The notes beneath the pieces are model-generated. The model was not told where the DNA came from. It worked only from the letters and a program-made list of their open reading frames with translations, and ran no database searches. Positions 1 to 64,000 of a stretch of DNA of 64,000 nucleotides are shown one piece after another; the first letter of the stretch is position 1; every line of letters starts with the position of its first letter. The stretch covers positions 1 to 64,000 of the forward strand of contig JAHBVG010000012.1 in assembly GCA_019637695.1 (NCBI GenBank), given 5' to 3'. Origin of the DNA: Caldilineaceae bacterium (lineage in GTDB: Bacteria > Chloroflexota > Anaerolineae > Caldilineales > Caldilineaceae). The position numbers were made by a program, and so were the translations under genes.

Positions 1-1636
1 TCTCGAAAGGATAGTGCCACTGCGCCACCGGCATGGAGCCACTGTCGAACCAGACATCGCAGACCTCGTTGACCCGGCGCATGGTTCCGCCGTCGGGCGC
101 CAGCCAGGTGATCTCGTCCACGTAGGGGCGGTGCAGTTCGAGATCGCTCAGATCGCGACCGACCAACGCCGAGAGTTCGGCGCGGCTGCCCACGCAGACA
201 GCGTAATCGCTGCCCGGCGCGTCGCTCTGCCAGATGGGCAGGGGCGTGGCCCAATAGCGGTCGCGGCCCATGGCCCAATCCACGTTGTTCTCAAGCCAGT
301 TGCCAAAGCGACCGTGCTTGATGTGGTTCGGCACCCAGTTGATCTCTTCGTTGTTGGCGACGAGCCGATCCCTGTATTGGCTGGTGCGCACATACCAGGT
401 TGTCTTGGCCCAGTAGATCAGCGGCGTGTCACAGCGCCAGCAGAAGGGATAGCTGTGTTCGTAGGTCCCCGCTTTGTAGAGCAGACCGCGCCCCTTCAAT
501 TCCTCAGTGATGGCGGGATCGGCCTCTTTGACAAAAACGCCCGCCCACGGCTCTACTTCGGGTTTGAACTGCCCGGCGGCGTCCACGGTTTGGAGGACGG
601 GCAGACCATATTTGCGGCCAACCTCCATATCGTCCGCGCCGAAGGCCGGCGCAATGTGGACGATGCCGGTGCCGTCCGCGGTGGAGACAAAGTCGGCGGT
701 GACGACGTAGGCGTACTCCTCTTCCACCGGGTAAAACTTGAAGAGCGGCGTGTAGTGCTTGCCCGCCAGATCCCTGCCTTTCAACTCGGCCAGCACCTCG
801 TACCCCGGACGCAACACCGCCTCCAGCCGCGCCTTCGCCAGATAGAGGATCGCGCCCGAACCGTCGCGCACCTTGACGTAGTCGATCTCCTTGCCCACGG
901 CCAGCGCCACATTGCCGGGCAGCGTCCACGGCGTAGTGGTCCAGGCCAGGAAGAAGGTGTTCTCTTCGCCCTGCACGGCGAACTTCACATAGACGCTGGG
1001 ATCGACGGTTCCTTCTTTGTAGCCCAGCGAGAGTTCGTGGCTGCTCAAGGGCGTTCCACAGCGCGGGCAATAGGGCACGACCTTGTAGCCCTGGTAAAGC
1101 AGCCCCTTTTGCCAAAACTGTTTGAGGATCCACCAGAGCGACTCGATGTAGTCGTTCTTCATGGTGACGTAGGCATCTTCCAGATCCACCCAGAAGGCCA
1201 TGCGCTCGGTGAGGGCCGACCAATCTTCTAAGTAGTTCCACACCGATTCCTTGCTGCGTTGGTTGAAGGCAGCGACGCCGTACTGCTCGATCTGTTCCTT
1301 GCCGGTGAGGCCAAGCTGTTTTTCCACTTCGAGTTCCACGGGCAAGCCGTGGGTATCCCAGCCGCCTTTGCGCAGGACATAGTAGCCCTGCATGGTTTTG
1401 TAGCGGGGGAACATGTCCTTGAAGGCGCGGGCCAGCACGTGATGGATGCCGGGCCGACCGTTGGCGGTGGGCGGTCCCTCAAAGAAGACGAAGCGCGGGC
1501 CGTCCTTGCGCTCGTCCATAGAGCGCTTGAAGACGTTGCGTTCGCGCCAGAGATGGAGGAGCCGCTCTTCCATCTCCGGGTAGGATACGGAGGATTTGAC
1601 CTCCCGAAAGGTTTCTTTGCTGATTGTACGTGTCAT
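1..1636 (-). CDS. ileS: Isoleucyl-tRNA synthetase, 5' part (runs off the window)
   Basis: Charges tRNA-Ile with isoleucine in the cytoplasm. About 545 N-terminal residues of an enzyme that is normally about 1,000 are present. The translation opens MTRTISKETFREV, shows the class I active-site region PTANGRPGIHH (HIGH equivalent) near residue 60 and the WDTHGLPVE segment. The CP1 editing domain follows, with TTTPWTLPGN and FAPAFGADD-like segments. The 3' end, with the KMSKS loop, lies outside the window. The start ATG follows an AGAGG at a fair distance. It is divergent from the VapBC-like pair with only 93 bp between start codons, and no T-box was seen in that gap, which is notable because an Ile-type T-box lies 3.5 kb upstream on the same strand. 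Confidence 0.95.
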   Translation of the reverse strand, partial: MTRTISKETFREVKSSVSYPEMEERLLHLWRERNVFKRSMDERKDGPRFVFFEGPPTANGRPGIHHVLARAFKDMFPRYKTMQGYYVLRKGGWDTHGLPVELEVEKQLGLTGKEQIEQYGVAAFNQRSKESVWNYLEDWSALTERMAFWVDLEDAYVTMKNDYIESLWWILKQFWQKGLLYQGYKVVPYCPRCGTPLSSHELSLGYKEGTVDPSVYVKFAVQGEENTFFLAWTTTPWTLPGNVALAVGKEIDYVKVRDGSGAILYLAKARLEAVLRPGYEVLAELKGRDLAGKHYTPLFKFYPVEEEYAYVVTADFVSTADGTGIVHIAPAFGADDMEVGRKYGLPVLQTVDAAGQFKPEVEPWAGVFVKEADPAITEELKGRGLLYKAGTYEHSYPFCWRCDTPLIYWAKTTWYVRTSQYRDRLVANNEEINWVPNHIKHGRFGNWLENNVDWAMGRDRYWATPLPIWQSDAPGSDYAVCVGSRAELSALVGRDLSDLELHRPYVDEITWLAPDGGTMRRVNEVCDVWFDSGSMPVAQWHYPFE

Positions 1637-1663
1637 GGTTTGCCTCTGTTGTATGAAAAACAC

Positions 1664-1712
1664 TTGTCAGTCTATATCAATATCGGGTACACTGCGGTCA
1701 GTGAATTGATAT
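1664..1712 (+). promoter_or_regulatory. Promoter with nested inverted repeats before the VapBC-like pair
   Basis: TTGTCA (1664-1669) and TACACT (1688-1693) are separated by 18 bp. The promoter sits inside nested inverted repeats: outer arms ATATCAAT (1674-1681) and ATTGATAT (1705-1712), inner arms CACTG and CAGTG around CGGT. This is the usual layout of an autoregulated toxin-antitoxin operator. Inference from sequence only. Confidence 0.5.
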
Positions 1713-1729
1713 TCGCAGGAGCATCGCAC

Positions 1730-2044
1730 ATGACGACACTCACGGTTGATTTTCCTCAAAATGTTTACGAGCGATTCGCCGCTCTCGCCGAAGCTGAGGG
1801 CAAGACAATGGACGAATATATGCTCGAACTGGTGGAGCAAGCGCTTCCTCCGGTCTCCTATGCACAGAAATCAGCAAGAGATATTTTGAAGGAAGCAGGC
1901 ATGCTTACCGAACTGAGCGACGAACTCAAAGCACTTATCGGTGACGATCCGCCGTCGCTAGATGAAGTGATCGAGATCTTGTCGAACGCTGGTGGTCCGT
2001 CTCTGGGTGAAATTCTCGATCAACAGCGTGGGCCGAAGCCATGA
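1730..2044 (+). CDS. VapB-like antitoxin of a PIN-toxin pair
   Basis: A 104-residue protein starting MTTLTVDFPQNVYERF. The N-terminal 45 residues have the pattern of a ribbon-helix-helix or similar small DNA-binding domain: a beta strand, then helices around EAEGKTMDEYMLELVEQAL. The acidic C-terminal half would wrap the toxin. The start is chosen because CAGGAG lies 8 bp upstream and the inverted-repeat operator precedes it; longer readings run into antisense ileS. It overlaps the toxin start by 4 bp (ATGA), so the two are probably translationally coupled. Family assignment rests mainly on the partner, since the protein itself is not strongly diagnostic. Confidence 0.7.
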   Translation: MTTLTVDFPQNVYERFAALAEAEGKTMDEYMLELVEQALPPVSYAQKSARDILKEAGMLTELSDELKALIGDDPPSLDEVIEILSNAGGPSLGEILDQQRGPKP

Positions 2045-2505
2045 CGGATTACTTCTTAGATTCCAGCGCTGTCCTCAAGCGCTATATAAAAGAAAAAGGC
2101 AGCGATTGGATTCGCACCATCACAGAGCAACGTGATGGTGTAGTCATTCTTGCCCAGCTGACGCTCGTCGAAGTAGCTGCTGCCATTGCGGCAAAATCAC
2201 GCGCACCCGGCGGTATTTCAGATCGACATCGAGAGCGTGTCCTGGAGCGATTTCTCGATGATGTGGACCAACGATATTTGATCGTACCCATGCGCCATGC
2301 GATAGTTGACCGCGCTGTGCGTTTGACTCAGGTTTATCGTCTGCGTGGATACGACGCCATTCAGTTGGCAACCGCACTTGTGATTTTGTCTTCCTTACTG
2401 TCTGCGAACCGGACGGGATTTCGATTTGTCGCCAGCGATGAGGATCTGCTGGACGCTGCCAAAGCAGAGGGATTGCTCATCAACGATCCCCAACAACACA
2501 TCTGA
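2041..2505 (+). CDS. PIN-domain ribonuclease toxin (VapC-like)
   Basis: A 154-residue PIN-domain protein. The acidic residues expected of PIN nucleases are visible: D7 in FLDSSAVLKRY, E44 in LTLVEVAAA, the D in RGYDAIQLATA, and a late D in FVASDEDLLDAA. VapC toxins cleave RNA, often tRNA anticodon loops, and are neutralised by the antitoxin encoded just upstream. It starts within the antitoxin stop codon. It ends 2 bp from the end of the convergent GNAT gene, with no room for a terminator. Confidence 0.88.
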   Translation: MTDYFLDSSAVLKRYIKEKGSDWIRTITEQRDGVVILAQLTLVEVAAAIAAKSRAPGGISDRHRERVLERFLDDVDQRYLIVPMRHAIVDRAVRLTQVYRLRGYDAIQLATALVILSSLLSANRTGFRFVASDEDLLDAAKAEGLLINDPQQHI

Positions 2506-2506
2506 T

Positions 2507-3010
2507 TCACAGATCCATCCGCATCCACTCGATGTCGTAGTAGCGTCCCTCCCACTTGATGTAACCCTCCTCGACAAAGGTGGGGACAAACCCCGCAGAT
2601 AGGTAAAGCTGCCGGGCCGCCTCGTTGCCCACGGTGACGGCGATGATCAACCGTTCCAATCCGCGCTGGGATCGGGCGTGGTCGAGGATCGCACGCATCA
2701 ACGCCCGTCCGCCGCCCTGTCCGCGCGCTTCGGGGATGACATACATACTGCCGACAATGGCGCGGTGGCGCGTCTTGCGTCCTGGGTAACGGTGCAGGGT
2801 GGCGATGCCGCTCAACGTGTTCTCCTCAAAGAGGCCAAAGACAGCCTTATCCGCCGGATCAACGTTCAACCCTGCCGCCACCTGCTCGATAGTCGTATGG
2901 CGCTCATCGTAGTAGTCGCGGCCAAAGGCTTCGGGGTGATCTTGCAGCGCTCGCAGCCAGATCGGTTGATAATGTGCGGCGTCTTCCCCAGTCAAGAGTC
3001 GAACGAACAT
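2507..3010 (-). CDS. GNAT-family N-acetyltransferase
   Basis: A 167-residue acetyltransferase that would transfer acetyl from acetyl-CoA to an amine of unknown substrate. The acetyl-CoA-binding motif A is seen in VIPEARGQGGGRALM (Q/RxxGxG/A type). Motif B is NEAARQLYLSAGF, typical of RimI/PhnO-like members. A strong GGAGGG lies just before the ATG and overlaps the end of the transposase gene: TGA and ATG are separated by one base, so the two are probably co-translated. It is convergent with the PIN toxin. Confidence 0.85.
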   Translation of the reverse strand: MFVRLLTGEDAAHYQPIWLRALQDHPEAFGRDYYDERHTTIEQVAAGLNVDPADKAVFGLFEENTLSGIATLHRYPGRKTRHRAIVGSMYVIPEARGQGGGRALMRAILDHARSQRGLERLIIAVTVGNEAARQLYLSAGFVPTFVEEGYIKWEGRYYDIEWMRMDL

Positions 3011-3011
3011 C

Positions 3012-3539
3012 TCACCCTCCTTGCAAACGGGCCGGTTTTTGCCATCCCCAGCCCAGTTTATAAAGCCCTCGCTCTACCCACGGGCCGTAGCTGCTCGATT
3101 CCCAAAGTTCGGGCCGCGCTGCCAATCCATGCTGCACAGGATCATAATGGATCAGATCGAGCTTGTGGGCGAAGTCATCTACATCGTCAACCCGTTCAAT
3201 GCTGCGCCGACGATCCCAGACTTCCATCTCGCCGGGAATGCCCATCACTTGCAGATAGGAATCATGATAGCGATGCAGGAATCGATCCACGATCTGCCCG
3301 ACGGGTATCCCATCCTCTGGACGAATCAGCAGGTGCAAGTGCGCCGGCAAGATGACGAACCCCAGCATCGTGAAGGCAAGGCGCTGTTTGACCTCACGCA
3401 AGACCGACCGTACCAGATGCGCCGTGGTCCTCTGCCCGAAGAGCGGCTCCCCGTTCACCGCCCAGCACGTGATGAAAGAGATCCCCGGTCGAAAGAAGGG
3501 GGCGTAGGCGGTGGCAGGGCGGTCGGGAATAGGGTTCAT
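3012..3539 (-). CDS. REP-associated tyrosine transposase-like protein (RAYT, Y1 family)
   Basis: A 175-residue IS200/IS605-type Y1 transposase relative. The HUH metal-binding motif is seen as ILPAHLHLLI. The typical C-terminal segment HYDPVQHGLAARPELWESSSY matches the HYNPVKHGL block of RAYT proteins, which is interrupted here only by conservative changes. RAYTs are single-copy domesticated transposases that act on REP palindromes. Three copies of a REP-like palindrome occur in this window (11.2, 33.0 and 45.4 kb), though none directly flanks this gene. It is followed at once by the GNAT gene. Which Tyr is catalytic could not be decided by eye. Confidence 0.82.
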   Translation of the reverse strand: MNPIPDRPATAYAPFFRPGISFITCWAVNGEPLFGQRTTAHLVRSVLREVKQRLAFTMLGFVILPAHLHLLIRPEDGIPVGQIVDRFLHRYHDSYLQVMGIPGEMEVWDRRRSIERVDDVDDFAHKLDLIHYDPVQHGLAARPELWESSSYGPWVERGLYKLGWGWQKPARLQGG

Positions 3540-3599
3540 ACTGCCTCGTAGTGCGTAGCTCGTAAACGGATCCGGCTTCCAATGTAGCGTTATCTCTGC

Positions 3600-3625
3600 A
3601 ACGGACTACGCACTACGCACCTGTC
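3600..3625. repeat. Heptamer array (CTACGCA)
   Basis: Two to three period-7 units (ACTACGC) lie between the transposase and the AlaX-like gene. A related GTAGTGCGTAG string lies at about 3550 in inverse orientation. This is one of the dispersed heptanucleotide families of the window. Confidence 0.6.
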
Positions 3626-3650
3626 TGCGCGATCCATTTCCCAAATACAC

Positions 3651-4385
3651 TCAAACAATCTCCACATAGATCCGCTTGTTGATCGCGCCCTTGCTCTTGT
3701 AATCCACGACCTTCATCCGCCCTACTTCGCGGGTGTTGCGGACGTGGGTGCCGCCGTCGGCCTGAAGATCAAGCCCTTCGAGTTCCACCGTGCGGATCTC
3801 GCTGATCTGCGGCGGCAGCAAATTGATCTTCGTGCGGATCAGATCCGGGATCTGGAACGCTTCCTCGCGCGGCAGGATCTGCGTCTTCACATCGTGGGCA
3901 GCGCGGATCTCGGCGTTACAGCGATCTTCGATTTCGCTGACCAGTTCCTTGCTCATGGCGGCGAACTCGAAATCCATGCGTCCGGCCCCCGGATCCATAT
4001 TGCCGCCGGTCACCTGTGCGCCGTAGTCGCGCCAAACCACCCCGCAAAGGATGTGCATGGCCGTGTGCGTGCGCATAATGGCATAGCGGCGATCCCAATC
4101 CAGCGCGCCGTGGATCGCCGTCCCTTCGGTAATCGATGGCAGACCACCGTCGGTGTTTTCGAGCGTGTGCCAGATCTGCTCGCCTTCTTTGTTGACTTTG
4201 ACCACGCGCAGGCGTTGACCCTCTATGGTCAGCCAGCCTTCATCGTTGGGCTGCCCGCCGCCGCCGGGGAAGAAGGCCGTGCGATCCAATGACACACGCC
4301 GTTTGCCGTCCTTTTCTTCGATGGCCGTAACCAGCGCATCGAACGAGCCAGTATAGGCGTCATCATAGTAGAGCAACGTCGTCAT
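3651..4385 (-). CDS. AlaX-like alanyl-tRNA editing protein
   Basis: A 244-residue free-standing editing domain related to the AlaRS editing and C-terminal region, which hydrolyses mischarged Ser- or Gly-tRNA-Ala. The zinc motif HTAMHIL (HxxxH) is present near residue 105. The second zinc segment appears as ADGGTHV, where many family members have C-GGTH, so the usual Cys is an Asp-preceded variant. The N-terminal FFPGGGGQPNDEG block is also typical. The start is placed at MTTLLYYDD; an upstream ATG at 4421 would overlap the preceding methyltransferase. It is in a run with the upstream methyltransferase, both behind the T-box. Confidence 0.85.
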   Translation of the reverse strand: MTTLLYYDDAYTGSFDALVTAIEEKDGKRRVSLDRTAFFPGGGGQPNDEGWLTIEGQRLRVVKVNKEGEQIWHTLENTDGGLPSITEGTAIHGALDWDRRYAIMRTHTAMHILCGVVWRDYGAQVTGGNMDPGAGRMDFEFAAMSKELVSEIEDRCNAEIRAAHDVKTQILPREEAFQIPDLIRTKINLLPPQISEIRTVELEGLDLQADGGTHVRNTREVGRMKVVDYKSKGAINKRIYVEIV

Positions 4386-4405
4386 TGTTTTCCGCCCTTC
4401 GTCTA

Positions 4406-5155
4406 TTAGGTGCAACGGCACATGACCCGATTGATCGAATAGAAGAAATAGCCCCGCTCATGTTGTTGGGCCAGATCATCCAGCCAGCTTTGTAGATCGC
4501 CCACAGGAATCAGCTCTTTTTCACGCAACCACTGAACCATCATGTAGGCAACCCGGTATCCGTAAAGATCCGGCTGCCAGGCAGTGTTAACCAGTGGATA
4601 GATCGTTACTTCGAGAGAAAGACCCGCCTGGCGACAGATCCCTGGCAGTTCCCGCCCAATCTGTCCACGCGGCCCCGCATCGTTAAACGCGTGGACAATG
4701 CGCCGGTTGAGTTCGACATTCGTGGCATTGAAGACCTGTGTATCAAAGTCCGAATGGACGATCAATGCTACCCCGCCTGGCTTCAGCACCCGTCGCATCT
4801 CCTGAACCGCCAGCAACGGATCGGCCACCCACTCCAGCGTATCCACACAGAGGAGCCGATCAAAGCTGGCGTCGGCGAAGGGCAGATCCTGCGCGTCGCC
4901 GGCGCGGAAGTCGATCCGCGCCGATTGCGCTTTCGCCTGACTGTGCGCTTCCGCATAACGCTCTGGTTTGGGTTCAAGCCCGATCACCTCCGCCACTTCA
5001 GGATAGATCCGCAGCAGCAATTGATCGGCGTCACCCGTGCCACAGCCCACATCGAGGACACGATCCCCTGCCCCAAGAGCAAGGACCGAAAGATAGTGCC
5101 GCCACTGCGCCAGCACATCCGGTATGGGTGGATTCAAGAAATTTTTCTGCGCCAT
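4406..5155 (-). CDS. Class I SAM-dependent methyltransferase (UbiE/Methyltransf_11 type)
   Basis: A 249-residue protein with the Rossmann methyltransferase signature: motif I VLDVGCGTGDADQ near residue 42, motif II around GLEPKPER, the GDAQDLPFADASFD block, and LEWVADPLLAVQEMRRVLKPGG. The substrate cannot be read from the sequence. The start MAQKNF is chosen because GGAG lies 8 bp upstream; an in-frame ATG further up lies in the T-box terminator. It is the first gene after the T-box leader, so its transcription should depend on an uncharged tRNA. It is followed by the AlaX-like gene 20 bp away. Confidence 0.85.
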   Translation of the reverse strand: MAQKNFLNPPIPDVLAQWRHYLSVLALGAGDRVLDVGCGTGDADQLLLRIYPEVAEVIGLEPKPERYAEAHSQAKAQSARIDFRAGDAQDLPFADASFDRLLCVDTLEWVADPLLAVQEMRRVLKPGGVALIVHSDFDTQVFNATNVELNRRIVHAFNDAGPRGQIGRELPGICRQAGLSLEVTIYPLVNTAWQPDLYGYRVAYMMVQWLREKELIPVGDLQSWLDDLAQQHERGYFFYSINRVMCRCT

Positions 5156-5171
5156 CGAATCTCCAGAAAAC

Positions 5172-5510
5172 AAAAAACCCATCCCCCAAACGGGGACGGG
5201 CTAAATAGTCCGCGATACCACCCCAGTTCTCGATCACGAGGATCGAGCACCTCTGTGCAACGCTGCGCCCGAAGAAGTCACACGAACAAAGATACCTACA
5301 CTAACCAATCTTTATTCATCATTCATTCTTTTGCGCAAAGCCGCCGTGAGGATAACGGTTCACGATACCGGTGGCGTCTACTGGGCGGGATACGCGGTTC
5401 GGGCCACTGCTCAGGAGGGATCTTCACAGGTGAAGGGTCGATCCGGCTTACACCCTCCCGGACTCGCTGGACGACGTTTCATCTGTTACTCGTCTCCGTC
5501 AACGCAACTG
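5172..5510 (-). ncRNA. T-box leader, probably isoleucine-responsive, with terminator/antiterminator
   Basis: On the minus strand the conserved T-box GGGTGGTATCGCGG (about 5210-5225) is followed by AGCCCGTCCCCG, then the terminator stem CCCGTCCCC / GGGGGATGGG (5178-5200) and a T run. Further 5' is Stem I: GGAGACGAGTAAC, the CAGCGAGTCCGGG distal element, and the specifier loop strand GTGAAGATCCCTCC (5427-5414). The codon could be GAT (5422-5420) or ATC (5421-5419). The UGGU bulge in the T-box requires discriminator A73, which fits tRNA-Ile and not tRNA-Asp, so ATC is preferred. Uncharged tRNA would stabilise the antiterminator and allow transcription of the downstream methyltransferase and AlaX-like genes. 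Confidence 0.88.
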
Positions 5511-5528
5511 CTGACAGGTTTGTGTTCG

Positions 5529-5557
5529 AGTGTAGCAGGCAGACACTCCCTTGTCAA
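5529..5557 (-). promoter_or_regulatory. Sigma-70-type promoter of the T-box leader
   Basis: A perfect TTGACA (5557-5552) and TACACT (5534-5529) are separated by 17 bp, placing transcription initiation near 5522, just ahead of Stem I. The last base of the -35 box is the first base of the 9-bp duplication flanking the MITE. Confidence 0.8.
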
Positions 5558-5709
5558 TATTTTTAGGGTGTGTTCAAAATGAGTTGGCCGTCTGGGTAGG
5601 GGTTTGGGTGGACGGCAGACGAGCAATAGCTTACGCAGACGATTTTTGTGAGCCGTCCACCCAAACCCTTACGAATCATCAATCCATTCTGAATACACCC
5701 ATATTTTTA
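5557..5709. mobile_element. 135-bp MITE with 9-bp target-site duplication
   Basis: The element spans 5566-5700. Its ends are imperfect inverted repeats: GGGTGTGTTCAAAATGA at the left, and CCATTCTGAATACACCC at the right. Inside is a perfect 17-bp inverted repeat: GGGTTTGGGTGGACGGC (5600-5616) against its complement (5652-5668). ATATTTTTA occurs on both sides (5557-5565 and 5701-5709) as a perfect direct repeat. No coding capacity is seen. The right 35 bp recurs at 47344-47378 with two changes. The mobilising transposase is not in the window. Confidence 0.85.
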
Positions 5710-5740
5710 TGTGATGTTCAACAATCGAAGGGTTGGCCCA

Positions 5741-6472
5741 TCACTGTTCATTCGTCTGAAGCCATGCCTCATACTCAGCCAGCGTCTCCTCGTTTGGGGG
5801 ATAGACGCCGAGGATGCTCGCCCCACCCGCAATCTTCTGCTGGATGAATTCCTCGCGGCGTTCCTGTTCATAGGCGGCGTGGGCTACCTCCTCGGCCATT
5901 CGAGCGGGGATGGCGACCACACCCTCCCCATCCCCCACAAGGATGTCCCCAGGGATCACGGCCACGCCGGCGCAGCCAATTGGCGTCTGCATCTCCACGG
6001 GATGATGGATGACAAATGAGCTGGTGGCGTGGGGCGCGCGGATGTAGGTGGGCAGATCGATCTCCTTGAAGGCAGGTGTATCGCGCAGCGCGCCGTCGGT
6101 GACGATCCCTGCGGCGCCGCGCACCTTGATGCGCGTCCCCAAGATGTTGCCCAACGTCGCGCCCCAGGCGATCTCACCGCGGGCGTCTATCACCAACACA
6201 TCGTCGGGGCCGATGGCTTCCACCGCCAGTCGCTGCACATTGCGCGTGTTGTCGTAGAGTTCATCCGCCAGATCCTCGCGGGCGGGGATGTAGCGCAGCG
6301 TAAAGGCATAGCCCACCATGCGCAGATCCGGGCGTAAGGGGTAGATCCCCGCCAAAAAGGTATTGCGCAGCCCGCGCTTGTTCAACTGCGATGTGATCGT
6401 CGCCGTGGATACCGTCTTGAGTTTTGCAACCGCCTCATCGCTGAGCACATGCGTGCGGATAGATCGAGTCAT
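5741..6472 (-). CDS. RraA-like protein (4-hydroxy-4-methyl-2-oxoglutarate aldolase family)
   Basis: A 243-residue member of the RraA / HMG aldolase fold. The conserved nucleus GAAGIVTDGALRD (G-x3-TDG-x2-RD) carries the Arg and Asp that bind pyruvate-type substrate and metal. The following PIGCAGVAVIPGDILVGDGEGVV block is also typical. The preceding VISTATITSQLNKRG-type N-terminus fits the family. AAAGGACA precedes the ATG. It lies 95 bp from an enolase-superfamily dehydratase on the same strand, which suggests sugar-acid or oxo-acid catabolism rather than RNase E regulation. The exact substrate is unknown. Confidence 0.85.
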   Translation of the reverse strand: MTRSIRTHVLSDEAVAKLKTVSTATITSQLNKRGLRNTFLAGIYPLRPDLRMVGYAFTLRYIPAREDLADELYDNTRNVQRLAVEAIGPDDVLVIDARGEIAWGATLGNILGTRIKVRGAAGIVTDGALRDTPAFKEIDLPTYIRAPHATSSFVIHHPVEMQTPIGCAGVAVIPGDILVGDGEGVVAIPARMAEEVAHAAYEQERREEFIQQKIAGGASILGVYPPNEETLAEYEAWLQTNEQ

Positions 6473-6567
6473 GGATAGATGTCCTTTGAAGAATGAAATA
6501 TGTCGAGAGTAATGCGTGATGGGTAATGTGAGAAAGCTCGCACCACTGACAAATTACGAATTACGTG

Positions 6568-7713
6568 TTACGCCTTCAACCACCGATCCCGTCCGTAGCG
6601 CGCCTGTACGTAGACATACTCATCCATTTCCGGCGCGGAGATGTTGCCACGCGAGGGATAGTGGGCGATGGCCTCTTCGACAATGTCCACGCCCAGGCCG
6701 GGCGTGTCGGGCACGAGGATGGAGCCGTTGACGATGATGGGCTGCGGTTCCATCACCTCGTAGCGTTGCGGAACATCGTCCTCGCGGTGTTCGAGGATGA
6801 GGAAGTTGGGCAGCGTCGCCAGCAAATGGACCGCAGCCATCTCGGCCACCGGTCCCAGCGAACCGTCGTGAGGGGCAAAGCCGATGCCGTGGGCTTCGGC
6901 CATCGCTGCCTGTTTCTTCATCTGCATCAGCCCGCCGGCGCGCCCGGTGTCGGGTTGAACAACGTCCACCAATTCCCGCTCGATCAACTCGCGCAGGCCG
7001 TAGATGTTGGCGTGGCGTTCCCCTGCCGCCAGCGGAATGTCCACATGGCGGCGCACGCGGGCGATGCTCTCCACATTCTCCGGCGCCACCGGGTCCTCGT
7101 AGAAGAGCAGGTTGAACTCTTCCAACGCCTTGCCCAGGGTGATGGCGTCGCCCACGGTCAGCCAGGGCGGACCATGCACATCGACCATAACATCCACATC
7201 GGGGCCCACAGCCTCGCGGATCTCCTTGACCCGCTGCAAAGGATTCTTCACCCCGCCCGCTTTGACGCCGGTGTAGCCCCGTTCCACCATCTTCAAGGCG
7301 GTCTCGGCGTTGCCAGCGTGCGCGTACATGCGGATCTCGTCGCGGATCTTGCCGCCCAGCAGATTCCAGACTGGCACGCCCAGCGCCTTGCCTTTGATAT
7401 CCCACAAGGCCATTTCGATGCCGGTGAGCGCGCCGCCGCCGACAATGCCCGTCATGCCGTGGCCCATCATGGCGATGAACATTTTTTGCCAGATGCGCTC
7501 GATGTTCATGGGATCTTCGCCGATGAGGATTTCGGTCAGATCATGGATGGCGGTCTCGACGACGCGCGGCCAGCCGCTGGCTTCGCCCACGCCGTAGATC
7601 CCCTCGTCGGTGAAGACTTTGACAAAGAGCCAGTTGCGCCGCGCCCAGCCGCCCGCCAGCGCGTCGCCCGTCCCTGCGTGCATGAGATAGGTTTTGATCT
7701 CGGTGATCTTCAT
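6568..7713 (-). CDS. Mandelate racemase/muconate lactonizing enzyme family dehydratase (galactonate dehydratase-like)
   Basis: A 381-residue enolase-superfamily enzyme. Three metal ligands are recognisable in barrel order: D in VMVDVHG, E in LFYEDPV and E in AAGERHANIYG, with H in FAPHDGSLGP as the likely acid/base near the C-terminal end of the barrel. The N-terminal capping domain covers roughly residues 1-125. The family abstracts the alpha-proton of a sugar acid; GERH and the HDGSLGP region resemble D-galactonate dehydratases, but specificity cannot be assigned. The start MKITEIKTYL has AAAGGACA upstream; a longer reading is made of heptamer repeat. It probably acts with the adjacent RraA-like aldolase. 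Confidence 0.85.
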   Translation of the reverse strand: MKITEIKTYLMHAGTGDALAGGWARRNWLFVKVFTDEGIYGVGEASGWPRVVETAIHDLTEILIGEDPMNIERIWQKMFIAMMGHGMTGIVGGGALTGIEMALWDIKGKALGVPVWNLLGGKIRDEIRMYAHAGNAETALKMVERGYTGVKAGGVKNPLQRVKEIREAVGPDVDVMVDVHGPPWLTVGDAITLGKALEEFNLLFYEDPVAPENVESIARVRRHVDIPLAAGERHANIYGLRELIERELVDVVQPDTGRAGGLMQMKKQAAMAEAHGIGFAPHDGSLGPVAEMAAVHLLATLPNFLILEHREDDVPQRYEVMEPQPIIVNGSILVPDTPGLGVDIVEEAIAHYPSRGNISAPEMDEYVYVQARYGRDRWLKA

Positions 7714-7729
7714 CTGGTTGTCCTTTGTG

Positions 7730-7758
7730 ATTGGGTATTGGATATTGGGTATTGGGTG
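7730..7758. repeat. Heptamer array (ATTGGGT/ATTGGAT)
   Basis: Four period-7 units lie immediately upstream of the dehydratase start and before the ABC permease end. Same family as at 10295-10319, 17460-17510 and 61655-61680. Confidence 0.75.
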
Positions 7759-7765
7759 TATCAAC

Positions 7766-8563
7766 TCACATTGTCCGCCAGTCCATTTTGCGGTTGACCA
7801 GCCAGAAGCTGACCATGGTGAAGCCGATCAGGACTATCAGATCGAGGAGCAGGCGGGGGGTCAACGATCCCAAAAAGACCTGGCGCAGCGCCGACGCCGC
7901 GTAGGTGGCCGGGCTAAGGAAGCCCAACGTCACCAGCCAATCGGGCAGCCGTTCCGGTGGGATCAACACCGGGCCAACGGCGAGCATGAGTACGGTGAGC
8001 AGCCGATCCACCGCCATCGCCTCTTCGGGGGTGCGGAAAGTTGCGCCGATCAACGCGCCGATGCCAGCCAGCGGTAGCGCGCACAGCGGCACAACCAATA
8101 GCGCGAGCGGGTGCAAGCGCAGATCCAGCCGCAGAATCCAGAGTCCGCCCAGCAGCGTCGTCAACAAGACCGGTATAAAGAGGATGAAAAAAGCCGTCCA
8201 TACCGCCAGGATCAGCATGATCTTCTGGATGGGGAGTGTGGCAAAGTAGTCGAGCGCGCCGGACATGCGCATGAAGACAAAGCGGCTGGTCAGCTTGCCC
8301 CCATGCTCGAAGAGCAACGCCAATACCATGTTCCCCGTGAGGATGTAGGCCAGCGCGTTTTCGCCCAGATCCCGCGCAAAGCTGCCCAGCAACATCATCG
8401 ACAGCAGCGGAAAGACCATGCCGATGATCACCATGTTGCGCCATCCCCAGCGCCAGTTGCTCAGTTCGATGATCAAGAGATCGGCAAACTGCACAGGCAA
8501 TGCGTGTCCGCGGCGCATCGCCGGCTGGGGAAGGGGCAAATCCTCAATCTGACGGTTGAGCAT
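7766..8563 (-). CDS. ABC-2 type transporter permease
   Basis: A 265-residue integral membrane protein with about six hydrophobic segments, for example NMVIIGMVFPLLSMMLLG, ALLVVPLCALPLAGIGALIG and LLDLIVLIGFTMVSFWLV. The conserved FLSPATYAASALRQV segment is typical of ABC-2/DrrB-type permeases near the last loop. It forms the membrane part of an exporter with the ATPase encoded immediately upstream on the same strand; the genes overlap by 20 bp, so translation is probably coupled. The exported substrate is unknown. Confidence 0.85.
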   Translation of the reverse strand: MLNRQIEDLPLPQPAMRRGHALPVQFADLLIIELSNWRWGWRNMVIIGMVFPLLSMMLLGSFARDLGENALAYILTGNMVLALLFEHGGKLTSRFVFMRMSGALDYFATLPIQKIMLILAVWTAFFILFIPVLLTTLLGGLWILRLDLRLHPLALLVVPLCALPLAGIGALIGATFRTPEEAMAVDRLLTVLMLAVGPVLIPPERLPDWLVTLGFLSPATYAASALRQVFLGSLTPRLLLDLIVLIGFTMVSFWLVNRKMDWRTM

Positions 8564-9455
8564 AATGGATGTAGAGATCCTCCAACGTGGCGGAATAGAG
8601 ACGGAAGTCGTCGATCTGCGACCGGCTCAATGCTTCGAGTACGCCATCGACCTGGCGGCGCTCCAAATAGACAAACCAGCGGCCGGCGTCCAATTGCTGG
8701 GGAACCAATCCCGCGGGCAGCACCGGCGCAGCCGTAGACGTGAAGAAGATCTCCAGCCGCAATTGTTGATCGATCTGCCGCTTGAGTTCGTTGGGACGGC
8801 CCAACGCCACCAGCCGTCCCTGGCGCAGGATGCCGACGCGCCCGATGATCTTCTCCGCTTCAATGGCGTCGTGGGTGATGAAGATGATCGTCGTTCCGTG
8901 GGTGCGGTTCTGTTCGCGCAGTGTCTCCCACACATGGCGACGGCGCTGTGGGGCCAGTTCATTGGTCGGTTCATCGAGGATGAGTACAGGCGGCGCGCCT
9001 GCCATTGCCACCGCCAGTTGCATCAACCGTTTCTGCCCGCCCGAAAGCTTCATGGACGGTCTGTGGCGCACTTCCCCCAGCTCCCATAGATCGATCAACC
9101 GATCCCGGTCCTCCTGCGCATCGCGGCGGCTCATCCCGCGCAGGTGGGCGGTGAAATAGAGCGACTCGGCCACGGTCAGCGAGTTGAGGGCGCGGCTGTC
9201 CTGGGGCATGTAGCCCACATGCAGTGGCACATGCAGAGCGTCCGCATGGACCGGCTTGCCCATCAGCTGGATCTCACCGCTGCTCGGACGCAGCAGATTC
9301 GCCATCTGCTTCACCAGCGTACTCTTCCCCGCGCCGTTGTCGCCCAGCAGCCCAAAGATCTCGCCCTGTGTCACTGTAAACGAAATCCCATCGTTGGCCG
9401 CTTGGCTCTGTTTAGGGTAGATCTTCGTAAGGTCGTTGATTTCGTAGATGAGCAT
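8544..9455 (-). CDS. ABC transporter ATP-binding protein (ABC-2 exporter)
   Basis: A 303-residue ATPase. Walker A is GDNGAGKS (about residue 37), the Q-loop is VGYMPQD, the signature is LSGGQKR, Walker B is VLILDEPT, and the switch His is in IFITHDAIEAE. The D-loop reads NELAP instead of the usual N-G-L-D-P, so the D-loop Asp is replaced by Ala. The C-terminal 80 residues are a DrrA/CcmA-type extension. It drives the overlapping permease. A short stretch of TTACGATTGATGA-type repeats lies just upstream of the start. Confidence 0.9.
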   Translation of the reverse strand: MLIYEINDLTKIYPKQSQAANDGISFTVTQGEIFGLLGDNGAGKSTLVKQMANLLRPSSGEIQLMGKPVHADALHVPLHVGYMPQDSRALNSLTVAESLYFTAHLRGMSRRDAQEDRDRLIDLWELGEVRHRPSMKLSGGQKRLMQLAVAMAGAPPVLILDEPTNELAPQRRRHVWETLREQNRTHGTTIIFITHDAIEAEKIIGRVGILRQGRLVALGRPNELKRQIDQQLRLEIFFTSTAAPVLPAGLVPQQLDAGRWFVYLERRQVDGVLEALSRSQIDDFRLYSATLEDLYIHYAQPSD

Positions 9456-9699
9456 GGGGAATTTACGATTGATGATTTACGATTGATGATTTACGAATGC
9501 AACTGTACATGCCCCTGCTTCCAAAACAATGGCACCGAAAGATAGACTTTAGTTATTCATGCAACGTGGTACGCCACAGTGGATGAAAAAGATTCTGAAT
9601 CGGTGTGAATCTGTGGAATCCGTGGTTTATTTCAGGGCAGATCGACAAAGCCCAATCCAGAACCAAAACCCCAACACGACAATCATAAATCGTCAATCA
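9456..9699. repeat. Intergenic region with heptamer and 14-mer repeats
   Basis: The stretch 9463-9500 holds tandem GATTTACGATTGAT units, that is 2 x 7. About 9660-9715 holds complementary CCCCAACAC / AATCATAAATCGTC strings. No gene, RNA or clear terminator is recognised in the middle part. Confidence 0.6.
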
Positions 9700-11121
9700 T
9701 CAATTGAGAATTGCTTCTTTCACCGCCTCCAACGTCGGCGCGATGATCTGTGGTTCCCCCGTGGCTTGAATCGCGGCGTTGACATCTTTGAGACCGCTGC
9801 CGGTGTTGATGACGACGATGGTTTCGTCAGGATTGACGAGTCCATCACAGTACGCTTGCAGCAGGCCGGCGTAGGCCGTGGCCCCTGCTGGTTCCGCAAA
9901 GACCGCACCCAGCCGCGCCAACGGCGGAATCGCATTGAGGATCGCTTCGTCTTCCACTAGGACGTACACACCGCCGGTTTCGCGCACCGCCGCCAGCGCT
10001 TTGATCGCATCCCGCGGCGCGTTGACGCTGATGGAATCGGCGCGGGTGGTAGCATCCACGGGCAGTGGAACCTCTCGGTCCTCACGCCAGGCCGCGGCGA
10101 TGGCCGCGCTCTTTGACGACTGCACGCCGATGATGCGCGGCATCCGCTCGATCCATCCCAGCGCCAGCAGATCTTTGAATCCCTTGTGTACCCCGCCGAT
10201 GATGCAGCCATCCCCCACGGAGACGAAGACGACGTCGGGGATTGGGGATTGGGGATTGGAGATTGGGGATTGAGGATTGGGGACTGGGGACTGGGTATTA
10301 GATATTGGGTATTGGGTATCCTCTGCGGTCTGCGGTCTGCGGTCTGCGGTCTGCGGTCGGTCGCCCGCTAACTGCCAACGGCTAACTGCCAACTGCTCCC
10401 AAATCTCAAAGGCCACTGTCTTCTTGCCCTCGGTCATGTAGGGGTTGTAGCCGGTGTTGCGGTTGTACCAGCCGAATTCGTGGCAGGCGGCGACGCAGAG
10501 ATCGAAGGCGTCGTCGTAGGTGCCGTCCACGGCGAGGACGCGGCTGCCGTAGACGAGGAGTTGGGCGATCTTGGCGCGAGGGGCTGTCTTGGGCACGAAG
10601 ATGACGCTGGGCTGCCCGGCGGCGGCGGCTTGGGCGGCCAGGGCGGCGGCGGCGTTGCCCGTGCTGGCGGTGGCGACGACGGCGCGTCCACTTTCCTGGG
10701 CGCGGGCGACGGCAATGGCCGAGGCCCGATCCTTAAACGAAGCGGACGGGTTGCGTCCGTCATCTTTGATGTAAAGGTTGGGCAGGCCAATCGATGATCC
10801 CAGCCGGTGGGCGTGGAGCAGCGGCGTGTTGCCTACGGGCAACGGTGGCAGACTCCCGCGCCGGGCAATGGGGAGCAGCGGCCACCAGCGCCCAATCGAT
10901 CGGTCGGGATCTGCGGCAATCTGCGCGGGGGAGACGATCCCGTTAATGGCGGCGTAATCATATTGAACGTCGAGCGTACCCAGATCGCTGCCGATATTGG
11001 GACGACACGGGCATACATAGTCGATCTCATTCGCCGCGTAGACATGTCCACAGCGCAGACAGCGCAACCCGGTGACAAAAGGAGGTACTTCAGAAATGGC
11101 TCGAAGAGGATTCTCTGACAT
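9700..11121 (-). CDS. Threonine synthase-like PLP enzyme with repeat-encoded insertion
   Basis: A 473-residue fold-type II PLP enzyme. A zinc-ribbon-like N-terminus ([19 protein letters not shown]) is followed by the PLP-lysine segment [11 protein letters not shown], the STGNAAAAL phosphate-binding region and [13 protein letters not shown]. Threonine synthase converts O-phosphohomoserine to threonine. Between AFEIWEQL and PDVVFVS about 50 residues are encoded entirely by heptamer repeats (DRRPQTA, NPQSPIS units); the family has only a short loop there. The start MSENPLRAI is preferred because a TATAAT at 11166-11161 places the transcript start downstream of the longer in-frame start. A second threonine synthase lies at 40.8-42.1 kb. 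Confidence 0.8.
10237..10398. repeat. Composite heptamer array inside the threonine-synthase-like gene
   Basis: Four families lie end to end: GGGGATT/GGGGACT (10237-10295), ATTGGGT (10295-10319), CTGCGGT (10322-10359) and ACTGCCA/ACGGCTA (10369-10396). In the coding sense they read as NPQSPIP-, NTQYPIS- and DRRPQTA-type heptapeptides. The whole array is in frame with both gene halves. Confidence 0.85.
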
Positions 11122-11160
11122 GGCGCGTCTCAAGTGGATGGGTCTTGTCAATGTGCAATC

Positions 11161-11201
11161 ATTATACATCATTTGGTATCTCACCCTGATTCCGGTATAC
11201 T
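11161..11201. promoter_or_regulatory. Divergent promoters of the threonine-synthase-like and DUF3054 genes
   Basis: On the minus strand TATAAT lies at 11166-11161, 40 bp before the threonine-synthase-like start, with only a weak -35. On the plus strand TTGGTA (11173-11178) and TATACT (11196-11201) are 17 bp apart. The two promoters overlap back to back. Confidence 0.5.
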
Positions 11202-11232
11202 CGGACCCAAACAGGACTTACGCAGGTGAAGC

Positions 11233-11265
11233 AGACCTACCAGGTTTCAGAAACCTGGCAGGTCT
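11233..11265. repeat. REP-like palindrome, copy 1
   Basis: Arms AGACCTACCAGGTTTC and GAAACCTGGCAGGTCT form a near-perfect hairpin. It lies in the 5' leader of the DUF3054 gene. Copies 2 and 3 are at 32963 and 45365. Confidence 0.8.
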
Positions 11266-11290
11266 CCAGAGACGCTCAGGAGATTCTGCG

Positions 11291-11707
11291 ATGCAATCCT
11301 TGTCCAATCGCCCACACACACCCTATCAAGTCGCTTCGCTGCCCATTGCCTTATTGATCGGCGATCTGTTGGCCTTTACGATCTTCGTCATCGTCGGGCG
11401 ATTGAGCCATGGATTTACGAGTGATTGGCTGGTCAACGTGGCGCGCATCTTGACCCCATTTCTAATCGGCTAGTTCGTGATCGCCATCCCCGCCGGCGCG
11501 TACCGGCTGGAAGGACTGCGCCGCCCTGGATGGCTGCTGGCGCGCACAGCCGTTGCCTGGCTGGTCGGGAATGGAATCGCTTTTGCGCTGCGCGCTTTTC
11601 TCTTCCAAAATAACGTGACCTGGCCCTTTGCGCTCACGTCAATTGCGTTCACCGGTCTCTTTTTATTGGGTTGGCGAGCCTGTTATCTTTGGTGGTATAA
11701 TCGCTGA
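11291..11707 (+). pseudogene. DUF3054 membrane protein interrupted by an in-frame TAG
   Basis: The reading frame starts MQSLSNRPHTPYQVASLP after a CAGGAG and shows DUF3054 features: several hydrophobic segments and the C-terminal TWPFALTSIAFTGLFLLGWR. It is broken at 11471-11473 by TAG in the context TPFLIG-stop-FVIAIPAG, where the family normally has a Trp after the Gly. The second half continues in the same frame to 11707, so a single TGG to TAG change explains the break. It could be a recent null mutation or a base error. DUF3054 function is unknown. The gene downstream starts a separate ABC operon. Confidence 0.75.
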
Positions 11708-11818
11708 TGACGACGCCCGCCCGAATTTTAATCAAAGCATAACCAGCCGTTTACACTGGGTTAAACCCGCACCATTACCCTGTTGTCCTACTATCTAGCG
11801 AGCCGATAGGATCTACGA

Positions 11819-12778
11819 ATGAGTACTGAAGCCTCTGTGGCTAAGCCACGCGCTGTTGAATCCGCTTCAGGACGAAGCCGAGGCAGAAAGATAAGAGCGG
11901 CGTTGGAGGGGTATCTCTACCTGGCCCCCACCCTGATTGGCCTGCTGATCTTTGTCTTCTACCCCATCTTCGAATCGTTCAATCTCAGTTTGAACCGCAT
12001 TGCGCCTTTCGGCAACCAGATGATCTTTGTGGGCGCGGGCAACTATACGACGCTGCTCAACAGTTCCGCCTATTGGGATAGCATCCGTATCACCCTCCTC
12101 TTCGTGCTGGGGACGGTGCCCACAGGCATCTTCCTCGCTGTGATGTTGGCGCTGCTGCTTTCATATCCGATGGGCAAAATGGCGCCGATCCACCGCACGC
12201 TGATCTTTGTGCCGGTGGTGATCAGCAGCGCCGTGGCTGGTGTGCTTTTCCGCTGGCTCTACCATCCTGTGGTCGGCTACCTCAACTATTGGATGGTCAG
12301 CCTGGGCATCTTCGATAGTATGCGCGACACCCCCAACTGGCTGGCCTCGACACAGTGGGCGCTGATCGCCGTGATCATCACGACGACCTGGCGACAACTG
12401 GGGTTCAACGTCATTATTGCGCTGGCCGGCGTTCAGAACATTGACGAGAGTTTCTACGACGCCGCTAAGGTGGATGGCGCCAATGCCTTTCAGCGCATCC
12501 GCCATGTGACGCTGCCCCTGCTCTCGCCCACACTCTTCTTTCTGTTGATCATCAACGTGATCTATAGTTTCCAGGCGTTCGGTGAAATCCATATTCTGAC
12601 CGAGGGAGGGCCGGGGCGGGCGACGACGACCCTGGTCTATGCTATTTTCCGCGATGCCTTTGTAGGGACGCCCCAGCGCGGCATTGCCTCTGCGCAGGCT
12701 TATCTGTTGGCGCTGATGGTGGTTACCATGTCCTTCATCCAGTTTTGGAGCGTCAGCAGAAGGGTACATTACCAATAA
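11819..12778 (+). CDS. Carbohydrate ABC transporter permease (MalF/UgpA type)
   Basis: A 319-residue inner-membrane permease with six hydrophobic segments. The cytoplasmic EAA loop reads ESFYDAAKVDGANAFQRI, the ATPase docking site of binding-protein-dependent importers. AGGA lies 9 bp before the ATG. About 50 bp upstream an odd palindrome GGGTTAAACCC (11757-11769 region) could be a LacI-type operator. It is the first gene of a permease-permease-binding protein operon; the ATPase is not encoded nearby, which is common when a shared MsmK-type ATPase serves several importers. Confidence 0.92.
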   Translation: MSTEASVAKPRAVESASGRSRGRKIRAALEGYLYLAPTLIGLLIFVFYPIFESFNLSLNRIAPFGNQMIFVGAGNYTTLLNSSAYWDSIRITLLFVLGTVPTGIFLAVMLALLLSYPMGKMAPIHRTLIFVPVVISSAVAGVLFRWLYHPVVGYLNYWMVSLGIFDSMRDTPNWLASTQWALIAVIITTTWRQLGFNVIIALAGVQNIDESFYDAAKVDGANAFQRIRHVTLPLLSPTLFFLLIINVIYSFQAFGEIHILTEGGPGRATTTLVYAIFRDAFVGTPQRGIASAQAYLLALMVVTMSFIQFWSVSRRVHYQ

Positions 12779-13638
12779 TGGCCGCTGGAACTTCAAGAAG
12801 ATCCTTCCCAATCAAGTTCTCCGTGCAAGATGTATTTGTCCACGCCTTGCTCTTGCTGATCGGCCTCTTGGTCTCAATGCCGATTATTATCGCGTTTTTT
12901 ACAAGCTTTAAGCTGCCGACTCAGGTGATCACCTTTCCGCCGCAGTTGCTGCCGGATACATGGTCAACGCAGAACTATCAAAATGCGTGGGCGGCGACCC
13001 CCTTTGGGCGCTATCTACTCAACAGCATCATCCAATCTGGGGTGATCACCCTGGGGCAGGTCGTCTTCAGCATTCTGGCGGCCTATGCTTTTTCGATCTT
13101 GACTTTCCCGGGCCGCAATCAGCTTTTCTATCTGGTGTTGGGCAGTCTGATGGTGCCCTTTGAACTTGTCTTTATTCCGAACTATCAGACGATCTCCCGT
13201 TTGGGGTGGACGGACACCTACGCCGGGTTGACGGTTCCCTTTTTGGCGAGTGCGTTTGGCGTCTTTATGCTGCGCCAGTTCTTCCTCACCATACCCAAAG
13301 AATTGCACGATGCTGCCCAGATCGATGGGACCGGCAACTGGCGCTACCTCTGGCAGATCCTGGTTCCGCTGAGCAAAGGATCGATCGGCGCGTTTGCCAT
13401 CTTTGCCTTCCTCAGCGCGTGGAACCAATATCTGTGGCCCTTGATCATCACCCGCACCGTAGAGATGCGGACCTTACAGATCGGCATCCGTTTCTTCATG
13501 ACCAATGTGGAACGGGGCGCAGATTGGGGCGCGGTGATGGCCGGGTCGATGATCGCCCTCTTCCCGGCGTTGCTTGCCTTTTTGCTGGCGCAGCAACAAC
13601 TGGTCAAGGGTATTGCCATGACCGGCCTGAAGGGTTAG
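12778..13638 (+). CDS. Carbohydrate ABC transporter permease (MalG/UgpE type)
   Basis: A 286-residue permease with six membrane segments and the EAA loop KELHDAAQIDGTGNWRYLW. The start ATG overlaps the last base of the upstream TAA stop (TAATG), so translation is probably coupled; an in-frame TTG further up is less likely. It pairs with the MalF-type permease just upstream. The C-terminal QQQLVKGIAMTGLKG is the typical family ending. Confidence 0.92.
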   Translation: MAAGTSRRSFPIKFSVQDVFVHALLLLIGLLVSMPIIIAFFTSFKLPTQVITFPPQLLPDTWSTQNYQNAWAATPFGRYLLNSIIQSGVITLGQVVFSILAAYAFSILTFPGRNQLFYLVLGSLMVPFELVFIPNYQTISRLGWTDTYAGLTVPFLASAFGVFMLRQFFLTIPKELHDAAQIDGTGNWRYLWQILVPLSKGSIGAFAIFAFLSAWNQYLWPLIITRTVEMRTLQIGIRFFMTNVERGADWGAVMAGSMIALFPALLAFLLAQQQLVKGIAMTGLKG

Positions 13639-13712
13639 ATCCTAGCTTGTCGTTTACCGGACACCGGTTACGAATACACTTGTTTTACCGATTATCAACA
13701 AGGAGAAAACAC

Positions 13713-15116
13713 ATGAACCGAACGTTTAAGCTGTTGGTTTTGCTGATGGCGTTGGCCCTGGTCTTGACTGCTTGCCCGGCGCCTGCTGAACAACCTGCTG
13801 CCCCGACCCCGGCCGCCCCGGCCGCGCCCGATACGGCTGCCCCGGCTGCCCCTGCCCCGACCGGCGATGTTATCCAATTAGAGTTCTGGCACGCCATGGG
13901 CGGAAACCTGGGCGAGCTGGTCAACGAATTGGTGGCAAGTTTCAACGAAAGCCAGGATGGTATCTTCATCAACGCCACCTATCAGGGGTCCTACGACGAT
14001 ACGTACAACGCGCTGCTCGCCTCCTTTGAAACGGGCGGCACCCCCAACATCGTTCAAAACTTCGACCTGGCCTCACAGACAATGATCGATACAGGTCGCC
14101 TGGTACCTGCCTACCAACTGGCCGCGGCGGACAATTATGATTTGGGTATCTTTATCGGCGCTGTGCGCGATTACTACTCAGATGAGAACGGCATGGTGGG
14201 GATGGCCTTCAACAGCTCTACCCCGCTCATCTACTACAATACGGAAATGTTTGAAGCCGCTGGTGTAGAGATGCCCGCAGGCAGCATGAGCTTCAGCGAG
14301 TTCCGCGCTTTGTGTGACGAACTGATGGCCGCAGATGTCGCCCCCTACTGCTTCACCTTTGGTCAGGTGGGCTGGTATTTCGAGCAGATCACCGCCAACA
14401 GCGGCGGTCTCTACTTCAATGAGAACAATGGCCGCACCGGGCGCCCCACCGAGGTACTCTTCAATCAGAATGTGGGCGTTGAGGTCTTCACCTTCCTCAC
14501 CGGTTTGATCCTGGATGGCTACGCCCCCAATCTGGGCAGCACATGGACCGAGACGGACAGCACCTTCCAGACCGGACAGGCTGCCATTATGATCGACTCC
14601 ACGTCGGACGTGTCGCTCATCGCCAATAGCCCATTTGAGGTGGGGACAGCTTTCGTTCCCCATGCCGATAGCGCCGAACGCAATGGCGTGATCATCGGCG
14701 GCGCGGCGCTCTGGCTGCTCGATTCAGGCGATGCCGCTGTCAACCAGGCTGCCTGGGAATTTATGAAGTTCATGGCCGAGCCGGAACAGCAGATCGTCTG
14801 GCACACCGGCACTGGCTACTTCCCCGTGCGCACCGATCTCTTGGAGAATCCCGAATTGTTGGCATTCTGGGAGGAGAACCCCAACTTCCGCACTGCGGTG
14901 GAACAGTTGGCAACCACGAACACCGTGCTGGCCGATGGCTCCCCCAACTACGCCGTCCTCGGCGGGCGTGCGGGTCCCTTCCCGGCCATTCGCCGCATTA
15001 TCGTCGAAACCTACAGCCGTGTGTTGGACGATGGCCTCAGCCCACAGGATGCGCTCAACGAAGCTGCCGAACGGGCCAACCAGGAACTGGCGAACTACAA
15101 CGCCTTCTTCCAATAA
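13713..15116 (+). CDS. Extracellular solute-binding lipoprotein, family 1 (sugar ABC importer)
   Basis: A 467-residue lipoprotein: signal peptide MNRTFKLLVLLMALALVLTAC with the lipobox LTAC, a Pro/Ala-rich linker (about residues 22-50), then a family 1 binding domain beginning LEFWHAMGG. The body has YYNTEMFEAAG and an AWEFMKFMAEPEQQ-like hinge region, as in glycerol-3-phosphate/maltose-type proteins. AAGGAG precedes the ATG, and upstream readings run through the permease gene. It is the capture component of the importer formed with the two permeases. A glycerophosphodiesterase follows, so glycerol-3-phosphate or a glycerophosphodiester is a possible substrate; this is inference. Confidence 0.92.
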   Translation: MNRTFKLLVLLMALALVLTACPAPAEQPAAPTPAAPAAPDTAAPAAPAPTGDVIQLEFWHAMGGNLGELVNELVASFNESQDGIFINATYQGSYDDTYNALLASFETGGTPNIVQNFDLASQTMIDTGRLVPAYQLAAADNYDLGIFIGAVRDYYSDENGMVGMAFNSSTPLIYYNTEMFEAAGVEMPAGSMSFSEFRALCDELMAADVAPYCFTFGQVGWYFEQITANSGGLYFNENNGRTGRPTEVLFNQNVGVEVFTFLTGLILDGYAPNLGSTWTETDSTFQTGQAAIMIDSTSDVSLIANSPFEVGTAFVPHADSAERNGVIIGGAALWLLDSGDAAVNQAAWEFMKFMAEPEQQIVWHTGTGYFPVRTDLLENPELLAFWEENPNFRTAVEQLATTNTVLADGSPNYAVLGGRAGPFPAIRRIIVETYSRVLDDGLSPQDALNEAAERANQELANYNAFFQ

Positions 15117-15130
15117 AATAGCGTTGTCAA

Positions 15131-15219
15131 GATAACGACGTTATACAATAACGACGTTATCGGCTTTGTCCTAGTTGTAATGCGCGGTGTATCATCTACA
15201 GAGATGGTACACCGCGCAT
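15131..15219. promoter_or_regulatory. Two tandem 13-bp palindromes and a long hairpin after the sugar-binding protein
   Basis: ATAACGACGTTAT occurs at 15132-15144 and again at 15148-15160, each an odd palindrome, spaced 16 bp start to start. A second structure follows: TGCGCGGTGTA (about 15181-15191) and its complement TACACCGCGCA (about 15209-15219). The first could be an operator or part of a terminator. The second hairpin lies 30 bp before the glycerophosphodiesterase start. Confidence 0.5.
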
Positions 15220-15250
15220 ACTCTTTCCTATAGAAATTGGCTCGGATCGT

Positions 15251-16324
15251 ATGTTCAATCGTTGGACTCTTTTGCGTGTGGCGTTGACTTCGGTGCTGCT
15301 GGTAATCGCAGTGCGAGTTGCCGTCATGTATGCGCCGTCGGATACGCTGACGCTGGTTCCCGTGCAGATTGCATCGCCTACCATCGCTGAATCCACGGGC
15401 GATATGATGGTCTATCCACTGGCGAATTTCGACGTGCAGGGCCATCGCGGCGCACGGGGATTGAAACCTGAAAACACCCTCCCGGCTTTTGAGATTGCCC
15501 TCGATCTAGAAGTAGATACCCTGGAATTGGATCTACACCTCAGCGCAGACGATGTGGTGGTCGTCTGGCATGATCCAGCCATCGATAGCAACAAATGCCA
15601 TTTGGATCCGTCCCACGCTGCGCCCACTGCGCCTGATCCGGAAGATCGAAGCGTCTCCGCTTCAGCCTTGATGATCCGCCAGTTGACCTTCGATCAACTT
15701 CAGGAATATCGCTGCGACCGCAACCCTGATCCAACCCTCTTTCCCGATCAGGATAGCGATCCGACGGCGCTGGCTGGGGATCGCTACCAGATCATCAGCC
15801 TGGATCAGCTCTTCCAATTTGTGGCCGAGTACACCATCTCCGGGCAGAAAAGCACCAGCCAGCGCCAAAATGCAGCATCGGTGAAATTTAACATCGAGAC
15901 CAAGCGCCAGCCGAACAACCCTGCTGCAATTGGCGACGATTTCGATGGCGCTGCACCGGGCCTCTTTGAACGGCAGATCGTTTCGCTGGTTCAGGCGCGC
16001 AATTTGACCAACCGGGTGACGGTCCAGAGCTTTGATCATCGTTCGTTGTGGGCAATCCGGCAGATCACCCAGCAGATTCGACTGGCCGCGCTGATCAGCG
16101 AACCGACTTCGGTAGACGAGTTGGCGGCTCTGGGCAGCTCGATTCTTTCGCCGCGGTCCACGCTGGTGACGCCGACCTTGCTGGCCCAGGCCCACGCTCG
16201 CGGCCTCAAGGTGATCCCGTGGACGGTCAACGATCCAGAGGAAATGCAGCGCTTGATCACCATGGGCGTGGATGGGCTGATCACCGACCGCCCGGATCTG
16301 CTGCTGGCGTTGGAAAAGAAATGA
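15251..16324 (+). CDS. Glycerophosphodiester phosphodiesterase family protein
   Basis: A 357-residue protein with an N-terminal signal or membrane anchor (LLRVALTSVLLVIAVRVAVMY), so probably outside the cytoplasm. The catalytic GDPD motifs are present: GHRGARGLKPENT (His, Arg, Glu), ELDLHLSADDVVVVWHD (metal Glu/Asp and second His), and late W-T-V-N (PWTVNDPEEMQ). GDPDs cleave glycerophosphodiesters to glycerol-3-phosphate and an alcohol. It overlaps the next gene by 4 bp (ATGA) and lies after a sugar/G3P-type importer. Confidence 0.9.
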   Translation: MFNRWTLLRVALTSVLLVIAVRVAVMYAPSDTLTLVPVQIASPTIAESTGDMMVYPLANFDVQGHRGARGLKPENTLPAFEIALDLEVDTLELDLHLSADDVVVVWHDPAIDSNKCHLDPSHAAPTAPDPEDRSVSASALMIRQLTFDQLQEYRCDRNPDPTLFPDQDSDPTALAGDRYQIISLDQLFQFVAEYTISGQKSTSQRQNAASVKFNIETKRQPNNPAAIGDDFDGAAPGLFERQIVSLVQARNLTNRVTVQSFDHRSLWAIRQITQQIRLAALISEPTSVDELAALGSSILSPRSTLVTPTLLAQAHARGLKVIPWTVNDPEEMQRLITMGVDGLITDRPDLLLALEKK

Positions 16325-17427
16325 GGATGGCACGGATGCAGGTTGCAAGTGGCAGGTTTGCAGGTCTGCTATCCATATGGAGATGGATTGGACTGGTGGG
16401 AATTGTCCTGACCGTTGCGGGTTGTGGCGGCGCAACGCCTGCACCTTCCCCCACGCCGAGTTACAGCGCTCCTCAAGTGGAAATTCTTGTAGACGGATTG
16501 TTTGGCCCCATCGGCCTGGCGGAACTTCCCCACGGGGGAATCCTCGTGGCCGAGGAGGGCACCGGCGGCAATGACGACAGCGCAGGGATCAGCTTGATCA
16601 CGCCCAACGGAAGGATAGGACGGCTGATCAGCGGGCTGCCATCCACCCTTGACGCCGGGGATCTGGCGGGTGTCCCTATGATCGCGCTGGCCCCCGATGG
16701 TAGCCGGCTCTACTTGAGTACCTTTGGTCAGGGCCATCTGCTCACCCTGCCGCTGACGCCGGAGCAGCAGCAAAACGGACTCACCATCCCCGCCGCGCCC
16801 TACACGCCGGATGAACTCACGCCGGAAATGACGCCACTCAACAATGTTTTCCTCATCAATCCCTTTGACATTACCTTCGATGATGACGGCACACCTGTCG
16901 TCACCGACGCCAGCGCCAATGGCGTCGCCATCAAAAATCGGGATGGTACGACGCGCTTCTTTCACCGCTTTGAGAAGATTTCGGCTCCCCACAATCCCAC
17001 GTTGACAATCGAAGCCGTCCCCACCGGTATCGAGCGCTGGGGCGAGGACGAGTATCTCGTCACGCTCACCGGCGGCTGTCCTTACCCACCCGGCAGCGGA
17101 CAGCTTGTGATCATCGACAAAGCGCGCAATCAGCGTACAGCGGTGGATGGACTCAACATGCCCATCGACATTGTGCGCGGGCCAGATGGCACACTCTGGC
17201 TGCTGGAGTTTGCCCAATTTACGGCGGGCGTCAGTTGTTTCGACGGCTCCGGCTACCGGCCCCAAACCGGTCGTCTCAGCCATGTACTGCCAGACTGGTC
17301 CTTAGAGACGGTATTATCGGATCTTAACTTCCCTGGCGCAGTCTTGCCAGCCAGCGACGGCGCGCTCTACATCAGCGAAGTCCTCACCGGGCGCGTCCTG
17401 CGCGTCACCTTCCCCGCGGCGGAATGA
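16321..17427 (+). CDS. ScyD/ScyE-like beta-propeller lipoprotein
   Basis: A 368-residue lipoprotein with a signal ending LTVAGC, then a Pro/Ser/Thr linker and an NHL/strictosidine-synthase-like propeller. Typical segments are VDGLFGPIGLAELPHGGILVAEEGTG and the ending LNFPGAVLPASDGALYISE, which match ScyD/ScyE-type proteins. Function outside cyanobacterial scytonemin synthesis is unknown. The ATG overlaps the GDPD stop by 4 bp. The first dozen codons coincide with a TTGCAGG-type heptamer string, so the extreme N-terminus may have been altered by repeat insertion; a later start is possible. Confidence 0.75.
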   Translation: MRMARMQVASGRFAGLLSIWRWIGLVGIVLTVAGCGGATPAPSPTPSYSAPQVEILVDGLFGPIGLAELPHGGILVAEEGTGGNDDSAGISLITPNGRIGRLISGLPSTLDAGDLAGVPMIALAPDGSRLYLSTFGQGHLLTLPLTPEQQQNGLTIPAAPYTPDELTPEMTPLNNVFLINPFDITFDDDGTPVVTDASANGVAIKNRDGTTRFFHRFEKISAPHNPTLTIEAVPTGIERWGEDEYLVTLTGGCPYPPGSGQLVIIDKARNQRTAVDGLNMPIDIVRGPDGTLWLLEFAQFTAGVSCFDGSGYRPQTGRLSHVLPDWSLETVLSDLNFPGAVLPASDGALYISEVLTGRVLRVTFPAAE

Positions 17428-17432
17428 GAATG

Positions 17433-17522
17433 CGGCCGGTGGACCGCAGACCACAGACCGCAGAGAATACCCAATATCCAATACCCAATATCCAATACCC
17501 AATATCCAATCCCCAGTCCCTT
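17433..17522. repeat. Heptamer arrays CCGCAGA, CCAATAC/CCAATAT and CCCCAGT
   Basis: CAGACCACAGACCGCAGA is followed by about eight CCAATAT/CCAATAC units, then CCCCAGTCCC. The arrays begin 6 bp after the lipoprotein stop. The rest of the gap to the GYD gene holds only its ribosome-binding site and no recognised promoter. Confidence 0.85.
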
Positions 17523-17656
17523 TTTCCTTCATTTTTTGATTTCGTAAGTTGTGATATAGTGGCACTACTGACTGAAACGCATACGCTATGCGATAGAGAA
17601 AATTTGGGGAAGTTGAACCACCACCGGTGTGGAACGCCTGCCAGAGGGAGAGACAA

Positions 17657-18091
17657 ATGCCAACTTATATTTTACTCACGCAATTCAACGCCGATGCCAT
17701 TATCGATCCGCAGGAGATGGCAAACCTTGATAAGATGGTGAAAAAGCGGGTACGTGTCGAGTGTAGCGGTGTGGAATGGCTCGATAGTTACATTTTGCTG
17801 GGCCGCTACGATGCGTTGGATATTTTTCAGGCGCCCGATAATCAGATGGCCTCTAAGGTCGCGGTGATCATTCGTTCGTTTGGTCATGCCACCACCGAAG
17901 TATTGCCCGCCACCAGTTGGTCTGATTTTGCCAACGCGCTGGGTGATCTAGGCGCAGTACAGTCTGATCATCAGGGGGGTGACGAGTTGATCAGCCGCGA
18001 GGAAGTGGACAAATCGATCAAGGATGAAGTCGATGTAGCGTCGATGGAGTCCTTCCCAGCCAGCGACCCGCCTAGCTATAGCCCTGGCTGA
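17657..18091 (+). CDS. GYD-domain protein
   Basis: A 144-residue protein opening MPTYILLTQFNADAI. The GRYDALDIFQAPD segment contains the diagnostic (G-x-)YD motif of the GYD superfamily, a ferredoxin-like alpha/beta barrel of about 95 residues with unknown function. An acidic tail follows (SREEVDKSIKDEVDVASMES). GGGAG precedes the ATG by 10 bp. No functional link to neighbours is evident. Confidence 0.82.
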   Translation: MPTYILLTQFNADAIIDPQEMANLDKMVKKRVRVECSGVEWLDSYILLGRYDALDIFQAPDNQMASKVAVIIRSFGHATTEVLPATSWSDFANALGDLGAVQSDHQGGDELISREEVDKSIKDEVDVASMESFPASDPPSYSPG

Positions 18092-18231
18092 TTGCTCCTA
18101 ATCCAGGCGAGTTTATGGTAATTTGCCGATTGGCCCGAATCTATCCACATGGCCGCTCCTCGCGAGCGGTCATGCGCGTTTTGGATCTATGTCTTTCAAA
18201 ATTTGCATCACGGCGAGAGAGGACGCGCAAC

Positions 18232-19365
18232 ATGCGGATTGCACTCTTCAGCGATGTGTATAAGCCGGTTGTCAATGGTGTCGTCAACCATGTTGCGTTG
18301 CTCAAGAAATATTTCGAGCAACTGGGCGAACAGGTCTGGCTCTTTGTGCCGGGGGCCTCTGCCATTGACGATGGCGAAAAGAACGTGATTCGCATCCCCG
18401 GCATCCCGATTGCGGATACAGGCTATCATTTGAGCGTTGCAGTGGATCGGCGCAGCCGTACTTTGCTCAAGCAGATGGATGTCATCCACGTCCATCATCC
18501 TTTCCTCAGCGGCAGCTTTGGCCTCTCTTTTTCGCGCCGTTACAATTTACCGTTGATCTTCACGAATCACACCCGTTATGATCTCTATGTGCAGCAATAC
18601 CTGCCGCGTCTGCCAGAGACCATTTCAGAAACTGCACTCCACGCATTTTTCCATCTCTTCAGCGGACGTTGTAACGTCATCATCGCTCCTAGCCAGAGTA
18701 TCGCTGGGATCATGCACGAGTGGGGAGTCCATAGTAAGGTTGTTGTTGTCCCCAACGGGATTGAATTGGAGAATTTCCAGACGTCTGCACATCGCCTTAC
18801 CCGCAAAAATCTAGGGATTGCGGATGATGTGCAAGTAGGGATCTTTGTAGGGCGGATGAGCGGCGAAAAGAGTGTGGATCGGCTGCTGACGATCTTTGCT
18901 ACGCTCTTTGCAGAGGAGCCATCCTTGCATCTGTTGCTTGTCGGCGGCGGTCCAGATCTAGAAGAGTACCGGCATCTGGCCCACCAACTGGGGATCACCC
19001 ACAAAGTGACCTTTACCGGTAAGGTGCCCTATACAGACGTGGCTGATTATCTGGCATTGGCCGATTTTTTCGTTTCGGCCAGCGTCACCGAAGTCCATCC
19101 ACTGACCTTTATTGAGGCGGCGGCGGCGGGGTTGCCTTCAGTCGGCCTGGCCTCACCGGGCGTCCAGGATATGATCCTCGACGGCGAAACCGGCTACATT
19201 GCAGCGGACAATGATCTCAGCTTTGGGCTGCGCATCCTCCGCATGGCCCAGGCTCGCGAGCATCGCTTGAAGATGGGGCAACGGGCACGCATCCACAGCA
19301 ACCAGTTCGCTGCGCATGCCAACGCGCGTAAAGTCCTGAGCGTCTATCGTGACTGTCTATCGTGA
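18232..19365 (+). CDS. Glycosyltransferase family 4
   Basis: A 377-residue GT-B glycosyltransferase. The N-terminal half begins MRIALFSDVYKPVVNGVVNHV, typical of lipid or mannosyl GT4 enzymes (diacylglycerol glucosyltransferase / PimB-like). The C-terminal half has VGRMSGEKSVDRLL, LVGGGPDLEEY and EVHPLTFIEAAAAGLP, the E-x7-E nucleotide-sugar site. The start is taken at MRIALF, with a GAGAGAGG upstream; the ORF is open further up, but that part has no family similarity. Substrate unknown; it probably glycosylates a membrane lipid. Confidence 0.88.
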   Translation: MRIALFSDVYKPVVNGVVNHVALLKKYFEQLGEQVWLFVPGASAIDDGEKNVIRIPGIPIADTGYHLSVAVDRRSRTLLKQMDVIHVHHPFLSGSFGLSFSRRYNLPLIFTNHTRYDLYVQQYLPRLPETISETALHAFFHLFSGRCNVIIAPSQSIAGIMHEWGVHSKVVVVPNGIELENFQTSAHRLTRKNLGIADDVQVGIFVGRMSGEKSVDRLLTIFATLFAEEPSLHLLLVGGGPDLEEYRHLAHQLGITHKVTFTGKVPYTDVADYLALADFFVSASVTEVHPLTFIEAAAAGLPSVGLASPGVQDMILDGETGYIAADNDLSFGLRILRMAQAREHRLKMGQRARIHSNQFAAHANARKVLSVYRDCLS

Positions 19366-19687
19366 AAGGGGCGCACATTATTGTTGGCTGAGGTCTGCTA
19401 TATCTCAGAACTCATTGCCATCCATGCGCTTTTGCTGTATGATGGGCAAGCGGCAACGCACGGTGGATCGCGTTCCAGCGCCGAGCAGCACAGGTCTTAT
19501 CGTCTATCACATTTTATCCATCCCCTATCTGTGAATAGGATAACTAACATGGCTGTGCTGGTAAGCTTTTTTATCTTACCCACCGGATTTATTTCTTTGC
19601 TGTGGTCACAGTGGCAAACAACCGCTCTGATTTATTGCTTCATGCCAACCATTATTCTTTTGTCGTCATTACTGGGAGGTCTTATTT
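19366..19687. other. 322-bp leader region with promoter ahead of the PIN/TRAM gene
   Basis: A good sigma-70-type promoter is present at 19415-19443: TTGCCA and TATGAT with a 17-bp spacer. That leaves an untranslated leader of about 235 nt. A small open frame from 19550 (MAVLVSFFILPTG) is hydrophobic but runs into the next gene in another frame and is not called. No known riboswitch is recognised. Confidence 0.5.
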
Positions 19688-20800
19688 ATGCGCTGGGAAC
19701 TGCTAGTTCGTATCCTGGTCATGGCTACTTTTGGGCTGCTAGGATGGGAAGCAGGGCGCATGTTGGCCGGTGTCGAGCGGATCGAACACCTGACTCTGGA
19801 TGCTGCCCGCATCTTGGGACCGGTGGTCTTGAGCGCGTCTCTGGTGGGCTTTTTTGTGGCCCCCTGGCTTACGCTCAAACCGGCTATGGCAACTCGCGCC
19901 AGTCTGCGTCATGTACCAACCGTGCAACTCGTAGCCGGGACACTGGGGCTCGCCGTCGGCATGATGATCGCGGCGCTGCTCGCCTATCCACTTTCGCTGC
20001 TGCCTACCCCCTTTGGAACGATCTTGCCTTTGGTCGGCGTGATTGTCCTGGGTTATCTGGGCATCACGGTGATGATCCTGCGCCAGCGGGAGATCTTCTC
20101 CTTTTTTCGGCTGGGGCGCACGGGTGAACCTGCCGCCGAGAAGCCAGAGGTTAGTAACGTTCACCCCTCTTTGATGCTGCTGGATACAAGCGTAATTATC
20201 GACGGGCGGATTGCCGACGTAGCCGAAACAGGCTTCTTGTGGGCCGTTCTGGCGGTGCCGCGCTTTGTCCTCAATGAACTCCAATACATTGCGGATTCGC
20301 CTGAAGTCCTGCGCCGCAATCGGGGTCGCCGTGGGCTAGAGATGCTCGATCGGCTGCGTAGCTGTCAGGCAGTCGAGATCGTCTTCATGGACCAAGATCC
20401 CATCGACGCCCGCCAGGTGGACGATAAACTGGTCAGCCTGGCCCGCGAACTCAACGCGGCGATTGTCACCAACGATTTTAACCTTAACCGCGTGGCCAAA
20501 CTCCAGGGCGTCCTCGTACTCAACATCAACGAATTGGCCAATGCCGTCAAATCGGTGGTACTCCCCGGCGAGGAAATGGCGATCAAGGTGATTCAAGAGG
20601 GGAAAGAGATCAACCAGGGCGTCGGCTACCTCGAAGATGGTACAATGGTGGTGGTAGAGAATGGTCGCCGCTTCTTGGCGCGCGAAATCACAGTGCAGGT
20701 GACCAAAGTCTTACAAACCAATGCCGGCCGTTTGATTTTTGCCGTACCTGACGCTAAAAATAAGGATGAGAAACAATCGTCGGTGAATCACCGCAATTGA
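19688..20800 (+). CDS. PIN/TRAM domain membrane protein (YacL family)
   Basis: A 370-residue protein. About residues 1-135 contain four hydrophobic segments. A PIN domain follows from LMLLDTSVIIDGRIADV to AAIVTNDFNLNRVAKLQ, with four acidic residues in D-T-S, E-L, D-D-K and T-N-D positions. A C-terminal TRAM domain (GVGYLEDGTMVVVENGR) covers roughly the last 80 residues. This is the YacL architecture found in Firmicutes, Actinobacteria and Chloroflexi and suggests membrane-attached RNA binding or cleavage. A GGAGGT lies 9 bp before the ATG. cysS and rlmB follow on the same strand. Confidence 0.9.
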   Translation: MRWELLVRILVMATFGLLGWEAGRMLAGVERIEHLTLDAARILGPVVLSASLVGFFVAPWLTLKPAMATRASLRHVPTVQLVAGTLGLAVGMMIAALLAYPLSLLPTPFGTILPLVGVIVLGYLGITVMILRQREIFSFFRLGRTGEPAAEKPEVSNVHPSLMLLDTSVIIDGRIADVAETGFLWAVLAVPRFVLNELQYIADSPEVLRRNRGRRGLEMLDRLRSCQAVEIVFMDQDPIDARQVDDKLVSLARELNAAIVTNDFNLNRVAKLQGVLVLNINELANAVKSVVLPGEEMAIKVIQEGKEINQGVGYLEDGTMVVVENGRRFLAREITVQVTKVLQTNAGRLIFAVPDAKNKDEKQSSVNHRN

Positions 20801-20819
20801 CGACCGCGGACCGCAGACA

Positions 20820-20881
20820 AAGCTACCTGCTACCTGCTATCTGCTACCTGCTATCTGCTACCTGCTATCTGCTACCTGTAC
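20820..20881. repeat. Heptamer array (TACCTGC/TATCTGC)
   Basis: About eight tandem period-7 units alternate TACCTGC and TATCTGC, preceded by a short CCGCAGA piece. It lies between the PIN/TRAM gene and cysS. This family contains TAG on the reverse strand and occurs only in a gap, unlike the stop-free families. Confidence 0.9.
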
Positions 20882-20932
20882 CTCACAGATCTTGACATAA
20901 ACGATCCAGACTCCCAACATGGAAAGCGATTC

Positions 20933-22348
20933 ATGAGCCTGCGCATTTATAACACGTTGACCCGCAAAGAAGAACCGTTCCAACCCGTGGAAGAAGGCAA
21001 GGTCCGCATGTATGTCTGCGGACCTACTGTCTACGCCGACGCCCACATCGGTCACGCCATGAGCGCGATTGTCTTTGACATGGTGCGCCGTTATTTGCAG
21101 TTCCGCGGCTACGAGGTCACCTACGTCACCAACTTCACCGATGTGGATGATAAGATCATCACCCGCGCCAATCAACTAGGCGAAGATCCCTTCGAATTGG
21201 CCCAGCGCTACGCCGACAAATATCTTGATCATCTCAGCGATCTCAACATTCTGCCTGCCGACGAATATCCGCGGGTGACCAATGAGATCGGCACGATCAT
21301 CGAAGTGATCCAGGGTCTGGGCGAGGAAGGGTACGCCTATGAGGTAGATGGCAGCGTCTACTTCCGCGTGGATAAAGATCCCGACTATGGCCGCTTGAGC
21401 GGACGCAACCAGGGCGACGCCTTAACAGGAACGCGTGTCGCCAGCGACGAACGCAAGGAGAATGTGGCCGACTTCGCGCTTTGGAAGGCAGCCAAAACGG
21501 GCGAACCGGCCTGGGATAGCCCATGGGGAGAGGGACGGCCGGGCTGGCATATTGAGTGTTCGGCCATGTGTCTGCACCACCTGGGCGAAACCATCGACAT
21601 CCACGGCGGCGGCAACGATCTCATCTTCCCGCACCACGAGAACGAGATTGCGCAGAGCGAAAGCCTCACAGGCAAGCCCTTTGCCAAAGTCTGGATGCAC
21701 AATGGTATGTTGCAACTGGGCGGCGAAAAGATGAGCAAGTCGCTGGGCAACCTGATCACGATTGATGACTTTTTGCGCGATCACTCGGCGGACGCGCTGC
21801 GCCTGCTCATCTTCTCAGGTCATTATCGTAAGCCGGTCATGTACAACGACGAAACGATTGGCGCTGCCGAACGTTCACTCGCCCGGCTGCGCACAGTGTT
21901 GCGTCCTTCCACCGGGCATAAGAGCGTGGGCGAAGAGGTTGATGTTTTGCGTGAAGCCACTGAGAATGCCCGCGTCGCCTTTATCGAAGCGATGGACGCC
22001 GATTTTAACACGAGCAGCGCGCTGGCATCCCTCTTCGAGATGGTGCGCGCTGTCAATAGCGCCCGTAGCGCCGGCGTCGCCGGTCCATTCTTTGAGGCGG
22101 CGCAGCGGACCTTCCGCGATCTGGCTGGGGTGTTAGGGCTGACGCTGGTGGAAGAGGAATCCACTGCACGGGTGGGGATGGAGGCCAAACCCTTTGTGGA
22201 TCTATTGGTGCAGATCCGCACGGACTTGCGCGCGCAGAAGCAATGGGCGCTGGCCGATCAAATTCGTAATCGCCTGACCGAACTCTCGATTGTGCTGGAG
22301 GATACGCCTGAGGGCACGCAGTGGCGTTACGAGGAGTCATCCTCATGA
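20933..22348 (+). CDS. cysS: Cysteinyl-tRNA synthetase
   Basis: A 471-residue class I synthetase that charges tRNA-Cys. The HIGH motif is in [14 protein letters not shown]. The zinc site uses C in YVCGPTVY, C in HIECSAMC, and His/Glu in FPHHENE. The KMSKS loop is [11 protein letters not shown]. The full family length is present. TTGACA lies about 40 bp upstream but with no good -10. The stop overlaps the start of the next gene by 4 bp. Confidence 0.97.
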
Positions 22349-23106
22349 GTGAGCTACTCGCCGGGCGTCATGCCACGCTGGAAGCACTGCGGGCTGGGCG
22401 ACGCCATTTCTACCGGCTCTGGTTAGAAGGAGACGAAAAAAGTAAGCCAGGTGGGATCGTCGCCGAGATCGTTAGCCTGTGCGAAGGCCGCTCGCTGCCC
22501 ATCCGCACGATCCGCGGCGGTGTGTTTGAACGGCTCAAGGAAGGCGGCGTCAACCATCAAGGCGTCGCCCTGGAAGTAGGCGATTATCCTTACGTTGACA
22601 TCACCGCGCTGCTCGCGCGGGCGCGCCGGGGCGGCGCGGCGCTCTTCCTCTTGCTCGATCATCTGCAAGATCCGCAGAATTTAGGCACGTTGATCCGCAC
22701 TGCCGAAGCAATGGGCGTGGATGGGATCGTCATCCCCGACCGGCGGGCGGCGGGCGTTACGCCTGCGGTTAGCAATGCCAGCGCCGGCGCTGTGGAACAT
22801 CTGCCCGTGGCGCAGGTGACAAACCTGAATCGCGCCATTGAGGAGTTCAAAAAGGTCGGGGTCTGGGTCGCAGGGCTGGATATGGGCGATGATGCGATCC
22901 TTCTCGAAAAGGCAGATCTGACCGGCGCGCTGGCGCTGGTGGTGGGCAGCGAGGGCAGCGGCCTGAGCCGCCTGACGCGTGAAAAATGTGATTTTATTAT
23001 TCGCTTGCCCATGTTCGGGCGCGTGCAAAGCCTTAATGCTTCGGTGGCTGGCAGCATTGTCCTCTATGCGGCGCGCCGGCAACGGGCAGCGGAGCCTGCA
23101 TCCTAA
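22345..23106 (+). CDS. rlmB: SpoU/TrmH-family rRNA 2'-O-methyltransferase (RlmB-like)
   Basis: A 253-residue SPOUT methyltransferase. The N-terminal substrate-binding domain begins [17 protein letters not shown]. The knotted catalytic domain has motif 1 [21 protein letters not shown], motif 2 [15 protein letters not shown], and motif 3 [20 protein letters not shown]. It methylates the 2'-OH of a guanosine in 23S rRNA (G2251 in E. coli). The start MSELLAGRH overlaps the cysS stop (ATGA) with GAGGAG upstream. The cysS-rlmB order is a common bacterial pairing. Confidence 0.92.
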
Positions 23107-23202
23107 ACCTTGTAATATTTGTTGCGATACGAGGGACATCATTTGTCCTTTTTTATCTGAGTAAACGTCAAAATTCCCCATTCTATACAGAAGGAGTTGT
23201 CC

Positions 23203-24267
23203 ATGGCCAATGCTGTCCTCGGACCCAATCCCATCGAAACTTCAGATCCTTTTGCCGGGAAGATCATCACCATCGAGCGCTTTATTTTAGAGAAGCAGAA
23301 GGGCTACCCAGGCGCTACGGGTACGCTGACAAATATCCTCTATGATATTGCGCTCTCAGCGAAGATCATCGCCAGCCGCACGACCAAAGCCGGGCTGGTT
23401 GAAATCTTGGGCAGCACTGGACGCGAAAATGTACAGGGCGAAGTCGTCCAGAAATTGGACGAGTACGCCGATCGCATTCTCTTCAAGCTCAACGATCACA
23501 CAGGCCGACTGGCAGTGATGGCGTCAGAAGAACACCCCGACATCTTGCCCATCCCCGCTCACTACCCAACCGGGCCTTACGTGCTGCTCTTTGACCCGTT
23601 GGATGGTTCATCCAATATTGACGTCAACGTGAGCATTGGCACCATCTTCGCCATCTACCGGCGCAAAAGCCTGGAAGGTCGCGGCACGCTGGAAGATTGT
23701 CTACAACAGGGCAAAGATCTGGTGGCGGCTGGTTATGTGATCTACGGCGCCAGCACCATGTTGGTCTACTCGACTGGGCAGGGCGTCCACGGCTTTACCC
23801 TCGATCCTAGCGTTGGTGAGTTCCTGCTTTCGCACCCGAACATTGAATTCCCTGCCGCACCCAAGTATTACAGCGCCAATCAGGGGTATGAACTCTATTG
23901 GTCTGAGGGAGTGCGCCGTTACACCGAATGGCTACAAGGCAAGGATGGCAACAACAAAAAGCCGCTTTCCATGCGCTATATTGGCTCAATGGTGGCGGAT
24001 TTTCACCGCAATTTGCTCAGCGGCGGCATCTTCTATTATCCGGGAGATAGCAAAGATGGCGCGATGTCGCAAGGCAAACTGCGTCTTGTCTATGAATGTG
24101 CGCCTATGGCCTTTCTGGCGGAACAAGCGGGCGGCGCAGCTTCGGACGGTTATCAGAATGTGCTGGATATTCAACCACAGTCGCTACATCAACGCATCCC
24201 CTTCTTCGTCGGCAATAAAGATCTGGTGGCGAAGGCAGAGGAGTTCCTGGCGAAGTATGATCGGTAA
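23203..24267 (+). CDS. fbp: Class I fructose-1,6-bisphosphatase
   Basis: A 354-residue gluconeogenic enzyme that hydrolyses fructose-1,6-bisphosphate to fructose-6-phosphate. The metal-binding loop [19 protein letters not shown] is intact. The C-terminal substrate part has [21 protein letters not shown], the classical FBPase signature. An AAGGAG lies just before the ATG; an in-frame TTG two codons earlier is less likely. It ends ahead of a very strong hairpin terminator. Confidence 0.97.
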
Positions 24268-24272
24268 AAGCA

Positions 24273-24334
24273 ATGAAGGATGAATAAAGAAAGGGGCGTA
24301 GACTTCTACACCCCTTTCTTTATTCATCCTTCAT
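24273..24334. terminator. Long bidirectional hairpin terminator after fbp
   Basis: Two 29-bp arms separated by ACTT match at 28 of 29 positions, and the one mismatch is a G-U wobble. The arms carry A- and T-rich outer halves (AATAAAGAAAGGGG / CCCCTTTCTTTATT) so it can act in both directions. It begins 5 bp after the fbp stop. Confidence 0.85.
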
Positions 24335-24368
24335 CTCTCCTCATGTCGCATTTCGATGCTTACCAAAT

Positions 24369-24396
24369 TTGCTCTCTTTGCCCCTCGTTCTATAAT
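24369..24396 (+). promoter_or_regulatory. Promoter of the TolB-like lipoprotein gene
   Basis: A perfect TATAAT (24391-24396) with TTGCTC 16 bp upstream (24369-24374), about 90 bp before the chosen TTG start. Confidence 0.6.
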
Positions 24397-24488
24397 CCAG
24401 TTATGAAGAATTCTCAATTCTTAGCGGATATCTCTTGATCATCCTCTCGAACAACCTCTTAAGAACCATTCCACAGAAAGGCCTCACT

Positions 24489-26156
24489 TTGTTAACCATT
24501 AGAAAACATTCCACATGGGGATCGATCTCTGCGATCCTCGCGTTTGTATTGATTGTGGCGGGCTGTGTCCCAACAGCGCGTCTGCTCGTCGGCGTCGGCG
24601 CCGAACAGGCCAGCCAGCAGGCGGATCTCCTGGCGACACCGATGATGGAGCCAGCTACACAGATCCCGACAGAAGAACCAACGGAAGAACCAACGGCTAC
24701 CAATACATCGACGCCGGCACCGACACCGACTAACACGGCGACGACCGCGCCAACCGCAACGAATACGCCAACGACCGCGCCGACAGCCACCAATACACCG
24801 ACGCCGGAACCGACGGCCACCAATACACCGACGCCGGAGCCGACAGCCACCAATACGCCGATGCCGGAGCCGACAGCCACCAATACGCCGATGCCGGAAC
24901 CGACGGCAACCAATACACCGATGCCGGAACCGACGGCAACCAACACAGCGACGACCGCGCCGACGGCGACCAATACGCCAATGCCGGAGCCGACAGCCAC
25001 CAATACGCCAATGCCGGAACCGACGGCGACCGCTACGCCAATGCTAGAAGCGGAAGCGATTAGAGTGCGCGTGGTACAGACTAGCGTGAACCTGCGCGGT
25101 GGACCTGGCACTACCTTCCCCATTGTTGGCAATGCGGTAGCAGGCGCGGAATTCCCCATCTTGGGGCGCAATGAAGCCGGGGATTGGTATCTGATCGATC
25201 GCGGCGCTGGGCTCTCTAGTTGGATCTTCGCCCAACTCGTCACAGTGCTGGGCGATGTCTCGACTATCCCAGTGGCCGATGACATCCCCGTAGCGCCATC
25301 CACTGGTGGGCAGCAGACAGGTACTGTAGCGACTCAACCCGCTGCACAACCCATTGCCCCCGGTACTGTGTCAGGCCGTCTACTCTACTCATTAGCCAAT
25401 ATGGACGCCGACCGCTGGGAATTGTGGGAATACAACTTCGCCACGGGCAGCAGCAACAAAGTAGCCGATTGGCGCACCGAAGTTGACATCAGCAAGGATG
25501 GCAACCAAATCGCCTATTACGCCTGGGCCGGGGATGTGGGCGCCCAAAACGAGGGTATCTGGATCATGGATGGCAATTTCGCCAATAATCGCGAGGTCAT
25601 TGGCGGCGGCGCGTATCCTAGCTTCAGCCCTGGCGGCGACCGGCTCTCCTTCAACGGCGGCGCAGATATTTACGTCATCAACACCGATGGGAAAGGGTTG
25701 CGCAGACTTACCCGCGGCGAATATGGGTCATGGAGCCCTGTAAACGATGAGATCGTCCACCGGGCCTGTGTCGGCGGCGGCTGTGGACTCTATGCTATCA
25801 ACGCCAATAGCGAGGATGCCAATGCCAAGCGCCGTCTGACCGAAGGCGGCAGCGATGGTCAGCCTGCGTGGAGCCCAGAGGGTAGCCAGATTGCCTACAT
25901 CAGCCAGGAAGACGGCAACTTCGAAGTCTACATTATCAATGCAGACGGCAGCGGCAAAGTACGTCTCACCAACGATCTTGCCAGCGATGGCCTGCCTGTG
26001 TGGAGCCCGGATGGTCAGTGGATCGCCTTCCGTAGCGACCGCGGCGGCAATTGGGCGATCTACATTGTCCGGCCAGATGGCAGCAATCTGCGCAAAGTCA
26101 CCGATGCCAATGTACTCGACCGCTGGTTCTTTGAGAAGATGGACTGGCGAAGGTAG
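24489..26156 (+). CDS. Lipoprotein with Thr-Pro repeat linker, SH3b domain and TolB-like propeller
   Basis: A 555-residue exported protein. The signal ends LAFVLIVAGC (lipobox). A long low-complexity linker of TPEPTATN-type octapeptides spans about residues 60-180. An SH3b domain (VNLRGGPGTTFPIVGNAV) follows near residue 190, then a C-terminal WD40-like/PD40 propeller with repeats such as GQPAWSPEGSQIAYIS and GLPVWSPDGQWIAFRSD. Probably a surface protein binding cell wall or other polymer. The start is uncertain: TTG here has AGAAAGG 7 bp upstream; a TTG at 24435 is also in frame, and no ATG precedes the signal. Confidence 0.8.
   Translation: MLTIRKHSTWGSISAILAFVLIVAGCVPTARLLVGVGAEQASQQADLLATPMMEPATQIPTEEPTEEPTATNTSTPAPTPTNTATTAPTATNTPTTAPTATNTPTPEPTATNTPTPEPTATNTPMPEPTATNTPMPEPTATNTPMPEPTATNTATTAPTATNTPMPEPTATNTPMPEPTATATPMLEAEAIRVRVVQTSVNLRGGPGTTFPIVGNAVAGAEFPILGRNEAGDWYLIDRGAGLSSWIFAQLVTVLGDVSTIPVADDIPVAPSTGGQQTGTVATQPAAQPIAPGTVSGRLLYSLANMDADRWELWEYNFATGSSNKVADWRTEVDISKDGNQIAYYAWAGDVGAQNEGIWIMDGNFANNREVIGGGAYPSFSPGGDRLSFNGGADIYVINTDGKGLRRLTRGEYGSWSPVNDEIVHRACVGGGCGLYAINANSEDANAKRRLTEGGSDGQPAWSPEGSQIAYISQEDGNFEVYIINADGSGKVRLTNDLASDGLPVWSPDGQWIAFRSDRGGNWAIYIVRPDGSNLRKVTDANVLDRWFFEKMDWRR
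24690..25045 (+). repeat. 24-bp tandem repeats coding for TPEPTATN linker
   Basis: About fourteen degenerate 24-bp units encode octapeptides (TPEPTATN, MPEPTATN, TTAPTATN). They are distinct in period from the heptamer families and confined to this gene. Likely variable in number between strains. Confidence 0.85.
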
Positions 26157-26161
26157 ATAAT

Positions 26162-26198
26162 AAGGGTGAAGGGTGAGGTTTCTTCACTCTTCACCCTT
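26162..26198. terminator. Hairpin between convergent genes
   Basis: AAGGGTGAAGGGTGA and TCACTCTTCACCCTT form a 15-bp stem with one mismatch and a 7-nt loop. It occupies the whole gap between the lipoprotein gene and the convergent pterin dehydratase gene. Confidence 0.65.
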
Positions 26199-26549
26199 CT
26201 ATTTCGTTTTCAACCAATTTTCCTTTTTGACGCCGGTTAACGCCGACCCTTCCGCAGGATACCACTGTACAATTTCCTCTATTTTACTCGCCAGCTCGTA
26301 ATCTTTCCTCGTGATTCCGCCGGCGCTGTGTGTCTCCAAATGAACCTCCACTGAAGGATAGTTTAAGATCAGTTCAGGATGATGATCGGCTGCTTCGGCC
26401 AGATAGCCGATTGCATTCGCAATCATCAAAGTCAAACGCCAATTTCCTGTCTTATAGACCCGCAGCAGGTAGCCATTCCGCAACCGCCACATGGGTAAAT
26501 TCTCATTCAGCCACTGTTGCACTTTATTGGCCGGAAATGTTTGTTCCAC
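26199..26549 (-). CDS. 4a-hydroxytetrahydrobiopterin dehydratase (pterin carbinolamine dehydratase)
   Basis: A 116-residue PCD/DCoH-family protein. The diagnostic signature is complete: EAADHHPEL, YPSVEVHLETHSAGGIT and KDYELA. It dehydrates 4a-hydroxytetrahydropterin; many bacterial homologues recycle cofactor or act in molybdopterin-related steps. No phenylalanine hydroxylase is seen in the window. Confidence 0.92.
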   Translation of the reverse strand: MEQTFPANKVQQWLNENLPMWRLRNGYLLRVYKTGNWRLTLMIANAIGYLAEAADHHPELILNYPSVEVHLETHSAGGITRKDYELASKIEEIVQWYPAEGSALTGVKKENWLKTK

Positions 26550-26727
26550 GAAGCTCCCCTCCTAACGTTTTTAATCGAAATGTGACATCCGAGCAGTTTG
26601 TGAATTTTTACGCAGGAAATTGCATCCAATCCTATCCCATGTTAAACTGTATCGCACTTAACGCGGCAATCTATCATCTACCTCGCGAATGTCGCACCCA
26701 CACAAACCGTCATTACGGAGATTATTG

Positions 26728-27279
26728 ATGGGACAATTCTTGCACAATCATAGGCGTTTTTCTGTAATTATCCTGCTGCTGGCAGCGATTGGGGTTTTGG
26801 CCGCCTGCGCTCCTAATCCTCGATCCCAATTGATTTCGCCCAATATGGTTCCTGAAGGATCGGGACAGGTATTTGTACCCCCCACACCGACGCCCATCCC
26901 CAACATTGCGGAGCTGAGCGAAGAAGAGATCATGCGCGGGCTATCAGAGGATTTTGTAACCTTGCTCGCCAATGCGGATCCGGCTTCGGGCCAGCAATTG
27001 TCGATTGCAAACGGATGTATTGGCTGTCATAACATGGACCCAACTCAGACCATGGTTGCGCCGAGTTGGTTCAATATGGCAAACGTTGCCATTATCCGTA
27101 ACCCGGCGACCGAAGGCCCTGCTGCCTATCTTTACCACAGCATTGTAGCGCCCAACGATTATATTGTTCAGGGGTACAACGCCGGCATCATGCCGCAGAC
27201 CTATGATCAAACCTTAAGCGACGAACAGATAGCGGATATTGTCGCCTACCTGCTGACCCTCCGCGGGAATAATCCTTGA
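26728..27279 (+). CDS. c-type cytochrome lipoprotein
   Basis: A 183-residue exported lipoprotein with signal MGQFLHNHRRFSVIILL...VLAAC and one haem-binding CIGCH motif near residue 105. A possible axial Met lies in YNAGIMPQTYDQTLSDEQIADIVAYLLTL, the typical C-terminal helix of class I cytochromes c. It would sit on the outer face of the membrane and carry electrons. GGAG precedes the ATG, and the open frame upstream has no signal sequence. No oxidase or reductase gene is adjacent. Confidence 0.85.
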   Translation: MGQFLHNHRRFSVIILLLAAIGVLAACAPNPRSQLISPNMVPEGSGQVFVPPTPTPIPNIAELSEEEIMRGLSEDFVTLLANADPASGQQLSIANGCIGCHNMDPTQTMVAPSWFNMANVAIIRNPATEGPAAYLYHSIVAPNDYIVQGYNAGIMPQTYDQTLSDEQIADIVAYLLTLRGNNP

Positions 27280-27305
27280 TCGATCTTAAGTCCGCAAAGG
27301 GTAGA

Positions 27306-28070
27306 TCATGAAAACCGGGGTTTGCGCTTTTCCATGAAGGCTTGCAGCGCTTCCATCGCTTCGGGTGAACGAAGTTGGGCGGCGAAGTGGTGGGCTTCGA
27401 CGGCGATGGCTTCGGCGATGGCGTCCTGTTGGGGACGAAGGATCAGCGCTTTGGTCGTTTGCAGGGCGGACGGCGCTTTGGCGGCCAATTTTTGCGCCTG
27501 GGCCAGGGCGAACGCTTCCACCTCGGCGGGGGGCAGCACCCGGTTGATCAGCCCCATCGCCAGCGCTGTTGCAGCGTCAAACGGTTCGGCTAGCAGCAGC
27601 AACTCGGACGCCTTGCGACGCCCGACCAATTGAGGAAGCAGCAGGCTCGACGCCCCCTCAGCCACCAATCCCAGATCGACGAAAGGCAGCGAGAAGCGCG
27701 CCCCCTCCCCGGCGTAGACGAGATCACAGTGGAGTAGCAGCGTCGTGCCGATCCCCACGGCGACGCCGTTCACCGCTGCGATCAACGGCTTGGGGAAGGT
27801 ACTCACCGCCCGCAAAAAACGCATGACCGGACTCTTCTCGTCCACAGGCGGGTTGGCGATGAAATCGCCGATGTCGTTCCCCGCCGTGAAGCAGCTCTCC
27901 CCGCCTGTGATCACCACGGCGCGCACTCCCGCATCCGCGATCGCCCCTTCCAATCCCGCCGTCAGCGCTTCATACATCGCCGCCGTCAGCGCGTTCTTCT
28001 TCTCCACGCGATGGATGCGCAGGACCCATACAAAATCGAGCTGCTCAACTTGAATAGGTGCTGTAGTCAT
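27306..28070 (-). CDS. Enoyl-CoA hydratase/isomerase family protein
   Basis: A 254-residue crotonase-fold protein. The oxyanion-hole segment is CFTAGNDIGDF, and PLIAAVNGVAVGIGTTLLLHCDLVYAGEGARFSLPFVDLGLV covers the second oxyanion Gly and the catalytic region. The second catalytic Glu position is occupied in LGLVAEGASS. Substrate unknown; such proteins act in fatty acid or amino acid breakdown. The start MTTAPIQVEQ is favoured over an upstream ATG that would overlap the HepT-like gene. Confidence 0.88.
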   Translation of the reverse strand: MTTAPIQVEQLDFVWVLRIHRVEKKNALTAAMYEALTAGLEGAIADAGVRAVVITGGESCFTAGNDIGDFIANPPVDEKSPVMRFLRAVSTFPKPLIAAVNGVAVGIGTTLLLHCDLVYAGEGARFSLPFVDLGLVAEGASSLLLPQLVGRRKASELLLLAEPFDAATALAMGLINRVLPPAEVEAFALAQAQKLAAKAPSALQTTKALILRPQQDAIAEAIAVEAHHFAAQLRSPEAMEALQAFMEKRKPRFS

Positions 28071-28083
28071 TGTGGGAAACGCC

Positions 28084-28608
28084 TTACTGTGAGATCTGAC
28101 TATCATACAGTTCAAGGAACTCTTGGAGCGCTCTCTTTAAAGATGCCCAGGTTGGTTCAAGTTGACGAACAAGCTCACTCATCTCATCCCAATCCAACCG
28201 AAACGAATAGGCATGTCGATAGTAGTGACGAAAGCCAAGATATTTCAGCAACTGAGCGGCAAGTTCTGCACTTATAACAGAGGGGCGCTGTGTTGTCTCT
28301 CGGATCATGATAGCTAATAGCTCACTATGGAAACGTGGGCCTTGCGGAATGCTCATGTCAATCTGCTTGGCTACCATACTAAAGATGTTCTCAACCCCCG
28401 TGTAAAAGGAGTGAAGCACAGACGCCATTGCGGTTACAATGATCAAATCAAGCTGATCAGCATCTGCCTGCCTGAGCAATTCCTCATAGGTATCCAACAG
28501 GCGATCTATCTGGTCTATTTCAAACTGGATTCTTTTGATCGTCTGCTCAGACAAGGCGTTGTAGTTCTCCAGTAGTTTCCAATTGTTGGCTAAATGGATC
28601 GATTGCAT
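28084..28608 (-). CDS. HepT-like partner of an MNT nucleotidyltransferase
   Basis: An all-helical protein (about 174 residues from this start) with the pattern of HepT/DUF86-like or KNTase C-terminal-like proteins: IKRIQFEIDQIDRLLDTYEELL, VLHSFYTGVENIFSMVAKQI, and GFRHYYRHAYSF. The last resembles the RxxxxH-type active segment of HepT toxins (R-H-x-Y-x-H). It overlaps the MNT gene upstream by about 60 bp; a TTG nearer 28551 would remove the overlap, so the start is uncertain. The MNT protein modifies and neutralises HepT in known pairs. Confidence 0.7.
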   Translation of the reverse strand: MQSIHLANNWKLLENYNALSEQTIKRIQFEIDQIDRLLDTYEELLRQADADQLDLIIVTAMASVLHSFYTGVENIFSMVAKQIDMSIPQGPRFHSELLAIMIRETTQRPSVISAELAAQLLKYLGFRHYYRHAYSFRLDWDEMSELVRQLEPTWASLKRALQEFLELYDSQISQ

Positions 28609-28864
28609 CCAAATCGACCAAATCAACGGAACGATCCAACTCGACTAATAACGTCCCCAGCAACTCAAAGAATTGTCCTTTAGGACATCCTCGTATTGCC
28701 AAGTCTAGATCTGAAACGGCGGTTGCTTTTCCCCTTGCCAGCGAACCAAATAGATAAACCTCACGACACCCCGCGCCCAGGAGAATTTCAATGGCACGTC
28801 GAATGGTATTTGCCTCTTCGGTAGGTAGTTGTGCAAGATGTTTTGGAATCCCCAATGTCGCCAT
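28547..28864 (-). CDS. MNT-type minimal nucleotidyltransferase (antitoxin)
   Basis: A 105-residue minimal nucleotidyltransferase. The active-site motif is YLFGSLARGKATAVSDLDLAI (GS-x10-DxD), with a third acidic residue in SVDLVDLDAI. MNT proteins of MNT/HepT pairs AMPylate the HepT toxin. The start MATLGIPKHLA follows GGGAGG at 8 bp. It shares an operon and overlap with the HepT-like gene. Confidence 0.85.
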   Translation of the reverse strand: MATLGIPKHLAQLPTEEANTIRRAIEILLGAGCREVYLFGSLARGKATAVSDLDLAIRGCPKGQFFELLGTLLVELDRSVDLVDLDAIDPFSQQLETTGELQRLV

Positions 28865-28986
28865 CGCCAAATCCTCCCAGACCATCCACAACAGCCACTC
28901 TCATAGTTCATTATACTCTAGCCGATCCGCCCCATCAACAGCATCTACTGCCGAATTCGAGATTATTCTCCATCATCCCATTCCGC

Positions 28987-30795
28987 TCACGTTCTGGCGA
29001 AGATGTCGCGATATGCCTGGGATTGTTCGAGCAACTCCTCGTGTGTACCGACGGCGGCGACGCGCCCTTTGCGCAGGACGACGATCTTATCGGCCCAACG
29101 GATCTGCGAAAGGCGATGGGTGATGAGGATGGTGGTGCGGCCTGTGGTGGCTGCTTCAATGGCGCGCTGGATCAGATCCTCGGTGGCGCTGTCGATGGCG
29201 CTGGTGGAATCATCCAAAATCAGGATGGCCGGGTTGGTGAGGAAGGCGCGGGCCAGGGCCAGCCGTTGACGCTGCCCGCCGGAGAGCATGACGCCGCGCT
29301 CGCCCACCCGCGTGGCGTATCCGTCGGGGAAGCTCATGATAAAGTCGTGGGCCTGGGCGGCTTTGGCGGCAGCTTCGATCTCCACTGAGGTGGCGTCGGG
29401 TTTGCCGAAGCCGATGTTTTCCCCAATCGTGCGGCTGAAGAGGAAGATGTCCTGTTCGATGATGGAGATCTGGCGGCGCAGCGTCTCCAAATTCCACTGG
29501 CGCACGTCGATGCCGTCAATGCTGACGCGGCCCCGGTTCACGTCGTAGATGCGGTTGATCAGCTTGGCGACGGTACTCTTGCCCGATCCCGTCTGGCCGA
29601 CCAGAGCCAGCGTCTGCCCTGGTTCTATCTCAAACGAGACATTTTCCAAAGCGGGTTGGCTGGCAAGTTGATCGGTCCCATTGGCAATTGCTTCAGGATC
29701 ATCTTCATCCAGCGCGCTGTTGTAGCTGAAGGTGACATTCTCGAAGCGGACGTGCCCCTCTATGACAGCTTCGTGGCCGGCTTCGTTGCGGTCCAATTCA
29801 GTCTCTGTGCGGATCAGCTCAAGGATGCGGCGGGCGCTGGAAACCCCAGAAGAGACCTGCGAATAGGAGAAGAGCGAGACAAAAACCGGAAAGCTGAAGA
29901 GCGAAATCAAGCCCACATACGCGATCACATCCCCCAGATTGATCGCCCCTGCCTGAAAGAGGACGATCCCATGCCAGAGCGCCGTCCCCTGGGCGATGCC
30001 GAGGAGCAGCAGGGGCAAAAAGCGGGCCTCGACCCGTCCCTGGGCGACAAAGGCATCGCGCACCGCTTTGGCGTTGCGGTTGAAGCGCTCGATCTCGGCC
30101 TCTTCCTGAGCAGCGGCTTTCACCGTCTGGATGCCCTCAATGGCGGCGGTCAGGCCAGCGTTCATCCGCCCGAAGGATTCGCGCACCCGCTGCGTCACCG
30201 GCGCCAGTTCCTTGAGGTAGAAGGCCAGGGCAAGCACATAAAGGATGGCAAAGGCCAGCGGCGTGGCGATCAACTGCGGGTGGATGCCCGGCGCGATCAG
30301 GACCGGCACGATTAAAAAGTTGGCAGAACCAATCACCAAATTGAGGCCGGGGGCAATCGCCAGCGCCAATTCGCGCACATCGTTGGTGGCGCGGGCCATC
30401 ATCTCGCCCGTCGGATAGCTGTCATGGAAGCGCATGCTCTTGCCCAGCAGCGAAGCGTAGAGTTCCTGGCGACCGTCGCGCTCCAGCCGTTGCGCCAACA
30501 CTTCGCTGCCAAAATTGCGGAAGAGTTGCAGCGCGCCGCGCACAAACTGACTGCCCACCAGCCAGATCGTCGCCCACAGGATGGCCGTCATGTTGACGCC
30601 CCTATCGGTGACGGCGTTGAATGCCTGTCCTGTATAGATGGGGATAGCCGATGCCAGCGCCGCGTTCCCAAACGCGCCCACAAAGATCGCCAAGATGATC
30701 AACTTGTTGCGTCCCAAATGGGAGATCGCCCACCGGATCGGTCCTTGTTGGTTGGATTGCAACCCTTCGGCGACGACAAATTCGCTTTTGAGCAA
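28987..30795 (-). CDS. ABC exporter, fused membrane and ATPase domains
   Basis: A 602-residue half-transporter of the MsbA/LmrA type. Six membrane segments cover about residues 25-330, with the intracellular loop [18 protein letters not shown]. The ATPase has Walker A GQTGSGKS, signature MLSGGQRQR, Walker [13 protein letters not shown] and H-loop [15 protein letters not shown]. The residue after the Walker B Asp, normally the catalytic Glu, is Asp, as in the degenerate site of heterodimeric exporters; no partner half is adjacent. The start is a TTG with AGGAG 9 bp upstream. Substrate unknown. Confidence 0.88.
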
Positions 30796-30847
30796 GGTTG
30801 TGGCTCCTGTGAATGATGCGATGATAGACCGCAGACGAACCCGGTCC

Positions 30848-32929
30848 CTAGTCCCCGATCTCCAACTCGATCTCCAATGATGGGGCCAAGTAGATCAGTT
30901 CGGTATCTGCGCCGGGCGAACGGCGATACATGGCTACAAGCAGGCGAGCGGGAGCGGCATTGTTCAAGGATACTTGATGGCGCTCGCGCAGGATGTCCCC
31001 AACTTTCCAAAGTGAGGTTGGATAGAAGGGATGGCCCGGCGGTTGATCGCTCTGGTCGATACGGTTGCCGGTAGCGTCGAAGATTTGCACTGTCGTCGTG
31101 TAATCGCCATCGAGGGGCGCATCCACCCGCCAATAGAGCGCAATCTCTCCGTCTGCAATCTGTCGATCATAGCCCAACAATGTCAGCGGGCCAAAGATCA
31201 GGCCGAGCGGATGCTCAACGTTGGCCGCGTCCACGATGCTCTCCACGCGCACAAGGGGCGGCATGGACGCTTCCAGATTGAAGCGCACGGACAAGGCGTC
31301 CATCGGCTTGATCAAATAGACCGGACGCTCTCCCGCAGCCAGCGCCGTCTCGATCACAGATCCCACATCACCGAAACGATCCTCCGGTGTCAGCAGCGGA
31401 AAGATCCCGGTGATCCCCGGCGCGAGACCTTCCACGGCTTGCAGATAATAGAGCGGCACAATCTCGTTGCGGTCATTGCTAACGAGGACAGCATCCTCCG
31501 GCGGATCGGCAGCGAGGATGGCGTTCCACATCGTGCGCGCCATGTTGTTCCCCGACTGATCGATCTCCCCAAAGAAGCGCGTCAACGGCAGGATTGTGAA
31601 GAAGAGGATGGCGGCGAAGAGCGCGAATTGGAGAAGGTATTGGGGATTGGGGGTTGGGGATTGGGGACTGGGGGTTGGGGACTGGGGATTGGGGACTGGG
31701 GACTGGGGATTGGGGATTGGTTCGTCTGCGATCTGCGGTCGCTCCACTATCCGCCCGATCTGCCATACGCCAAACCCAGCCCAGATTGCACCCATCAAAT
31801 AGAGCGGGATGTAAAAGACAAAAATATCGCCGATCCCGTAGAAGAGGTTGAAGATCTGGTGGATCAAGGCGAAGGGGACGGTCAACAGCAGGATTGGCCA
31901 GCGGCGGGCGCGGACCAGAGCGATCAACCCGATCAACACCAGGGCTAGACCAGTCGCGTTGAAGTGGATCGTCCAGAATTCGACCATCTGTGGCAGCCGC
32001 GCCAGCGCGCCGTCGATCCCCAGCAGGCTCACGGCGAAGACACTGCCGGTAATGTGTTCGATAAAGCCCTGCCACCCAGGCGTGTAGAGCGACAGCACCT
32101 CGCCATTCAGCCGTGGATAGAGCCAGGGCGAGGCGTCCGGTACACTGCGCAGGGGGATGTAGAGGTAGAGCAACTGCGGCAGGCCGATCCCCAACAAGCC
32201 GATAATCCAGATCCGCATATTCCTCCACCAACTTCGCTCCATCCAAAAGAGCCACAGAATCACCCCAGGCAACAGAAATAGGCCGGTGCGGTGATGCGAA
32301 AGCGCAAGGCCGAGCAGTAGGGTAATGATGAATGGGGACTGGGGACTGGGGACTGGGGAATGGTGAATGGTGATTAGTGACTGGGGACTGGGGAATGGGG
32401 AATGGATATTAGGTATTGGGTGCTGCGGTCTGCCGTCTGCGGTCTGTAGCGCCAGCAGCACCGCCACAATCAACAGCGCGTGCAGCGTATAGACCTCGGC
32501 GATGATGCTTTGGCTCCAGAAGGTGGGGCTGAAGGCGAAGAGCAGGGCGGCGAAGAGGGCGGAGAGACGGCCCCAGCCAGTGGAAGGCAGCCAACGCGCC
32601 ATCAACAAATAGAGCAGTCCCACCGTGAGCGCACCCGTCACCGTGCTGAAGATGTTGAGGGCAAATGCCGGATCCATCCCGAAGAGCGCCAGCACGCGTT
32701 GCCAGATCCCGCCCAGGATCAAATAGAACGGATAGCCGGTAGGGTGCGCCAATCCGAAACGCCAGGCGGCAAATTGGAACTCGCCAGGGTCGCCCATCAA
32801 TAGCCCCGGCGGTAGCGTCCTTGTGTACCAGCCCAGGGTGAAGGCTATCAGCAACAGGGCGAGGCGACGGTCTGTGGCGGCAATATTGCGCATGGCGGTT
32901 GTGGGGGCAAATTTGACCGATGTTTTCAT
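30848..32929 (-). CDS. DUF2723-family membrane protein with two repeat-encoded insertions
   Basis: A 693-residue polytopic membrane protein. The diagnostic DUF2723 N-terminus is present: [27 protein letters not shown], and later [22 protein letters not shown]. The family is related to GT-C glycosyltransferases using polyprenyl-phosphate sugars; function is inferred only. Two hydrophilic stretches (about residues 160-200 and 400-430) consist of PNPQSP/PSPQSP repeats encoded by CCCCAGT/CCCCAAT heptamers. They lie in loops between membrane helices. Neighbours include an exporter, a polyprenol sugar synthase and another large membrane protein, consistent with envelope glycosylation. Confidence 0.8.
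31640..31740. repeat. Heptamer array inside the DUF2723 gene (first)
   Basis: About twelve units of GGGGATT/GGGGACT/GGGGGTT are followed by a CTGCGGT piece. The coding strand reads CCCCAAT, giving [15 protein letters not shown]-type peptide in frame. Confidence 0.88.
32328..32452. repeat. Heptamer array inside the DUF2723 gene (second)
   Basis: Mixed GGGGACT, GGTGAAT, ATTAGGT and CTGCGGT units translate on the coding strand to [17 protein letters not shown]- and SPQSP-type peptide between two membrane helices. Confidence 0.85.
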
Positions 32930-32962
32930 CTAGCCGATAATGAGCCGGTTAAGGCAATCTTG

Positions 32963-32996
32963 AGACCTGCCAGGTTTTCTGAAACCTGGCGGGTCT
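32963..32996. repeat. REP-like palindrome, copy 2
   Basis: AGACCTGCCAGGTTTTC paired with GAAACCTGGCGGGTCT. It lies between two divergent genes, 20 bp before the polyprenol-mannose synthase start. Compared with copy 1 it keeps pairing through G-U or compensated positions. Confidence 0.8.
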
Positions 32997-33016
32997 GTTA
33001 TTAAGGGTTATTGTGT

Positions 33017-33793
33017 ATGCGTCCTGAATGGTACGGGCAGGCACTGGTGATTGTGCCCACCTACAACGAGAAGGAAAATCTGGCAAAGCTGGTAGGCCGT
33101 CTGCGCGCTCTGCCCGACAACATTCATGTACTCATTGTGGACGATAATTCTCCCGACGGCACCGGCGCGATTGCGGATGCGTTGGCGGCGGCTGATACTG
33201 GCGTGCATATACTCCACCGTAGCGGCAAGTTGGGGCTAGGGACCGCCTACAAAGCCGGGTTTAGTTATGGATTGGCGCATAATTTCCGCTACCTCTGCAC
33301 CATGGACGCCGATTTCAGCCACAGCCCGGAAAGCGTGCCCGATCTGGTTGCGAAGGCGGCTGCTGGTGATGATCTGGTGGTGGGCAGCCGTTACGTGCCG
33401 GGCGGCGCCGTGGTGGGCAGTACGCCCATCCGCCGGTTGATCAGCTATGGTGCCAATTGGCTGGCGCGGATTTTCCTCGGCGTAGCTGTCCATGATTGCA
33501 CGGCTGGCTTCCGCTGTTACCGGCGCAAAGTTTTGGAAACCATCAATCTGGATGCGATTTTCAGCAACGGCTACAGTTTCCTCACCGAGATGATCTTCCT
33601 CTGCCAGCGGGCTGGTTTCCGCATTGGCGAAGTGCCCATCACCTTTGTCAACCGCACCGAAGGCGCCAGTAAGATCAGCAAAAGTGAGATCTATAAAGCC
33701 TTCTACACCCTCATCCGGCTGCGCACACAAGCCCTGCCCTGGGATTGGTTCGTGGCGCAGGTGCGGCGGCGGGATGACAAGATGACAAAATGA
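33017..33793 (+). CDS. Polyprenol-phosphate mannosyl/glycosyltransferase (DPM1-like)
   Basis: A 258-residue GT2 enzyme of the dolichol/polyprenol-phosphate mannose synthase type. Visible motifs are [34 protein letters not shown] (DxD metal site) and GSRYVPGG, with the C-terminal [15 protein letters not shown]. It ends without the C-terminal membrane domain found in fused versions. It makes polyprenyl-phosphate sugar, the donor used by GT-C membrane glycosyltransferases; two candidates flank it on the opposite strand. AAGGG lies upstream of the ATG. Confidence 0.9.
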
Positions 33794-33846
33794 CGGCGGA
33801 CCGCAGACGAATCGGTCCCCAGTCCCCAATCCCTAATCCCCAATCA
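33794..33846. repeat. Heptamer arrays at the 3' end of the GT-C-like gene
   Basis: ACCGCAGACG is followed by CCCCAGT/CCCCAAT/CCCTAAT units. The array supplies the stop codon and last few codons of the membrane protein on the minus strand. Confidence 0.8.
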
Positions 33847-36778
33847 CAACATTCCCCACGGCGGCTGCCAGGTTCCGCCGATCCGGGTTAAGGCCCAGGC
33901 GCAGAAAGGCTTCGGCGCCATCCACCGATTGGATGGCTGCGCCGGGCGCTGCGTTTTTAACGCCGATCACAGAGAAGTAGCGTTCTCTCACAGCATCCAA
34001 TGTCAGATCTGCGCCGATGGTGCGGAGTTCCGCCATCGCCGCTTCGGTCAAAAAGTTCCATGCATCCCCACGGCTCGCCACGAGGACGGGATACCCGCCT
34101 GGGATCTGCGCCAGGAACTCGGCCAGCCGTGCGCTCTCGAACTCGTTGGCAGCAGTGTCGAAACCCTGCATCTCGACAACATCGCCGCGCTGAGGATGGA
34201 TCACCGTGACATTGACGCCGCGCCGCCCGGCGGAGGCGTTGACGGGTTGACCGGTTGCTTCCTCAAAGACAGAGATCCACGCGCCATCGGCAAAAGACTT
34301 CAACTCCACATCGGCCGGTAGCGTTGCGCCCGTTGCGCCAATCGACCGATCCCCGCCGAGGGCCTGGCGCGGGCTGATCGCATAGTTCCATCCCAGACAG
34401 AGTCGATTGACGGTGTTATGCAGAAGCGCTGCCGGCGCATCCCACGAGACAGTCTGCCAGTCGTTGATCAGATTCTGGGTTGCCAGCCGTTCGCCGTTGA
34501 TCCACGCGGTGACGGTCTGCGCCGCGCTGCCCGGGTAGTCGAATGGGCGGATCTGCGCATCCAGCCTATATTGTTTCGCTGCGTCGATCTGGCGTAAAGG
34601 GATGAGCAGGCAGCTTTCGGCATCTGTGGCCCAAACGGCAGGCAGGCCGTAGGGCGCGTCGATCTCAGCGGCGTCCCAGCCTTCGGCGCGATAGGGAAAG
34701 GTGCCTGGCTCGCCCAATGCCAGTTCAAAACGATCTTCGCCCGGCGACTGGACAACCCGATAGGCTTCGATACCATCGCCCGTCCAAAATGGCTGCGGCT
34801 CCAGCGGCAGCGTCGCCTTGAAAAAATCCCACGTCGCCTGCCACGTATCCACATAAGGGAAGCGCTGTTCGATGGGCGGCGTCAACAGCACGTAACCGAC
34901 GTTGTAAAGATAGAGCAGTTCCTCGGCCTGGGCTGCGGCAGCTTCGCCCAACTCCGGTGACGGTTCGCGGCCATTTTCCACCTCAATGATGGCCTGGAAG
35001 AAGGGAATGCGAGCGAAGTAGTCCATCTTAAAATCAGGGGCGCGGCTGATGTTGCCGCCCAGCATCGGTTTTTGATGCACCACCTGGTAGTACTGCAACA
35101 ACGTGCGTTCCGCGCCAAGTACGCCAAAACTGTTGCGCCATCCCAGCGGCGCGTGCATCACGCTCACCGGTGCAGGATCGGCGGCGATGATCTCGTAGAC
35201 GGCGGGCACACGGGCGTCGGAGAGGGGCAGCGGCAGGGCGAGATGCTCAAAGAGTAAAAGAGTAATGAGTAATGAGTAAAGAATGGGGGTTGCGACCTGG
35301 CGGGACAGGACTTTGCCCATTCTTAATTCATTATTCTTAATTTTTCCTAGAATCCAATAGATGGCGAAGCCAGCCAATACTGCCAGACCCAACATGAGCA
35401 GTACGCTGTTGCGGTTGGGGGCGCGGTTGGCTTTGATAATCGGGATGTAGTGGAGCAGCGCAAAGGGTAGCGGAAAGCTCGTCTCGACGCCGTCGAGGTC
35501 GAAGCGGTAGCGCCCGTTGATCTGCAAAAAAGGACCCAACGTAAAGAGGCCAAAGGTGAGGACGGTCCACCCCCAAATGGAGATGCGCCGTCGGTAGATC
35601 CACGCGCCGAGAAGGGCCAGCAGCATCGCCGTCCACCCCAAGAAGACGGTGTTGATGTCGCGGAAGCCGGTAGCGAGATCCCCCGGCAGCGTCCAATTCG
35701 TCAGCACCTGGCGCAGCGTGGGGATCAACTCGCCGCCGAAGATCGGATGGAGAACGGTGGGCGTGAACCAGCCCAACAGGTCCACGCTGAGCGGGATCGC
35801 CTCTCCCCATCCGCGCAACGAGTAATCATCGGTGAAGAATTGCACAAGGATCGGCACGAGGACGGGCGACCAAAGCGTAAAAGAAATCGCGCCGATGATG
35901 AGCAGGGCAGGGGCTAAAATACGTAATGCGTAATGCGTAATGCGTGGGGCGCTTCCCGATCCCCGATCCCCAGTCCCCAGTCCCCAGTCCTCAGTCCCCA
36001 GCTTCACCAGCACCACGATCACAGTAAAAATCGCTAAAAAGAGGGCGGTGATCATTTCGGCAAGACCGTTGAAGGCGAAGAAGATGCCGGCGAGGAGGGC
36101 AGCGCGGCGGCGATGGGATGGCGACAGATCCCCGTCCAGGCTACGTAGGAGCGTTAAGGCATAGAAAGGGATCCACTGGGTCGTCACCATGTCATAGTGA
36201 CCCAACGCAGCGTAGATCGCCCGATTCGAAGCAAAGGCGTAGAGGATCCCCGCGGCGAGGGCTGCCAGCATTGCGAATTGCGGATTGCGAATTGCGGGAC
36301 TGGGGTGGATGGTACCCGATTGGGGAGCGTCAAGACGATGAACGCCCAATCTCCGGTCCCCGATCCCCAATCCCCAATCCCTTTGCAGCAGATACCGCAC
36401 CAGCAAAAAGGTCCCGTACCCGCTTAAAATGGTACTGAGAAGGATGGTGATGTTGCTGGCAAAGACGAGACCGACGGCGACGTGTAACGGTTGGGCGATC
36501 AGCGCGTTGAAGAAGTTATAGGTGTAGAGGATCAGATCGATACCCAGCGGATAGTAGATCAGATCCGAGTGCAGCGGGCTGCTCAGGTTGTCAATGGCGG
36601 CATGTTTGAAATACCAGATGTTCCACAAAAAAGTGGATTCGTCAAAGGCCCACTGTGCTACGCCAGGCACCCAGCCGAAGATCCGCAACGCCAGCGGCCA
36701 GGAGAGGATCAACGTCAGAATGGTAAAGAGGCCGAGGACCAACGCGTGGAGTGAACTACGAGTGATTTTTGTCTGCAT
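33833..36778 (-). CDS. Large GT-C-like membrane protein with several repeat-encoded segments
   Basis: A 981-residue protein. The N-terminal 520 residues are polytopic (about 12 hydrophobic segments) and resemble bacterial GT-C or O-mannosyltransferase-like proteins, with an acidic first loop (WAFDESTFLWNIWYFKHA). The remainder is a soluble, probably extracytoplasmic domain with jelly-roll-like strands. At least four stretches come from heptamers: [20 protein letters not shown] followed by RITHYALRI, a piece of ILYSLLITLLL, and the last residues before the stop. Function is inferred from the neighbouring polyprenol-sugar synthase. TTG just before the chosen ATG is an alternative start. Confidence 0.65.
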   Translation of the reverse strand: MQTKITRSSLHALVLGLFTILTLILSWPLALRIFGWVPGVAQWAFDESTFLWNIWYFKHAAIDNLSSPLHSDLIYYPLGIDLILYTYNFFNALIAQPLHVAVGLVFASNITILLSTILSGYGTFLLVRYLLQRDWGLGIGDRRLGVHRLDAPQSGTIHPSPAIRNPQFAMLAALAAGILYAFASNRAIYAALGHYDMVTTQWIPFYALTLLRSLDGDLSPSHRRRAALLAGIFFAFNGLAEMITALFLAIFTVIVVLVKLGTEDWGLGTGDRGSGSAPRITHYALRILAPALLIIGAISFTLWSPVLVPILVQFFTDDYSLRGWGEAIPLSVDLLGWFTPTVLHPIFGGELIPTLRQVLTNWTLPGDLATGFRDINTVFLGWTAMLLALLGAWIYRRRISIWGWTVLTFGLFTLGPFLQINGRYRFDLDGVETSFPLPFALLHYIPIIKANRAPNRNSVLLMLGLAVLAGFAIYWILGKIKNNELRMGKVLSRQVATPILYSLLITLLLFEHLALPLPLSDARVPAVYEIIAADPAPVSVMHAPLGWRNSFGVLGAERTLLQYYQVVHQKPMLGGNISRAPDFKMDYFARIPFFQAIIEVENGREPSPELGEAAAAQAEELLYLYNVGYVLLTPPIEQRFPYVDTWQATWDFFKATLPLEPQPFWTGDGIEAYRVVQSPGEDRFELALGEPGTFPYRAEGWDAAEIDAPYGLPAVWATDAESCLLIPLRQIDAAKQYRLDAQIRPFDYPGSAAQTVTAWINGERLATQNLINDWQTVSWDAPAALLHNTVNRLCLGWNYAISPRQALGGDRSIGATGATLPADVELKSFADGAWISVFEEATGQPVNASAGRRGVNVTVIHPQRGDVVEMQGFDTAANEFESARLAEFLAQIPGGYPVLVASRGDAWNFLTEAAMAELRTIGADLTLDAVRERYFSVIGVKNAAPGAAIQSVDGAEAFLRLGLNPDRRNLAAAVGNVVIGD
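35252..35345. repeat. GAGTAAT heptamers within a membrane helix of the GT-C-like gene
   Basis: AAGAGTAATGAGTAATGAGTAA, read on the coding strand as CTCATTA units, gives hydrophobic SLLITLL residues. A second AATTCATTATTCTTAAT piece follows at about 35320-35345. Only the stop-free orientation is found inside the gene. Confidence 0.7.
35917..36003. repeat. TAATGCG and CCCCAGT arrays inside the GT-C-like gene
   Basis: Four TAATGCG units are followed by about nine CCCCGAT/CCCCAGT units. The coding strand reads RITHYAL from CGCATTA and DWGLGTGD from the other array. Confidence 0.88.
36270..36392. repeat. ATTGCGA and CCCCAAT arrays inside the GT-C-like gene
   Basis: ATTGCGAATTGCGGATTGCG is followed, after a short unique part, by CCCCGATCCCCAATCCCC. 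They encode the WGLGIGDRR ... AIRNPQFAML stretch between two membrane helices. Confidence 0.8.
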
Positions 36779-36814
36779 CAATACAGTTACTCGGATTGGT
36801 TGTGAAGCTTAATA

Positions 36815-37582
36815 TCAGTGTGCGGGTTTCTCCGCAATACAGAGAACGCTGGTGCCGAAGGGCAGGCTCGTGCGCTCGACCAGTTCCGCTTCGAGCCAGC
36901 CCACGCCGTGCAGGATGATATTGGCCGGTTCGGGCGTCGGCTCCATCTCAACCTGATAGACTTCCTCTTCCTCGGTCAGGTGAGGACTCTCCAACTGGGG
37001 CGAGCCAGGACGCAGCAAGCGCACGCCGGCAATCAGCGGAAAGACGAAGAAGTTGTTGTAGCTGGCGCGTTTGACGCGGAAGCCGCACATTGCCAACTTC
37101 AGGCGAAGTTCGTTGACGGTGTAACGTCGTTTGTGATCGTTGATCACATCATTGTAGCTCCACAGCCACATATACGCAGGGACGGTGATCATGATTTTGC
37201 CGCCCGGCTTGAGTACACGCAGCGCCTCGGCAAAGACGCCCAGTTCATCGTCGATGTGTTCCACCGTATCGAGCAGCGCCACCAGATCGAAGGTGTTGTT
37301 GGCGAAGGGCAGCTCCGTCCCCGATCCCTGAGATGTGGTCAACGCCCGCGCCTTCGCCACCGGCAGCGGACGGGCATTATAGTCGATCCCGATCACTTTG
37401 CCATAATGGGCGAGGTGATGGGCCATGTTGCCCGCGCCGCCGCCCACATCAAGGATGCGCCGATCCTGACCTGGGGTGGATGCTCCTAATTCGGCGTCGA
37501 GATATTTCAAGATCGCTCGCGTCCGGCTGGCGAACCACCAATGTTTGTCCTCTTCGAGAACGGTCAATACGGGGGTTGGCAT
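36815..37582 (-). CDS. Class I SAM-dependent methyltransferase
   Basis: A 255-residue methyltransferase. Motif I is [15 protein letters not shown] near residue 43, followed by [32 protein letters not shown] and [18 protein letters not shown]. The N-terminal [15 protein letters not shown] resembles methyltransferases of glycan and lipid loci, where the WWF..R segment is common. The neighbouring polyprenol-sugar and GT-C-like genes fit a surface-glycan role; substrate unknown. The start lies 5 bp beyond the end of the broken HepT-like gene. Confidence 0.85.
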
Positions 37583-37586
37583 GCTT

Positions 37587-37940
37587 CTATGGTCTTCCTT
37601 TCAAGACCTGCCGCAACTCTTCGATCAAGGGCGGCAGGTCGGTAACAACGGTATTCCATACTCGTTCGGTGTCAATATCAAAGTAGCCGTGGATCAGACG
37701 ATTTCGCATGGCTACAATAGCACGCTAGGGAATGTCCTTTATATGCGACTGTGTATCTGGCGAAATTCGAGAAGCCGCCCCTCCTACAATTTCAATACAT
37801 TTCACCAGAGAAAGCGCTAACATCCGATTCTGGGCAAGATCCACTTCTGCTTGCCCAGCCATAAAGAATTGGGCTCCCAAGGCTGCATCTAACATGTGTT
37901 GTAGACGAATCCGATCCGACTCAGGCAGTGTAAAACTCAC
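37587..37940 (-). pseudogene. HepT-like (DUF86) gene interrupted by an in-frame TAG
   Basis: The frame begins GTG with SFTLPESDRIRLQHMLDAALGAQFF and contains the HepT core ALSLVKCIEIVGGAASRIS. At 37727-37725 a TAG follows DIP, where HepT/DUF86 proteins have IPW. Beyond it the same frame continues RAIVAMRNRLIHGYFDID, including the catalytic RNxxxH motif, to a natural stop. A single TGG to TAG change therefore cuts off the toxin active site. It overlaps the MNT gene by 20 bp. Either a disarmed toxin or a base error; the second such Trp-to-amber change in the window. Confidence 0.85.
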
Positions 37941-38262
37941 GAGCAGACTCTTTCACCTGGTTGCGAAAGTAACGGCTCAACTCGGCTGTTGTGGGCAGAT
38001 CGACATCACGACCCAATAACTTGGCGATCTCCAATTCGATCTTTGCAAGGCCGATTAGCCCGATACGGTTGCCTGATTCAAATTCGACCAAAAGATCGAT
38101 ATCACTCTCATCAGAGAAGTCTTCTCGCAATGCAGAGCCAAAGATTGAGAGATGGACAATGCCGTTCTCTGCGTAGATCTGGGCAAGTCTACTTTTCACA
38201 TTTGACTTTTTCAGAACGGGCAAACGATCCAATATAGCTGCATCAAGTGGAAAGGCTTTCAT
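37921..38262 (-). CDS. MNT-type nucleotidyltransferase (HepT antitoxin)
   Basis: A 113-residue minimal nucleotidyltransferase with the motif IFGSALREDFSDESDIDLLVEF (GS...DxD) and a third acidic residue in GRDVDLPTTAEL. It is the partner of the broken HepT-like gene just downstream and overlaps it. In known pairs MNT AMPylates HepT. The pair arrangement (MNT first, overlapping HepT) matches the one at 28.1-28.9 kb, but the two MNT proteins are not obviously recent duplicates. Confidence 0.88.
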   Translation of the reverse strand: MKAFPLDAAILDRLPVLKKSNVKSRLAQIYAENGIVHLSIFGSALREDFSDESDIDLLVEFESGNRIGLIGLAKIELEIAKLLGRDVDLPTTAELSRYFRNQVKESAREFYTA

Positions 38263-38265
38263 CGT

Positions 38266-39081
38266 TCAATTCTCCTTCCGTTCAAAATAGCTCGCCCATA
38301 CCGGCAGATTTCTGCGTAGACACCAGTTCTCCCGATGCGTCACGGCATAGGATCCAATCCGATCAGCCAGAATTGGCTGGTGTTGGGTAAAGGCTGGGTG
38401 ATTGCCGACGAGATGACGAACCAATTCGTTGTACTGTTCCACGTCGCTTTTGAAGTGGAGGAGCGCGCCGGCGCGCAATTTAACAGCCAGCAGATCGACA
38501 AAAGGCGGCGAGAAGAGCCGTTTGATCTTGTGTTGTTCCTTCCACCACGGGTCGGGGAAGAGGACATGGATGGCGTCCACACGGCCATCATCGATGACGG
38601 CAGGTAAATTGACGCGGGCATCGTCGTCGCTGATCCACAGATTGGACAGGTTGAGCCGATCCACGCGATCGAGGGCGAGGCGAGCGGCTTTGGTCCTCAC
38701 TTCGTAGCCGATGAAGAGCCGATCCGGATGGCGGCGCGCCCGATCCAAAATAAAATCGCCGCGGCCAAACCCGATCTCTATTTCCAATGGTCGGTCGCTC
38801 GCCAATGCAGCGCGCAACCGTTCCCCATTCCAGCCACGATCATCCCCTAACGCAAAGGCGCGGAAAAAGGGACGGTTCAAGCCCCAATCGGGCAACCGCT
38901 CGTGGCCCGGCCGGTGCAGCGGATGGCCGCCGATCAGTCCTTTGCCTGCCGTCCAATCGGCGTAAAGTTGCTGGCATTCCTCGTCGCTGAGTTCTTCCCA
39001 GGCGAAGTCCATGCGCCCTTGCGAAAAGGAGACCGCATGATAATCCAGGATAGGAGTATGTTTTCCCTGATCTTCATGCAT
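38266..39081 (-). CDS. trmB: tRNA (guanine-N7-)-methyltransferase
   Basis: A 271-residue TrmB-family enzyme that methylates G46 of tRNA. Motif I is [14 protein letters not shown], followed by [15 protein letters not shown], and the family-specific [21 protein letters not shown] segment is intact. The C-terminal [12 protein letters not shown] also fits. The first 60 residues are an extension before the conserved core; a shorter start at MDFAWEEL is possible, as no strong ribosome site precedes the chosen ATG. Confidence 0.92.
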
Positions 39082-39084
39082 GGT

Positions 39085-40176
39085 TCAACTGTTCATCGAA
39101 GTTGAACTGTCTTTGCCAGGTTCGTCAGAGGTCAGCGCCAGCGCCGTTGTCATCTGTTCCAACTCTTTTTTCAGCGCTTCAAAACCAGCCGGGTCAATCC
39201 CGGTTGCTGTGGTGATGACGCTCCAATCTACACCTGCCGCCAACAGGCTCTCAATTGTATGGACTTTGCCTTTAATCTCGCCCAGTCGCAAACCTTCTTG
39301 TTGGCCTTCTTGACGGCCCTCTTGACGGCCCTCTTGACGGCCTTCTTGACGGCCTTCTTGACGGCCTTCTTGACGGCCTTCTTGACGGCCCTTCTCTTCG
39401 CCTTGTTGTAACAACTCCTCGGCATAGGTCAACATATCGCCTCCAATGTTGGTTTCAAACTGCCGCACACTCTCTGCAAAGTCCTGCACCAGCCGCCGCT
39501 CCTGCGTCGCCAGAAGATAGACCACGAAGACGCGCACATAATCCGCGCCGCCTGTCTTCGTCACCTGGGCCAGCAGCCGCGCCGCTTCTCGCAACAACTC
39601 GCGCACCGGCTCGTGGAAGGCTGCCATCATCAGCAGTTGCGCCACCTGAGCCTTCAGCCCACCCTGAATCTGCTCCGGCGGTAGTTCGGACTGATCCACC
39701 AGCAGATGGGCGAAGCGGAGGATGAAGCTGTACGCCCCCATCTCCTCGTCGAAGAGGTCGGCGAACTCGGTGGAGTGTTGCCAACGGCGGCGGCCTTGAT
39801 AGAAGACCAGCGGCACAATCGGGCGTAGCCTCTCCTGCTCTGGATACTCCTTGAAGGACTCATCCCAGATGCGGCACATGTACTTGAGCAGCCGAAAGCG
39901 CATCCAGCGATCCGGCGTGGACTGATGCTCGAACAGCAGATAAAGATAGAGGGGTTCGCCGGTTCCCTGTCGTCCCACTGTGTAGAGCAGGTCCGATTCG
40001 CTGTTGCGCAGGGCGTCGTCCACGAAGCTGGTCTCCACCAGTGTCAGCGTGGACCACTCCAGCCGCTCGCTGAGGGCAGCGGGCAGGTGGGCACGCAGGA
40101 AGCTCTCCGCCTCCTCGGTATCCGAGAAGACTGTGCGGAAGAGCTTATCGTGTGGTTGCTGCCTGCCCATGGACAT
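39085..40176 (-). CDS. Rpn-family PD-(D/E)XK nuclease / transposase-like protein
   Basis: A 363-residue protein of the recombination-promoting nuclease (RpnA-like, formerly transposase_31) family. The N-terminus MSMGRQQPHDKLFRTVFSD is characteristic. The nuclease core shows SESDLLYTV and YLYLLFEHQS (D...ExQ), then RLRPIVPLVFYQG. A low-complexity (GRQE)n segment near residue 275 is encoded by 12-bp repeats. AGGG lies 6 bp before this ATG, which also avoids overlap with the upstream Mrr-like gene. Rpn proteins promote RecA-independent recombination in E. coli and have been linked to phage defence. Confidence 0.85.
   Translation of the reverse strand: MSMGRQQPHDKLFRTVFSDTEEAESFLRAHLPAALSERLEWSTLTLVETSFVDDALRNSESDLLYTVGRQGTGEPLYLYLLFEHQSTPDRWMRFRLLKYMCRIWDESFKEYPEQERLRPIVPLVFYQGRRRWQHSTEFADLFDEEMGAYSFILRFAHLLVDQSELPPEQIQGGLKAQVAQLLMMAAFHEPVRELLREAARLLAQVTKTGGADYVRVFVVYLLATQERRLVQDFAESVRQFETNIGGDMLTYAEELLQQGEEKGRQEGRQEGRQEGRQEGRQEGRQEGRQEGQQEGLRLGEIKGKVHTIESLLAAGVDWSVITTATGIDPAGFEALKKELEQMTTALALTSDEPGKDSSTSMNS
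39300..39394. repeat. 12-bp tandem repeats coding for GRQE
   Basis: About eight near-identical CTTCTTGACGGC units encode (GRQE)n on the minus strand. Period 12 keeps the frame, so unit number can change without breaking the gene. Confidence 0.9.
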
Positions 40177-40187
40177 AGAAATCCCTG

Positions 40188-40772
40188 TTATCCTCGCTGA
40201 AAAATCAGGATCCACTCAGCCAACTGATCCCGATCCACCAGTTCGCAGCCAGTGGAACGGGCCAGTTCTTTGGCGCTGGCTGTAAAATAGCTGTTGGTCA
40301 CCACCATCGCCGCGTCGCAGTTGAAGTGATATTTGCCTGCCACGGCGTCGCTGATCGCCCGCCGCGACACATTGCCCTTGTAGCGCTTCACCTGCACAGC
40401 ATAGCGGACAGAGCCGCGCGTTGCCAGAATATCTACGCCGAAATCTCGCGAGCCACGCACGTTGTGGACCTTCCGATACCCCTGATGTTCCATCAGACGG
40501 CAGACGTACTGCTCAAAATCTAACCCGTCCATAAAGTCCACATCGGCCAGGCGGATCGCTCGCAGTCGCCGGTAGCGGTTGCGCAGCCAAAAGATGATGA
40601 GCGCGCCGCCGAAGATCAGCAACACAATCAGCCCTATGGTAATGCTGAGGGTGACGCCGCCCACCGGCAGCCGCGCCGTGATCAGATGACCGACCCCCCA
40701 GGCGATGCCATAAGTGAGGATCATCAAGAGGAGGACGCCTTCAACGCGCCGCCGTTGAAACCGCAGTCGCAA
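40188..40772 (-). CDS. Membrane-anchored Mrr-like restriction endonuclease domain protein
   Basis: A 194-residue protein with two N-terminal hydrophobic segments (VLLLMILTYGIAWGVGHLI and LSITIGLIVLLIFGGALIIFWL). An Mrr_cat-type domain follows, with the nuclease motif SRDFGVDILA...YAVQVKRYKG (D...QxK) and FEQYVCRLMEHQGYRKV. Membrane-bound Mrr-like proteins are often solitary and their targets unknown. It is 12 bp upstream of the Rpn-family gene on the same strand, making a tandem nuclease-like pair. Confidence 0.85.
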   Translation of the reverse strand: MRLRFQRRRVEGVLLLMILTYGIAWGVGHLITARLPVGGVTLSITIGLIVLLIFGGALIIFWLRNRYRRLRAIRLADVDFMDGLDFEQYVCRLMEHQGYRKVHNVRGSRDFGVDILATRGSVRYAVQVKRYKGNVSRRAISDAVAGKYHFNCDAAMVVTNSYFTASAKELARSTGCELVDRDQLAEWILIFQRG

Positions 40773-40777
40773 CCAGC

Positions 40778-42133
40778 CTAAAGCGCGAATGAGGACGCCT
40801 CCAAACGCCGGGCGATGGTTTTCTTTACCACATCGGGGTCGGGCGGCAGATAGACGAGCGGATTGGCAAATTGACTTTCCACCTCGGCCAGCGTCCCCTC
40901 GTGATAGCCCACTTTAAAGGGCGTAAACTTGAGGCCATGCGCGGTGCTGATCACCACCACTCGATCATTGCGTTGGACAAGTCCCTGACTGCGCAACTTG
41001 TAAAGGACCGCCAGCGCCGTCCCCGTGTGTGGACAGGTGTACATGCCGGTGAGATCGGCCATCGTCGCCGCCTCGGCCATCTCGTGCTCGGTGGCCTGTT
41101 CCACCAACCCACCCGATTCGATCACCGCCTGTACTGCTTTGTCGTAGCTCACCGGGTCGCCAATGCGGATGGCCGAAGCCAGCGTCTCGCTCGATTGGAT
41201 CGTCACCTTTTCGGTGAAGCCGTTTTTGTAGCTCAGATAGAATGGATTTGCCTTCTCGGCCTGTGCCGCCACCAACCGCGGCATCTTGTCGGTGATCCCC
41301 AGATCCATGAGCAGTTTGAGTCCTTTGTAGAGCGCGCTGATGTTGCCCAGGTTGCCCACAGGGATAATGATCCAATCGGGAACCTCCCAATCGAACTGCT
41401 GCACGATCTCGATACCCACGGTCTTCTGGCCTTCGATGCGTAAGCTGTTCATCGAGTTAGCCAGGTAGATCGTGTTGTCTTCGGTTACCTCGCGGACCAC
41501 GCGCATACAGCCATCGAAATCCGTATCCAACGCAAGGACGTGCGCGCCGTTGGCGATGGGCTGGATCAACTGCGCCGGGCTGACCTTCCCCTGCGGCAGG
41601 AAGATGATGGCCGGGATGCCAGCAGCGGCGGCATAGGCGGCGAGGGCGGCGCTGGTGTCCCCCGTGCTGGCGCAAGAGACGGCGCGCACCGGCTTGCCCA
41701 TGGTCATCATCTGTTTGACAACGCTGACAAGGACGGTCATGCCCAGATCTTTGAAGCTGCCTGTGTGGCTATTGCCGCAGAGCTTGACCCAGAGTTCAGG
41801 CAGATCAAGCTGTTTGCCCAGCCGTTCCGCCCAGAAGAGGTTGGAGTTCCCCTCGTACATGCTGACGATGTTTGCATCGTCGATGGTGGGGATCACCCAT
41901 TCCTTCTTGCCCCAGACGCCGCTGCCATAGGGCCAGGACGTTGCGCCCACACGGCTCTCGAAGAGCGCCTTCCACTCGGCGGCGGATCGTCCGCGCAGTG
42001 CGTCCACGTCGTGGGCCACTTCCAAAAGACCGCCGCAGGTGGGGCAGGTGTAGATCACATCGTAGATAGACCACTCGCCGGGGCAGCCCCGGAAACAACG
42101 AAACGCGACATGATAGCCTTTCATCTCAGCCAT
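40778..42133 (-). CDS. thrC: Threonine synthase
   Basis: A 451-residue fold-type II PLP enzyme making threonine from O-phosphohomoserine. An N-terminal zinc-ribbon-like part (CFRGCPG, CPTCGG) precedes [14 protein letters not shown] and the PLP lysine segment [27 protein letters not shown] binds the phosphate, and [17 protein letters not shown] follows. The start is set at [11 protein letters not shown]; an in-frame TTG lies 5 codons up. Unlike the paralogue at 9.7-11.1 kb it has no repeat insertion and full family spacing, so this is likely the main enzyme. Confidence 0.92.
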
Positions 42134-42196
42134 TTCTTTCAACGCCAAAGCGAGAGGGCGCGTCCATTCGCCCGGTGAATGAGAACAGTATTGGGG

Positions 42197-42446
42197 TTAT
42201 TCTATCACAGGAGAAGAGAGGGAACGAAAGCAGGGCGTAGCGTGTGGGGTGGGGGAGGCGAGGACTCTGCGATAGTGGCCCATGTCCATCACCGCGTCCA
42301 CTTCACCACGAAGCGTGGACCCATTGGCGCCGCCGTCCGTGACAACGAGATCCTTCGGGCGGATGGCAACGGTGGGGTCGCCCGCTTTGAGCCTCCCGGC
42401 GGCAGCCAAAGTGTTTGGTTACATTTTGCAGAGTCAGCATCGTCAT
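42197..42446 (-). pseudogene. Remnant of an ABC importer ATPase with internal deletion
   Basis: The start region MTMLTLQNVTKHFG has a ribosome-binding site (AGGGAGA) and is the typical N-terminus of a MalK/PotA-type ATPase. In another frame the same strand then continues KAGDPTVAIRPKDLVV and LRGEVDAVMDMGHYRRVL, the C-terminal TOBE-like domain. Everything between (Walker A to switch region, roughly 230-250 codons) is missing. This explains most of the 424-bp gap between thrC and the lactonase-like gene. Confidence 0.65.
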
Positions 42447-42572
42447 TCCATTCTCCCTAGACAGCGAAGTCAGATCCAAATACGAATAGAGCCAATAGCA
42501 CCTATCCGGCTTTTTTGTTATACTGCGGGCAGGTTTAACGACATGGGATAGACTTATCAAGGATGAGGCAAT

Positions 42573-44513
42573 ATGGCTGATTTACCGGTAAATGTACTGC
42601 GCTATGGGCGCGAGGAAGCATTACCCGAGATCCGCACGTTGCACGCCGGCCCGATCTCACTGCGCTACACGGCTGACGGAGACCTGCGCAACATTCGCGT
42701 CGGGAATCAGGAGATCCTCAACCGGCTCTACGTGGCGGTGCGCGACCACAACTGGAATACCATCCCCGTAGAACTCTCCAAGGTGGAGATCGAGGACGAG
42801 GGCGACAGCTTCCGCATTTGCTACAACGCCGATCATCGCGAAGGCCCCATTGACTTCCACTGGCAGGGGACGATCACGGGTGGACGCGACGGCGCGATCC
42901 GCTTCGAGATGGACGGTGAAGCCCGTTCCACCTTTCTGCGCAACCGCATTGGTTTCTGTGTGCTGCACCCGGCTGCCCTCGCCGGCGCGCCCTGTACTGT
43001 GGAACATGTGGACGGCGCCACCGCCGACAGCCACTTCCCCCGCCGCATCTCGCCCGACCAACCCTTCTTCGACCTGCGCGCTATTACCCACCACGTGACA
43101 CCCAGTGTTAGGGCCGAGGTGCGCATGGAAGGCGACACCTTCGAGATGGAGGATCAGCGCAACTGGACCGACGCTTCGTACAAGACCTACTGTACGCCGC
43201 TCGGTCTGCCCTTCCCCGTGGAGATAGCCGCAGGGACAAAGGTACACCAAGCGGTGACGCTAAAGTTGCACGGCGAAGCGCCTCAATCCTCGGCAATGCA
43301 GCGCGAACGGCTCACCTTTCAAATCCACCGGAGACAGGTCGGCGAGATCCCTCACCTGGGACTGAGCCTTTCTACGCAGGAAAGCGCGCTCAACCGCAAA
43401 GAGGTTGACCGGCTGCGCGCTCTGCACCTTTCCCATCTGCGCGTGGATCTCGACTTTGCTCGGCCCGATTGGGATGAAATGCTGCGTCGCGCCACCGATG
43501 AGGCCGACGCCATCGGCTGCCGGTTGGAGATCGCCGTCCACCTTTCACAGCAGATGGAAGATGAATTGAAGCAGTTGCGCGCCATGATTGCCCAACTGCG
43601 CCCGCCTATCAGCCACTGGCTGATCTATCACAAAGATGAAAAGGGCGTCAACCCCGAATGCGTGACCCTCGCCCGCCAGCATCTGACCGACTATGATCGT
43701 ATCAAATTCGGCGCAGGGACCAATGCCTATTTTACCGAACTCAACCGCTTCCGCCCACCAGCGGAAACGCTCGATCTCGTCTGCTACTCGGTCAACCCGC
43801 AGGTCCACGCCTTTGACAACCTCTCGCTCATGGAGACGCTGCCGATACAGGCGACCACCGTTGAAAGCGCCCGGTTGCTCGCTGCCGGGCGTCCCATCGT
43901 TGTTTCGCCGATTACGCTGCGTCCTCGATTTAATCCTAATGCGACAGGCGCGGAAGAGGAAGCCGCCGATCAACTGCCCAGCCAGGTGGACCCGCGGCAG
44001 ATGTCGCTCTTCGGCGCAGCGTGGACGGTGGGGAGCCTGGCCGCCCTGGCGCAAAGCAGCGTGGATCGGGTCACCTATTATGAGACAGTAGGCTGGCGCG
44101 GCGTCATGGAGACAGAGACGGGATCGCCTCTACCCGACCAATTCCGCTCGATCCCCGGCGGCGTCTATCCGCTCTATCATGTCCTGGCGGATGTGGCGGG
44201 CTGCGCCGGCGCGCCGGTCCTCTTGGGCGAAGCGAGCGACAGCGAGAAAATCAGCGGTCTTGTCTTTGAGCGCGAAGGGGCGCTGCGCGTCCTCGTCGCC
44301 AACTTGACCAGCGAACCCCAGGATGTAACCATCCACCACGGAGGGGATGGGGTGCGCGTGCAGATGCTCAACGAACACTCTATCATCAGCGCCATGCGCG
44401 CGCCCGAAGCCTTCCGCAGTGAAGAGCGTCCGCCCATTCGTCCGGCCCATGGGCAAACCGCAGTGCGGCTGCTGCCCTATGCCGTTGTTCGACTGGATGT
44501 GGAGAAGAAATGA
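42573..44513 (+). CDS. D-apionate lactonase-like protein (ApnL family)
   Basis: A 646-residue cytoplasmic protein without signal peptide. The N-terminal domain has LRNIRVGNQEILNRLYVAVRDHNW, RNRIGFCVLHP and MEDQRNWTDASYKTY, segments I recognise as conserved in the ApnL family. A TIM-barrel-like middle (LRVDLDFARPDWDEML, FGAGTNAYFTELNRFRP) and a C-terminal beta domain follow. ApnL hydrolyses D-apionolactone in apiose breakdown. Recognition is from memory of the family and a different lactone or glycoside is possible. It overlaps the next gene by 4 bp. Confidence 0.6.
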   Translation: MADLPVNVLRYGREEALPEIRTLHAGPISLRYTADGDLRNIRVGNQEILNRLYVAVRDHNWNTIPVELSKVEIEDEGDSFRICYNADHREGPIDFHWQGTITGGRDGAIRFEMDGEARSTFLRNRIGFCVLHPAALAGAPCTVEHVDGATADSHFPRRISPDQPFFDLRAITHHVTPSVRAEVRMEGDTFEMEDQRNWTDASYKTYCTPLGLPFPVEIAAGTKVHQAVTLKLHGEAPQSSAMQRERLTFQIHRRQVGEIPHLGLSLSTQESALNRKEVDRLRALHLSHLRVDLDFARPDWDEMLRRATDEADAIGCRLEIAVHLSQQMEDELKQLRAMIAQLRPPISHWLIYHKDEKGVNPECVTLARQHLTDYDRIKFGAGTNAYFTELNRFRPPAETLDLVCYSVNPQVHAFDNLSLMETLPIQATTVESARLLAAGRPIVVSPITLRPRFNPNATGAEEEAADQLPSQVDPRQMSLFGAAWTVGSLAALAQSSVDRVTYYETVGWRGVMETETGSPLPDQFRSIPGGVYPLYHVLADVAGCAGAPVLLGEASDSEKISGLVFEREGALRVLVANLTSEPQDVTIHHGGDGVRVQMLNEHSIISAMRAPEAFRSEERPPIRPAHGQTAVRLLPYAVVRLDVEKK

Positions 44514-45358
44514 CCCTTCCGCTCAAAAGTCTGGTCCAGATCGTCGCCGAACGTCCCTACCCCGACTATGCCGATTGGTGGCGGATGGGTGAGACTTTTC
44601 TGCGCTGCATGTCCGATGCTATCGTCACCCAATGGCGGACGATCCACCAGAATCCGCAGCCGCTGGAGATTGTGGAGCAGCACGTTGTGGATTATCTGCA
44701 CACTGTTTATGGACGCTCTATGCGCGCTGGCCTTGTGACTGACTTTGCCACAGTGCAAAACCTGACGTCCATCCAATCGGGAGAGTTCGACGCCATTTCG
44801 TATGGTTTCTATCGCGCCGCCTTCGAGTGGATCGACAGCCATCTCGCCGCGGTGGGACCATCCCCAGCCGAGGAGCGCCGCGCCTTTACCGAACAAGTGG
44901 GCGCGCATTTCTACCGTCAACTGCACGATCGTTTAGGGCTGACGTTGCCGCAGGGCCTGGACAGTGAGGAGGATTTCGCTGAATTGCAGCGGATGTTGGC
45001 AAAAGTGGGCGATTTCCTCGTGGAAGAAGGCTATCTGCGCGATCACTTTGCCTTCCGCTTTGATGTGGAGACGATCCACCAAGGGCGGCAGATTTCGCAA
45101 AAGCGCAAAGAGGCGTTGGCGGATCTGGCGCAGCATGGGCTGATCTACGCGCTCTACGAGATGGGCTATCCGGCGATCCTGCCGTCGGCGACCTATCTCT
45201 ACCACACTCTGGGCGAAGCGCAGCACCATTCTTCGCGCACCATCCAGGAACTCTTCTTGCGCCTGGGGTATAACGCCGCCGAAACCGACGACTTCGATCC
45301 CACGGGCTTTCCTTCGGATCGAGTCGTCGAACTATGGGAGATCCGCCCGTTGGGGTGA
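44510..45358 (+). CDS. Conserved-looking protein of unknown function coupled to the lactonase-like gene
   Basis: A 282-residue soluble protein, not recognised. It starts in the stop codon of the lactonase-like gene (ATGA), so it is probably made in fixed ratio with it. It is rich in helix-forming residues and aromatic/His residues, for example HFYRQLHDRLGL, GEAQHHSSRTIQELFLRLGY and FRFDVETIHQGRQISQKRKEAL. No membrane segment or signal is seen. A hairpin terminator follows at once. A regulatory or accessory role in the same pathway is the only hint available. Confidence 0.75.
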   Translation: MTLPLKSLVQIVAERPYPDYADWWRMGETFLRCMSDAIVTQWRTIHQNPQPLEIVEQHVVDYLHTVYGRSMRAGLVTDFATVQNLTSIQSGEFDAISYGFYRAAFEWIDSHLAAVGPSPAEERRAFTEQVGAHFYRQLHDRLGLTLPQGLDSEEDFAELQRMLAKVGDFLVEEGYLRDHFAFRFDVETIHQGRQISQKRKEALADLAQHGLIYALYEMGYPAILPSATYLYHTLGEAQHHSSRTIQELFLRLGYNAAETDDFDPTGFPSDRVVELWEIRPLG

Positions 45359-45364
45359 TCGAAA

Positions 45365-45400
45365 AGAGCCGCCAGGTTTCAGAAACCTGGCGGCTCTTTG
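45365..45400 (+). terminator. REP-like palindrome, copy 3, acting as terminator
   Basis: AGAGCCGCCAGGTTTC and GAAACCTGGCGGCTCT pair perfectly, followed by TTTGTTTG. It begins 7 bp after the stop. Relative to copies 1 and 2, two stem positions have changed on both arms so that pairing is kept. Confidence 0.85.
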
Positions 45401-45440
45401 TTTGTTCGCATCAGTGTTTACAAATTTTGCCAGGTTAGGG

Positions 45441-46232
45441 CTACTGCAAGGCGTCGAGCATACCGCCGTCCACCTGGACAACAGCGCCGTTGACATAGCT
45501 GGCCGCCTCTGAAGCAAGGAAGACGACCATGTTGGCGAACTCCTGCGGATCGCCCAATCGCCCGGCGGGGATGGTCGCCAGCGACTCTTTGCGCACCTGC
45601 TCAATGCTCTTGCCCGTGCGCGCCGCCGTCGCCTGATCCAACTCTTCAATGCGCTCGGTGGAAATACGCCCCGGCGCTACCACATTGACGTTGATCCCCT
45701 TGGGCGTTACCTCTTTGACCAGCGTGCGCACTGTCCCCAACACAGCGGTGCGCATGGCATTGGAAAGCACCAACGTGGGGATCGGCTGCTTGATCGAAAT
45801 AGCGGTGATGGCGATGATCCGCCCCCAGCCGTTTGTCTCCATTGATGGCCGCACAGCTTGCACCAGCCAGACAAAGCTCATTAAGTTCTGATCGAAGGCT
45901 TTGTACCACTGTTCGCTCTTCACCGCGCCAAAATTGCCGGGCGGCGGCCCACCCGCGTTGTGGACGGCAATATCGACGCCGCCAAATTCCTCGATACAGC
46001 GCTGTACAGGCAACCGGACGCCCTCTTCGCTGCTGACATCGGCGGCGACGGCCACCACGCGTGCGCCGGTCTCCTCGCGGATGCGGGCAGCCGCTGCGTC
46101 CACATGATCCTGGCTGCGGCTGGTGATCACCAGATCGCAGCCTTCGCGGGCCAGGCCCAGGGCGCAGGCATAGCCCAGTCCGCGGCTGGATGCCAGCACC
46201 ACAGCGCGTTTCCCCTTCAATCCCAATTCCAT
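45441..46232 (-). CDS. Atypical short-chain dehydrogenase/reductase family protein
   Basis: A 263-residue SDR-fold protein. The nucleotide-binding ASSRGLGYACAL replaces TGxxxGxG but keeps the Gly pattern; HNAGGPPPG matches NAG, and the C-terminal NVVAPGRISTERI and GGMLDALQ are typical. The usual catalytic YxxxK is absent: the corresponding segment reads LVLSNAMRTAVLG after ITAISIKQPIP. The LSNxxR variant is known in a distinct SDR subfamily, so it may be active with a different mechanism. AGGAGG precedes the ATG. It is the last gene of the minus-strand catabolic block. Confidence 0.85.
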   Translation of the reverse strand: MELGLKGKRAVVLASSRGLGYACALGLAREGCDLVITSRSQDHVDAAAARIREETGARVVAVAADVSSEEGVRLPVQRCIEEFGGVDIAVHNAGGPPPGNFGAVKSEQWYKAFDQNLMSFVWLVQAVRPSMETNGWGRIIAITAISIKQPIPTLVLSNAMRTAVLGTVRTLVKEVTPKGINVNVVAPGRISTERIEELDQATAARTGKSIEQVRKESLATIPAGRLGDPQEFANMVVFLASEAASYVNGAVVQVDGGMLDALQ

Positions 46233-46287
46233 CAGGCAACCTCCTATCGATGATTGTGATGATTGTAAAAAGCTTGAGCAACCGATT

Positions 46288-46338
46288 AGCCGTGAAACGT
46301 GATGCGTGAGGTGCCATCACGTTTCACGTTTCACGGCT
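46288..46338. repeat. Hairpin with ACGTTTC heptamers between the SDR and DapA-like genes
   Basis: GTGAAACGTGATG (46292-46304) pairs with CATCACGTTTCAC (46315-46327); AGCCGTGAAACGT also pairs with ACGTTTCACGGCT one heptamer further on. The duplication of a 7-bp unit therefore gives two alternative hairpins. It lies just after the DapA-like stop on the minus strand and may act as an attenuator. Confidence 0.6.
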
Positions 46339-46344
46339 GAAATC

Positions 46345-47244
46345 CTAAACCAACGCAAGTCTCGTCAGCAGATCGTCGAGATCGGCCATTGTCTCTTCGT
46401 CCACGGGCATATAGGGCTTGCGCGGCGCTGGCGAAGAAAGGACGCCGCGACGGTAGTAGATCTCCTTGCGTAGCGCCAGATTGATGCCCTTTTGATTCTC
46501 AAAGCGGATCAGCGGGCAGTAGCGGTAAAAAACTTCGGTGGCGCCGTCTACATCGCCCGCAACCCATTTGCGGTGGATCTCCACCAAAATTTCGGGGAAG
46601 GCGAAACCGGTCATTGTGCCGTCGGCGCCGTGGCGCAGTTCCTCCAAAAACATCATGCCACCCAACCCGCCAAAGATGATCATCGATGGGCAGGCTTTGC
46701 GTACCTGGCTCACCTTGGTCGGGGATGGTTCATCTTCCAGTTTGAGGAAGTTGCAGATCGGCGCTTCTTCGGCGATGCGGGCGATGGTCTCCACGTGCAT
46801 GGTGACGCCGGTGCTGGTGGGGTGATCCTGCACGACGATGGGAATGGTGAGGGCGTCAGCCAGGGTGAGGTAGTGGCGACGGATGACCTCTTGATCCGCT
46901 TTCATGGGTTTGGGCGGCGCTACCATGACGGCATCAGCGCCGAGTTCTTGGGCGCGCTTGCTGCGGATCAGACATCCTTCGGTGGAATCGTCGTGGCTCG
47001 TCCCCACGCAGATTGAGATGCGTCCATCGTTGGCCTCCAGTACACCTTCGATGATAGAGTCCCGTTCCTCTTCGAGGACTTTGCTTGTCTCACCCAGCAC
47101 GCCGAGGATGGTCATACCGTTGACGCCCTTATCCACGTTGAAATCGACCAGCGGCTTTAGACTTGCCAGATCCAGCGCGCCGTCGGCATAGAAGGGGGTG
47201 GGTGTAATGTTGTATATACCGGTCACATAACTGTAATCGGCCAT
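46345..47244 (-). CDS. Dihydrodipicolinate synthase/N-acetylneuraminate lyase family aldolase
   Basis: A 299-residue class I aldolase of the DapA superfamily. GVLGETSKVLEEER matches the GTTGE phosphate/carboxylate-binding motif, and the Schiff-base Lys is in ICNFLKLEDEPS. The usual Tyr of the YNxP segment is replaced: VVQDHPTSTGV. This indicates a catabolic 2-oxo-acid aldolase or dehydratase, not lysine synthesis. AAGGAGG lies before the ATG. Neighbours are an SDR and an HpcH-type aldolase, all on one strand with an Opp/Dpp importer upstream. Confidence 0.87.
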   Translation of the reverse strand: MADYSYVTGIYNITPTPFYADGALDLASLKPLVDFNVDKGVNGMTILGVLGETSKVLEEERDSIIEGVLEANDGRISICVGTSHDDSTEGCLIRSKRAQELGADAVMVAPPKPMKADQEVIRRHYLTLADALTIPIVVQDHPTSTGVTMHVETIARIAEEAPICNFLKLEDEPSPTKVSQVRKACPSMIIFGGLGGMMFLEELRHGADGTMTGFAFPEILVEIHRKWVAGDVDGATEVFYRYCPLIRFENQKGINLALRKEIYYRRGVLSSPAPRKPYMPVDEETMADLDDLLTRLALV

Positions 47245-47770
47245 GAGCGCCTCCTTGGTGATGGAATTTTCTTGTCGCCCTATTATCCACCAATTCCACA
47301 GATGGCGCAGCTTTGATCACGGCTGGCTGCATCGGAGTCAGCACCCTTACGAATCATCAACCCATTCTGAATATACCCTTTTCGTTTACATAGAACGCAG
47401 ACATGGGCCAGGCCGTCTGATTTTGTCCTGGCCCCATAGTATAGAGTTCCAAGTGTAAGGCTAATAGATATCCTTACGATTCTTAAGTTTATAGATTTAA
47501 AATTTTAGGAGTTGCCAGCAGGGGTTGCAGTGATGCTGAAGGGCGCTACTCAATTTGAGGTGTCTTGTTGCTGTCAGTCAGGGTTAGAGATTTTCACATA
47601 TAGAGAGAACTTAACGCAGAGACGCGGAGAAGCAGAGACGCAGAGATGAAGTGAGGGACTTAGACCAGCGACTAAATAGGTCATAGATTTACCAGATATT
47701 GGATATTGGATATCAGAGATGTCGTACACAAGGACTAATCTCCAACATCCAATATCCAATATCCAGTAGG
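47245..47770. other. 526-bp gap with a half MITE and repeats, no gene
   Basis: 47344-47378 is the right 35 bp of the 5.6-kb MITE with two substitutions; no matching left end or target duplication is found. 47615-47650 has an 8-bp repeat (ACGCAGAG/ACGCGGAG). 47695-47715 and 47740-47768 hold TATTGGA / CCAATAT heptamers in opposite orientations. Nothing coding is recognised, and a clear promoter was not found. Confidence 0.7.
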
Positions 47771-48535
47771 TTATCCGCTGAAGGCGCGGAGGGTCTTGAG
47801 ACCGGCAGCCGCGCCGCCGAGGATCATGCCGGCGTCGCCACCCGCCGTGAGATAGCGGAAGCCCTGCTCGGCGCGGCGCACGGCGTCTTCCGGCGAGCCG
47901 CAGGCAATGCCAGGGGCCTTCCCGGTATTGCGGCAGGCTTGCAGCACCTTCTCCAGGGCGCGAGCGTGTTCCTCGCGGCTGTTCATCTCGCTGGGGTGGA
48001 AGCCCAGTGAAAGCGAAAGATCGGCGGGGCCCACCCAGCAGCCGTCCACGCCGGGCGTAGCCATGATCGCCTCTGCGTTCTCAACAGCCTCTGCGGTTTC
48101 GATCTGCACGGCCAGGAAGATCTCATCGTTGATCCAATCCGAATAGTCGTCGCCGTAGGCGCGGGCGCGTCCCCATCCCCACGAACGGGTCCCTGTGGGG
48201 GGGAAGCGGCAGGCGTCGGCGGCGGCCTTGGCGTCGGCGGCGGTGTTGACCATGGGCACGACAATGCCCATCATGCCTTCGTCGAGCAGCCGCCCGATCA
48301 TTGTGTAATCGTTGCGCGCCACGCGCGCCATGGGGATGGCAGACCCTGCCAGCGTCGCCACCAGCGCGGCGATGGTGGAATCGGGTCCCCACGAGCCGTG
48401 CTGATTGTCGATGAGCAAAAAGTCGATGCCGCAGCTGCTCAAAAGTTCGGCGATCAGCGGCGATCCCAGGCCCAGGGCATAGCCGAACGCGGGTTTGCCC
48501 TCCAATAACATCTGCTTGGCGGTGTTGCTCTTCAT
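47771..48535 (-). CDS. HpcH/HpaI-family aldolase
   Basis: A 254-residue class II aldolase that cleaves 2-keto-3-deoxy sugar acids or 4-hydroxy-2-oxo acids to pyruvate or oxaloacetate plus an aldehyde. The catalytic His/Asp region is FLLIDNQHGSWGPD, the metal Glu is in AVQIETAEAVENAEAI, and the metal Asp is in VGPADLSLSLG. AAGGAGA precedes the ATG. It lies between the DapA-like gene and the peptide-type ABC ATPases, suggesting the imported substrate ends in a keto-deoxy sugar acid; this is inference. Confidence 0.88.
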   Translation of the reverse strand: MKSNTAKQMLLEGKPAFGYALGLGSPLIAELLSSCGIDFLLIDNQHGSWGPDSTIAALVATLAGSAIPMARVARNDYTMIGRLLDEGMMGIVVPMVNTAADAKAAADACRFPPTGTRSWGWGRARAYGDDYSDWINDEIFLAVQIETAEAVENAEAIMATPGVDGCWVGPADLSLSLGFHPSEMNSREEHARALEKVLQACRNTGKAPGIACGSPEDAVRRAEQGFRYLTAGGDAGMILGGAAAGLKTLRAFSG

Positions 48536-48672
48536 GGAATTATCTCCTTGTGTGATGGGGGATGGGGGATGGGGGATCGGGTAGAGCTTCTAAAATCTCT
48601 GAATCGCCCAATCGCTGTTAGCGAGAGATTAGGCGATTGGGGATTCTTCACCCAATCCCCAGTCCCCGATCC
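48536..48672. repeat. Intergenic heptamer arrays with hairpin
   Basis: GATGGGG units (48556-48580) and CCCAATCCCCAGTCCCCGATCCC (48652-48672) flank an imperfect inverted repeat: GAATCGCCCAATCGC (about 48600) against GCGATTGGGGATTC (about 48632-48646). The hairpin could terminate transcription from the OppF gene. Confidence 0.6.
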
Positions 48673-49719
48673 CTAATTCAAAACTGATGGCCCATCCTGA
48701 ATACCTTCGAGTTGAACCTCATGCGCTCGATGGCAGCGGGCCCAGTGGCCGGGTTCAACTTCGTTCAGGAGGGGTTCCTGGCTGCGGCAGATCTCGATGA
48801 CGTAGCGGCAGCGCGGATGAAAGTAACAGCCAGGCGGCGGCTGCGCAGGATCGGCGACCTCTCCTTCGAGGATCAGCCGCTGCGAGCGCAGTCGCGGATC
48901 CGGCTTGGGCACGGCGGAGAGCAGCGCCTCGGTGTAGGGATGTTTGGGACGGGTGAAGAGCGCTTCGGTCTCGGCCACTTCGACGATCTTGCCCACGTAC
49001 ATCACCGCCACCCGGTCGCTGACATGTTTGACAACGCTCAGATCATGGGCGACGAAAAGATACGACAGGCCCAACCGATCCTGAAGATCGAGGAGCAGAT
49101 TGACGATCTGCGCCTGTACCGAGACATCCAGCGCAGAGACCGGTTCATCGGCCACGATCAGGCTGGGGTTGAGGGCCAGGGCGCGGGCAATGCCGATGCG
49201 CTGACGCTGTCCACCGCTGAAGGCATGGGGATAGCGGCCCATGAAGGCGGAGGGCAGCCCCACCAACTTGAGCAGTTCGGCCACCCGATCTTGGCGTTCT
49301 TTGGCGCTTTTGACGCCGTTGATCAACATTGGTTCGCCGATAATGTCCGCCAGCGTCATGCGTGGGTTGAGCGATGAGTAGGGATCTTGAAAGATCATCT
49401 GCATGTGGGGGCGCAGTGGACGCAGATCCCCTTTGGGCAAGGCTGCCACGTTGACCCTTTGCCCGTTCTCGCGGCGAAAGAGTACCTCGCCTGATGTGGG
49501 CTGCACTGCGCGCAGGATGCAGCGCGCAGTGGTCGTCTTGCCGCAGCCGCTCTCCCCTACCAGCGAGAGCGTTTCGCCCTTGCGGATGTGGAAGCTCACA
49601 TCGTCCACAGCGCGCACCTGCCCCACCACCCGACGCAGCAATCCTTTGCGGATGGGGAAGTATTTTTTGAGGCTCTTCACTTCGAGAATCAGATCACTAC
49701 TCGGTTCGGCTACTGTCAC
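48673..49719 (-). CDS. Oligopeptide-type ABC importer ATPase, OppF/DppF subunit
   Basis: A 348-residue ATPase. Walker A is GESGCGKTT, the Q-loop is [17 protein letters not shown] (diagnostic of OppF/DppF), the signature is FSGGQRQR, Walker B is [12 protein letters not shown] and the switch is [10 protein letters not shown]. The C-terminal Opp/Dpp domain keeps Cys residues in [22 protein letters not shown], probably an iron-sulphur or metal site of the family. It pairs with the OppD-type ATPase upstream. The gap to that gene carries a foldback element. Confidence 0.95.
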
Positions 49720-49787
49720 AGTGCGTCTCTTTCAAATGCGAGTTGCGAGGGGCGAATTGCGTAGTGCGTGAACACTTGCTACTCAAT

Positions 49788-49895
49788 GTCATTAAGTGCG
49801 GAGTTAGCACCCCCAGGTGCGGGTCTACAGGAGAACAGCCGCCTGGCGTGCTGACTCCACAGGGTTTCGAGCATTGCATTCCTTAACTTAATGAC
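49788..49895. mobile_element. 108-bp foldback element (MITE-like) between OppF and OppD genes
   Basis: Outer arms are GTCATTAAG and CTTAATGAC, next GGAGTTAGCA and TGCTGACTCC, and an inner CCCAGG/CCTGG pair. It lies inside an ACTTGCT heptamer neighbourhood, which makes a target duplication impossible to define by eye. Non-coding. Similar to mobile foldback elements but not identified with a family. Confidence 0.6.
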
Positions 49896-50019
49896 TTGCT
49901 ACTTGCTCCCTGCCACCACTTTTGCACTTTGCCTTTTGCCTTCTCTGTCTCTTTCTGGACTGCTAAGAAACTGCTCAGTTTCTTTCTGTCCGAAGCATCC
50001 CCTTGGGATGCTGAAGCTA
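49896..50019. other. Gap with two short hairpins and ACTTGCT heptamers
   Basis: AAGAAACTG / CAGTTTCTT and AGCATCCC / GGGATGCT are two compact stems just after the OppD-type stop on the minus strand. TTTGCACTTTGCCTTTTGCC and TTGCTACTTGCT are period-7 strings. The last OppD residues come from CGGCTAA units. Confidence 0.5.
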
Positions 50020-51054
50020 CTACTTGCTAACGGCTAACGGCTCCTCTGGTGTCTGGTAGAGGAAACAACTCACCCACTGCCCTTTAGCTACCGGCAGCAG
50101 CCTGGGCTGGAAGGCGTCGCAGGTCCCCGCCATGAAATCGGTGCAGCGTGGGTGGAAGGGACATCCCTGTGGTCGCGCGTAGGGATGGGGAATCGAGCCG
50201 CTGATGGTAGAGAGCTTGGTGCGCGGCGCGGCCAGAATGCTGGGGATCGAGCGCAGCAGCGACCGTGTGTACGGGTGCTGGGGTGCATGGAAGATCTGAT
50301 CCACGGGTCCCTTCTCCACCACCTGGCCCAGATACATCACCGCCACATCGTCGGCCATCTCGGCGATCACGCCCATGTCATGGGTAATGAGGATAATCGC
50401 CAGATCGCGTTCCTCTTGCAACTGACGCAGCAGATCGAGGATCTGCGCCTGTGTGGTCACGTCCAACGCCGTGGTCGGCTCATCTGCGATCAAAATGCGC
50501 GGATCGCTGGAAAGGGCCAGGGCGATCATCACCCGCTGGCGCAGCCCCCCGCTCAGTTGGAACGAATACTCGTCGATCCGCCGCTCTGGCCTGGGGATGC
50601 CGACCATGCGCAACTGTTCGATGGCCTCCTGGCGGGCCTGGCGCGCGCTCAACCCTTTGTGCAGCCGGATCGACTCGATGATCTGGTTGCCCACAGTGTA
50701 ATGAGGGCTGAGCGAGGTCATTGGCTCCTGAAAGATCAGTGCGATCTCGCCGCCGCGGATCGAGCGCATCTCACGCCCGTCCTCGTCCAACTGGGTTAGG
50801 TCGATGGCGTCGCTGTGGCCGTTGCCGCGGTCGCGGTGCAACCAGACTTCCCCGGCGACGACGCGGCCGGGACGTTCCACAATGCGCAGGATCGAGCGCG
50901 CCGTCACGCTCTTGCCGCAGCCACTTTCGCCCACAATGCCCAGCGTGCGCCCGGCGTAGATGTCAAAACTGGCCCCATCCACCGCCTGCACAACGCCTTC
51001 GTCCTGGTAAAAGTAGGTTTTGAGATCTTTGACGGAAAGGATTGGTGAAGTCAT
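50020..51054 (-). CDS. Oligopeptide-type ABC importer ATPase, OppD/DppD subunit
   Basis: A 344-residue ATPase. Walker A is GESGCGKSV, the Q-loop is IALIFQEPMTSLSPHYTVG, the signature is LSGGLRQR (Leu in place of Gln, common in OppD), Walker B is ILIADEPTTALD, and the switch is ILITHDMGVIAEM. The C-terminal Cys-containing part is GCPFHPRCTDFMAGTC. It hydrolyses ATP with OppF to drive the two permeases. The four-helix-bundle protein gene lies between it and the permeases. Confidence 0.95.
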   Translation of the reverse strand: MTSPILSVKDLKTYFYQDEGVVQAVDGASFDIYAGRTLGIVGESGCGKSVTARSILRIVERPGRVVAGEVWLHRDRGNGHSDAIDLTQLDEDGREMRSIRGGEIALIFQEPMTSLSPHYTVGNQIIESIRLHKGLSARQARQEAIEQLRMVGIPRPERRIDEYSFQLSGGLRQRVMIALALSSDPRILIADEPTTALDVTTQAQILDLLRQLQEERDLAIILITHDMGVIAEMADDVAVMYLGQVVEKGPVDQIFHAPQHPYTRSLLRSIPSILAAPRTKLSTISGSIPHPYARPQGCPFHPRCTDFMAGTCDAFQPRLLPVAKGQWVSCFLYQTPEEPLAVSK

Positions 51055-51057
51055 TTT

Positions 51058-51085
51058 CGATTGATGATTTACGATTTACGATTGG
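51058..51085. repeat. TTTACGA heptamers upstream of the OppD-type gene
   Basis: GATTGATGATTTACGATTTACGATT, with period-7 TTTACGA units; a related AAAAATCGTCAATCCTCAATC string lies at about 51490-51510 in the opposite sense. Confidence 0.6.
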
Positions 51086-51434
51086 TGCGGTTACGCAAGG
51101 TTGAAATAGAGGCCACAGTCATGGCGACAATTTCGTCGGTCTCCTGGATCAAATCACGCAAACGGTCCTCTGGAATCAGCCTGGCTTCCACCAATATCTC
51201 CAGCCAGAAAAGAGTCTCATCAGCTTCTTCTTCCACAATTTTCAGTTTGTTCACCATATCAGCGATTGATTTGGCTCGACACGCCGCCCGATAGTTTGCG
51301 CCTACTGAGGTGCCTGCTCGGAGCAACTGTCGCCCAATCACTTTGGTGGTCGGGTTCGATGGCATTGCCTGCACCAACCGAATCACTCGCAGTGCCAACA
51401 ATTTTGTCCTCTGCTGAAACTGCTCCCGATCCAC
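51069..51434 (-). CDS. Four helix bundle protein (S23/IVP family)
   Basis: A 121-residue protein of the family first found in intervening sequences of 23S rRNA genes. Characteristic segments are GRQLLRAGTSVGANYRAACRAKS and EEEADETLFWLEILVEARLI. Free-standing copies are scattered in many genomes and their role is unknown; they form pentameric four-helix bundles. Here it splits an ABC importer operon, lying between the permease and ATPase genes on the same strand. No rRNA is nearby. Confidence 0.88.
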   Translation of the reverse strand: MDREQFQQRTKLLALRVIRLVQAMPSNPTTKVIGRQLLRAGTSVGANYRAACRAKSIADMVNKLKIVEEEADETLFWLEILVEARLIPEDRLRDLIQETDEIVAMTVASISTLRNRTNRKS

Positions 51435-51516
51435 CGTTGGATTTCCTTTAGCTGAACATATTCTCCGAACTTTCGATCTCCCATCAAATCAAAAATCGTC
51501 AATCCTCAATCAAAAA

Positions 51517-52668
51517 TCACCCGTATGGATCTGCGGCGTCGCGTAGACCGTCGCCCAGGAAGTTGAAGGCCAGCACAGCGACGACAACCGGAACGACTGG
51601 GTAGAGCAGCCAGGGCGAAAGCGCCACGGCCTGGATATTCTGCGCCTGTTGCAATAGGACGCCCCAACTCACCGCCGGCGGTCGCAGCCCCAGCCCCAAA
51701 AAGCTCAACGATGTCTCGGAGATGATCATGGCCGGGATCGCCAGCGTGGTGGCCGCGATAATATGGCTGAGGAAGGAAGGGACCATGTGGCGGAAGATGA
51801 TGCGCATCTGGCTGGCCCCGGCCAACTCGGCGGCGGTGACAAAGTCCTCTTCGCGCAGGGAGAGGAAGCGCCCGCGCACCACACGCGCCATCACTGTCCA
51901 GCCGATGAGCGAGAGAATGATGGTGATGGCGAAATAGATGCGGGTGATGCTCCAATCACGGGGCAGCGCCGCCGCCAACCCCATCCAGAGCGGAATCGTG
52001 GGGATCGAGCGCACAATCTCGATAACGCGTTGGATCACATTGTCCACCACGCCGCCATAGAGACCGGAGAGCCCGCCCAGCAGCACGCCGAGAAAGAGGC
52101 TGAGGATGACGCCGACGAGACCAATCGTCATTGAAATGCGTGTGGAGAGCATCAACCGTGACCAGAGATCGCGTCCGTTGAGATCCGTGCCCAGCAGAAA
52201 GATCGAATCTTCGGCCCTGCCCCCTTCCACGCCGATAATGTGCCGATCCGCAGGGATGAAGCCGAAGAGCTTGTACGGATAGCCTTTGACGAAGAGACGC
52301 ACGGGCAGCTTGATATCGGGATCGGGTTGGTAGACCCGGCGGAATGTGACCGGATCACGGCGACCAGTGATGGCGTAAACGTGTGGGCGGAAGCGTCCCT
52401 CGTCGAAGAAGTGGATCGGCTGCGGTGGCAAGAGCGAAAGCTGCGCGCTCGACGTAAAAGGATCCGAATAGGCGAAGAAATCGGCAAAGAGGGCAACCGT
52501 GTAAAAGAGGAGGATGATCACCCCCGACACCATGGCCAGTTGATGTTTGCGGAAACGCCACCACATCAACTGCCACTGGGTAGCGACTGAGATCCGATCG
52601 GCGGCGTCGATATTGCGCTCAATTTGGGCGTCATCCAGCGTCGGCGCAGGTTTAATCGCTTGTGCCAT
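51517..52668 (-). CDS. Oligopeptide-type ABC importer permease, DppC/OppC subunit
   Basis: A 383-residue permease with an N-terminal hydrophobic segment (LAMVSGVIILLFYTVALFADFFA), a long extracytoplasmic loop, and a C-terminal domain with about five helices. The ATPase docking loop reads EEDFVTAAELAGASQMRIIFRHMVPS. The loop of about 130 residues is longer than in classical DppC. The start MAQAIKPAP sits 2 bp past the upstream stop with GGAGAG before it. It pairs with the DppB-type permease. Confidence 0.93.
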   Translation of the reverse strand: MAQAIKPAPTLDDAQIERNIDAADRISVATQWQLMWWRFRKHQLAMVSGVIILLFYTVALFADFFAYSDPFTSSAQLSLLPPQPIHFFDEGRFRPHVYAITGRRDPVTFRRVYQPDPDIKLPVRLFVKGYPYKLFGFIPADRHIIGVEGGRAEDSIFLLGTDLNGRDLWSRLMLSTRISMTIGLVGVILSLFLGVLLGGLSGLYGGVVDNVIQRVIEIVRSIPTIPLWMGLAAALPRDWSITRIYFAITIILSLIGWTVMARVVRGRFLSLREEDFVTAAELAGASQMRIIFRHMVPSFLSHIIAATTLAIPAMIISETSLSFLGLGLRPPAVSWGVLLQQAQNIQAVALSPWLLYPVVPVVVAVLAFNFLGDGLRDAADPYG

Positions 52669-52670
52669 AC

Positions 52671-53660
52671 CTAACTCTCCAAACGAATGCGGGGATCGAC
52701 CCACATCAGAACCAGATCGGAAATAAAGGTGCCGATCACCGTCATCACCGCTAGCAACAGCAGGATCGTCCCCGCCAGGAAGAGATCCTGGGCGATCAGC
52801 GCCTTAAACAAGAGCGGTCCTACCGTGGGCAGGCTCAGGACCAGCGAAACGATAATGCTGCCCGACACGATAAAGGGGAAAATATAGCCGACTGTGCTGG
52901 CGAAGGGGTTGAGCGCGGCCCGCACAGGGTATTTGAGGATGACGCGGGTTTTGGTAAGTCCTTTGGCGCGGGCTGTGGTTACATAGGGCTTGCGCAACTC
53001 GTCGAGCAGGTTGGCGCGCATAATACGCACCAGCTCCGCCGTCCCCGCCAGGCCCAGGATCAACGCCGGCAGGGGCAGATGTTTGATCAGATCCCAGACT
53101 TTGGCCCAACTCCAGGGCGCCAGCATGTATTCAGGCGAGAAAAGCCCGCCAATGCTGGTGACGCCAAAATACTTAAAGCTGACGTACATGACGATCAGCG
53201 CCAGCATAAAGTTGGGGATCGCTACGCCAATAAAGCTGAGAAATGTAAAGAAATAATCGCCAATCGAATATTGTTTTACCGCCGAATAGATGCCGATGGG
53301 CAGGGCGATGGCCCAGATAAAGATGACCGCTGCTAATGAGATCACCATGGTCAAGGTCAGACGGTCGCCGATCACTTCCAACACCGGGCGATTATATTCC
53401 ATGGCCATGCCAAAATTGCCCCGCATCATCAGCCCCACCCAGCGCAGATATTGCATATAGATGGGCTGATCCAGGCCGTATTGAATGCGCAACGCCTCGG
53501 CCTCGCCCGCGCTGACCACCGAACCCGTGGATTGCAACTGGGCAATATACGAAGTTACATAATCGCCGGGCGGCAGTTGAATGATCAAAAACGAAAGCAC
53601 CGACGCCGCCCAGATCGTCAACAACCCAGCAAAAAAGCGGCGGATGATGTATGAGACCAT
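52671..53660 (-). CDS. Oligopeptide-type ABC importer permease, DppB/OppB subunit
   Basis: A 329-residue permease. The N-terminus YIIRRFFAGLLTIWAASVLSFLIIQLPPGDYV is diagnostic of DppB, about six membrane helices follow, and the docking loop is RKPYVTTARAKGLTKTRVI. AAGGA lies before the ATG. It forms the channel with the DppC-type subunit and is followed by it after 2 bp. Confidence 0.95.
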   Translation of the reverse strand: MVSYIIRRFFAGLLTIWAASVLSFLIIQLPPGDYVTSYIAQLQSTGSVVSAGEAEALRIQYGLDQPIYMQYLRWVGLMMRGNFGMAMEYNRPVLEVIGDRLTLTMVISLAAVIFIWAIALPIGIYSAVKQYSIGDYFFTFLSFIGVAIPNFMLALIVMYVSFKYFGVTSIGGLFSPEYMLAPWSWAKVWDLIKHLPLPALILGLAGTAELVRIMRANLLDELRKPYVTTARAKGLTKTRVILKYPVRAALNPFASTVGYIFPFIVSGSIIVSLVLSLPTVGPLLFKALIAQDLFLAGTILLLLAVMTVIGTFISDLVLMWVDPRIRLES

Positions 53661-53695
53661 GAGTCTTGTCCTTGAAGAGCGGACTAAGGATAGGT

Positions 53696-53825
53696 GACTG
53701 GGGATTAGGGATTGGGGATTAGGAGATTAGGGGATTAGGGGATTAGGGGATTTTTCAGAGAATCTGAAATCCCCTAATCTCCCAATCTCCTCTTCACCCA
53801 GTCACCAATCACCAATCCCTAATCA
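53696..53825. repeat. GGGATTAG-type arrays and hairpin between binding-protein and permease genes
   Basis: GGGATTAGGGATTGGGGATTAG is a mix of 7- and 8-bp units, followed by GGGGATTTTTCAGAG / CTGAAATCCCC and GGAGATTAGGGG / CCCCTAATCTCC inverted repeats. AATCACCAATCCCTAATCAC follows up to the stop of the binding protein. The hairpin may reduce read-through from the abundant binding protein to the permeases. Confidence 0.65.
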
Positions 53826-55976
53826 CTACTGCCCCGCATCCCTGAAGAAGAACGTCGACGGACGCGAGATGTTGGGCGTCTGCCCGGCCTGGATGTTGAA
53901 CTGGCGGGACGGGATGTTGCCCATGTTGTTCTTGACAATGCGCACACCCATGAACGCGCCAGACTGCCCGACAGTGCCCATGGTCCACACCTCGTCGGTG
54001 ATGGTCGCCCAGATCTCTTTGCCGATGTCGACGCGTTCTTCATTGGTGGCGGTGAGACCCTCGCTGAAGAGGTCGAGGACCCGTTTCACATTGTCGGGCG
54101 GCTCGATCCCCGCCGTCCCATTGGATGAGTACCACGCGCCAAACCCTGGGCCTGTCCCTGAGTCTGGGGTAACGGGCAGCGCATGCAGCGGATAGAGGTA
54201 GAGTTCGTCGGTGCCGTCATTCTGCCAGACGAAGACATGCAGTTCGTTGGCGCCGCGGCGTGTCTCGACCAACGTGCGTTCTTGCTGGCTGACATTGGCA
54301 AAGATGCCGACCCTCGCCCAGTCTTCCTTCACCAGTTCGGCCAGTTGGGTAAACTGAATGAAGGCAGGGATTGTGGGCAGTTCGATGATAATGCGCTGGC
54401 CGTTGTCTGTGCGTAGACGGTAGCCCTCGGCGTCGCGCTGGGTCAACCCCAGATCGTCCAGCATTTGGTTGGCCGTCTCTGGATCATAGGTGGACCAGAG
54501 CGTGCGATATTCGGGGCCGGGGTTGAAGGGCGAAGTCTCGGCCACCACCGCAGAGCCGGGCACGCCAATGCCCAGGAAGATGATCTCGTTGATCGCATCG
54601 CGATCCACAGCCAGCGAGAGCGCTCGGCGGAAGTTGACATCCTTGATCAGGCGCGCAATCTCAGGATCGGCCTCGTAGCTCTGGTTCCACTGGAAGGCCC
54701 CATCCGCGCCATGCTGGGCCGGGTCCAGATGGATGGTGTAGTTGCCCTCTTCCTGATTCTCAAGGAGGACAGGCAGATTGGCCAGTGCAATGTGGCGAGA
54801 CTGATAGTCATACTCACCGGCAATGGCGCGCAGGTTGAGTACTTCCAGGTTTTCAGCCAGCGTCATCGAAATGCGGTCGATGTAGGGCAGTTGGTTGCCC
54901 TCGGTGTCCACGCCGAAGTAGTAGGGGTTGCGTTCCAACACCCAGTTGTCAGTGGTAATGGGGTTGACTGTCTTCCACGGGGTCAGCACCGGCAGATCAG
55001 GGTTGCGCTGCCAGGTATTCTTGTCTTTGAAAAGATTCACCCAGTTGTCGAAGCCCTCTCTGGCGACGGTCGCATTCAGCTCGGCCTGATCCACAAAGTC
55101 CGGGTGGAACTGTTGCAGATAGTGGGCCGGCGCATAACCGCCCATGGCGACATTGCCAAAGTTGGCCTGGCCGCCGAAGACATTGATCGAACTGCCCATC
55201 ACTTCGACAAAGAGCGAATTGGAGCGCGGGAAGGTGAAGCGGAGCGTGTAGTCGTCCACCATTTCCAGATTGGCGCCAGCGTCGATGTTGAAGAAGGGTG
55301 AGCGCACCGGCACCAGCTCACTGTTCTGATACATATGCTCGAACCAGAACATTACATCGTTGGCGGTGAAGGGTTCGCCGTCGGACCACTTCGCACCCTC
55401 ACGCAGGTAGAGGATGATCTCCGTGCTGTCCTCGTTGATCTCCCATCCTTTGGCAAGGTTGGGCACAACCTTGGGGAATTCATCCGCATCCCAGTGGACG
55501 AAGCGATCGCCGCCGGCCACGCGATGGCCGTTCTGACCGTCGCCAGGGCCGGTGAAGCCGCGCCGCCAGGTGCCGCCGTAGATGCCGATCTCATCCAGGG
55601 GCTGAATTACCAACAGATCCGAGGGGACGGGCAGGCGCTCTTCCACCGGAGGAAGTTCACCCGCTGCCACCTTCTCGGCCAGCATAGGCGCTTCGCTGAA
55701 GCTGGTGGGGAAGAGGCTCTCGTCGGTGATGATCTCCGGCCCTTCAATTGTGCCGATCAGCGTTGATCCAAGCCGATCTTCCTCGGCGGGCGCTGCCGGC
55801 GCGGAAGGCGCTTCGGCGGCCGGCGCAGTGGTGGCCTGGGCTGCCGGGGCTGAGGCGGCTGGGGCTTCTGCGTCGCCGCCGCAGGCAGCCAGCGCCAACG
55901 ATAAGATCAGAAGCATCCCGATCAGCAGAAAGCGCATTCTACCGTTGGAATGAATCAGTCGATGGGATCTGAGCAT
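53826..55976 (-). CDS. Solute-binding lipoprotein, family 5 (Opp/Dpp importer)
   Basis: A 716-residue exported lipoprotein: signal peptide with ILSLALAAC lipobox, an Ala/Pro-rich linker (about residues 36-65), and a family 5 domain. It includes VPNLAKGWEINEDSTEIILYLREGAKWSDGEPF, the typical SBP_bac_5 segment, and DVNFRRALSLAVDRDAI. It is longer than classical DppA (about 500), as in many carbohydrate-binding family 5 proteins. AAGGAG precedes the first ATG, supporting that start over an internal Met. First gene of the importer operon; the ligand could be a peptide or an oligosaccharide. Confidence 0.93.
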   Translation of the reverse strand: MLRSHRLIHSNGRMRFLLIGMLLILSLALAACGGDAEAPAASAPAAQATTAPAAEAPSAPAAPAEEDRLGSTLIGTIEGPEIITDESLFPTSFSEAPMLAEKVAAGELPPVEERLPVPSDLLVIQPLDEIGIYGGTWRRGFTGPGDGQNGHRVAGGDRFVHWDADEFPKVVPNLAKGWEINEDSTEIILYLREGAKWSDGEPFTANDVMFWFEHMYQNSELVPVRSPFFNIDAGANLEMVDDYTLRFTFPRSNSLFVEVMGSSINVFGGQANFGNVAMGGYAPAHYLQQFHPDFVDQAELNATVAREGFDNWVNLFKDKNTWQRNPDLPVLTPWKTVNPITTDNWVLERNPYYFGVDTEGNQLPYIDRISMTLAENLEVLNLRAIAGEYDYQSRHIALANLPVLLENQEEGNYTIHLDPAQHGADGAFQWNQSYEADPEIARLIKDVNFRRALSLAVDRDAINEIIFLGIGVPGSAVVAETSPFNPGPEYRTLWSTYDPETANQMLDDLGLTQRDAEGYRLRTDNGQRIIIELPTIPAFIQFTQLAELVKEDWARVGIFANVSQQERTLVETRRGANELHVFVWQNDGTDELYLYPLHALPVTPDSGTGPGFGAWYSSNGTAGIEPPDNVKRVLDLFSEGLTATNEERVDIGKEIWATITDEVWTMGTVGQSGAFMGVRIVKNNMGNIPSRQFNIQAGQTPNISRPSTFFFRDAGQ

Positions 55977-56309
55977 ACCAAACTCTCCTTGTGTGATAAT
56001 TTGACTTTAGATTGGACCGCAAAATGCAGATAGTGCAAACAACCGGACGCCGGGTGAGACGTAGACCGTGTGCGGTTAAGACAAAATCGAGACTGGGACA
56101 GATTGCTGAATCTGTTACCAAATGCGCCACAAAAGCGGTAAAAACCGGGATCTATGGCTGTATAATGGTTATGCCTATGGGAGATTTCAGGAAGAGCATA
56201 GAGAAAGAGGAGATCGAAGCTGTGGAAATCTCTTCTCTCATACGCAGCGCAAAGGATAACATAGGAGATAGAGCGAGTCAACTTCAACGCTTTCAAACAA
56301 GGGGGCAAA
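55977..56309. promoter_or_regulatory. Divergent 333-bp intergenic region
   Basis: On the plus strand TATAAT at 56161-56166 is a good -10 for the R2lox gene, but the -35 position is poor, and about 140 nt of leader follow. On the minus strand an AT-rich stretch (about 55990-56010) precedes the binding-protein gene without a clear consensus. No repeat array is present here, which is unusual for this window. Confidence 0.45.
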
Positions 56310-57215
56310 ATGATAGATCGGCACAACAACTTCACCACTGTGCGGCGCGGTTTGGAGCGGGCCTCTGTCCCCATGAAGCTCTACGAAAAGGCCAAACGTT
56401 ACGGAATTTGGAATCCAACCACCATCGACTTCAGCCAGGATCGCATGGATTGGGCTACGCTGACGGGCGACGAACAGGAGATCCTGCTGCGCCTGACGAC
56501 TATGTTCCAGGCGGGCGAAGAAGCAGTGACGCTCGATCTGCTGCCCTTGATCGGCGTCATTGCCGCTGAAGGCCGCCTGGAAGAAGAAATCTTCCTCACC
56601 AGCTTCCTGGCGGATGAAGCCAAGCACACCGATTTCTTCACCCGTTTCCTTGAAGAGGTGACAGGCGAAACCAGGGAACGCAGCCACTTTCATCTAGAGA
56701 ATTACCGCGAGATCTTTTACCGATCCCTGCCCTCTGCGCTGGGCCGATTGTACAGCGATCCTTCGCCGGCGGCGCAGGTGCGCGCTGCGGTCACCTATAA
56801 TTTGATTGTTGAGGGGGTGCTTGCCGAGACCGGCTACCATGCCTATCTGACGGTCCTACAGCAGCGGGGCATCTTACCAGGGCAGCAGATGGGCATCGTT
56901 CATCTCAAAACGGATGAATCGCGCCACATTGCCTATGGCCTCTATTTGATATGTCGCCTCATCGCCGAGGATGGCAGCCTCTATGCTGTCGCCGAGGAGA
57001 CTTTGAACGAGCTGCTCGTCCCGGCGCTGGGCGTCATTGAAGAGACCTTCGCCTGCTATGATCCTCAGCGGATTCCCTTTGGGCTGACGCCGGCATCCTT
57101 TACCGATTATGCATTGGCCCAATTTCAGAGCCGATTAGGGCGTCTCGAAGTTGCACAGCGGATGTCAGGTTTCCCCATCGGCGAGCAGGAGAAGTGGCTA
57201 GATTGGGTGGATTGA
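56310..57215 (+). CDS. R2-like ligand-binding oxidase (Mn/Fe)
   Basis: A 301-residue ferritin-fold protein of the R2lox group. Metal ligands are visible in family order: E70 in [10 protein letters not shown] and H in [11 protein letters not shown] in [12 protein letters not shown], and E and H in DESRHIAYG. The residues forming the Val-Tyr ether crosslink are present: V73 three residues after E70, and Y in [10 protein letters not shown]2lox proteins hold a Mn/Fe cofactor and a fatty-acid-like ligand; their reaction in the cell is unknown. The radical-relay Tyr of ribonucleotide reductase R2 is not expected here. It is monocistronic. Confidence 0.92.
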
Positions 57216-57360
57216 GTGGCTCTTGTGTCCAAAAATCAGACCTGCAATATCTGCTACAATGTACGCCCACGCCGAAGGTGGTACAATAGAACACTCTACC
57301 GGGGATCGGTGTTTTGCAAGCCGATCACATGCCTTATTTACCCAACGACAGAGGACGCCA

Positions 57361-59274
57361 ATGCATCCCTTCCTGCAAAAACTGGCTCAACAACCGCTCC
57401 TCAGTGACGGCGGCATGGGGACGATGCTCTTCGCCCGCGGCGCAGGCAGCGAACAATGTCTCGAATACCTTGTCCTCAGCCGCCCACACTGGATCACAGA
57501 AATCCACCAGGCTTTTGTCAGCGCCGGGGCGGATGTGATCACAACGCATACATTTGGCTCAAACCGTGTACGGCTGGCTAAATACGATCTGGCGGACAAG
57601 GTGCGCGAATTGAATTTCCGCGCCGTCAAACTCGTGCGCGAGGTACGCGAGATTTCGGGACGCCCCATCTTTATTGCCGGGGATGTGGGTCCACTCGGCG
57701 CACGGCTGGCGCCCGATGGTCCCATCACTGTGGACGAGGCCCACGCCGCCTTTCAAGAGCAGATCTCGGTGCTGTGGGAGGCCGGGGCGGATCTGTTGCT
57801 CTTCGAGACTTTCGGCGAGTTAGCCGAGTTAGAGATCGGGGTGCGCGCCGCCCGCCAGATCTGCGATCTGCCCATTATTGCGTCCATGACCTACAATCAG
57901 GATGGCCGCACCGCCGCCGGCCAGGCATCCGAAGAGATTGTCGAACGGCTGCGCGCGGCTGGCGCGGATCTTGTTGGCATCAATTGTTCGGTGGGGCCAG
58001 CGCCTATGCTGCGTGTACTCGAAGCCATGCATAAAGCTGCGCCGGATGCTGCCTTTAGCGCCATGCCCAACGCCGGTTTCCCTGAGCGCATTGATGGCCG
58101 GCTCTCTTTCCCGGCTGGGCCAGCCTACTTCGCCCAGCATGTCCAACCCTTTTTGGTCAATGGAGCGCGGCTGTTGGGTGGCTGCTGTGGCACCACGCCT
58201 ATGCACATCCACGCTATGCGCGCCGCATTGGATGATCATCTCGGCGTCCGCGCCGCCAACGGCGTCACCCGGATCAGTACCGTTGAAGCGGATCTGCCCG
58301 CGCTGCAAATTGCCATCGCTCCCGATGAAAGCGACACCTCGGAAAAGGCCACGGGGCTTTTGCAAAAGCTCAGGGCGGGTAAGTTTGTGATCAGTGTGGA
58401 AGTCGATCCGCCGCGTGGATTCAACGCCGAAAAGCAGATCGAAGGCGCTCGCCATGCCAAGAGTATGGGCGCTGACGCTATCAATGTAGCGGATAGCCCG
58501 ATGGCGCGCGTCCGCATGAGCGCGCTTTCGCTCTGTGTGCAGATCCAGCAGCAAGTGGGCATCGAGAGCATTATCCACTTTACCACGCGCGATCGCTCGC
58601 TTATGGGGCTACAGGCCGATTTGATCGGCGCTAAGGCGTTGGGCGTACGCAATATCCTGGCGCTGACGGGCGATCCGCCATCCTTGGGCGACAACCATGC
58701 CAGCACGGCAGTCTATGATGTGGATTCAATCGGGTTGGTGCGCATTATCAACCGCTTTAACGAAGGATTTGATCAGAGTGGGCAAAAGATGGGCGAACCG
58801 GGCAATTTCACCATCGCCGTCGCCTGTGATCCCACGCGTCCTAACTTGATCGAAGAGGTGGATCGCTTCCACCAAAAGGTGAGCGGCGGCGCTCATTTCA
58901 CCATGACCCAGCCCATCTTCGATACCCAGTTGTGGCTCGACTTCCTGCATGTTTACGAAGAGCGGCATGGACCGTTCCCCGTGCCAGTCCTGATCGGCGT
59001 CCTGCCGCTGCAAAACCATCGCCATGCCTCCTTCCTGCACAACGAAGTGCCGGGGATCACCCTCAGCCAGCAGGCGCTGGATCGCATGGAGAAGGCCGGC
59101 GCCAATGGTCGTCAGGAGGGTGTGAAGATGGCGCAGGAATTACTCCTGCAACTTGTCGACGCGCCCCATGTCCAGGGCGTCTACCTCATGCCCAGCTTTG
59201 GCCGCTACGAAGTCGCCTGCCAGGTGTTGGAGGTGCTGACGCCAGCACAGCGGGGAATCGAGATGACAAGATGA
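57361..59274 (+). CDS. Bifunctional homocysteine S-methyltransferase / 5,10-methylenetetrahydrofolate reductase
   Basis: A 637-residue fusion. Residues about 1-325 are a Pfam S-methyl_trans domain: [12 protein letters not shown], zinc ligands in VGINCSVGP and [12 protein letters not shown]. Residues about 340-637 are an MTHFR barrel: [26 protein letters not shown], and [10 protein letters not shown]. The protein would make methyl-THF and use a methyl donor to methylate homocysteine. GAGG precedes the ATG, and open sequence upstream is not family-like. TACAAT boxes lie in the preceding 140 bp but no full promoter was assigned. Confidence 0.93.
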
Positions 59275-59287
59275 AAAGAAGATGCGC

Positions 59288-59335
59288 CAAACAGAGAGTT
59301 GCAGGTTTGCAGGTGGCAAGTTGCAGGTTTCAAAT
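59288..59335. repeat. TTGCAGG heptamer array
   Basis: AGTTGCAGGTTTGCAGG followed by TGGCAAGTTGCAGGTTTC, period 7. The same family lies at 16336-16366 and 61600-61630. It is stop-free in all six frames. Confidence 0.8.
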
Positions 59336-59400
59336 GACAAGTAACCCGTGACAATGGTCACATGTCACCTTTCACTCATCATTCATCACGGGAACCCACC

Positions 59401-60675
59401 ATGCCCCCACGCATCCTCAAACACGGCATCAGCGAGAGCGAAGCGCTGATCGCCGACAAAAAAGTACAGGAGACCGTCGCCCAGATGCTCGACGAGATTC
59501 GGGCGCGGGGAGACGCCGCTGTGCGCGACTTTTCACAGCGACTCGATGGGTGGAATCCCGCCGAGTTTCGCCTTTCTCAGGCGCAGATCGACGCGTTGAT
59601 CGATTCACTGCCCGCGCAGACCGTTGCGGATATTCAATTTGCCCAGGCGCAGGTGCGCCGCTTCGCCGAAGTGCAGCGCGCTGCGCTCCAAGATGTAGAG
59701 GTGGAGACGCTGCCCGGCGTCTTCCTCGGCCATAAGAATATCCCCGTGGGGAGTGTGGGCTGCTACGTGCCGGGCGGACGCTACCCGATGGTTGCCTCCG
59801 CGCACATGAGCATTGTCACGGCGCGGGTGGCAGGCGTGGATCGCATCATTGCCTGCACGCCCCCCATCCGTGGGGAGATGCCCGCTGCCACCGTTGCCGC
59901 CATGCACCTGGGCGGCGCGGATGAGATCTATCTGCTCGGCGGGGTGCAGGCGTTGGCGGCCATGTCCTTTGGCACCGAAAGCATCGCGCCGGTGGATATG
60001 CTCGTCGGGCCGGGCAACGCCTATGTAGCCGAGGCGAAACGTCAACTTTTCGGCGTCGTTGGCATTGATCTGCTGGCCGGGCCGACCGAAGTCCTCATCC
60101 TCGCCGACGAGAGCGCCGATGCTGAGATGGTCGCCACCGATCTGTTGGGCCAGGCCGAACACGGACCGACCTCCCCGGCGATTTTGATCACGACGAGCGA
60201 ACGTCTGGCGCGGGAGACGCTGATCGAAGTGGGCCGCCAATTGGAGGATCTGCCCACCGCCGATCTGGCGGGCAATGCCTGGCAGGATTACGGCCAGATC
60301 ATCCTTGTGGACGACGACGCCGAAATGGTCGCCGCCGCCGATCAAGTCGCCGCCGAACATGTGCAGGTCCTCACACGAGAGCCGAGCTACTTCCTGGCGC
60401 GGATGCGCAACTACGGCGCGCTCTTCCTCGGCCCGGAGACCAACGTGGCCTACGGCGACAAAGTGATCGGCACCAATCACACCCTCCCCACCAAGCGCGC
60501 CGCCCGCTATACCGGCGGTCTTTGGGTGGGCAAGTTCATCAAAACCGTCACCTATCAGCGGGTCAGCGCGGACGCCACCGTCGCCATCGGTGAGATCGGT
60601 GCCCGCCTCTGCCGTGTGGAAGGCTTCGAGGGCCACGCCCGGCAGTGCGATCTGCGGGTGAGGAGATATCAGTAA
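59401..60675 (+). CDS. Histidinol dehydrogenase-family enzyme (HpsN-like)
   Basis: A 424-residue protein of the HisD fold, an NAD-dependent alcohol to acid oxidation with zinc. [27 protein letters not shown] and [19 protein letters not shown] are the family signature. [19 protein letters not shown] carries the zinc Gln/His but departs from true HisD (AQAEHD) and resembles sulfopropanediol dehydrogenase HpsN and other catabolic paralogues. No his operon genes are near; an SDR and a VOC protein follow, so a catabolic role is likely. The start has GGGAA upstream. Confidence 0.88.
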
Positions 60676-60778
60676 TGAGTAATGAGTAGCGATACGATAT
60701 TGGTCGCCAATTTGGAGCCAATATCGTCAACGAGATCTACGTATTACTCATCACTCATTCATCCAACAGGAGACTCCA
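60676..60778. repeat. Gap with TAATGAG heptamers and a hairpin
   Basis: AGTAATGAGTAATGAGTAG opens the gap, ACGATATTGG (about 60693-60703) pairs with CCAATATCGT (about 60718-60727), and TACTCATCACTCATTCAT closes it with units in the opposite sense. The ribosome site of the SDR gene (CAGGAG) follows. Confidence 0.65.
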
Positions 60779-61534
60779 ATGAACATACCACACCCTCTTT
60801 CCGGTCGCGTTGCGCTGGTCACCGGCGGTAGCGGGGACATTGGGGCGGCGACATGTCGTCGATTGGCGACAGCGGGCGCGACAGTGATCGTCAACTTCCG
60901 CAGCAGTGAGGACGCGGCGCGTCGGGTACTCGATTCGCTGCCCGGTGAAGGACATTCGCGGATCCACGCCGCGGTGGACAGGGCCGAAGATGTGCGGCGC
61001 ATGGCCGACTTTGTAGCCGAACGCTATGGACGGCTTGATATCCTCGTCAACAATGCTGGCTTCACCCGCTTCATCGATCACGCCGATCTCAATGCGCTGG
61101 ACGACGACCTGATCGATAATATCTTTCAGACCAATTGGCGCGGCGCTTTCGCCTGCATCCGCGCTTGCAAGGATCTGCTGGCGGCGGATGGGGGCGGCGT
61201 GGTGATCAACATTTCGTCGATTGCCGGGCGCACCGGGCTGGGGAGCAACGTGGCCTATTGCGCGTCCAAAGCTGCGCTCGATTCCATGACCCGCTCGCTG
61301 GGGCGCGCCCTGGCCCCCAAGATCCGCGTTGTCTCAGTTTCGCCGGGGCTGGTGGATGGTCCTTACGCCGCCACTTTCGACCGCGCCTTCATTGCCGAAC
61401 AGACCCGACGCACACCGCTCGGTCGCCTCATCACCGCCGAAGATGTCGCCGACACCATCTACGCCGTCATCGTCCACATGCCTATGCTCACAGGGACCGA
61501 TGTCCATGTGGATGGGGGGCGTCCGCTGACATAA
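60779..61534 (+). CDS. Short-chain dehydrogenase/reductase
   Basis: A 251-residue classical SDR. Cofactor motif is VTGGSGDIGAA (TGxxxGxG), then VNNAGFT. The catalytic Ser is in INISSIAGRTG, and Tyr and Lys in AYCASKAALD. The C-terminal VHVDGGRPLT is the usual ending. The Arg in VNFRSSEDAARR suggests NADP(H). It lies between the HisD-like dehydrogenase and a VOC protein on the same strand. Confidence 0.93.
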   Translation: MNIPHPLSGRVALVTGGSGDIGAATCRRLATAGATVIVNFRSSEDAARRVLDSLPGEGHSRIHAAVDRAEDVRRMADFVAERYGRLDILVNNAGFTRFIDHADLNALDDDLIDNIFQTNWRGAFACIRACKDLLAADGGGVVINISSIAGRTGLGSNVAYCASKAALDSMTRSLGRALAPKIRVVSVSPGLVDGPYAATFDRAFIAEQTRRTPLGRLITAEDVADTIYAVIVHMPMLTGTDVHVDGGRPLT

Positions 61535-61539
61535 CAGGG

Positions 61540-61690
61540 ATGACCGCAGACCACAGACCGCAGACGTTCTCAATGCGGAATGGTGAATGCGGAATATAAG
61601 TGGCAAGTTGCAGGTTTGCAGGTGGCAAATGACAACCGTTCACGCAACACGCACTACCCAATATCCAATACCCAATACCCACCACAGGAG
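61540..61690. repeat. Heptamer arrays CCGCAGA, TTGCAGG and CCAATAT/CCCAATA
   Basis: ACCGCAGACCACAGACCGCAGACG, then AAGTTGCAGGTTTGCAGGTGGC, then CCAATATCCAATACCCAATA in succession, ending just before the ribosome site of the VOC gene. Three families share one 150-bp gap. Confidence 0.85.
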
Positions 61691-61696
61691 ACACTC

Positions 61697-62119
61697 ATGG
61701 CTATCACCGATCTCGGACATTCCGCCTTTCGCTGCGCGAATTTGGAAAAGTCGTTGGCGTTTTACAAATTGTTGGGCATCACCGAGTCGTTTCGGCTGCG
61801 CCGCGAGGACGGTTCGCTGATGCTGATCTACTTGCACGTCGGCGGAGATCGCTTTATCGAACTCTTCCCCAACGGTCCTGAACCGACGGACCCAAAGGGC
61901 AGTTTCATGCACCTCTGCCTGGTCACTGATGACATTCAGGCCATGGTCGATCATCTGCGATCCCAGGGCGTGGAAATCTGGCGCGAGATCAAACAGGGGT
62001 TGGACGGCAACCTCCAAGCCTGGGTCAAAGATCCCGATCTGAACCAGATTGAGCTGATGCAACTTTCCGAAGGATCTCCACAACGGCGCGTCGCCCGCGG
62101 CGAAATGTCGAAATCCTAG
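61697..62119 (+). CDS. VOC superfamily (glyoxalase/dioxygenase-like) protein
   Basis: A 140-residue protein with paired beta-alpha-beta-beta-beta units. Candidate metal ligands are H8 in LGHSAFRC, E in RFIELFPNG, H in SFMHLCLVTDD and E in NQIELMQLS, the standard HEHE arrangement. LEKSLAFYKLLGI and AWVKDPDLNQIEL are typical of the fold. Substrate unknown. The start has AGGAGA upstream, and the open frame before it is heptamer repeat. Confidence 0.9.
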   Translation: MAITDLGHSAFRCANLEKSLAFYKLLGITESFRLRREDGSLMLIYLHVGGDRFIELFPNGPEPTDPKGSFMHLCLVTDDIQAMVDHLRSQGVEIWREIKQGLDGNLQAWVKDPDLNQIELMQLSEGSPQRRVARGEMSKS

Positions 62120-62185
62120 CATTTTCATCAACATTCATTGAGGGGTGTAGGGTTTTCCCCACCCCTAAATGCTTGCATCCCCCTA

Positions 62186-62214
62186 TTGCAATCTCCTGTG
62201 CAATCTGTTATTAT
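62186..62214 (+). promoter_or_regulatory. Promoter of the GlsB-like gene
   Basis: TTGCAA (62186-62191) and TATTAT (62209-62214) with a 17-bp spacer, about 100 bp before the start codon. Confidence 0.6.
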
Positions 62215-62313
62215 TCAATCCATAGTTATGGAAAGCCATGGGGCTATCCTTTTAAGCTCTATCACCCTGGAGAATCGTAGTTGTCTCCCCAAGTCATTTA
62301 AGGAGGAAATTCC

Positions 62314-62574
62314 ATGTTGTGGAATATTATTGTCTGGATTGTGCTGGGTGGCATCGCTGGCTGGATTGCAAGCATCATCATGGGCAGGAATGCCTCAATG
62401 GGGCTGGTTGCCAATATCGTTGTCGGTATCTTGGGCGCGATTATTGGTGGCTTCATCATGAATGCAATCGGGACCACAGGGACAACTGGCTTCAATCTTT
62501 GGAGTCTCTTTGTCGCCGTCTTAGGCGCAGTGGTCCTCTTGTTTATTGTGGGCCTTTTCAATAGACGCGCCTGA
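62314..62574 (+). CDS. GlsB/YeaQ/YmgE-family stress-response membrane protein
   Basis: An 86-residue membrane protein with three glycine-rich hydrophobic segments: IIVWIVLGGIAGWIASIIMG, MGLVANIVVGILGAIIGGFIM and LFVAVLGAVVLLFIVGLF. It ends in a short basic tail (NRRA). The family, once called transglycosylase-associated proteins, is induced in stress and stationary phase; no biochemical function is established. A perfect AAGGAGG precedes the ATG. It is monocistronic with its own promoter and terminator. Confidence 0.93.
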   Translation: MLWNIIVWIVLGGIAGWIASIIMGRNASMGLVANIVVGILGAIIGGFIMNAIGTTGTTGFNLWSLFVAVLGAVVLLFIVGLFNRRA

Positions 62575-62600
62575 TCAAGCCAAAATTGTTCGAAGTCGTA

Positions 62601-62629
62601 ACGCCCGCCGAGATTCGGCGGGCGTTTTC
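62601..62629 (+). terminator. Intrinsic terminator after the GlsB-like gene
   Basis: ACGCCCGCCGA / TTCGGCGGGCGT stem followed by TTTTCG, 27 bp after the stop codon. Confidence 0.9.
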
Positions 62630-62771
62630 GTTTGTATCCGCCCAATCAACGTTCTATTTTGCAAACTGGAAAGGGTTACAAGCCTATCGTCATGGACCTC
62701 TTATGATAGAATTCAGGAACGCTCAACCACATCAGCGCGGATTTCCATCCATTCTCATCTCAGGGCTGACC

Positions 62772-64000
62772 ATGAACGAACGATTGCACGAAGCGACCAT
62801 TGCCGATTTGCAGATCGCTATGACTTCGGGCGAGTTGAGCGCCCAACAGATCGCCCTCGACTATTTCGCCGCCATTGAAGCCATCGATTGGGCTGGTCCA
62901 CAACTGCGCTCGGTGATCGAGCTCAACCCGCACGCCGACCGCATCGCCGCCGAACGGGATCGGGAACGGGCGGCCGGCCATCTACGCGGACCGCTCCACG
63001 GCATCCCCATTCTGCTCAAGGACAACATCGACACCGCCGACGCCATGCAGACAACCGCCGGTTCGCTGGCGTTGCTCGGCTCCAAACCGGCCGAGGACGC
63101 GACGCTGACAGCCAAATTGCGCGAGGCGGGCGCCGTCATCCTGGGCAAGGCTAACCTGAGCGAGTGGGCCAACTTCCGATCCACCAAATCGACAAGCGGG
63201 TGGAGCGCGCGCGGCGGTCAATGTCGCAATCCTTATCTGCTCACCCACAACCCCTGCGGATCGAGTTCAGGATCGGGCGCAGCGATTGCGGCCAATCTGG
63301 CGGCGGCGGCGCTGGGCACCGAGACCGACGGCTCGATTGTCTGCCCGGCGGGGCGCTGCGGCATCGTCGGCCTCAAACCGACAGTCGGCCTCACCAGCCG
63401 CGCTGGCGTCATCCCCATCTCGCACAGCCAGGACACCGTGGGGCCGATGACGCGCACAGTTGCGGATGCGGCGTTGGTGTTGAGCGCGCTGACCGGCGTT
63501 GATCCGCGCGACCGGGCGACGGCGTTGAGCGCGGAGAAATTTGCCGCGGATTACAGCCAATTCCTCGATCCCAATGGATTGCGCGGGGCGCGCATTGGCG
63601 TGGCGAGGCAATCGTTCTTTGGCGTCCACGCCGAGACGGACGCATTGATTGAAGAGGTGATCGATGCCATGCGCCGCGCCGGCGCCGAGATCGTCGATCC
63701 TGCGGACATCCCGCACGCTGGCAGCGAACTGGCCGACAAGACCGAGTTTGAGGTGCTGCTCTACGAATTCCAGGCGGACATGGCTGCGTATTTGTCCACG
63801 CGTCAGCCTGTGCGCGAGGACTATCCACAGCCGCGCACATTGGCCGATCTCATTGAGTTTAATGTCACCCACGCCGCCGAGGAACTGGTCCACTTCGGCC
63901 AGGAAATCTTTGAACTCGCCGCTGCCAAAGGACCGCTCACCGATGCGGCCTATTTGGAAGCGATCTCCACCAGCCGTCACCTTTCGCGCGCAGAGGGCAT
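62772..64000 (+). CDS. Amidase signature family protein, 5' part (runs off the window)
   Basis: 409 residues of an amidase are present; the family is usually about 460-520 long. The Ser-cisSer-Lys triad is visible: Lys in GIPILLKDNIDT, cis-Ser in CGSSSGSGAAIAA, and nucleophile Ser in GTETDGSIVCPAG. The TTAGSLAL and VGLKPTVGLTSRAGVIPISHSQDTVGPM segments are typical. It hydrolyses amides to acid and ammonia; substrate unknown. It is not GatA by context, as no gatC or gatB is seen. AGGG lies before the ATG. Confidence 0.92.
   Translation, partial: MNERLHEATIADLQIAMTSGELSAQQIALDYFAAIEAIDWAGPQLRSVIELNPHADRIAAERDRERAAGHLRGPLHGIPILLKDNIDTADAMQTTAGSLALLGSKPAEDATLTAKLREAGAVILGKANLSEWANFRSTKSTSGWSARGGQCRNPYLLTHNPCGSSSGSGAAIAANLAAAALGTETDGSIVCPAGRCGIVGLKPTVGLTSRAGVIPISHSQDTVGPMTRTVADAALVLSALTGVDPRDRATALSAEKFAADYSQFLDPNGLRGARIGVARQSFFGVHAETDALIEEVIDAMRRAGAEIVDPADIPHAGSELADKTEFEVLLYEFQADMAAYLSTRQPVREDYPQPRTLADLIEFNVTHAAEELVHFGQEIFELAAAKGPLTDAAYLEAISTSRHLSRAEG

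Follow-up and report, generated by a model that had tools for sequence, protein, structure and literature searches.

A probable isoleucine T-box heading a stretched ileS operon in a Caldilineaceae bacterium

Isoleucine T-boxes at ileS genes are textbook regulatory elements. In the window analyzed here, the whole 64,000-nucleotide stretch at the start of a contig, a T-box is followed by a methyltransferase gene and an alaX-like gene, and ileS lies 3.5 kb away. Which gene, then, does the switch serve? The original prediction was that it drives the methyltransferase and the AlaX-like protein instead of a synthetase. The host genome is a MAG of 6.83 Mb (88.8% complete and 5.3% contaminated).

The T-box leader and its specifier

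The element is a genuine T-box leader. The Rfam covariance model RF00230 matched it at full length (model positions 1 to 219 of 219; window positions 5511 to 5189, minus strand; 92.4 bits; E value, 8.7e-21). The gathering score of RF00230, a curation threshold and not a structural feature, is 93 bits, so that a default Rfam scan is silent on this T-box, which falls 0.6 bit below. Orthologous T-boxes in genomes G078, G086, and G062 score above the threshold (110.4, 107.8, and 102 bits, respectively). In an alignment of 32 homologous copies, compensatory changes were found at 39 of the 54 consensus pairs, and the terminator pairs were also conserved. The T-box landmarks and the TTGACA/TACACT promoter described in the original prediction were thus confirmed, with the following positions.

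5529 to 5557, minus strand: well-spaced promoter TTGACA-17 nt-TACACT, with 10 of 12 consensus matches and a TG before the -10 box
5189 to 5511, minus strand: T-box leader (RF00230), based on the covariance-model match and covariation
5419 to 5421, minus strand: specifier codon AUC (Ile), invariant and preceded by a variable base, in a register calibrated on the T-boxes of the same genome
5217 to 5220, minus strand: UGGU of the T-box bulge in the Rfam alignment, fitting A73 of tRNA-Ile
5176 to 5202, minus strand: strong intrinsic terminator (GC-rich hairpin plus T run)

The Rfam alignment of the window copy shows GAA-G-AUC-C on the 3' side of the specifier loop, followed by CUCC, a strand of lower Stem I. 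According to the TBDB rule, the specifier comprises bases 2 to 4 from the 3' end of the specifier loop (PMC7778990), which gives AUC here. The RF00230 search identified six T-boxes in the host genome, four of which precede trpE-trpS-trpG, pheS, valS, and aspS (gene names from translations); the same register reads UGG, UUC, GUA, and GAC in these, each suiting its gene. The sixth T-box, at the end of contig C100 (L001, 1501 to 1706), carries UGGC, and its gene is beyond the contig end. By the same register, its specifier is most likely AGC (Ser).

Homologous T-boxes located before alaX were collected without requiring AUC. The pattern GAA-N-AUC was present in 67 of the 70 candidates, and two of the other three (L046 and L116) also had AUC when their sequences were read, giving 69 T-boxes with AUC; the last one, L157, is not a T-box. 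The base preceding AUC may be A, T, G, or C, while AUC itself is constant in all 69. UGGU was present in 66 of the 67 pattern-scored T-boxes. The tRNA-Ile(GAU) of relatives G031 and G043 ends in CCC-A-CCA, i.e., it has A73; tRNA-Ile was not found among the host tRNAs examined in the assembly, and A73 was checked in the relatives only.

The original prediction had read the specifier as GAT or ATC and favored isoleucine, as UGGU demands A73, and both the invariant AUC and the A73 of the relatives agree with that preference. A T-box sensing aspartate through GAU, which can be read one base 5' of AUC in the window copy, is extremely improbable: the first base of this GAU is not conserved in the homologues, the G73 of the host tRNA-Asp would meet UGGU only by wobble, and aspS has its own T-box with GAC. 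We rejected GAU on the basis of conservation across the homologues and the register calibration, and since the base before AUC is free, GAU is a chance reading in this copy. From these sequence comparisons, the specifier is AUC (Ile) and not GAU.

Operon order in relatives and the genes added in the window

The loci compared comprised an initial set of 20, followed by 80 named GTDB loci (Caldilineaceae, Ardenticatenaceae, and other Anaerolineae) and then by 18 more. Orthologs of alaX were found throughout the class Anaerolineae. At the T-box-bearing loci, in Caldilineaceae and in other Anaerolineae, the prevailing order is T-box-alaX-ileS on one strand. Among the 45 named loci with T-box and alaX, ileS lies at most 2.6 kb downstream in 39, and the contigs of the remaining 6 break off downstream of alaX, five within 0.9 kb of it and one after 2.9 kb. 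The alaX-ileS gap is often below 200 nt (45 nt in G003, 50 nt in G022, and an overlap elsewhere), and the order occurs with either of two IleRS forms that are only about a third identical. The picture at the 29 alaX loci without a T-box is as follows: ileS is adjacent in 2 and 3 to 4 kb away in 6, and 18 have at least 3 kb of sequence and no ileS. The six loci with ileS 3 to 4 kb downstream on the same contig (L125, L141, L163, L164, L167, and L173) represent another form of the cluster. G015, which has no alaX ortholog, shows the order T-box-REP gene-ileS.

In this distribution, the T-box and ileS travel together and alaX rides along, and, judged by gene order, T-box-alaX-ileS is the ancestral arrangement for this part of Chloroflexota. 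The order in the relatives identifies the window T-box as that of an ileS operon and alaX as an old co-operon gene, so that the idea of a switch acting instead on a methyltransferase and AlaX does not hold in its original form. We consider it very probable that the window element is the transcription-terminating isoleucine T-box of a stretched ileS operon.

In the direction of the operon, the window has the T-box, the methyltransferase gene, alaX, the REP-type gene, the GNAT gene, vapC and vapB (both antisense), and ileS. Family matches agree with the original reading of these genes, including the opposing VapBC pair and the 3.5-kb distance of ileS.

4406 to 5155, minus strand: class I SAM methyltransferase gene between the T-box and alaX, with an ortholog in G027 (59%)
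3651 to 4385, minus strand: alaX, AlaXM-like, with a SAD domain and the motifs HTAMH and QADGGTH (family models and synteny)
3012 to 3539, minus strand: REP-associated tyrosine transposase-like gene (family models and genome comparison)
2507 to 3010, minus strand: GNAT acetyltransferase gene (family match; G001 copy, 83%, at the same place)
2041 to 2505, plus strand: vapC-like PIN toxin gene, antisense to the operon (family match)
1730 to 2044, plus strand: vapB-like RHH antitoxin gene, antisense to the operon (family match)
2 to 1663, minus strand: ileS, N-terminal 554 amino acids, truncated at window position 1, where the contig ends; the sole clear ileS in the assembly
5562 to 5705, no strand assigned: 144-bp palindromic repeat (MITE-like), whose end lies 5 bp from the -35 hexamer of the T-box promoter

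The methyltransferase gene most likely starts at 5155 and not at 5182, since the first ATG is inside the terminator and GGAG precedes 5155. The terminator stem is ~20 nt upstream of this start, and the gene has a ribosome-binding site of its own. Only G027 has an ortholog at the matching place (59% identical), there beside a GNAT gene, and none of the 25 methyltransferase models listed reached its curated cutoff with this protein. Most relatives have no gene in the slot that follows the terminator. In genus g7, a homologous GNAT gene occupies it before alaX, and in G001, which belongs to the same genus as the host, it contains an intact argS before alaX (TIGR00456, 422 bits; L048, 11064 to 9295, minus strand). 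No remnants of the methyltransferase or GNAT genes were found between the T-box and alaX in this sister genome.

The REP-type gene is located directly behind alaX in G001, G002, G007, G010, G012, G013, G014, G019, and G023 and is also found in G038. In each of the nine genomes from G001 to G023, the best genome-wide match of the window copy is that alaX-adjacent gene. Its shared place across eight Caldilineaceae genera shows that it is resident and was inherited with the operon, and a recent REP transposition parting the T-box from ileS was rejected on this ground. Of the suggestion that mobile DNA separated the two, the presence of extra DNA between them stands, but the REP-type gene is resident and the GNAT gene is also shared. 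The lineage-variable pieces are the methyltransferase gene and the VapBC pair.

The slot before ileS is occupied by VapBC in the window, in G032, and in G027 (twice, on the ileS-bearing contig) and by a TumE-type pair in G001, G010, G012, G019, G034, and G094, the TumE-type call resting on a PF20126 match of the G019 copy. All nine loci with such a pair have it in antisense orientation to the operon, and the two families are unrelated. Toxin-antitoxin pairs lodged before ileS were noted at L048, L049, L050, L058, L061, L183, L184, and L187 and at 1730 to 2505 in the window. Added genes have lengthened the operon in the window's lineage, and ileS is now 3.5 kb from the T-box.

Repeats were also observed in the window. 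The 144-bp repeat upstream of the promoter, with inverted arms of 21 nt (5596 to 5616 and 5652 to 5672), occurs at about 40 further sites in the genome (80 strand-wise matches; roughly 80 to 97% identical) and may be a MITE or serve as a substrate for REP-type transposases. At 10230 to 10410, in-frame tandem repeats (ATTGGGGATTGG..., CTGCGGT...) are found in a threonine synthase-like ORF (9700 to 11184, minus strand).

Reach of the switch to ileS

No intrinsic terminator was predicted on the operon strand from 5176 to 1663. The 67-nt vapB-ileS gap gave no convincing promoter match on this strand, a weak negative. The consensus scan misses non-sigma-70 sites; the best matches in the gaps before ileS at the nine toxin-antitoxin-bearing loci had 7 to 8 of the 12 consensus positions. 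The absence of a terminator and of a convincing promoter before ileS favors read-through, and on balance we lean toward a T-box that still reaches ileS in this way.

The most likely mode of action is that of a standard tRNA-dependent switch. Uncharged tRNA-Ile(GAU) would pair with AUC in Stem I and, through its acceptor end, with UGGU, allowing the antiterminator to form and RNA polymerase to read into the operon. We infer that the switch works, and if it does, the methyltransferase gene, as predicted from its position, must respond to it. The T-box would directly control the methyltransferase gene and alaX and probably, by read-through, ileS, genes having been added inside the operon after the terminator (methyltransferase), after alaX (REP-type gene and GNAT), and before ileS (VapBC).

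A somewhat less probable reading, and still a serious one, is that the T-box has been reassigned to the methyltransferase gene and alaX (possibly with the REP-type and GNAT genes) and that ileS has escaped control through its own promoter near vapBC. The 3.5 kb and the antisense VapBC between T-box and ileS speak for such an escape, as does the same position of antisense toxin-antitoxin pairs in eight other genomes, and the 67-nt gap could hold a promoter. The lack of a convincing operon-strand promoter in the gaps of the nine loci and of a terminator before ileS, both weak negatives, argues against it. The location of all nine pairs, from two unrelated families, directly before ileS and in antisense orientation also raises the idea that the T-box couples isoleucine starvation to damping of the toxin-antitoxin pair by antisense read-through across VapBC or its TumE-type counterpart, with alaX alongside as an IleRS-linked trans-editing factor; we regard this as quite improbable.

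The AlaX-like protein and comparison with known systems

The alaX product matched the AlaXM model NF040865 at full length and has the HxxxH and GGTH motifs; its score, 285.1 bits, is below the curated cutoff of 300, and we therefore describe the protein as AlaXM-like only. Residues H109 and H113 (HxxxH) and H216 are invariant. It differs from AlaXM in the association of its gene with ileS and may also differ in the CxxxH metal site, where the cysteine is replaced by Asp212 in 12 of 12 aligned relatives; the solved AlaRS editing domains listed carry Cys at this position.

A link of alaX to IleRS proofreading is possible on the basis of its sequence and gene order. That alaX is present in the operon as a proofreader for IleRS, a trans-editing factor acting when isoleucine is short, perhaps on mischarged tRNA-Ile, seems unlikely. 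The T-box-alaX-ileS order is kept across families and across the two divergent IleRS forms, and an invariant aspartate stands where AlaRS-type editing domains have their zinc-ligand cysteine, both of which fit such a role. The nearest named family, in contrast, is named for tRNA-Ala, alaX is located away from ileS in many Anaerolineae, and the G015 operon has no alaX.

With respect to the T-box family RF00230, including the transcriptional ileS T-boxes of Firmicutes and Dehalococcoides, the window leader shares Stem I, the specifier loop, AGUA/GAA, the UGGN bulge, the terminator/antiterminator, the Ile specifier, and ileS in the operon. A T-box of an isoleucyl-tRNA ligase gene in Dehalococcoides (Chloroflexi) has already been listed (Wels et al. 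2008; PMC2494555). The Anaerolineae operon differs in having alaX, and in the window further genes, between the leader and ileS. Similarly, the REP-type gene resembles the REP-associated tyrosine transposases of NF047646 (70.7 bits for the window copy and 85.5 bits for the ortholog in L050; cutoff, 80) but is a single gene, resident within the operon of an aminoacyl-tRNA synthetase. The open-access literature searched, in which few subscription journals were covered, contained no mention of a T-box together with AlaX and ileS or with Anaerolineae. The novelty is modest: the T-box itself is an ordinary family member, and what is new is that a T-box operon contains a gene for a trans-editing-like protein along with accreted genes.

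What looks like a T-box in front of an unexpected gene can prove to be a long-standing synthetase operon that has taken up insertions, and caution is needed in reading such arrangements. The isoleucine T-box operon with its trans-editing-like protein is clade-wide in Anaerolineae and offers a natural series in which none, one, or many genes lie between switch and synthetase. It makes testable whether an AlaX protein may serve IleRS and over what distance and which obstacles a T-box can control its synthetase.

What the first reader, a model, noticed from the sequence alone, without database searches (positions are those of the whole stretch)
10237..10398. Threonine-synthase-like enzyme carries about 50 residues translated from four heptamer families in tandem
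The insertion sits between AFEIWEQL and [11 protein letters not shown], in the middle of a conserved PLP-enzyme core, with both flanks in one frame. It reads as DRRPQTA-, NTQYPIS- and NPQSPIS-type heptapeptides. A paralogue at 40.8 kb lacks it. The array is about 160 bp, and a multiple of 3 was evidently kept.
Basis: partly seen in the sequence, partly recalled or inferred. Interest (0 to 1): 0.65.

Follow-up and report, generated by a model that had tools for sequence, protein, structure and literature searches.

The report
Heptamer repeats colonising enzyme loops
A threonine-making enzyme of a Chloroflexota bacterium carries about 50 floppy residues read from 7-base repeat arrays in one tolerant surface loop; relatives carry different arrays in that same loop, and two other housekeeping enzymes tested show the same pattern.

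Summary
Observation confirmed. Window 9700-11121 (-) encodes a threonine synthase. Its linker (10240-10389, 50 aa) is read in frame from three adjacent heptamer arrays. The linker joins an alpha-helix to the beta-strand before the PLP phosphate loop; AlphaFold leaves most of it disordered in a confident core. Solved threonine synthases have about 2 residues there; repeat-free family orthologues have 10-21.

The case is not isolated. The same ThrC loop holds arrays in 9 of 38 orthologues, of differing heptamer families. One loop of KsgA (11 of 30) and one of LeuRS (5 of 30) behave alike. All 98 linkers are multiples of 3. In these genes 37 arrays lie in the loops (6 kb) and 0 in the other 145 kb.

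Genome-wide, arrays often form convergent pairs: each heptamer family has a fixed inward strand (122 of 130 arms; 42 of 42 out of sample). That polarity is published for one family in Xanthomonas.

Best reading: STRR-like heptamer DNA, repeatedly gained and exchanged, survives in genes only in frame and in permissive loops. No function of the peptide is shown. Ku was found in 0 of 46 genomes and RVT_1 not in G000, which argues against those two routes.

The parts
9700..11121 (-). Threonine synthase-like gene (PLP fold type II), ATG start at 11121 (GTG-start ORF to 11184)
   Evidence: PF00291 E=7.4e-71; TIGR00260 thrC 180.2 bits over cutoff 167.1, PRK08197 271.3 below cutoff 303; Foldseek 2zsj TMt 0.84
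10240..10389 (-). The 50-aa linker between EIWEQL and PDVVFV, read from heptamer arrays
   Evidence: 150 bp, lag-7 score 55, p=0.0005 in 2000 shuffles; AF2 residues 254-289 of 472 mostly pLDDT<50
10237..10316 (.). Array 1: GGGGATT drifting to GGGGACT and GGGTATT; sense strand (-) is C-rich, peptide [14 protein letters not shown]
   Evidence: TRF
10322..10358 (.). Array 2: TCTGCGG x5.3, peptide DRRPQTA
   Evidence: TRF
10367..10397 (.). Array 3: GCTAACTGCCAACG x2.2 (AACTGCC family)
   Evidence: TRF; an AACTGC-type array lies at the same end of the linker in G001
40928..42142 (-). Second threonine-synthase-like gene without the array (linker DWEV)
   Evidence: tblastn 27% identity, E=8.8e-25
31639..31740 (.). 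Another in-frame array in membrane protein ORF 30851-32929 (-)
   Evidence: PF11028 TMEM260-like
32333..32446 (.). Second composite (GGGGACT then CTGCGGT) in the same ORF, same order as in ThrC
35918..36001 (.). In-frame array in ORF 33836-36808 (-), one of only two G-rich-sense cases
36270..36381 (.). Second in-frame array in the same ORF (GCGAATT arm facing CCCCAAT arm)

Best explanation
The segment is STRR-like (short tandemly repeated repetitive) heptamer DNA that has come to occupy a permissive alpha-to-beta loop of threonine synthase. Heptamer arrays of many families are dispersed through this genome and its relatives, often as convergent two-arm composites. Arrays appear, expand, decay and are swapped for other families. 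Inside genes, only those survive that leave the reading frame open, keep a multiple of 3 overall and sit in a loop or linker that tolerates a disordered polar peptide. Because 7 and 3 share no factor, a perfect array reads as the same heptapeptide in all three frames of a strand, so one heptamer is either stop-free or closed in every frame (arithmetic). SHOWN: the arrays, frame, recurrence at the same loops with different families, confinement to those loops, constraint on the flanks, disorder in the model, polarity. INFERRED: translation in vivo, absence of a peptide function, and origin by replication slippage with strand switching and exchange between arrays.
For: ThrC loop: arrays in 9 of 38 orthologues; KsgA loop 11 of 30; LeuRS loop 5 of 30, with differing families; all 98 linkers mod 3 = 0 (DNA). 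37 lag-7 arrays in the loops (6,012 bp) against 0 in the other 145,032 bp of these genes. LeuRS: 24 of 25 array-free loops are exactly 13 aa, arrays make it 27-40; G000's native TE-GDP turn survives between two arms. G069 has a KsgA array although none of the 12 other g9 orthologues examined reaches the array threshold. dN/dS G000-G001: ThrC flanks 0.24 and 0.09, linker 0.65; KsgA flanks 0.14 and 0.12, linker 0.82. AF2: core pLDDT mostly >90, residues 254-289 mostly <50, between helix 234-252 and strand 296-300. Composite dispersed in the genome: 48 matches listed, same order. Where both flanks code on one strand, 24 of 28 clusters are in frame and open (one of them, at 20822, lies before the CysS start and should be subtracted).
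Against: No transcript, peptide or enzyme assay was available. G000 has other threonine-synthase-like genes (39% match on C84), so this copy need not be essential. In ThrC the presence of some array could be one old gain in the g1-g7 lineage followed by family turnover; only KsgA and LeuRS clearly need several gains (tree). The origin mechanism is not demonstrated; the register of array ends was uninformative.
Confidence: 0.8

Rival explanations
1. The disordered peptide is selected for, for example as a docking, clustering or regulatory segment.
For: Long loops persist across g1 and g7 for ThrC and KsgA; Borg repeat proteins are argued to gain useful disordered regions (PMC9879509, passages).
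Against: Peptide sequence is not conserved between species; linker dN/dS 0.65 and 0.82 against 0.09-0.24 in the flanks; the same heptapeptides occur in unrelated proteins.
Confidence: 0.1
2. A phase-variable switch: gain or loss of one 7-base unit shifts the frame and turns the enzyme off, as in contingency loci.
For: The unit is not a multiple of 3 and one array is perfect (5.3 copies).
Against: 98 of 98 linkers are in frame; core enzymes such as LeuRS are unlikely on/off targets; most arrays are degenerate.
Confidence: 0.05
3. The arrays arrive as a defined mobile element (RPE-, REPIN- or MITE-like) with its own mobilising enzyme.
For: Composite order and strand recur: 22 of 22 clusters with both G and CTGCGGT families have the same strand and order (partly ascertained with such a query); fixed inward polarity.
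Against: No constant termini; arms come in many families and combinations; register of the ends not fixed (inconclusive); no target-site duplication established.
Confidence: 0.15
4. Assembly or sequencing artefact.
For: The genomes are mostly draft assemblies with tandem repeats (contig counts).
Against: Same loop, frame kept, in many independent assemblies; arrays are imperfect, not collapsed.
Confidence: 0.02

Closest known systems
Cyanobacterial/Xanthomonas heptameric repeats (STRR; GGGGA(C/T)T in Nostoc, GGGAATC in Xanthomonas; PMC4692102, section 11 and passages read)
   Same: Same GGGGA(C/T)T heptamer as here; dispersed; 68% intergenic in Nostoc, so about a third intragenic; convergent pairs in Xanthomonas (70 in Xcc, 75 in Xac); G-rich strand avoided upstream of and inside genes, as here
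   Different: Here many families share one polarity rule, and the same loop of conserved enzymes carries different families in different species; in the parts I read the paper did not examine encoded peptides or loops
Rickettsia palindromic elements (described in PMC10969869, passage; original papers not read)
   Same: Repeats inserted in frame in unrelated metabolic genes, compatible with function
   Different: RPEs are elements of about 150 bp in ten families with conserved peptides; here heptamer arrays with no constant boundary
Borg tandem repeats (PMC9879509, passages)
   Same: Tandem repeats in genes that make disordered regions
   Different: Borg units in genes are divisible by 3; here the unit is 7 and only the total is
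Coding palindromes of Nematomorpha mitochondria (PMC6649704, abstract)
   Same: Inverted repeats inside coding genes (cf. LeuRS arms in G000 and G005)
   Different: There the arms encode conserved residues and are not described as tandem arrays

Membership tests
Threonine synthase (ThrC, PLP fold type II) | PALP fold and ThrC profile | tested here: met
   PF00291 E=7.4e-71; TIGR00260 over its cutoff but PRK08197 below its own; Foldseek best 2zsj TMt 0.84
Threonine synthase (ThrC, PLP fold type II) | PLP lysine in SFKDR motif and glycine-rich phosphate loop | tested here: met
   K129 and G302-D303-G304 invariant in 46 sequences; their roles are recalled
Threonine synthase (ThrC, PLP fold type II) | Catalyses O-phosphohomoserine to threonine | not testable with these tools
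   No assay
STRR / heptameric repeats | Tandem 7-bp units dispersed in many copies | tested here: met
   868 kb of G000: 125 lag-7 arrays, 0-17 at other lags from 4 to 12
STRR / heptameric repeats | GGGGA(C/T)T consensus; G-rich strand avoided in 5' regions and ORFs | tested here: met
   Upstream 13 C-sense to 0; downstream 12 G-sense to 5; in frame 16 C-sense to 2 G-sense
Rickettsia palindromic elements / MITE | Fixed-length element with constant boundaries | tested here: not met
   Variable arms and spacer
Borg-type coding repeats | Unit length divisible by 3 inside ORFs | tested here: not met
   Unit is 7
Phase-variable contingency locus | Unit-number polymorphism between clones | not testable with these tools
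   No reads or clonal isolates; all 98 orthologous linkers in frame

The most novel reading that the evidence does not exclude
A specific, unrecognised DNA process makes convergent two-arm heptamer elements: 5'-(X)n-spacer-(Y')m-3', where X and Y come from one strand-specific lexicon whose inward 3' strand is mostly G-rich, as if both 3' ends at a break or hairpin were tailed with 7-base units and then joined (the topology of a telomere fusion). It works without Ku and without any RVT_1-type reverse transcriptase found in G000, and keeps reseeding the same permissive loops of core enzymes, so the arrays act as natural insertion probes of protein loops.
Probability: 0.3. Interest if true: 0.8.

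Novelty: new variant of a known kind. Interest (0 to 1): 0.6.

Why it matters
It shows simple-repeat DNA repeatedly becoming protein sequence in essential, conserved enzymes, with natural replicates: the same loop, different species, different heptamers. That gives a direct way to map permissive loops and to study how new disordered segments are born and lost. The polarity rule across many heptamer families gives a testable constraint on how bacterial heptamer arrays arise, which the papers seen here leave open.

Tried and rejected
Ku-dependent end joining as the origin: Ku (PF02735) found in 0 of 46 family genomes. Reverse-transcriptase or telomerase-like (DRT10-type; PMC12632851, abstract and outline read) origin: RVT_1 matched nothing in G000 (89% complete) nor in G013, G030, G007 and G023, all with arrays; a diverged RT below the model or in a missing part is not excluded. 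Fixed register of array ends as a sign of a template: inconclusive, because the search pattern itself fixes the outer register. Peptide chemistry as the cause of the strand bias: weakened, because the bias is as strong in upstream regions, which points to the nucleic acid (G-quadruplex) instead. The 'in-frame' class falls from 24 to 23 after one search showed that the array at 20822 precedes the CysS start. First tree dropped because the LeuRS query was misread; one search replaces it. Literature: eight full-text searches listed no report of heptamer arrays recurring in the same loop of orthologous enzymes; only listings, abstracts and the passages named were read, and subscription journals are mostly absent.

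Full report
OBSERVATION. The ORF 9700-11184 (-) encodes 494 aa (ATG start at 11121 gives 473) and is a threonine synthase-like PLP enzyme. Between EIWEQL and PDVVFV it carries 50 aa (51 with the proline) read from three adjacent heptamer arrays. In the window lag-7 arrays number 13, lags 4-6 and 9-11 give 0, lags 8 and 12 give 1 each, shuffles 0.

PLACE IN THE ENZYME. In the AF2 model (46-sequence alignment, mean pLDDT 88.3, pTM 0.87) residues 254-263 and 265-289 have pLDDT below 50, between helix 234-252 and strand 296-300 (472-aa numbering; add 22 for the ORF numbering); the strand leads straight into the invariant G302-D303-G304. Solved threonine synthases pass from the helix to the strand with about 2 residues (Aquifex 2zsj) and match the model with TMt 0.82-0.85 for the closest bacterial entries. 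From established knowledge of fold type II enzymes, loops entering the N-terminal side of a strand lie away from the active site; I did not measure distances. The paralogue at 40928-42142 has only DWEV there.

ORTHOLOGUES. Family genomes (close relatives are named Caldilineaceae; Chloroflexota): 37 of 46 have this ThrC at E<=1e-60. Of 38 orthologues with both flanks (37 of the family plus outgroup G043; G056 dropped, see below), 9 have a significant array in the loop (p<=0.002 in 2000 shuffles and score>=9 at lag 7 or 8): G000, G001, G027, G007, G030, G023, G013, G019 and G004; the 28 other family members have 10-21 aa and G043 has 4. Array sequences differ: AGCAGTT with CGCAATT in G001, ACGCAGAG-type octamers with CGCAATA in G027, GAGTTA with AACTC in G030, ATGGCGA with CGCCATT in G013, GGGGCGA in G004. 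G056, of another family, has a different repeat (LTPGPSPKGRG type) at the site, but its contig ends there.

TWO MORE ENZYMES. Two other housekeeping genes with an in-frame array in G000 were followed and both behave alike. KsgA (PF00398), loop before YKVVANLPY: 11 of 30 orthologues examined (of 45 genomes with a hit) have arrays. LeuRS (PF13603 editing domain), loop before VFTTRPDT: 5 of 30 (of 46 genomes with a hit). The 30 are the best-scoring loci, so closer relatives are over-represented. Array-free LeuRS loops are 13 aa in 24 of 25, G001 having 20. LeuRS arrays occur in G000 but not in its sister G001, in three of seven g7 members examined, and in the distant G005; KsgA arrays occur in G005 and in G069, while none of the other 12 g9 orthologues examined passes the threshold (G031 is weak). 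Several gains are therefore needed (tree). All 98 linkers of the three genes are multiples of 3 although the flanks were located separately. Across these genes 37 lag-7 arrays lie in the loops and none in the remaining 145 kb. Other G000 proteins with in-frame arrays: a family-2 glycosyltransferase just before DFVLLLNPDAE, a Fer2/Fer2_2 protein between its two domains, a dihydrolipoamide acyltransferase linker, a FemAB protein and many polytopic membrane proteins.

CONSTRAINT. dN/dS between G000 and G001 is 0.24 and 0.09 in the ThrC flanks against 0.65 in the linker; KsgA 0.14 and 0.12 against 0.82; LeuRS flanks 0.09 and 0.12. The linker alignments are uncertain because the arrays are not all homologous, so those figures are rough.

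GENOME-WIDE ANATOMY. In 868 kb of G000 there are 125 lag-7 arrays against 0-17 at other lags from 4 to 12. Of 107 clusters with enough flank (3 at edges dropped), 24 lie in frame between coding flanks, 1 has a stop, 3 sit between same-strand flanks in different frames, 2 between opposite strands, 62 have one coding side and 15 none (a home-made codon-usage call, and the one at 20822 is really a CysS leader). Sense strand of in-frame G-family arrays: 16 C-rich, 2 G-rich. Beside genes: upstream 13 C-sense to 0, downstream 12 G-sense to 5. This repeats what was published for Nostoc and Xanthomonas (PMC4692102) and, since it holds upstream of genes too, points to RNA-level avoidance of G-rich runs.

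POLARITY. Neighbouring arrays within 80 bp are inverted copies of one family in 24 of 89 pairs, direct copies in 3, different families in 62; random pairing gives 6.6% inverted and 6.3% direct. In 79 clusters with two or more arms, each family points inward with the same strand: 122 of 130 arms in families seen at least twice; inward strands hold 417 G and 150 C. With that lexicon, arms in stretches of G001, G007, G034 and G013 point as predicted in 42 of 42 cases (32 further arms have families absent from the lexicon), and inward strands have G>C in 64 and G<C in 5. G005 stretches gave no two-arm cluster. Xanthomonas GGGAATC pairs are reported as convergent (PMC4692102), so the rule is known there for one family; here it spans many families and mixed pairs. 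Clusters carrying both the G and CTGCGGT families have the same strand and order in 22 of 22. Much of the G000 sample was chosen around hits to the ThrC composite, which favours that composite; the out-of-sample stretches were not chosen that way, apart from the neighbourhoods of the ThrC gene in G001 and G007.

MECHANISM. Shown: in-frame arrays, recurrent use of the same loops with different families, exclusion from the rest of the genes, relaxed linkers, fixed polarity. Inferred: arrays arise and spread by replication slippage with strand switching and by exchange between arrays, and selection on the host enzyme filters what remains. Ku was found in 0 of 46 genomes and no RVT_1 in G000, which argues against Ku-type end joining and, less strongly, against a telomerase-like enzyme. 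In LeuRS of G000 the native turn (TE-GDP) remains between two complementary arms, which suits growth on both sides of a hairpin more than insertion of a finished block.

VERDICT. The finding is real and ordinary in kind (heptamer repeats inside genes are known), but the repeated colonisation of the same loops in conserved enzymes by different heptamers, and the polarity rule across families, go beyond what the papers found here report.

Noticed in passing
G000 loci and window, e.g. L181 15153-15221, L182 9663-9768, window 47695-47765: Convergent heptamer-array pairs with a fixed inward strand per family.
   Followed up: partly
window 20822-20878: Regular GCTACCT/GCTATCT array directly before the cysteinyl-tRNA synthetase gene, probably in its leader.
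   Followed up: partly
L028 (G056), ThrC loop: A different repeat (LTPGPSPKGRG / PHPRPLSQGGGG peptides) at the same ThrC site in another Chloroflexota family; the contig ends inside it.
   Followed up: no
L205 (G026) and L202 (G003), KsgA loop: QFDDR-type peptide repeats (15-bp DNA period) in the same KsgA loop, a non-heptamer expansion.
   Followed up: no
window 24687-25044: 30/90-bp period coding-like repeat rich in ACC-GAC-GCC (PT-type linker), unrelated to the heptamers.
   Followed up: no
window 39293-39395: 12-bp tandem repeat CCTTCTTGACGG, 8.5 copies.
   Followed up: no
G000 contig C118, stretches L152-L155: 80 kb with no array cluster while other stretches have many: very uneven density.
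   Followed up: no
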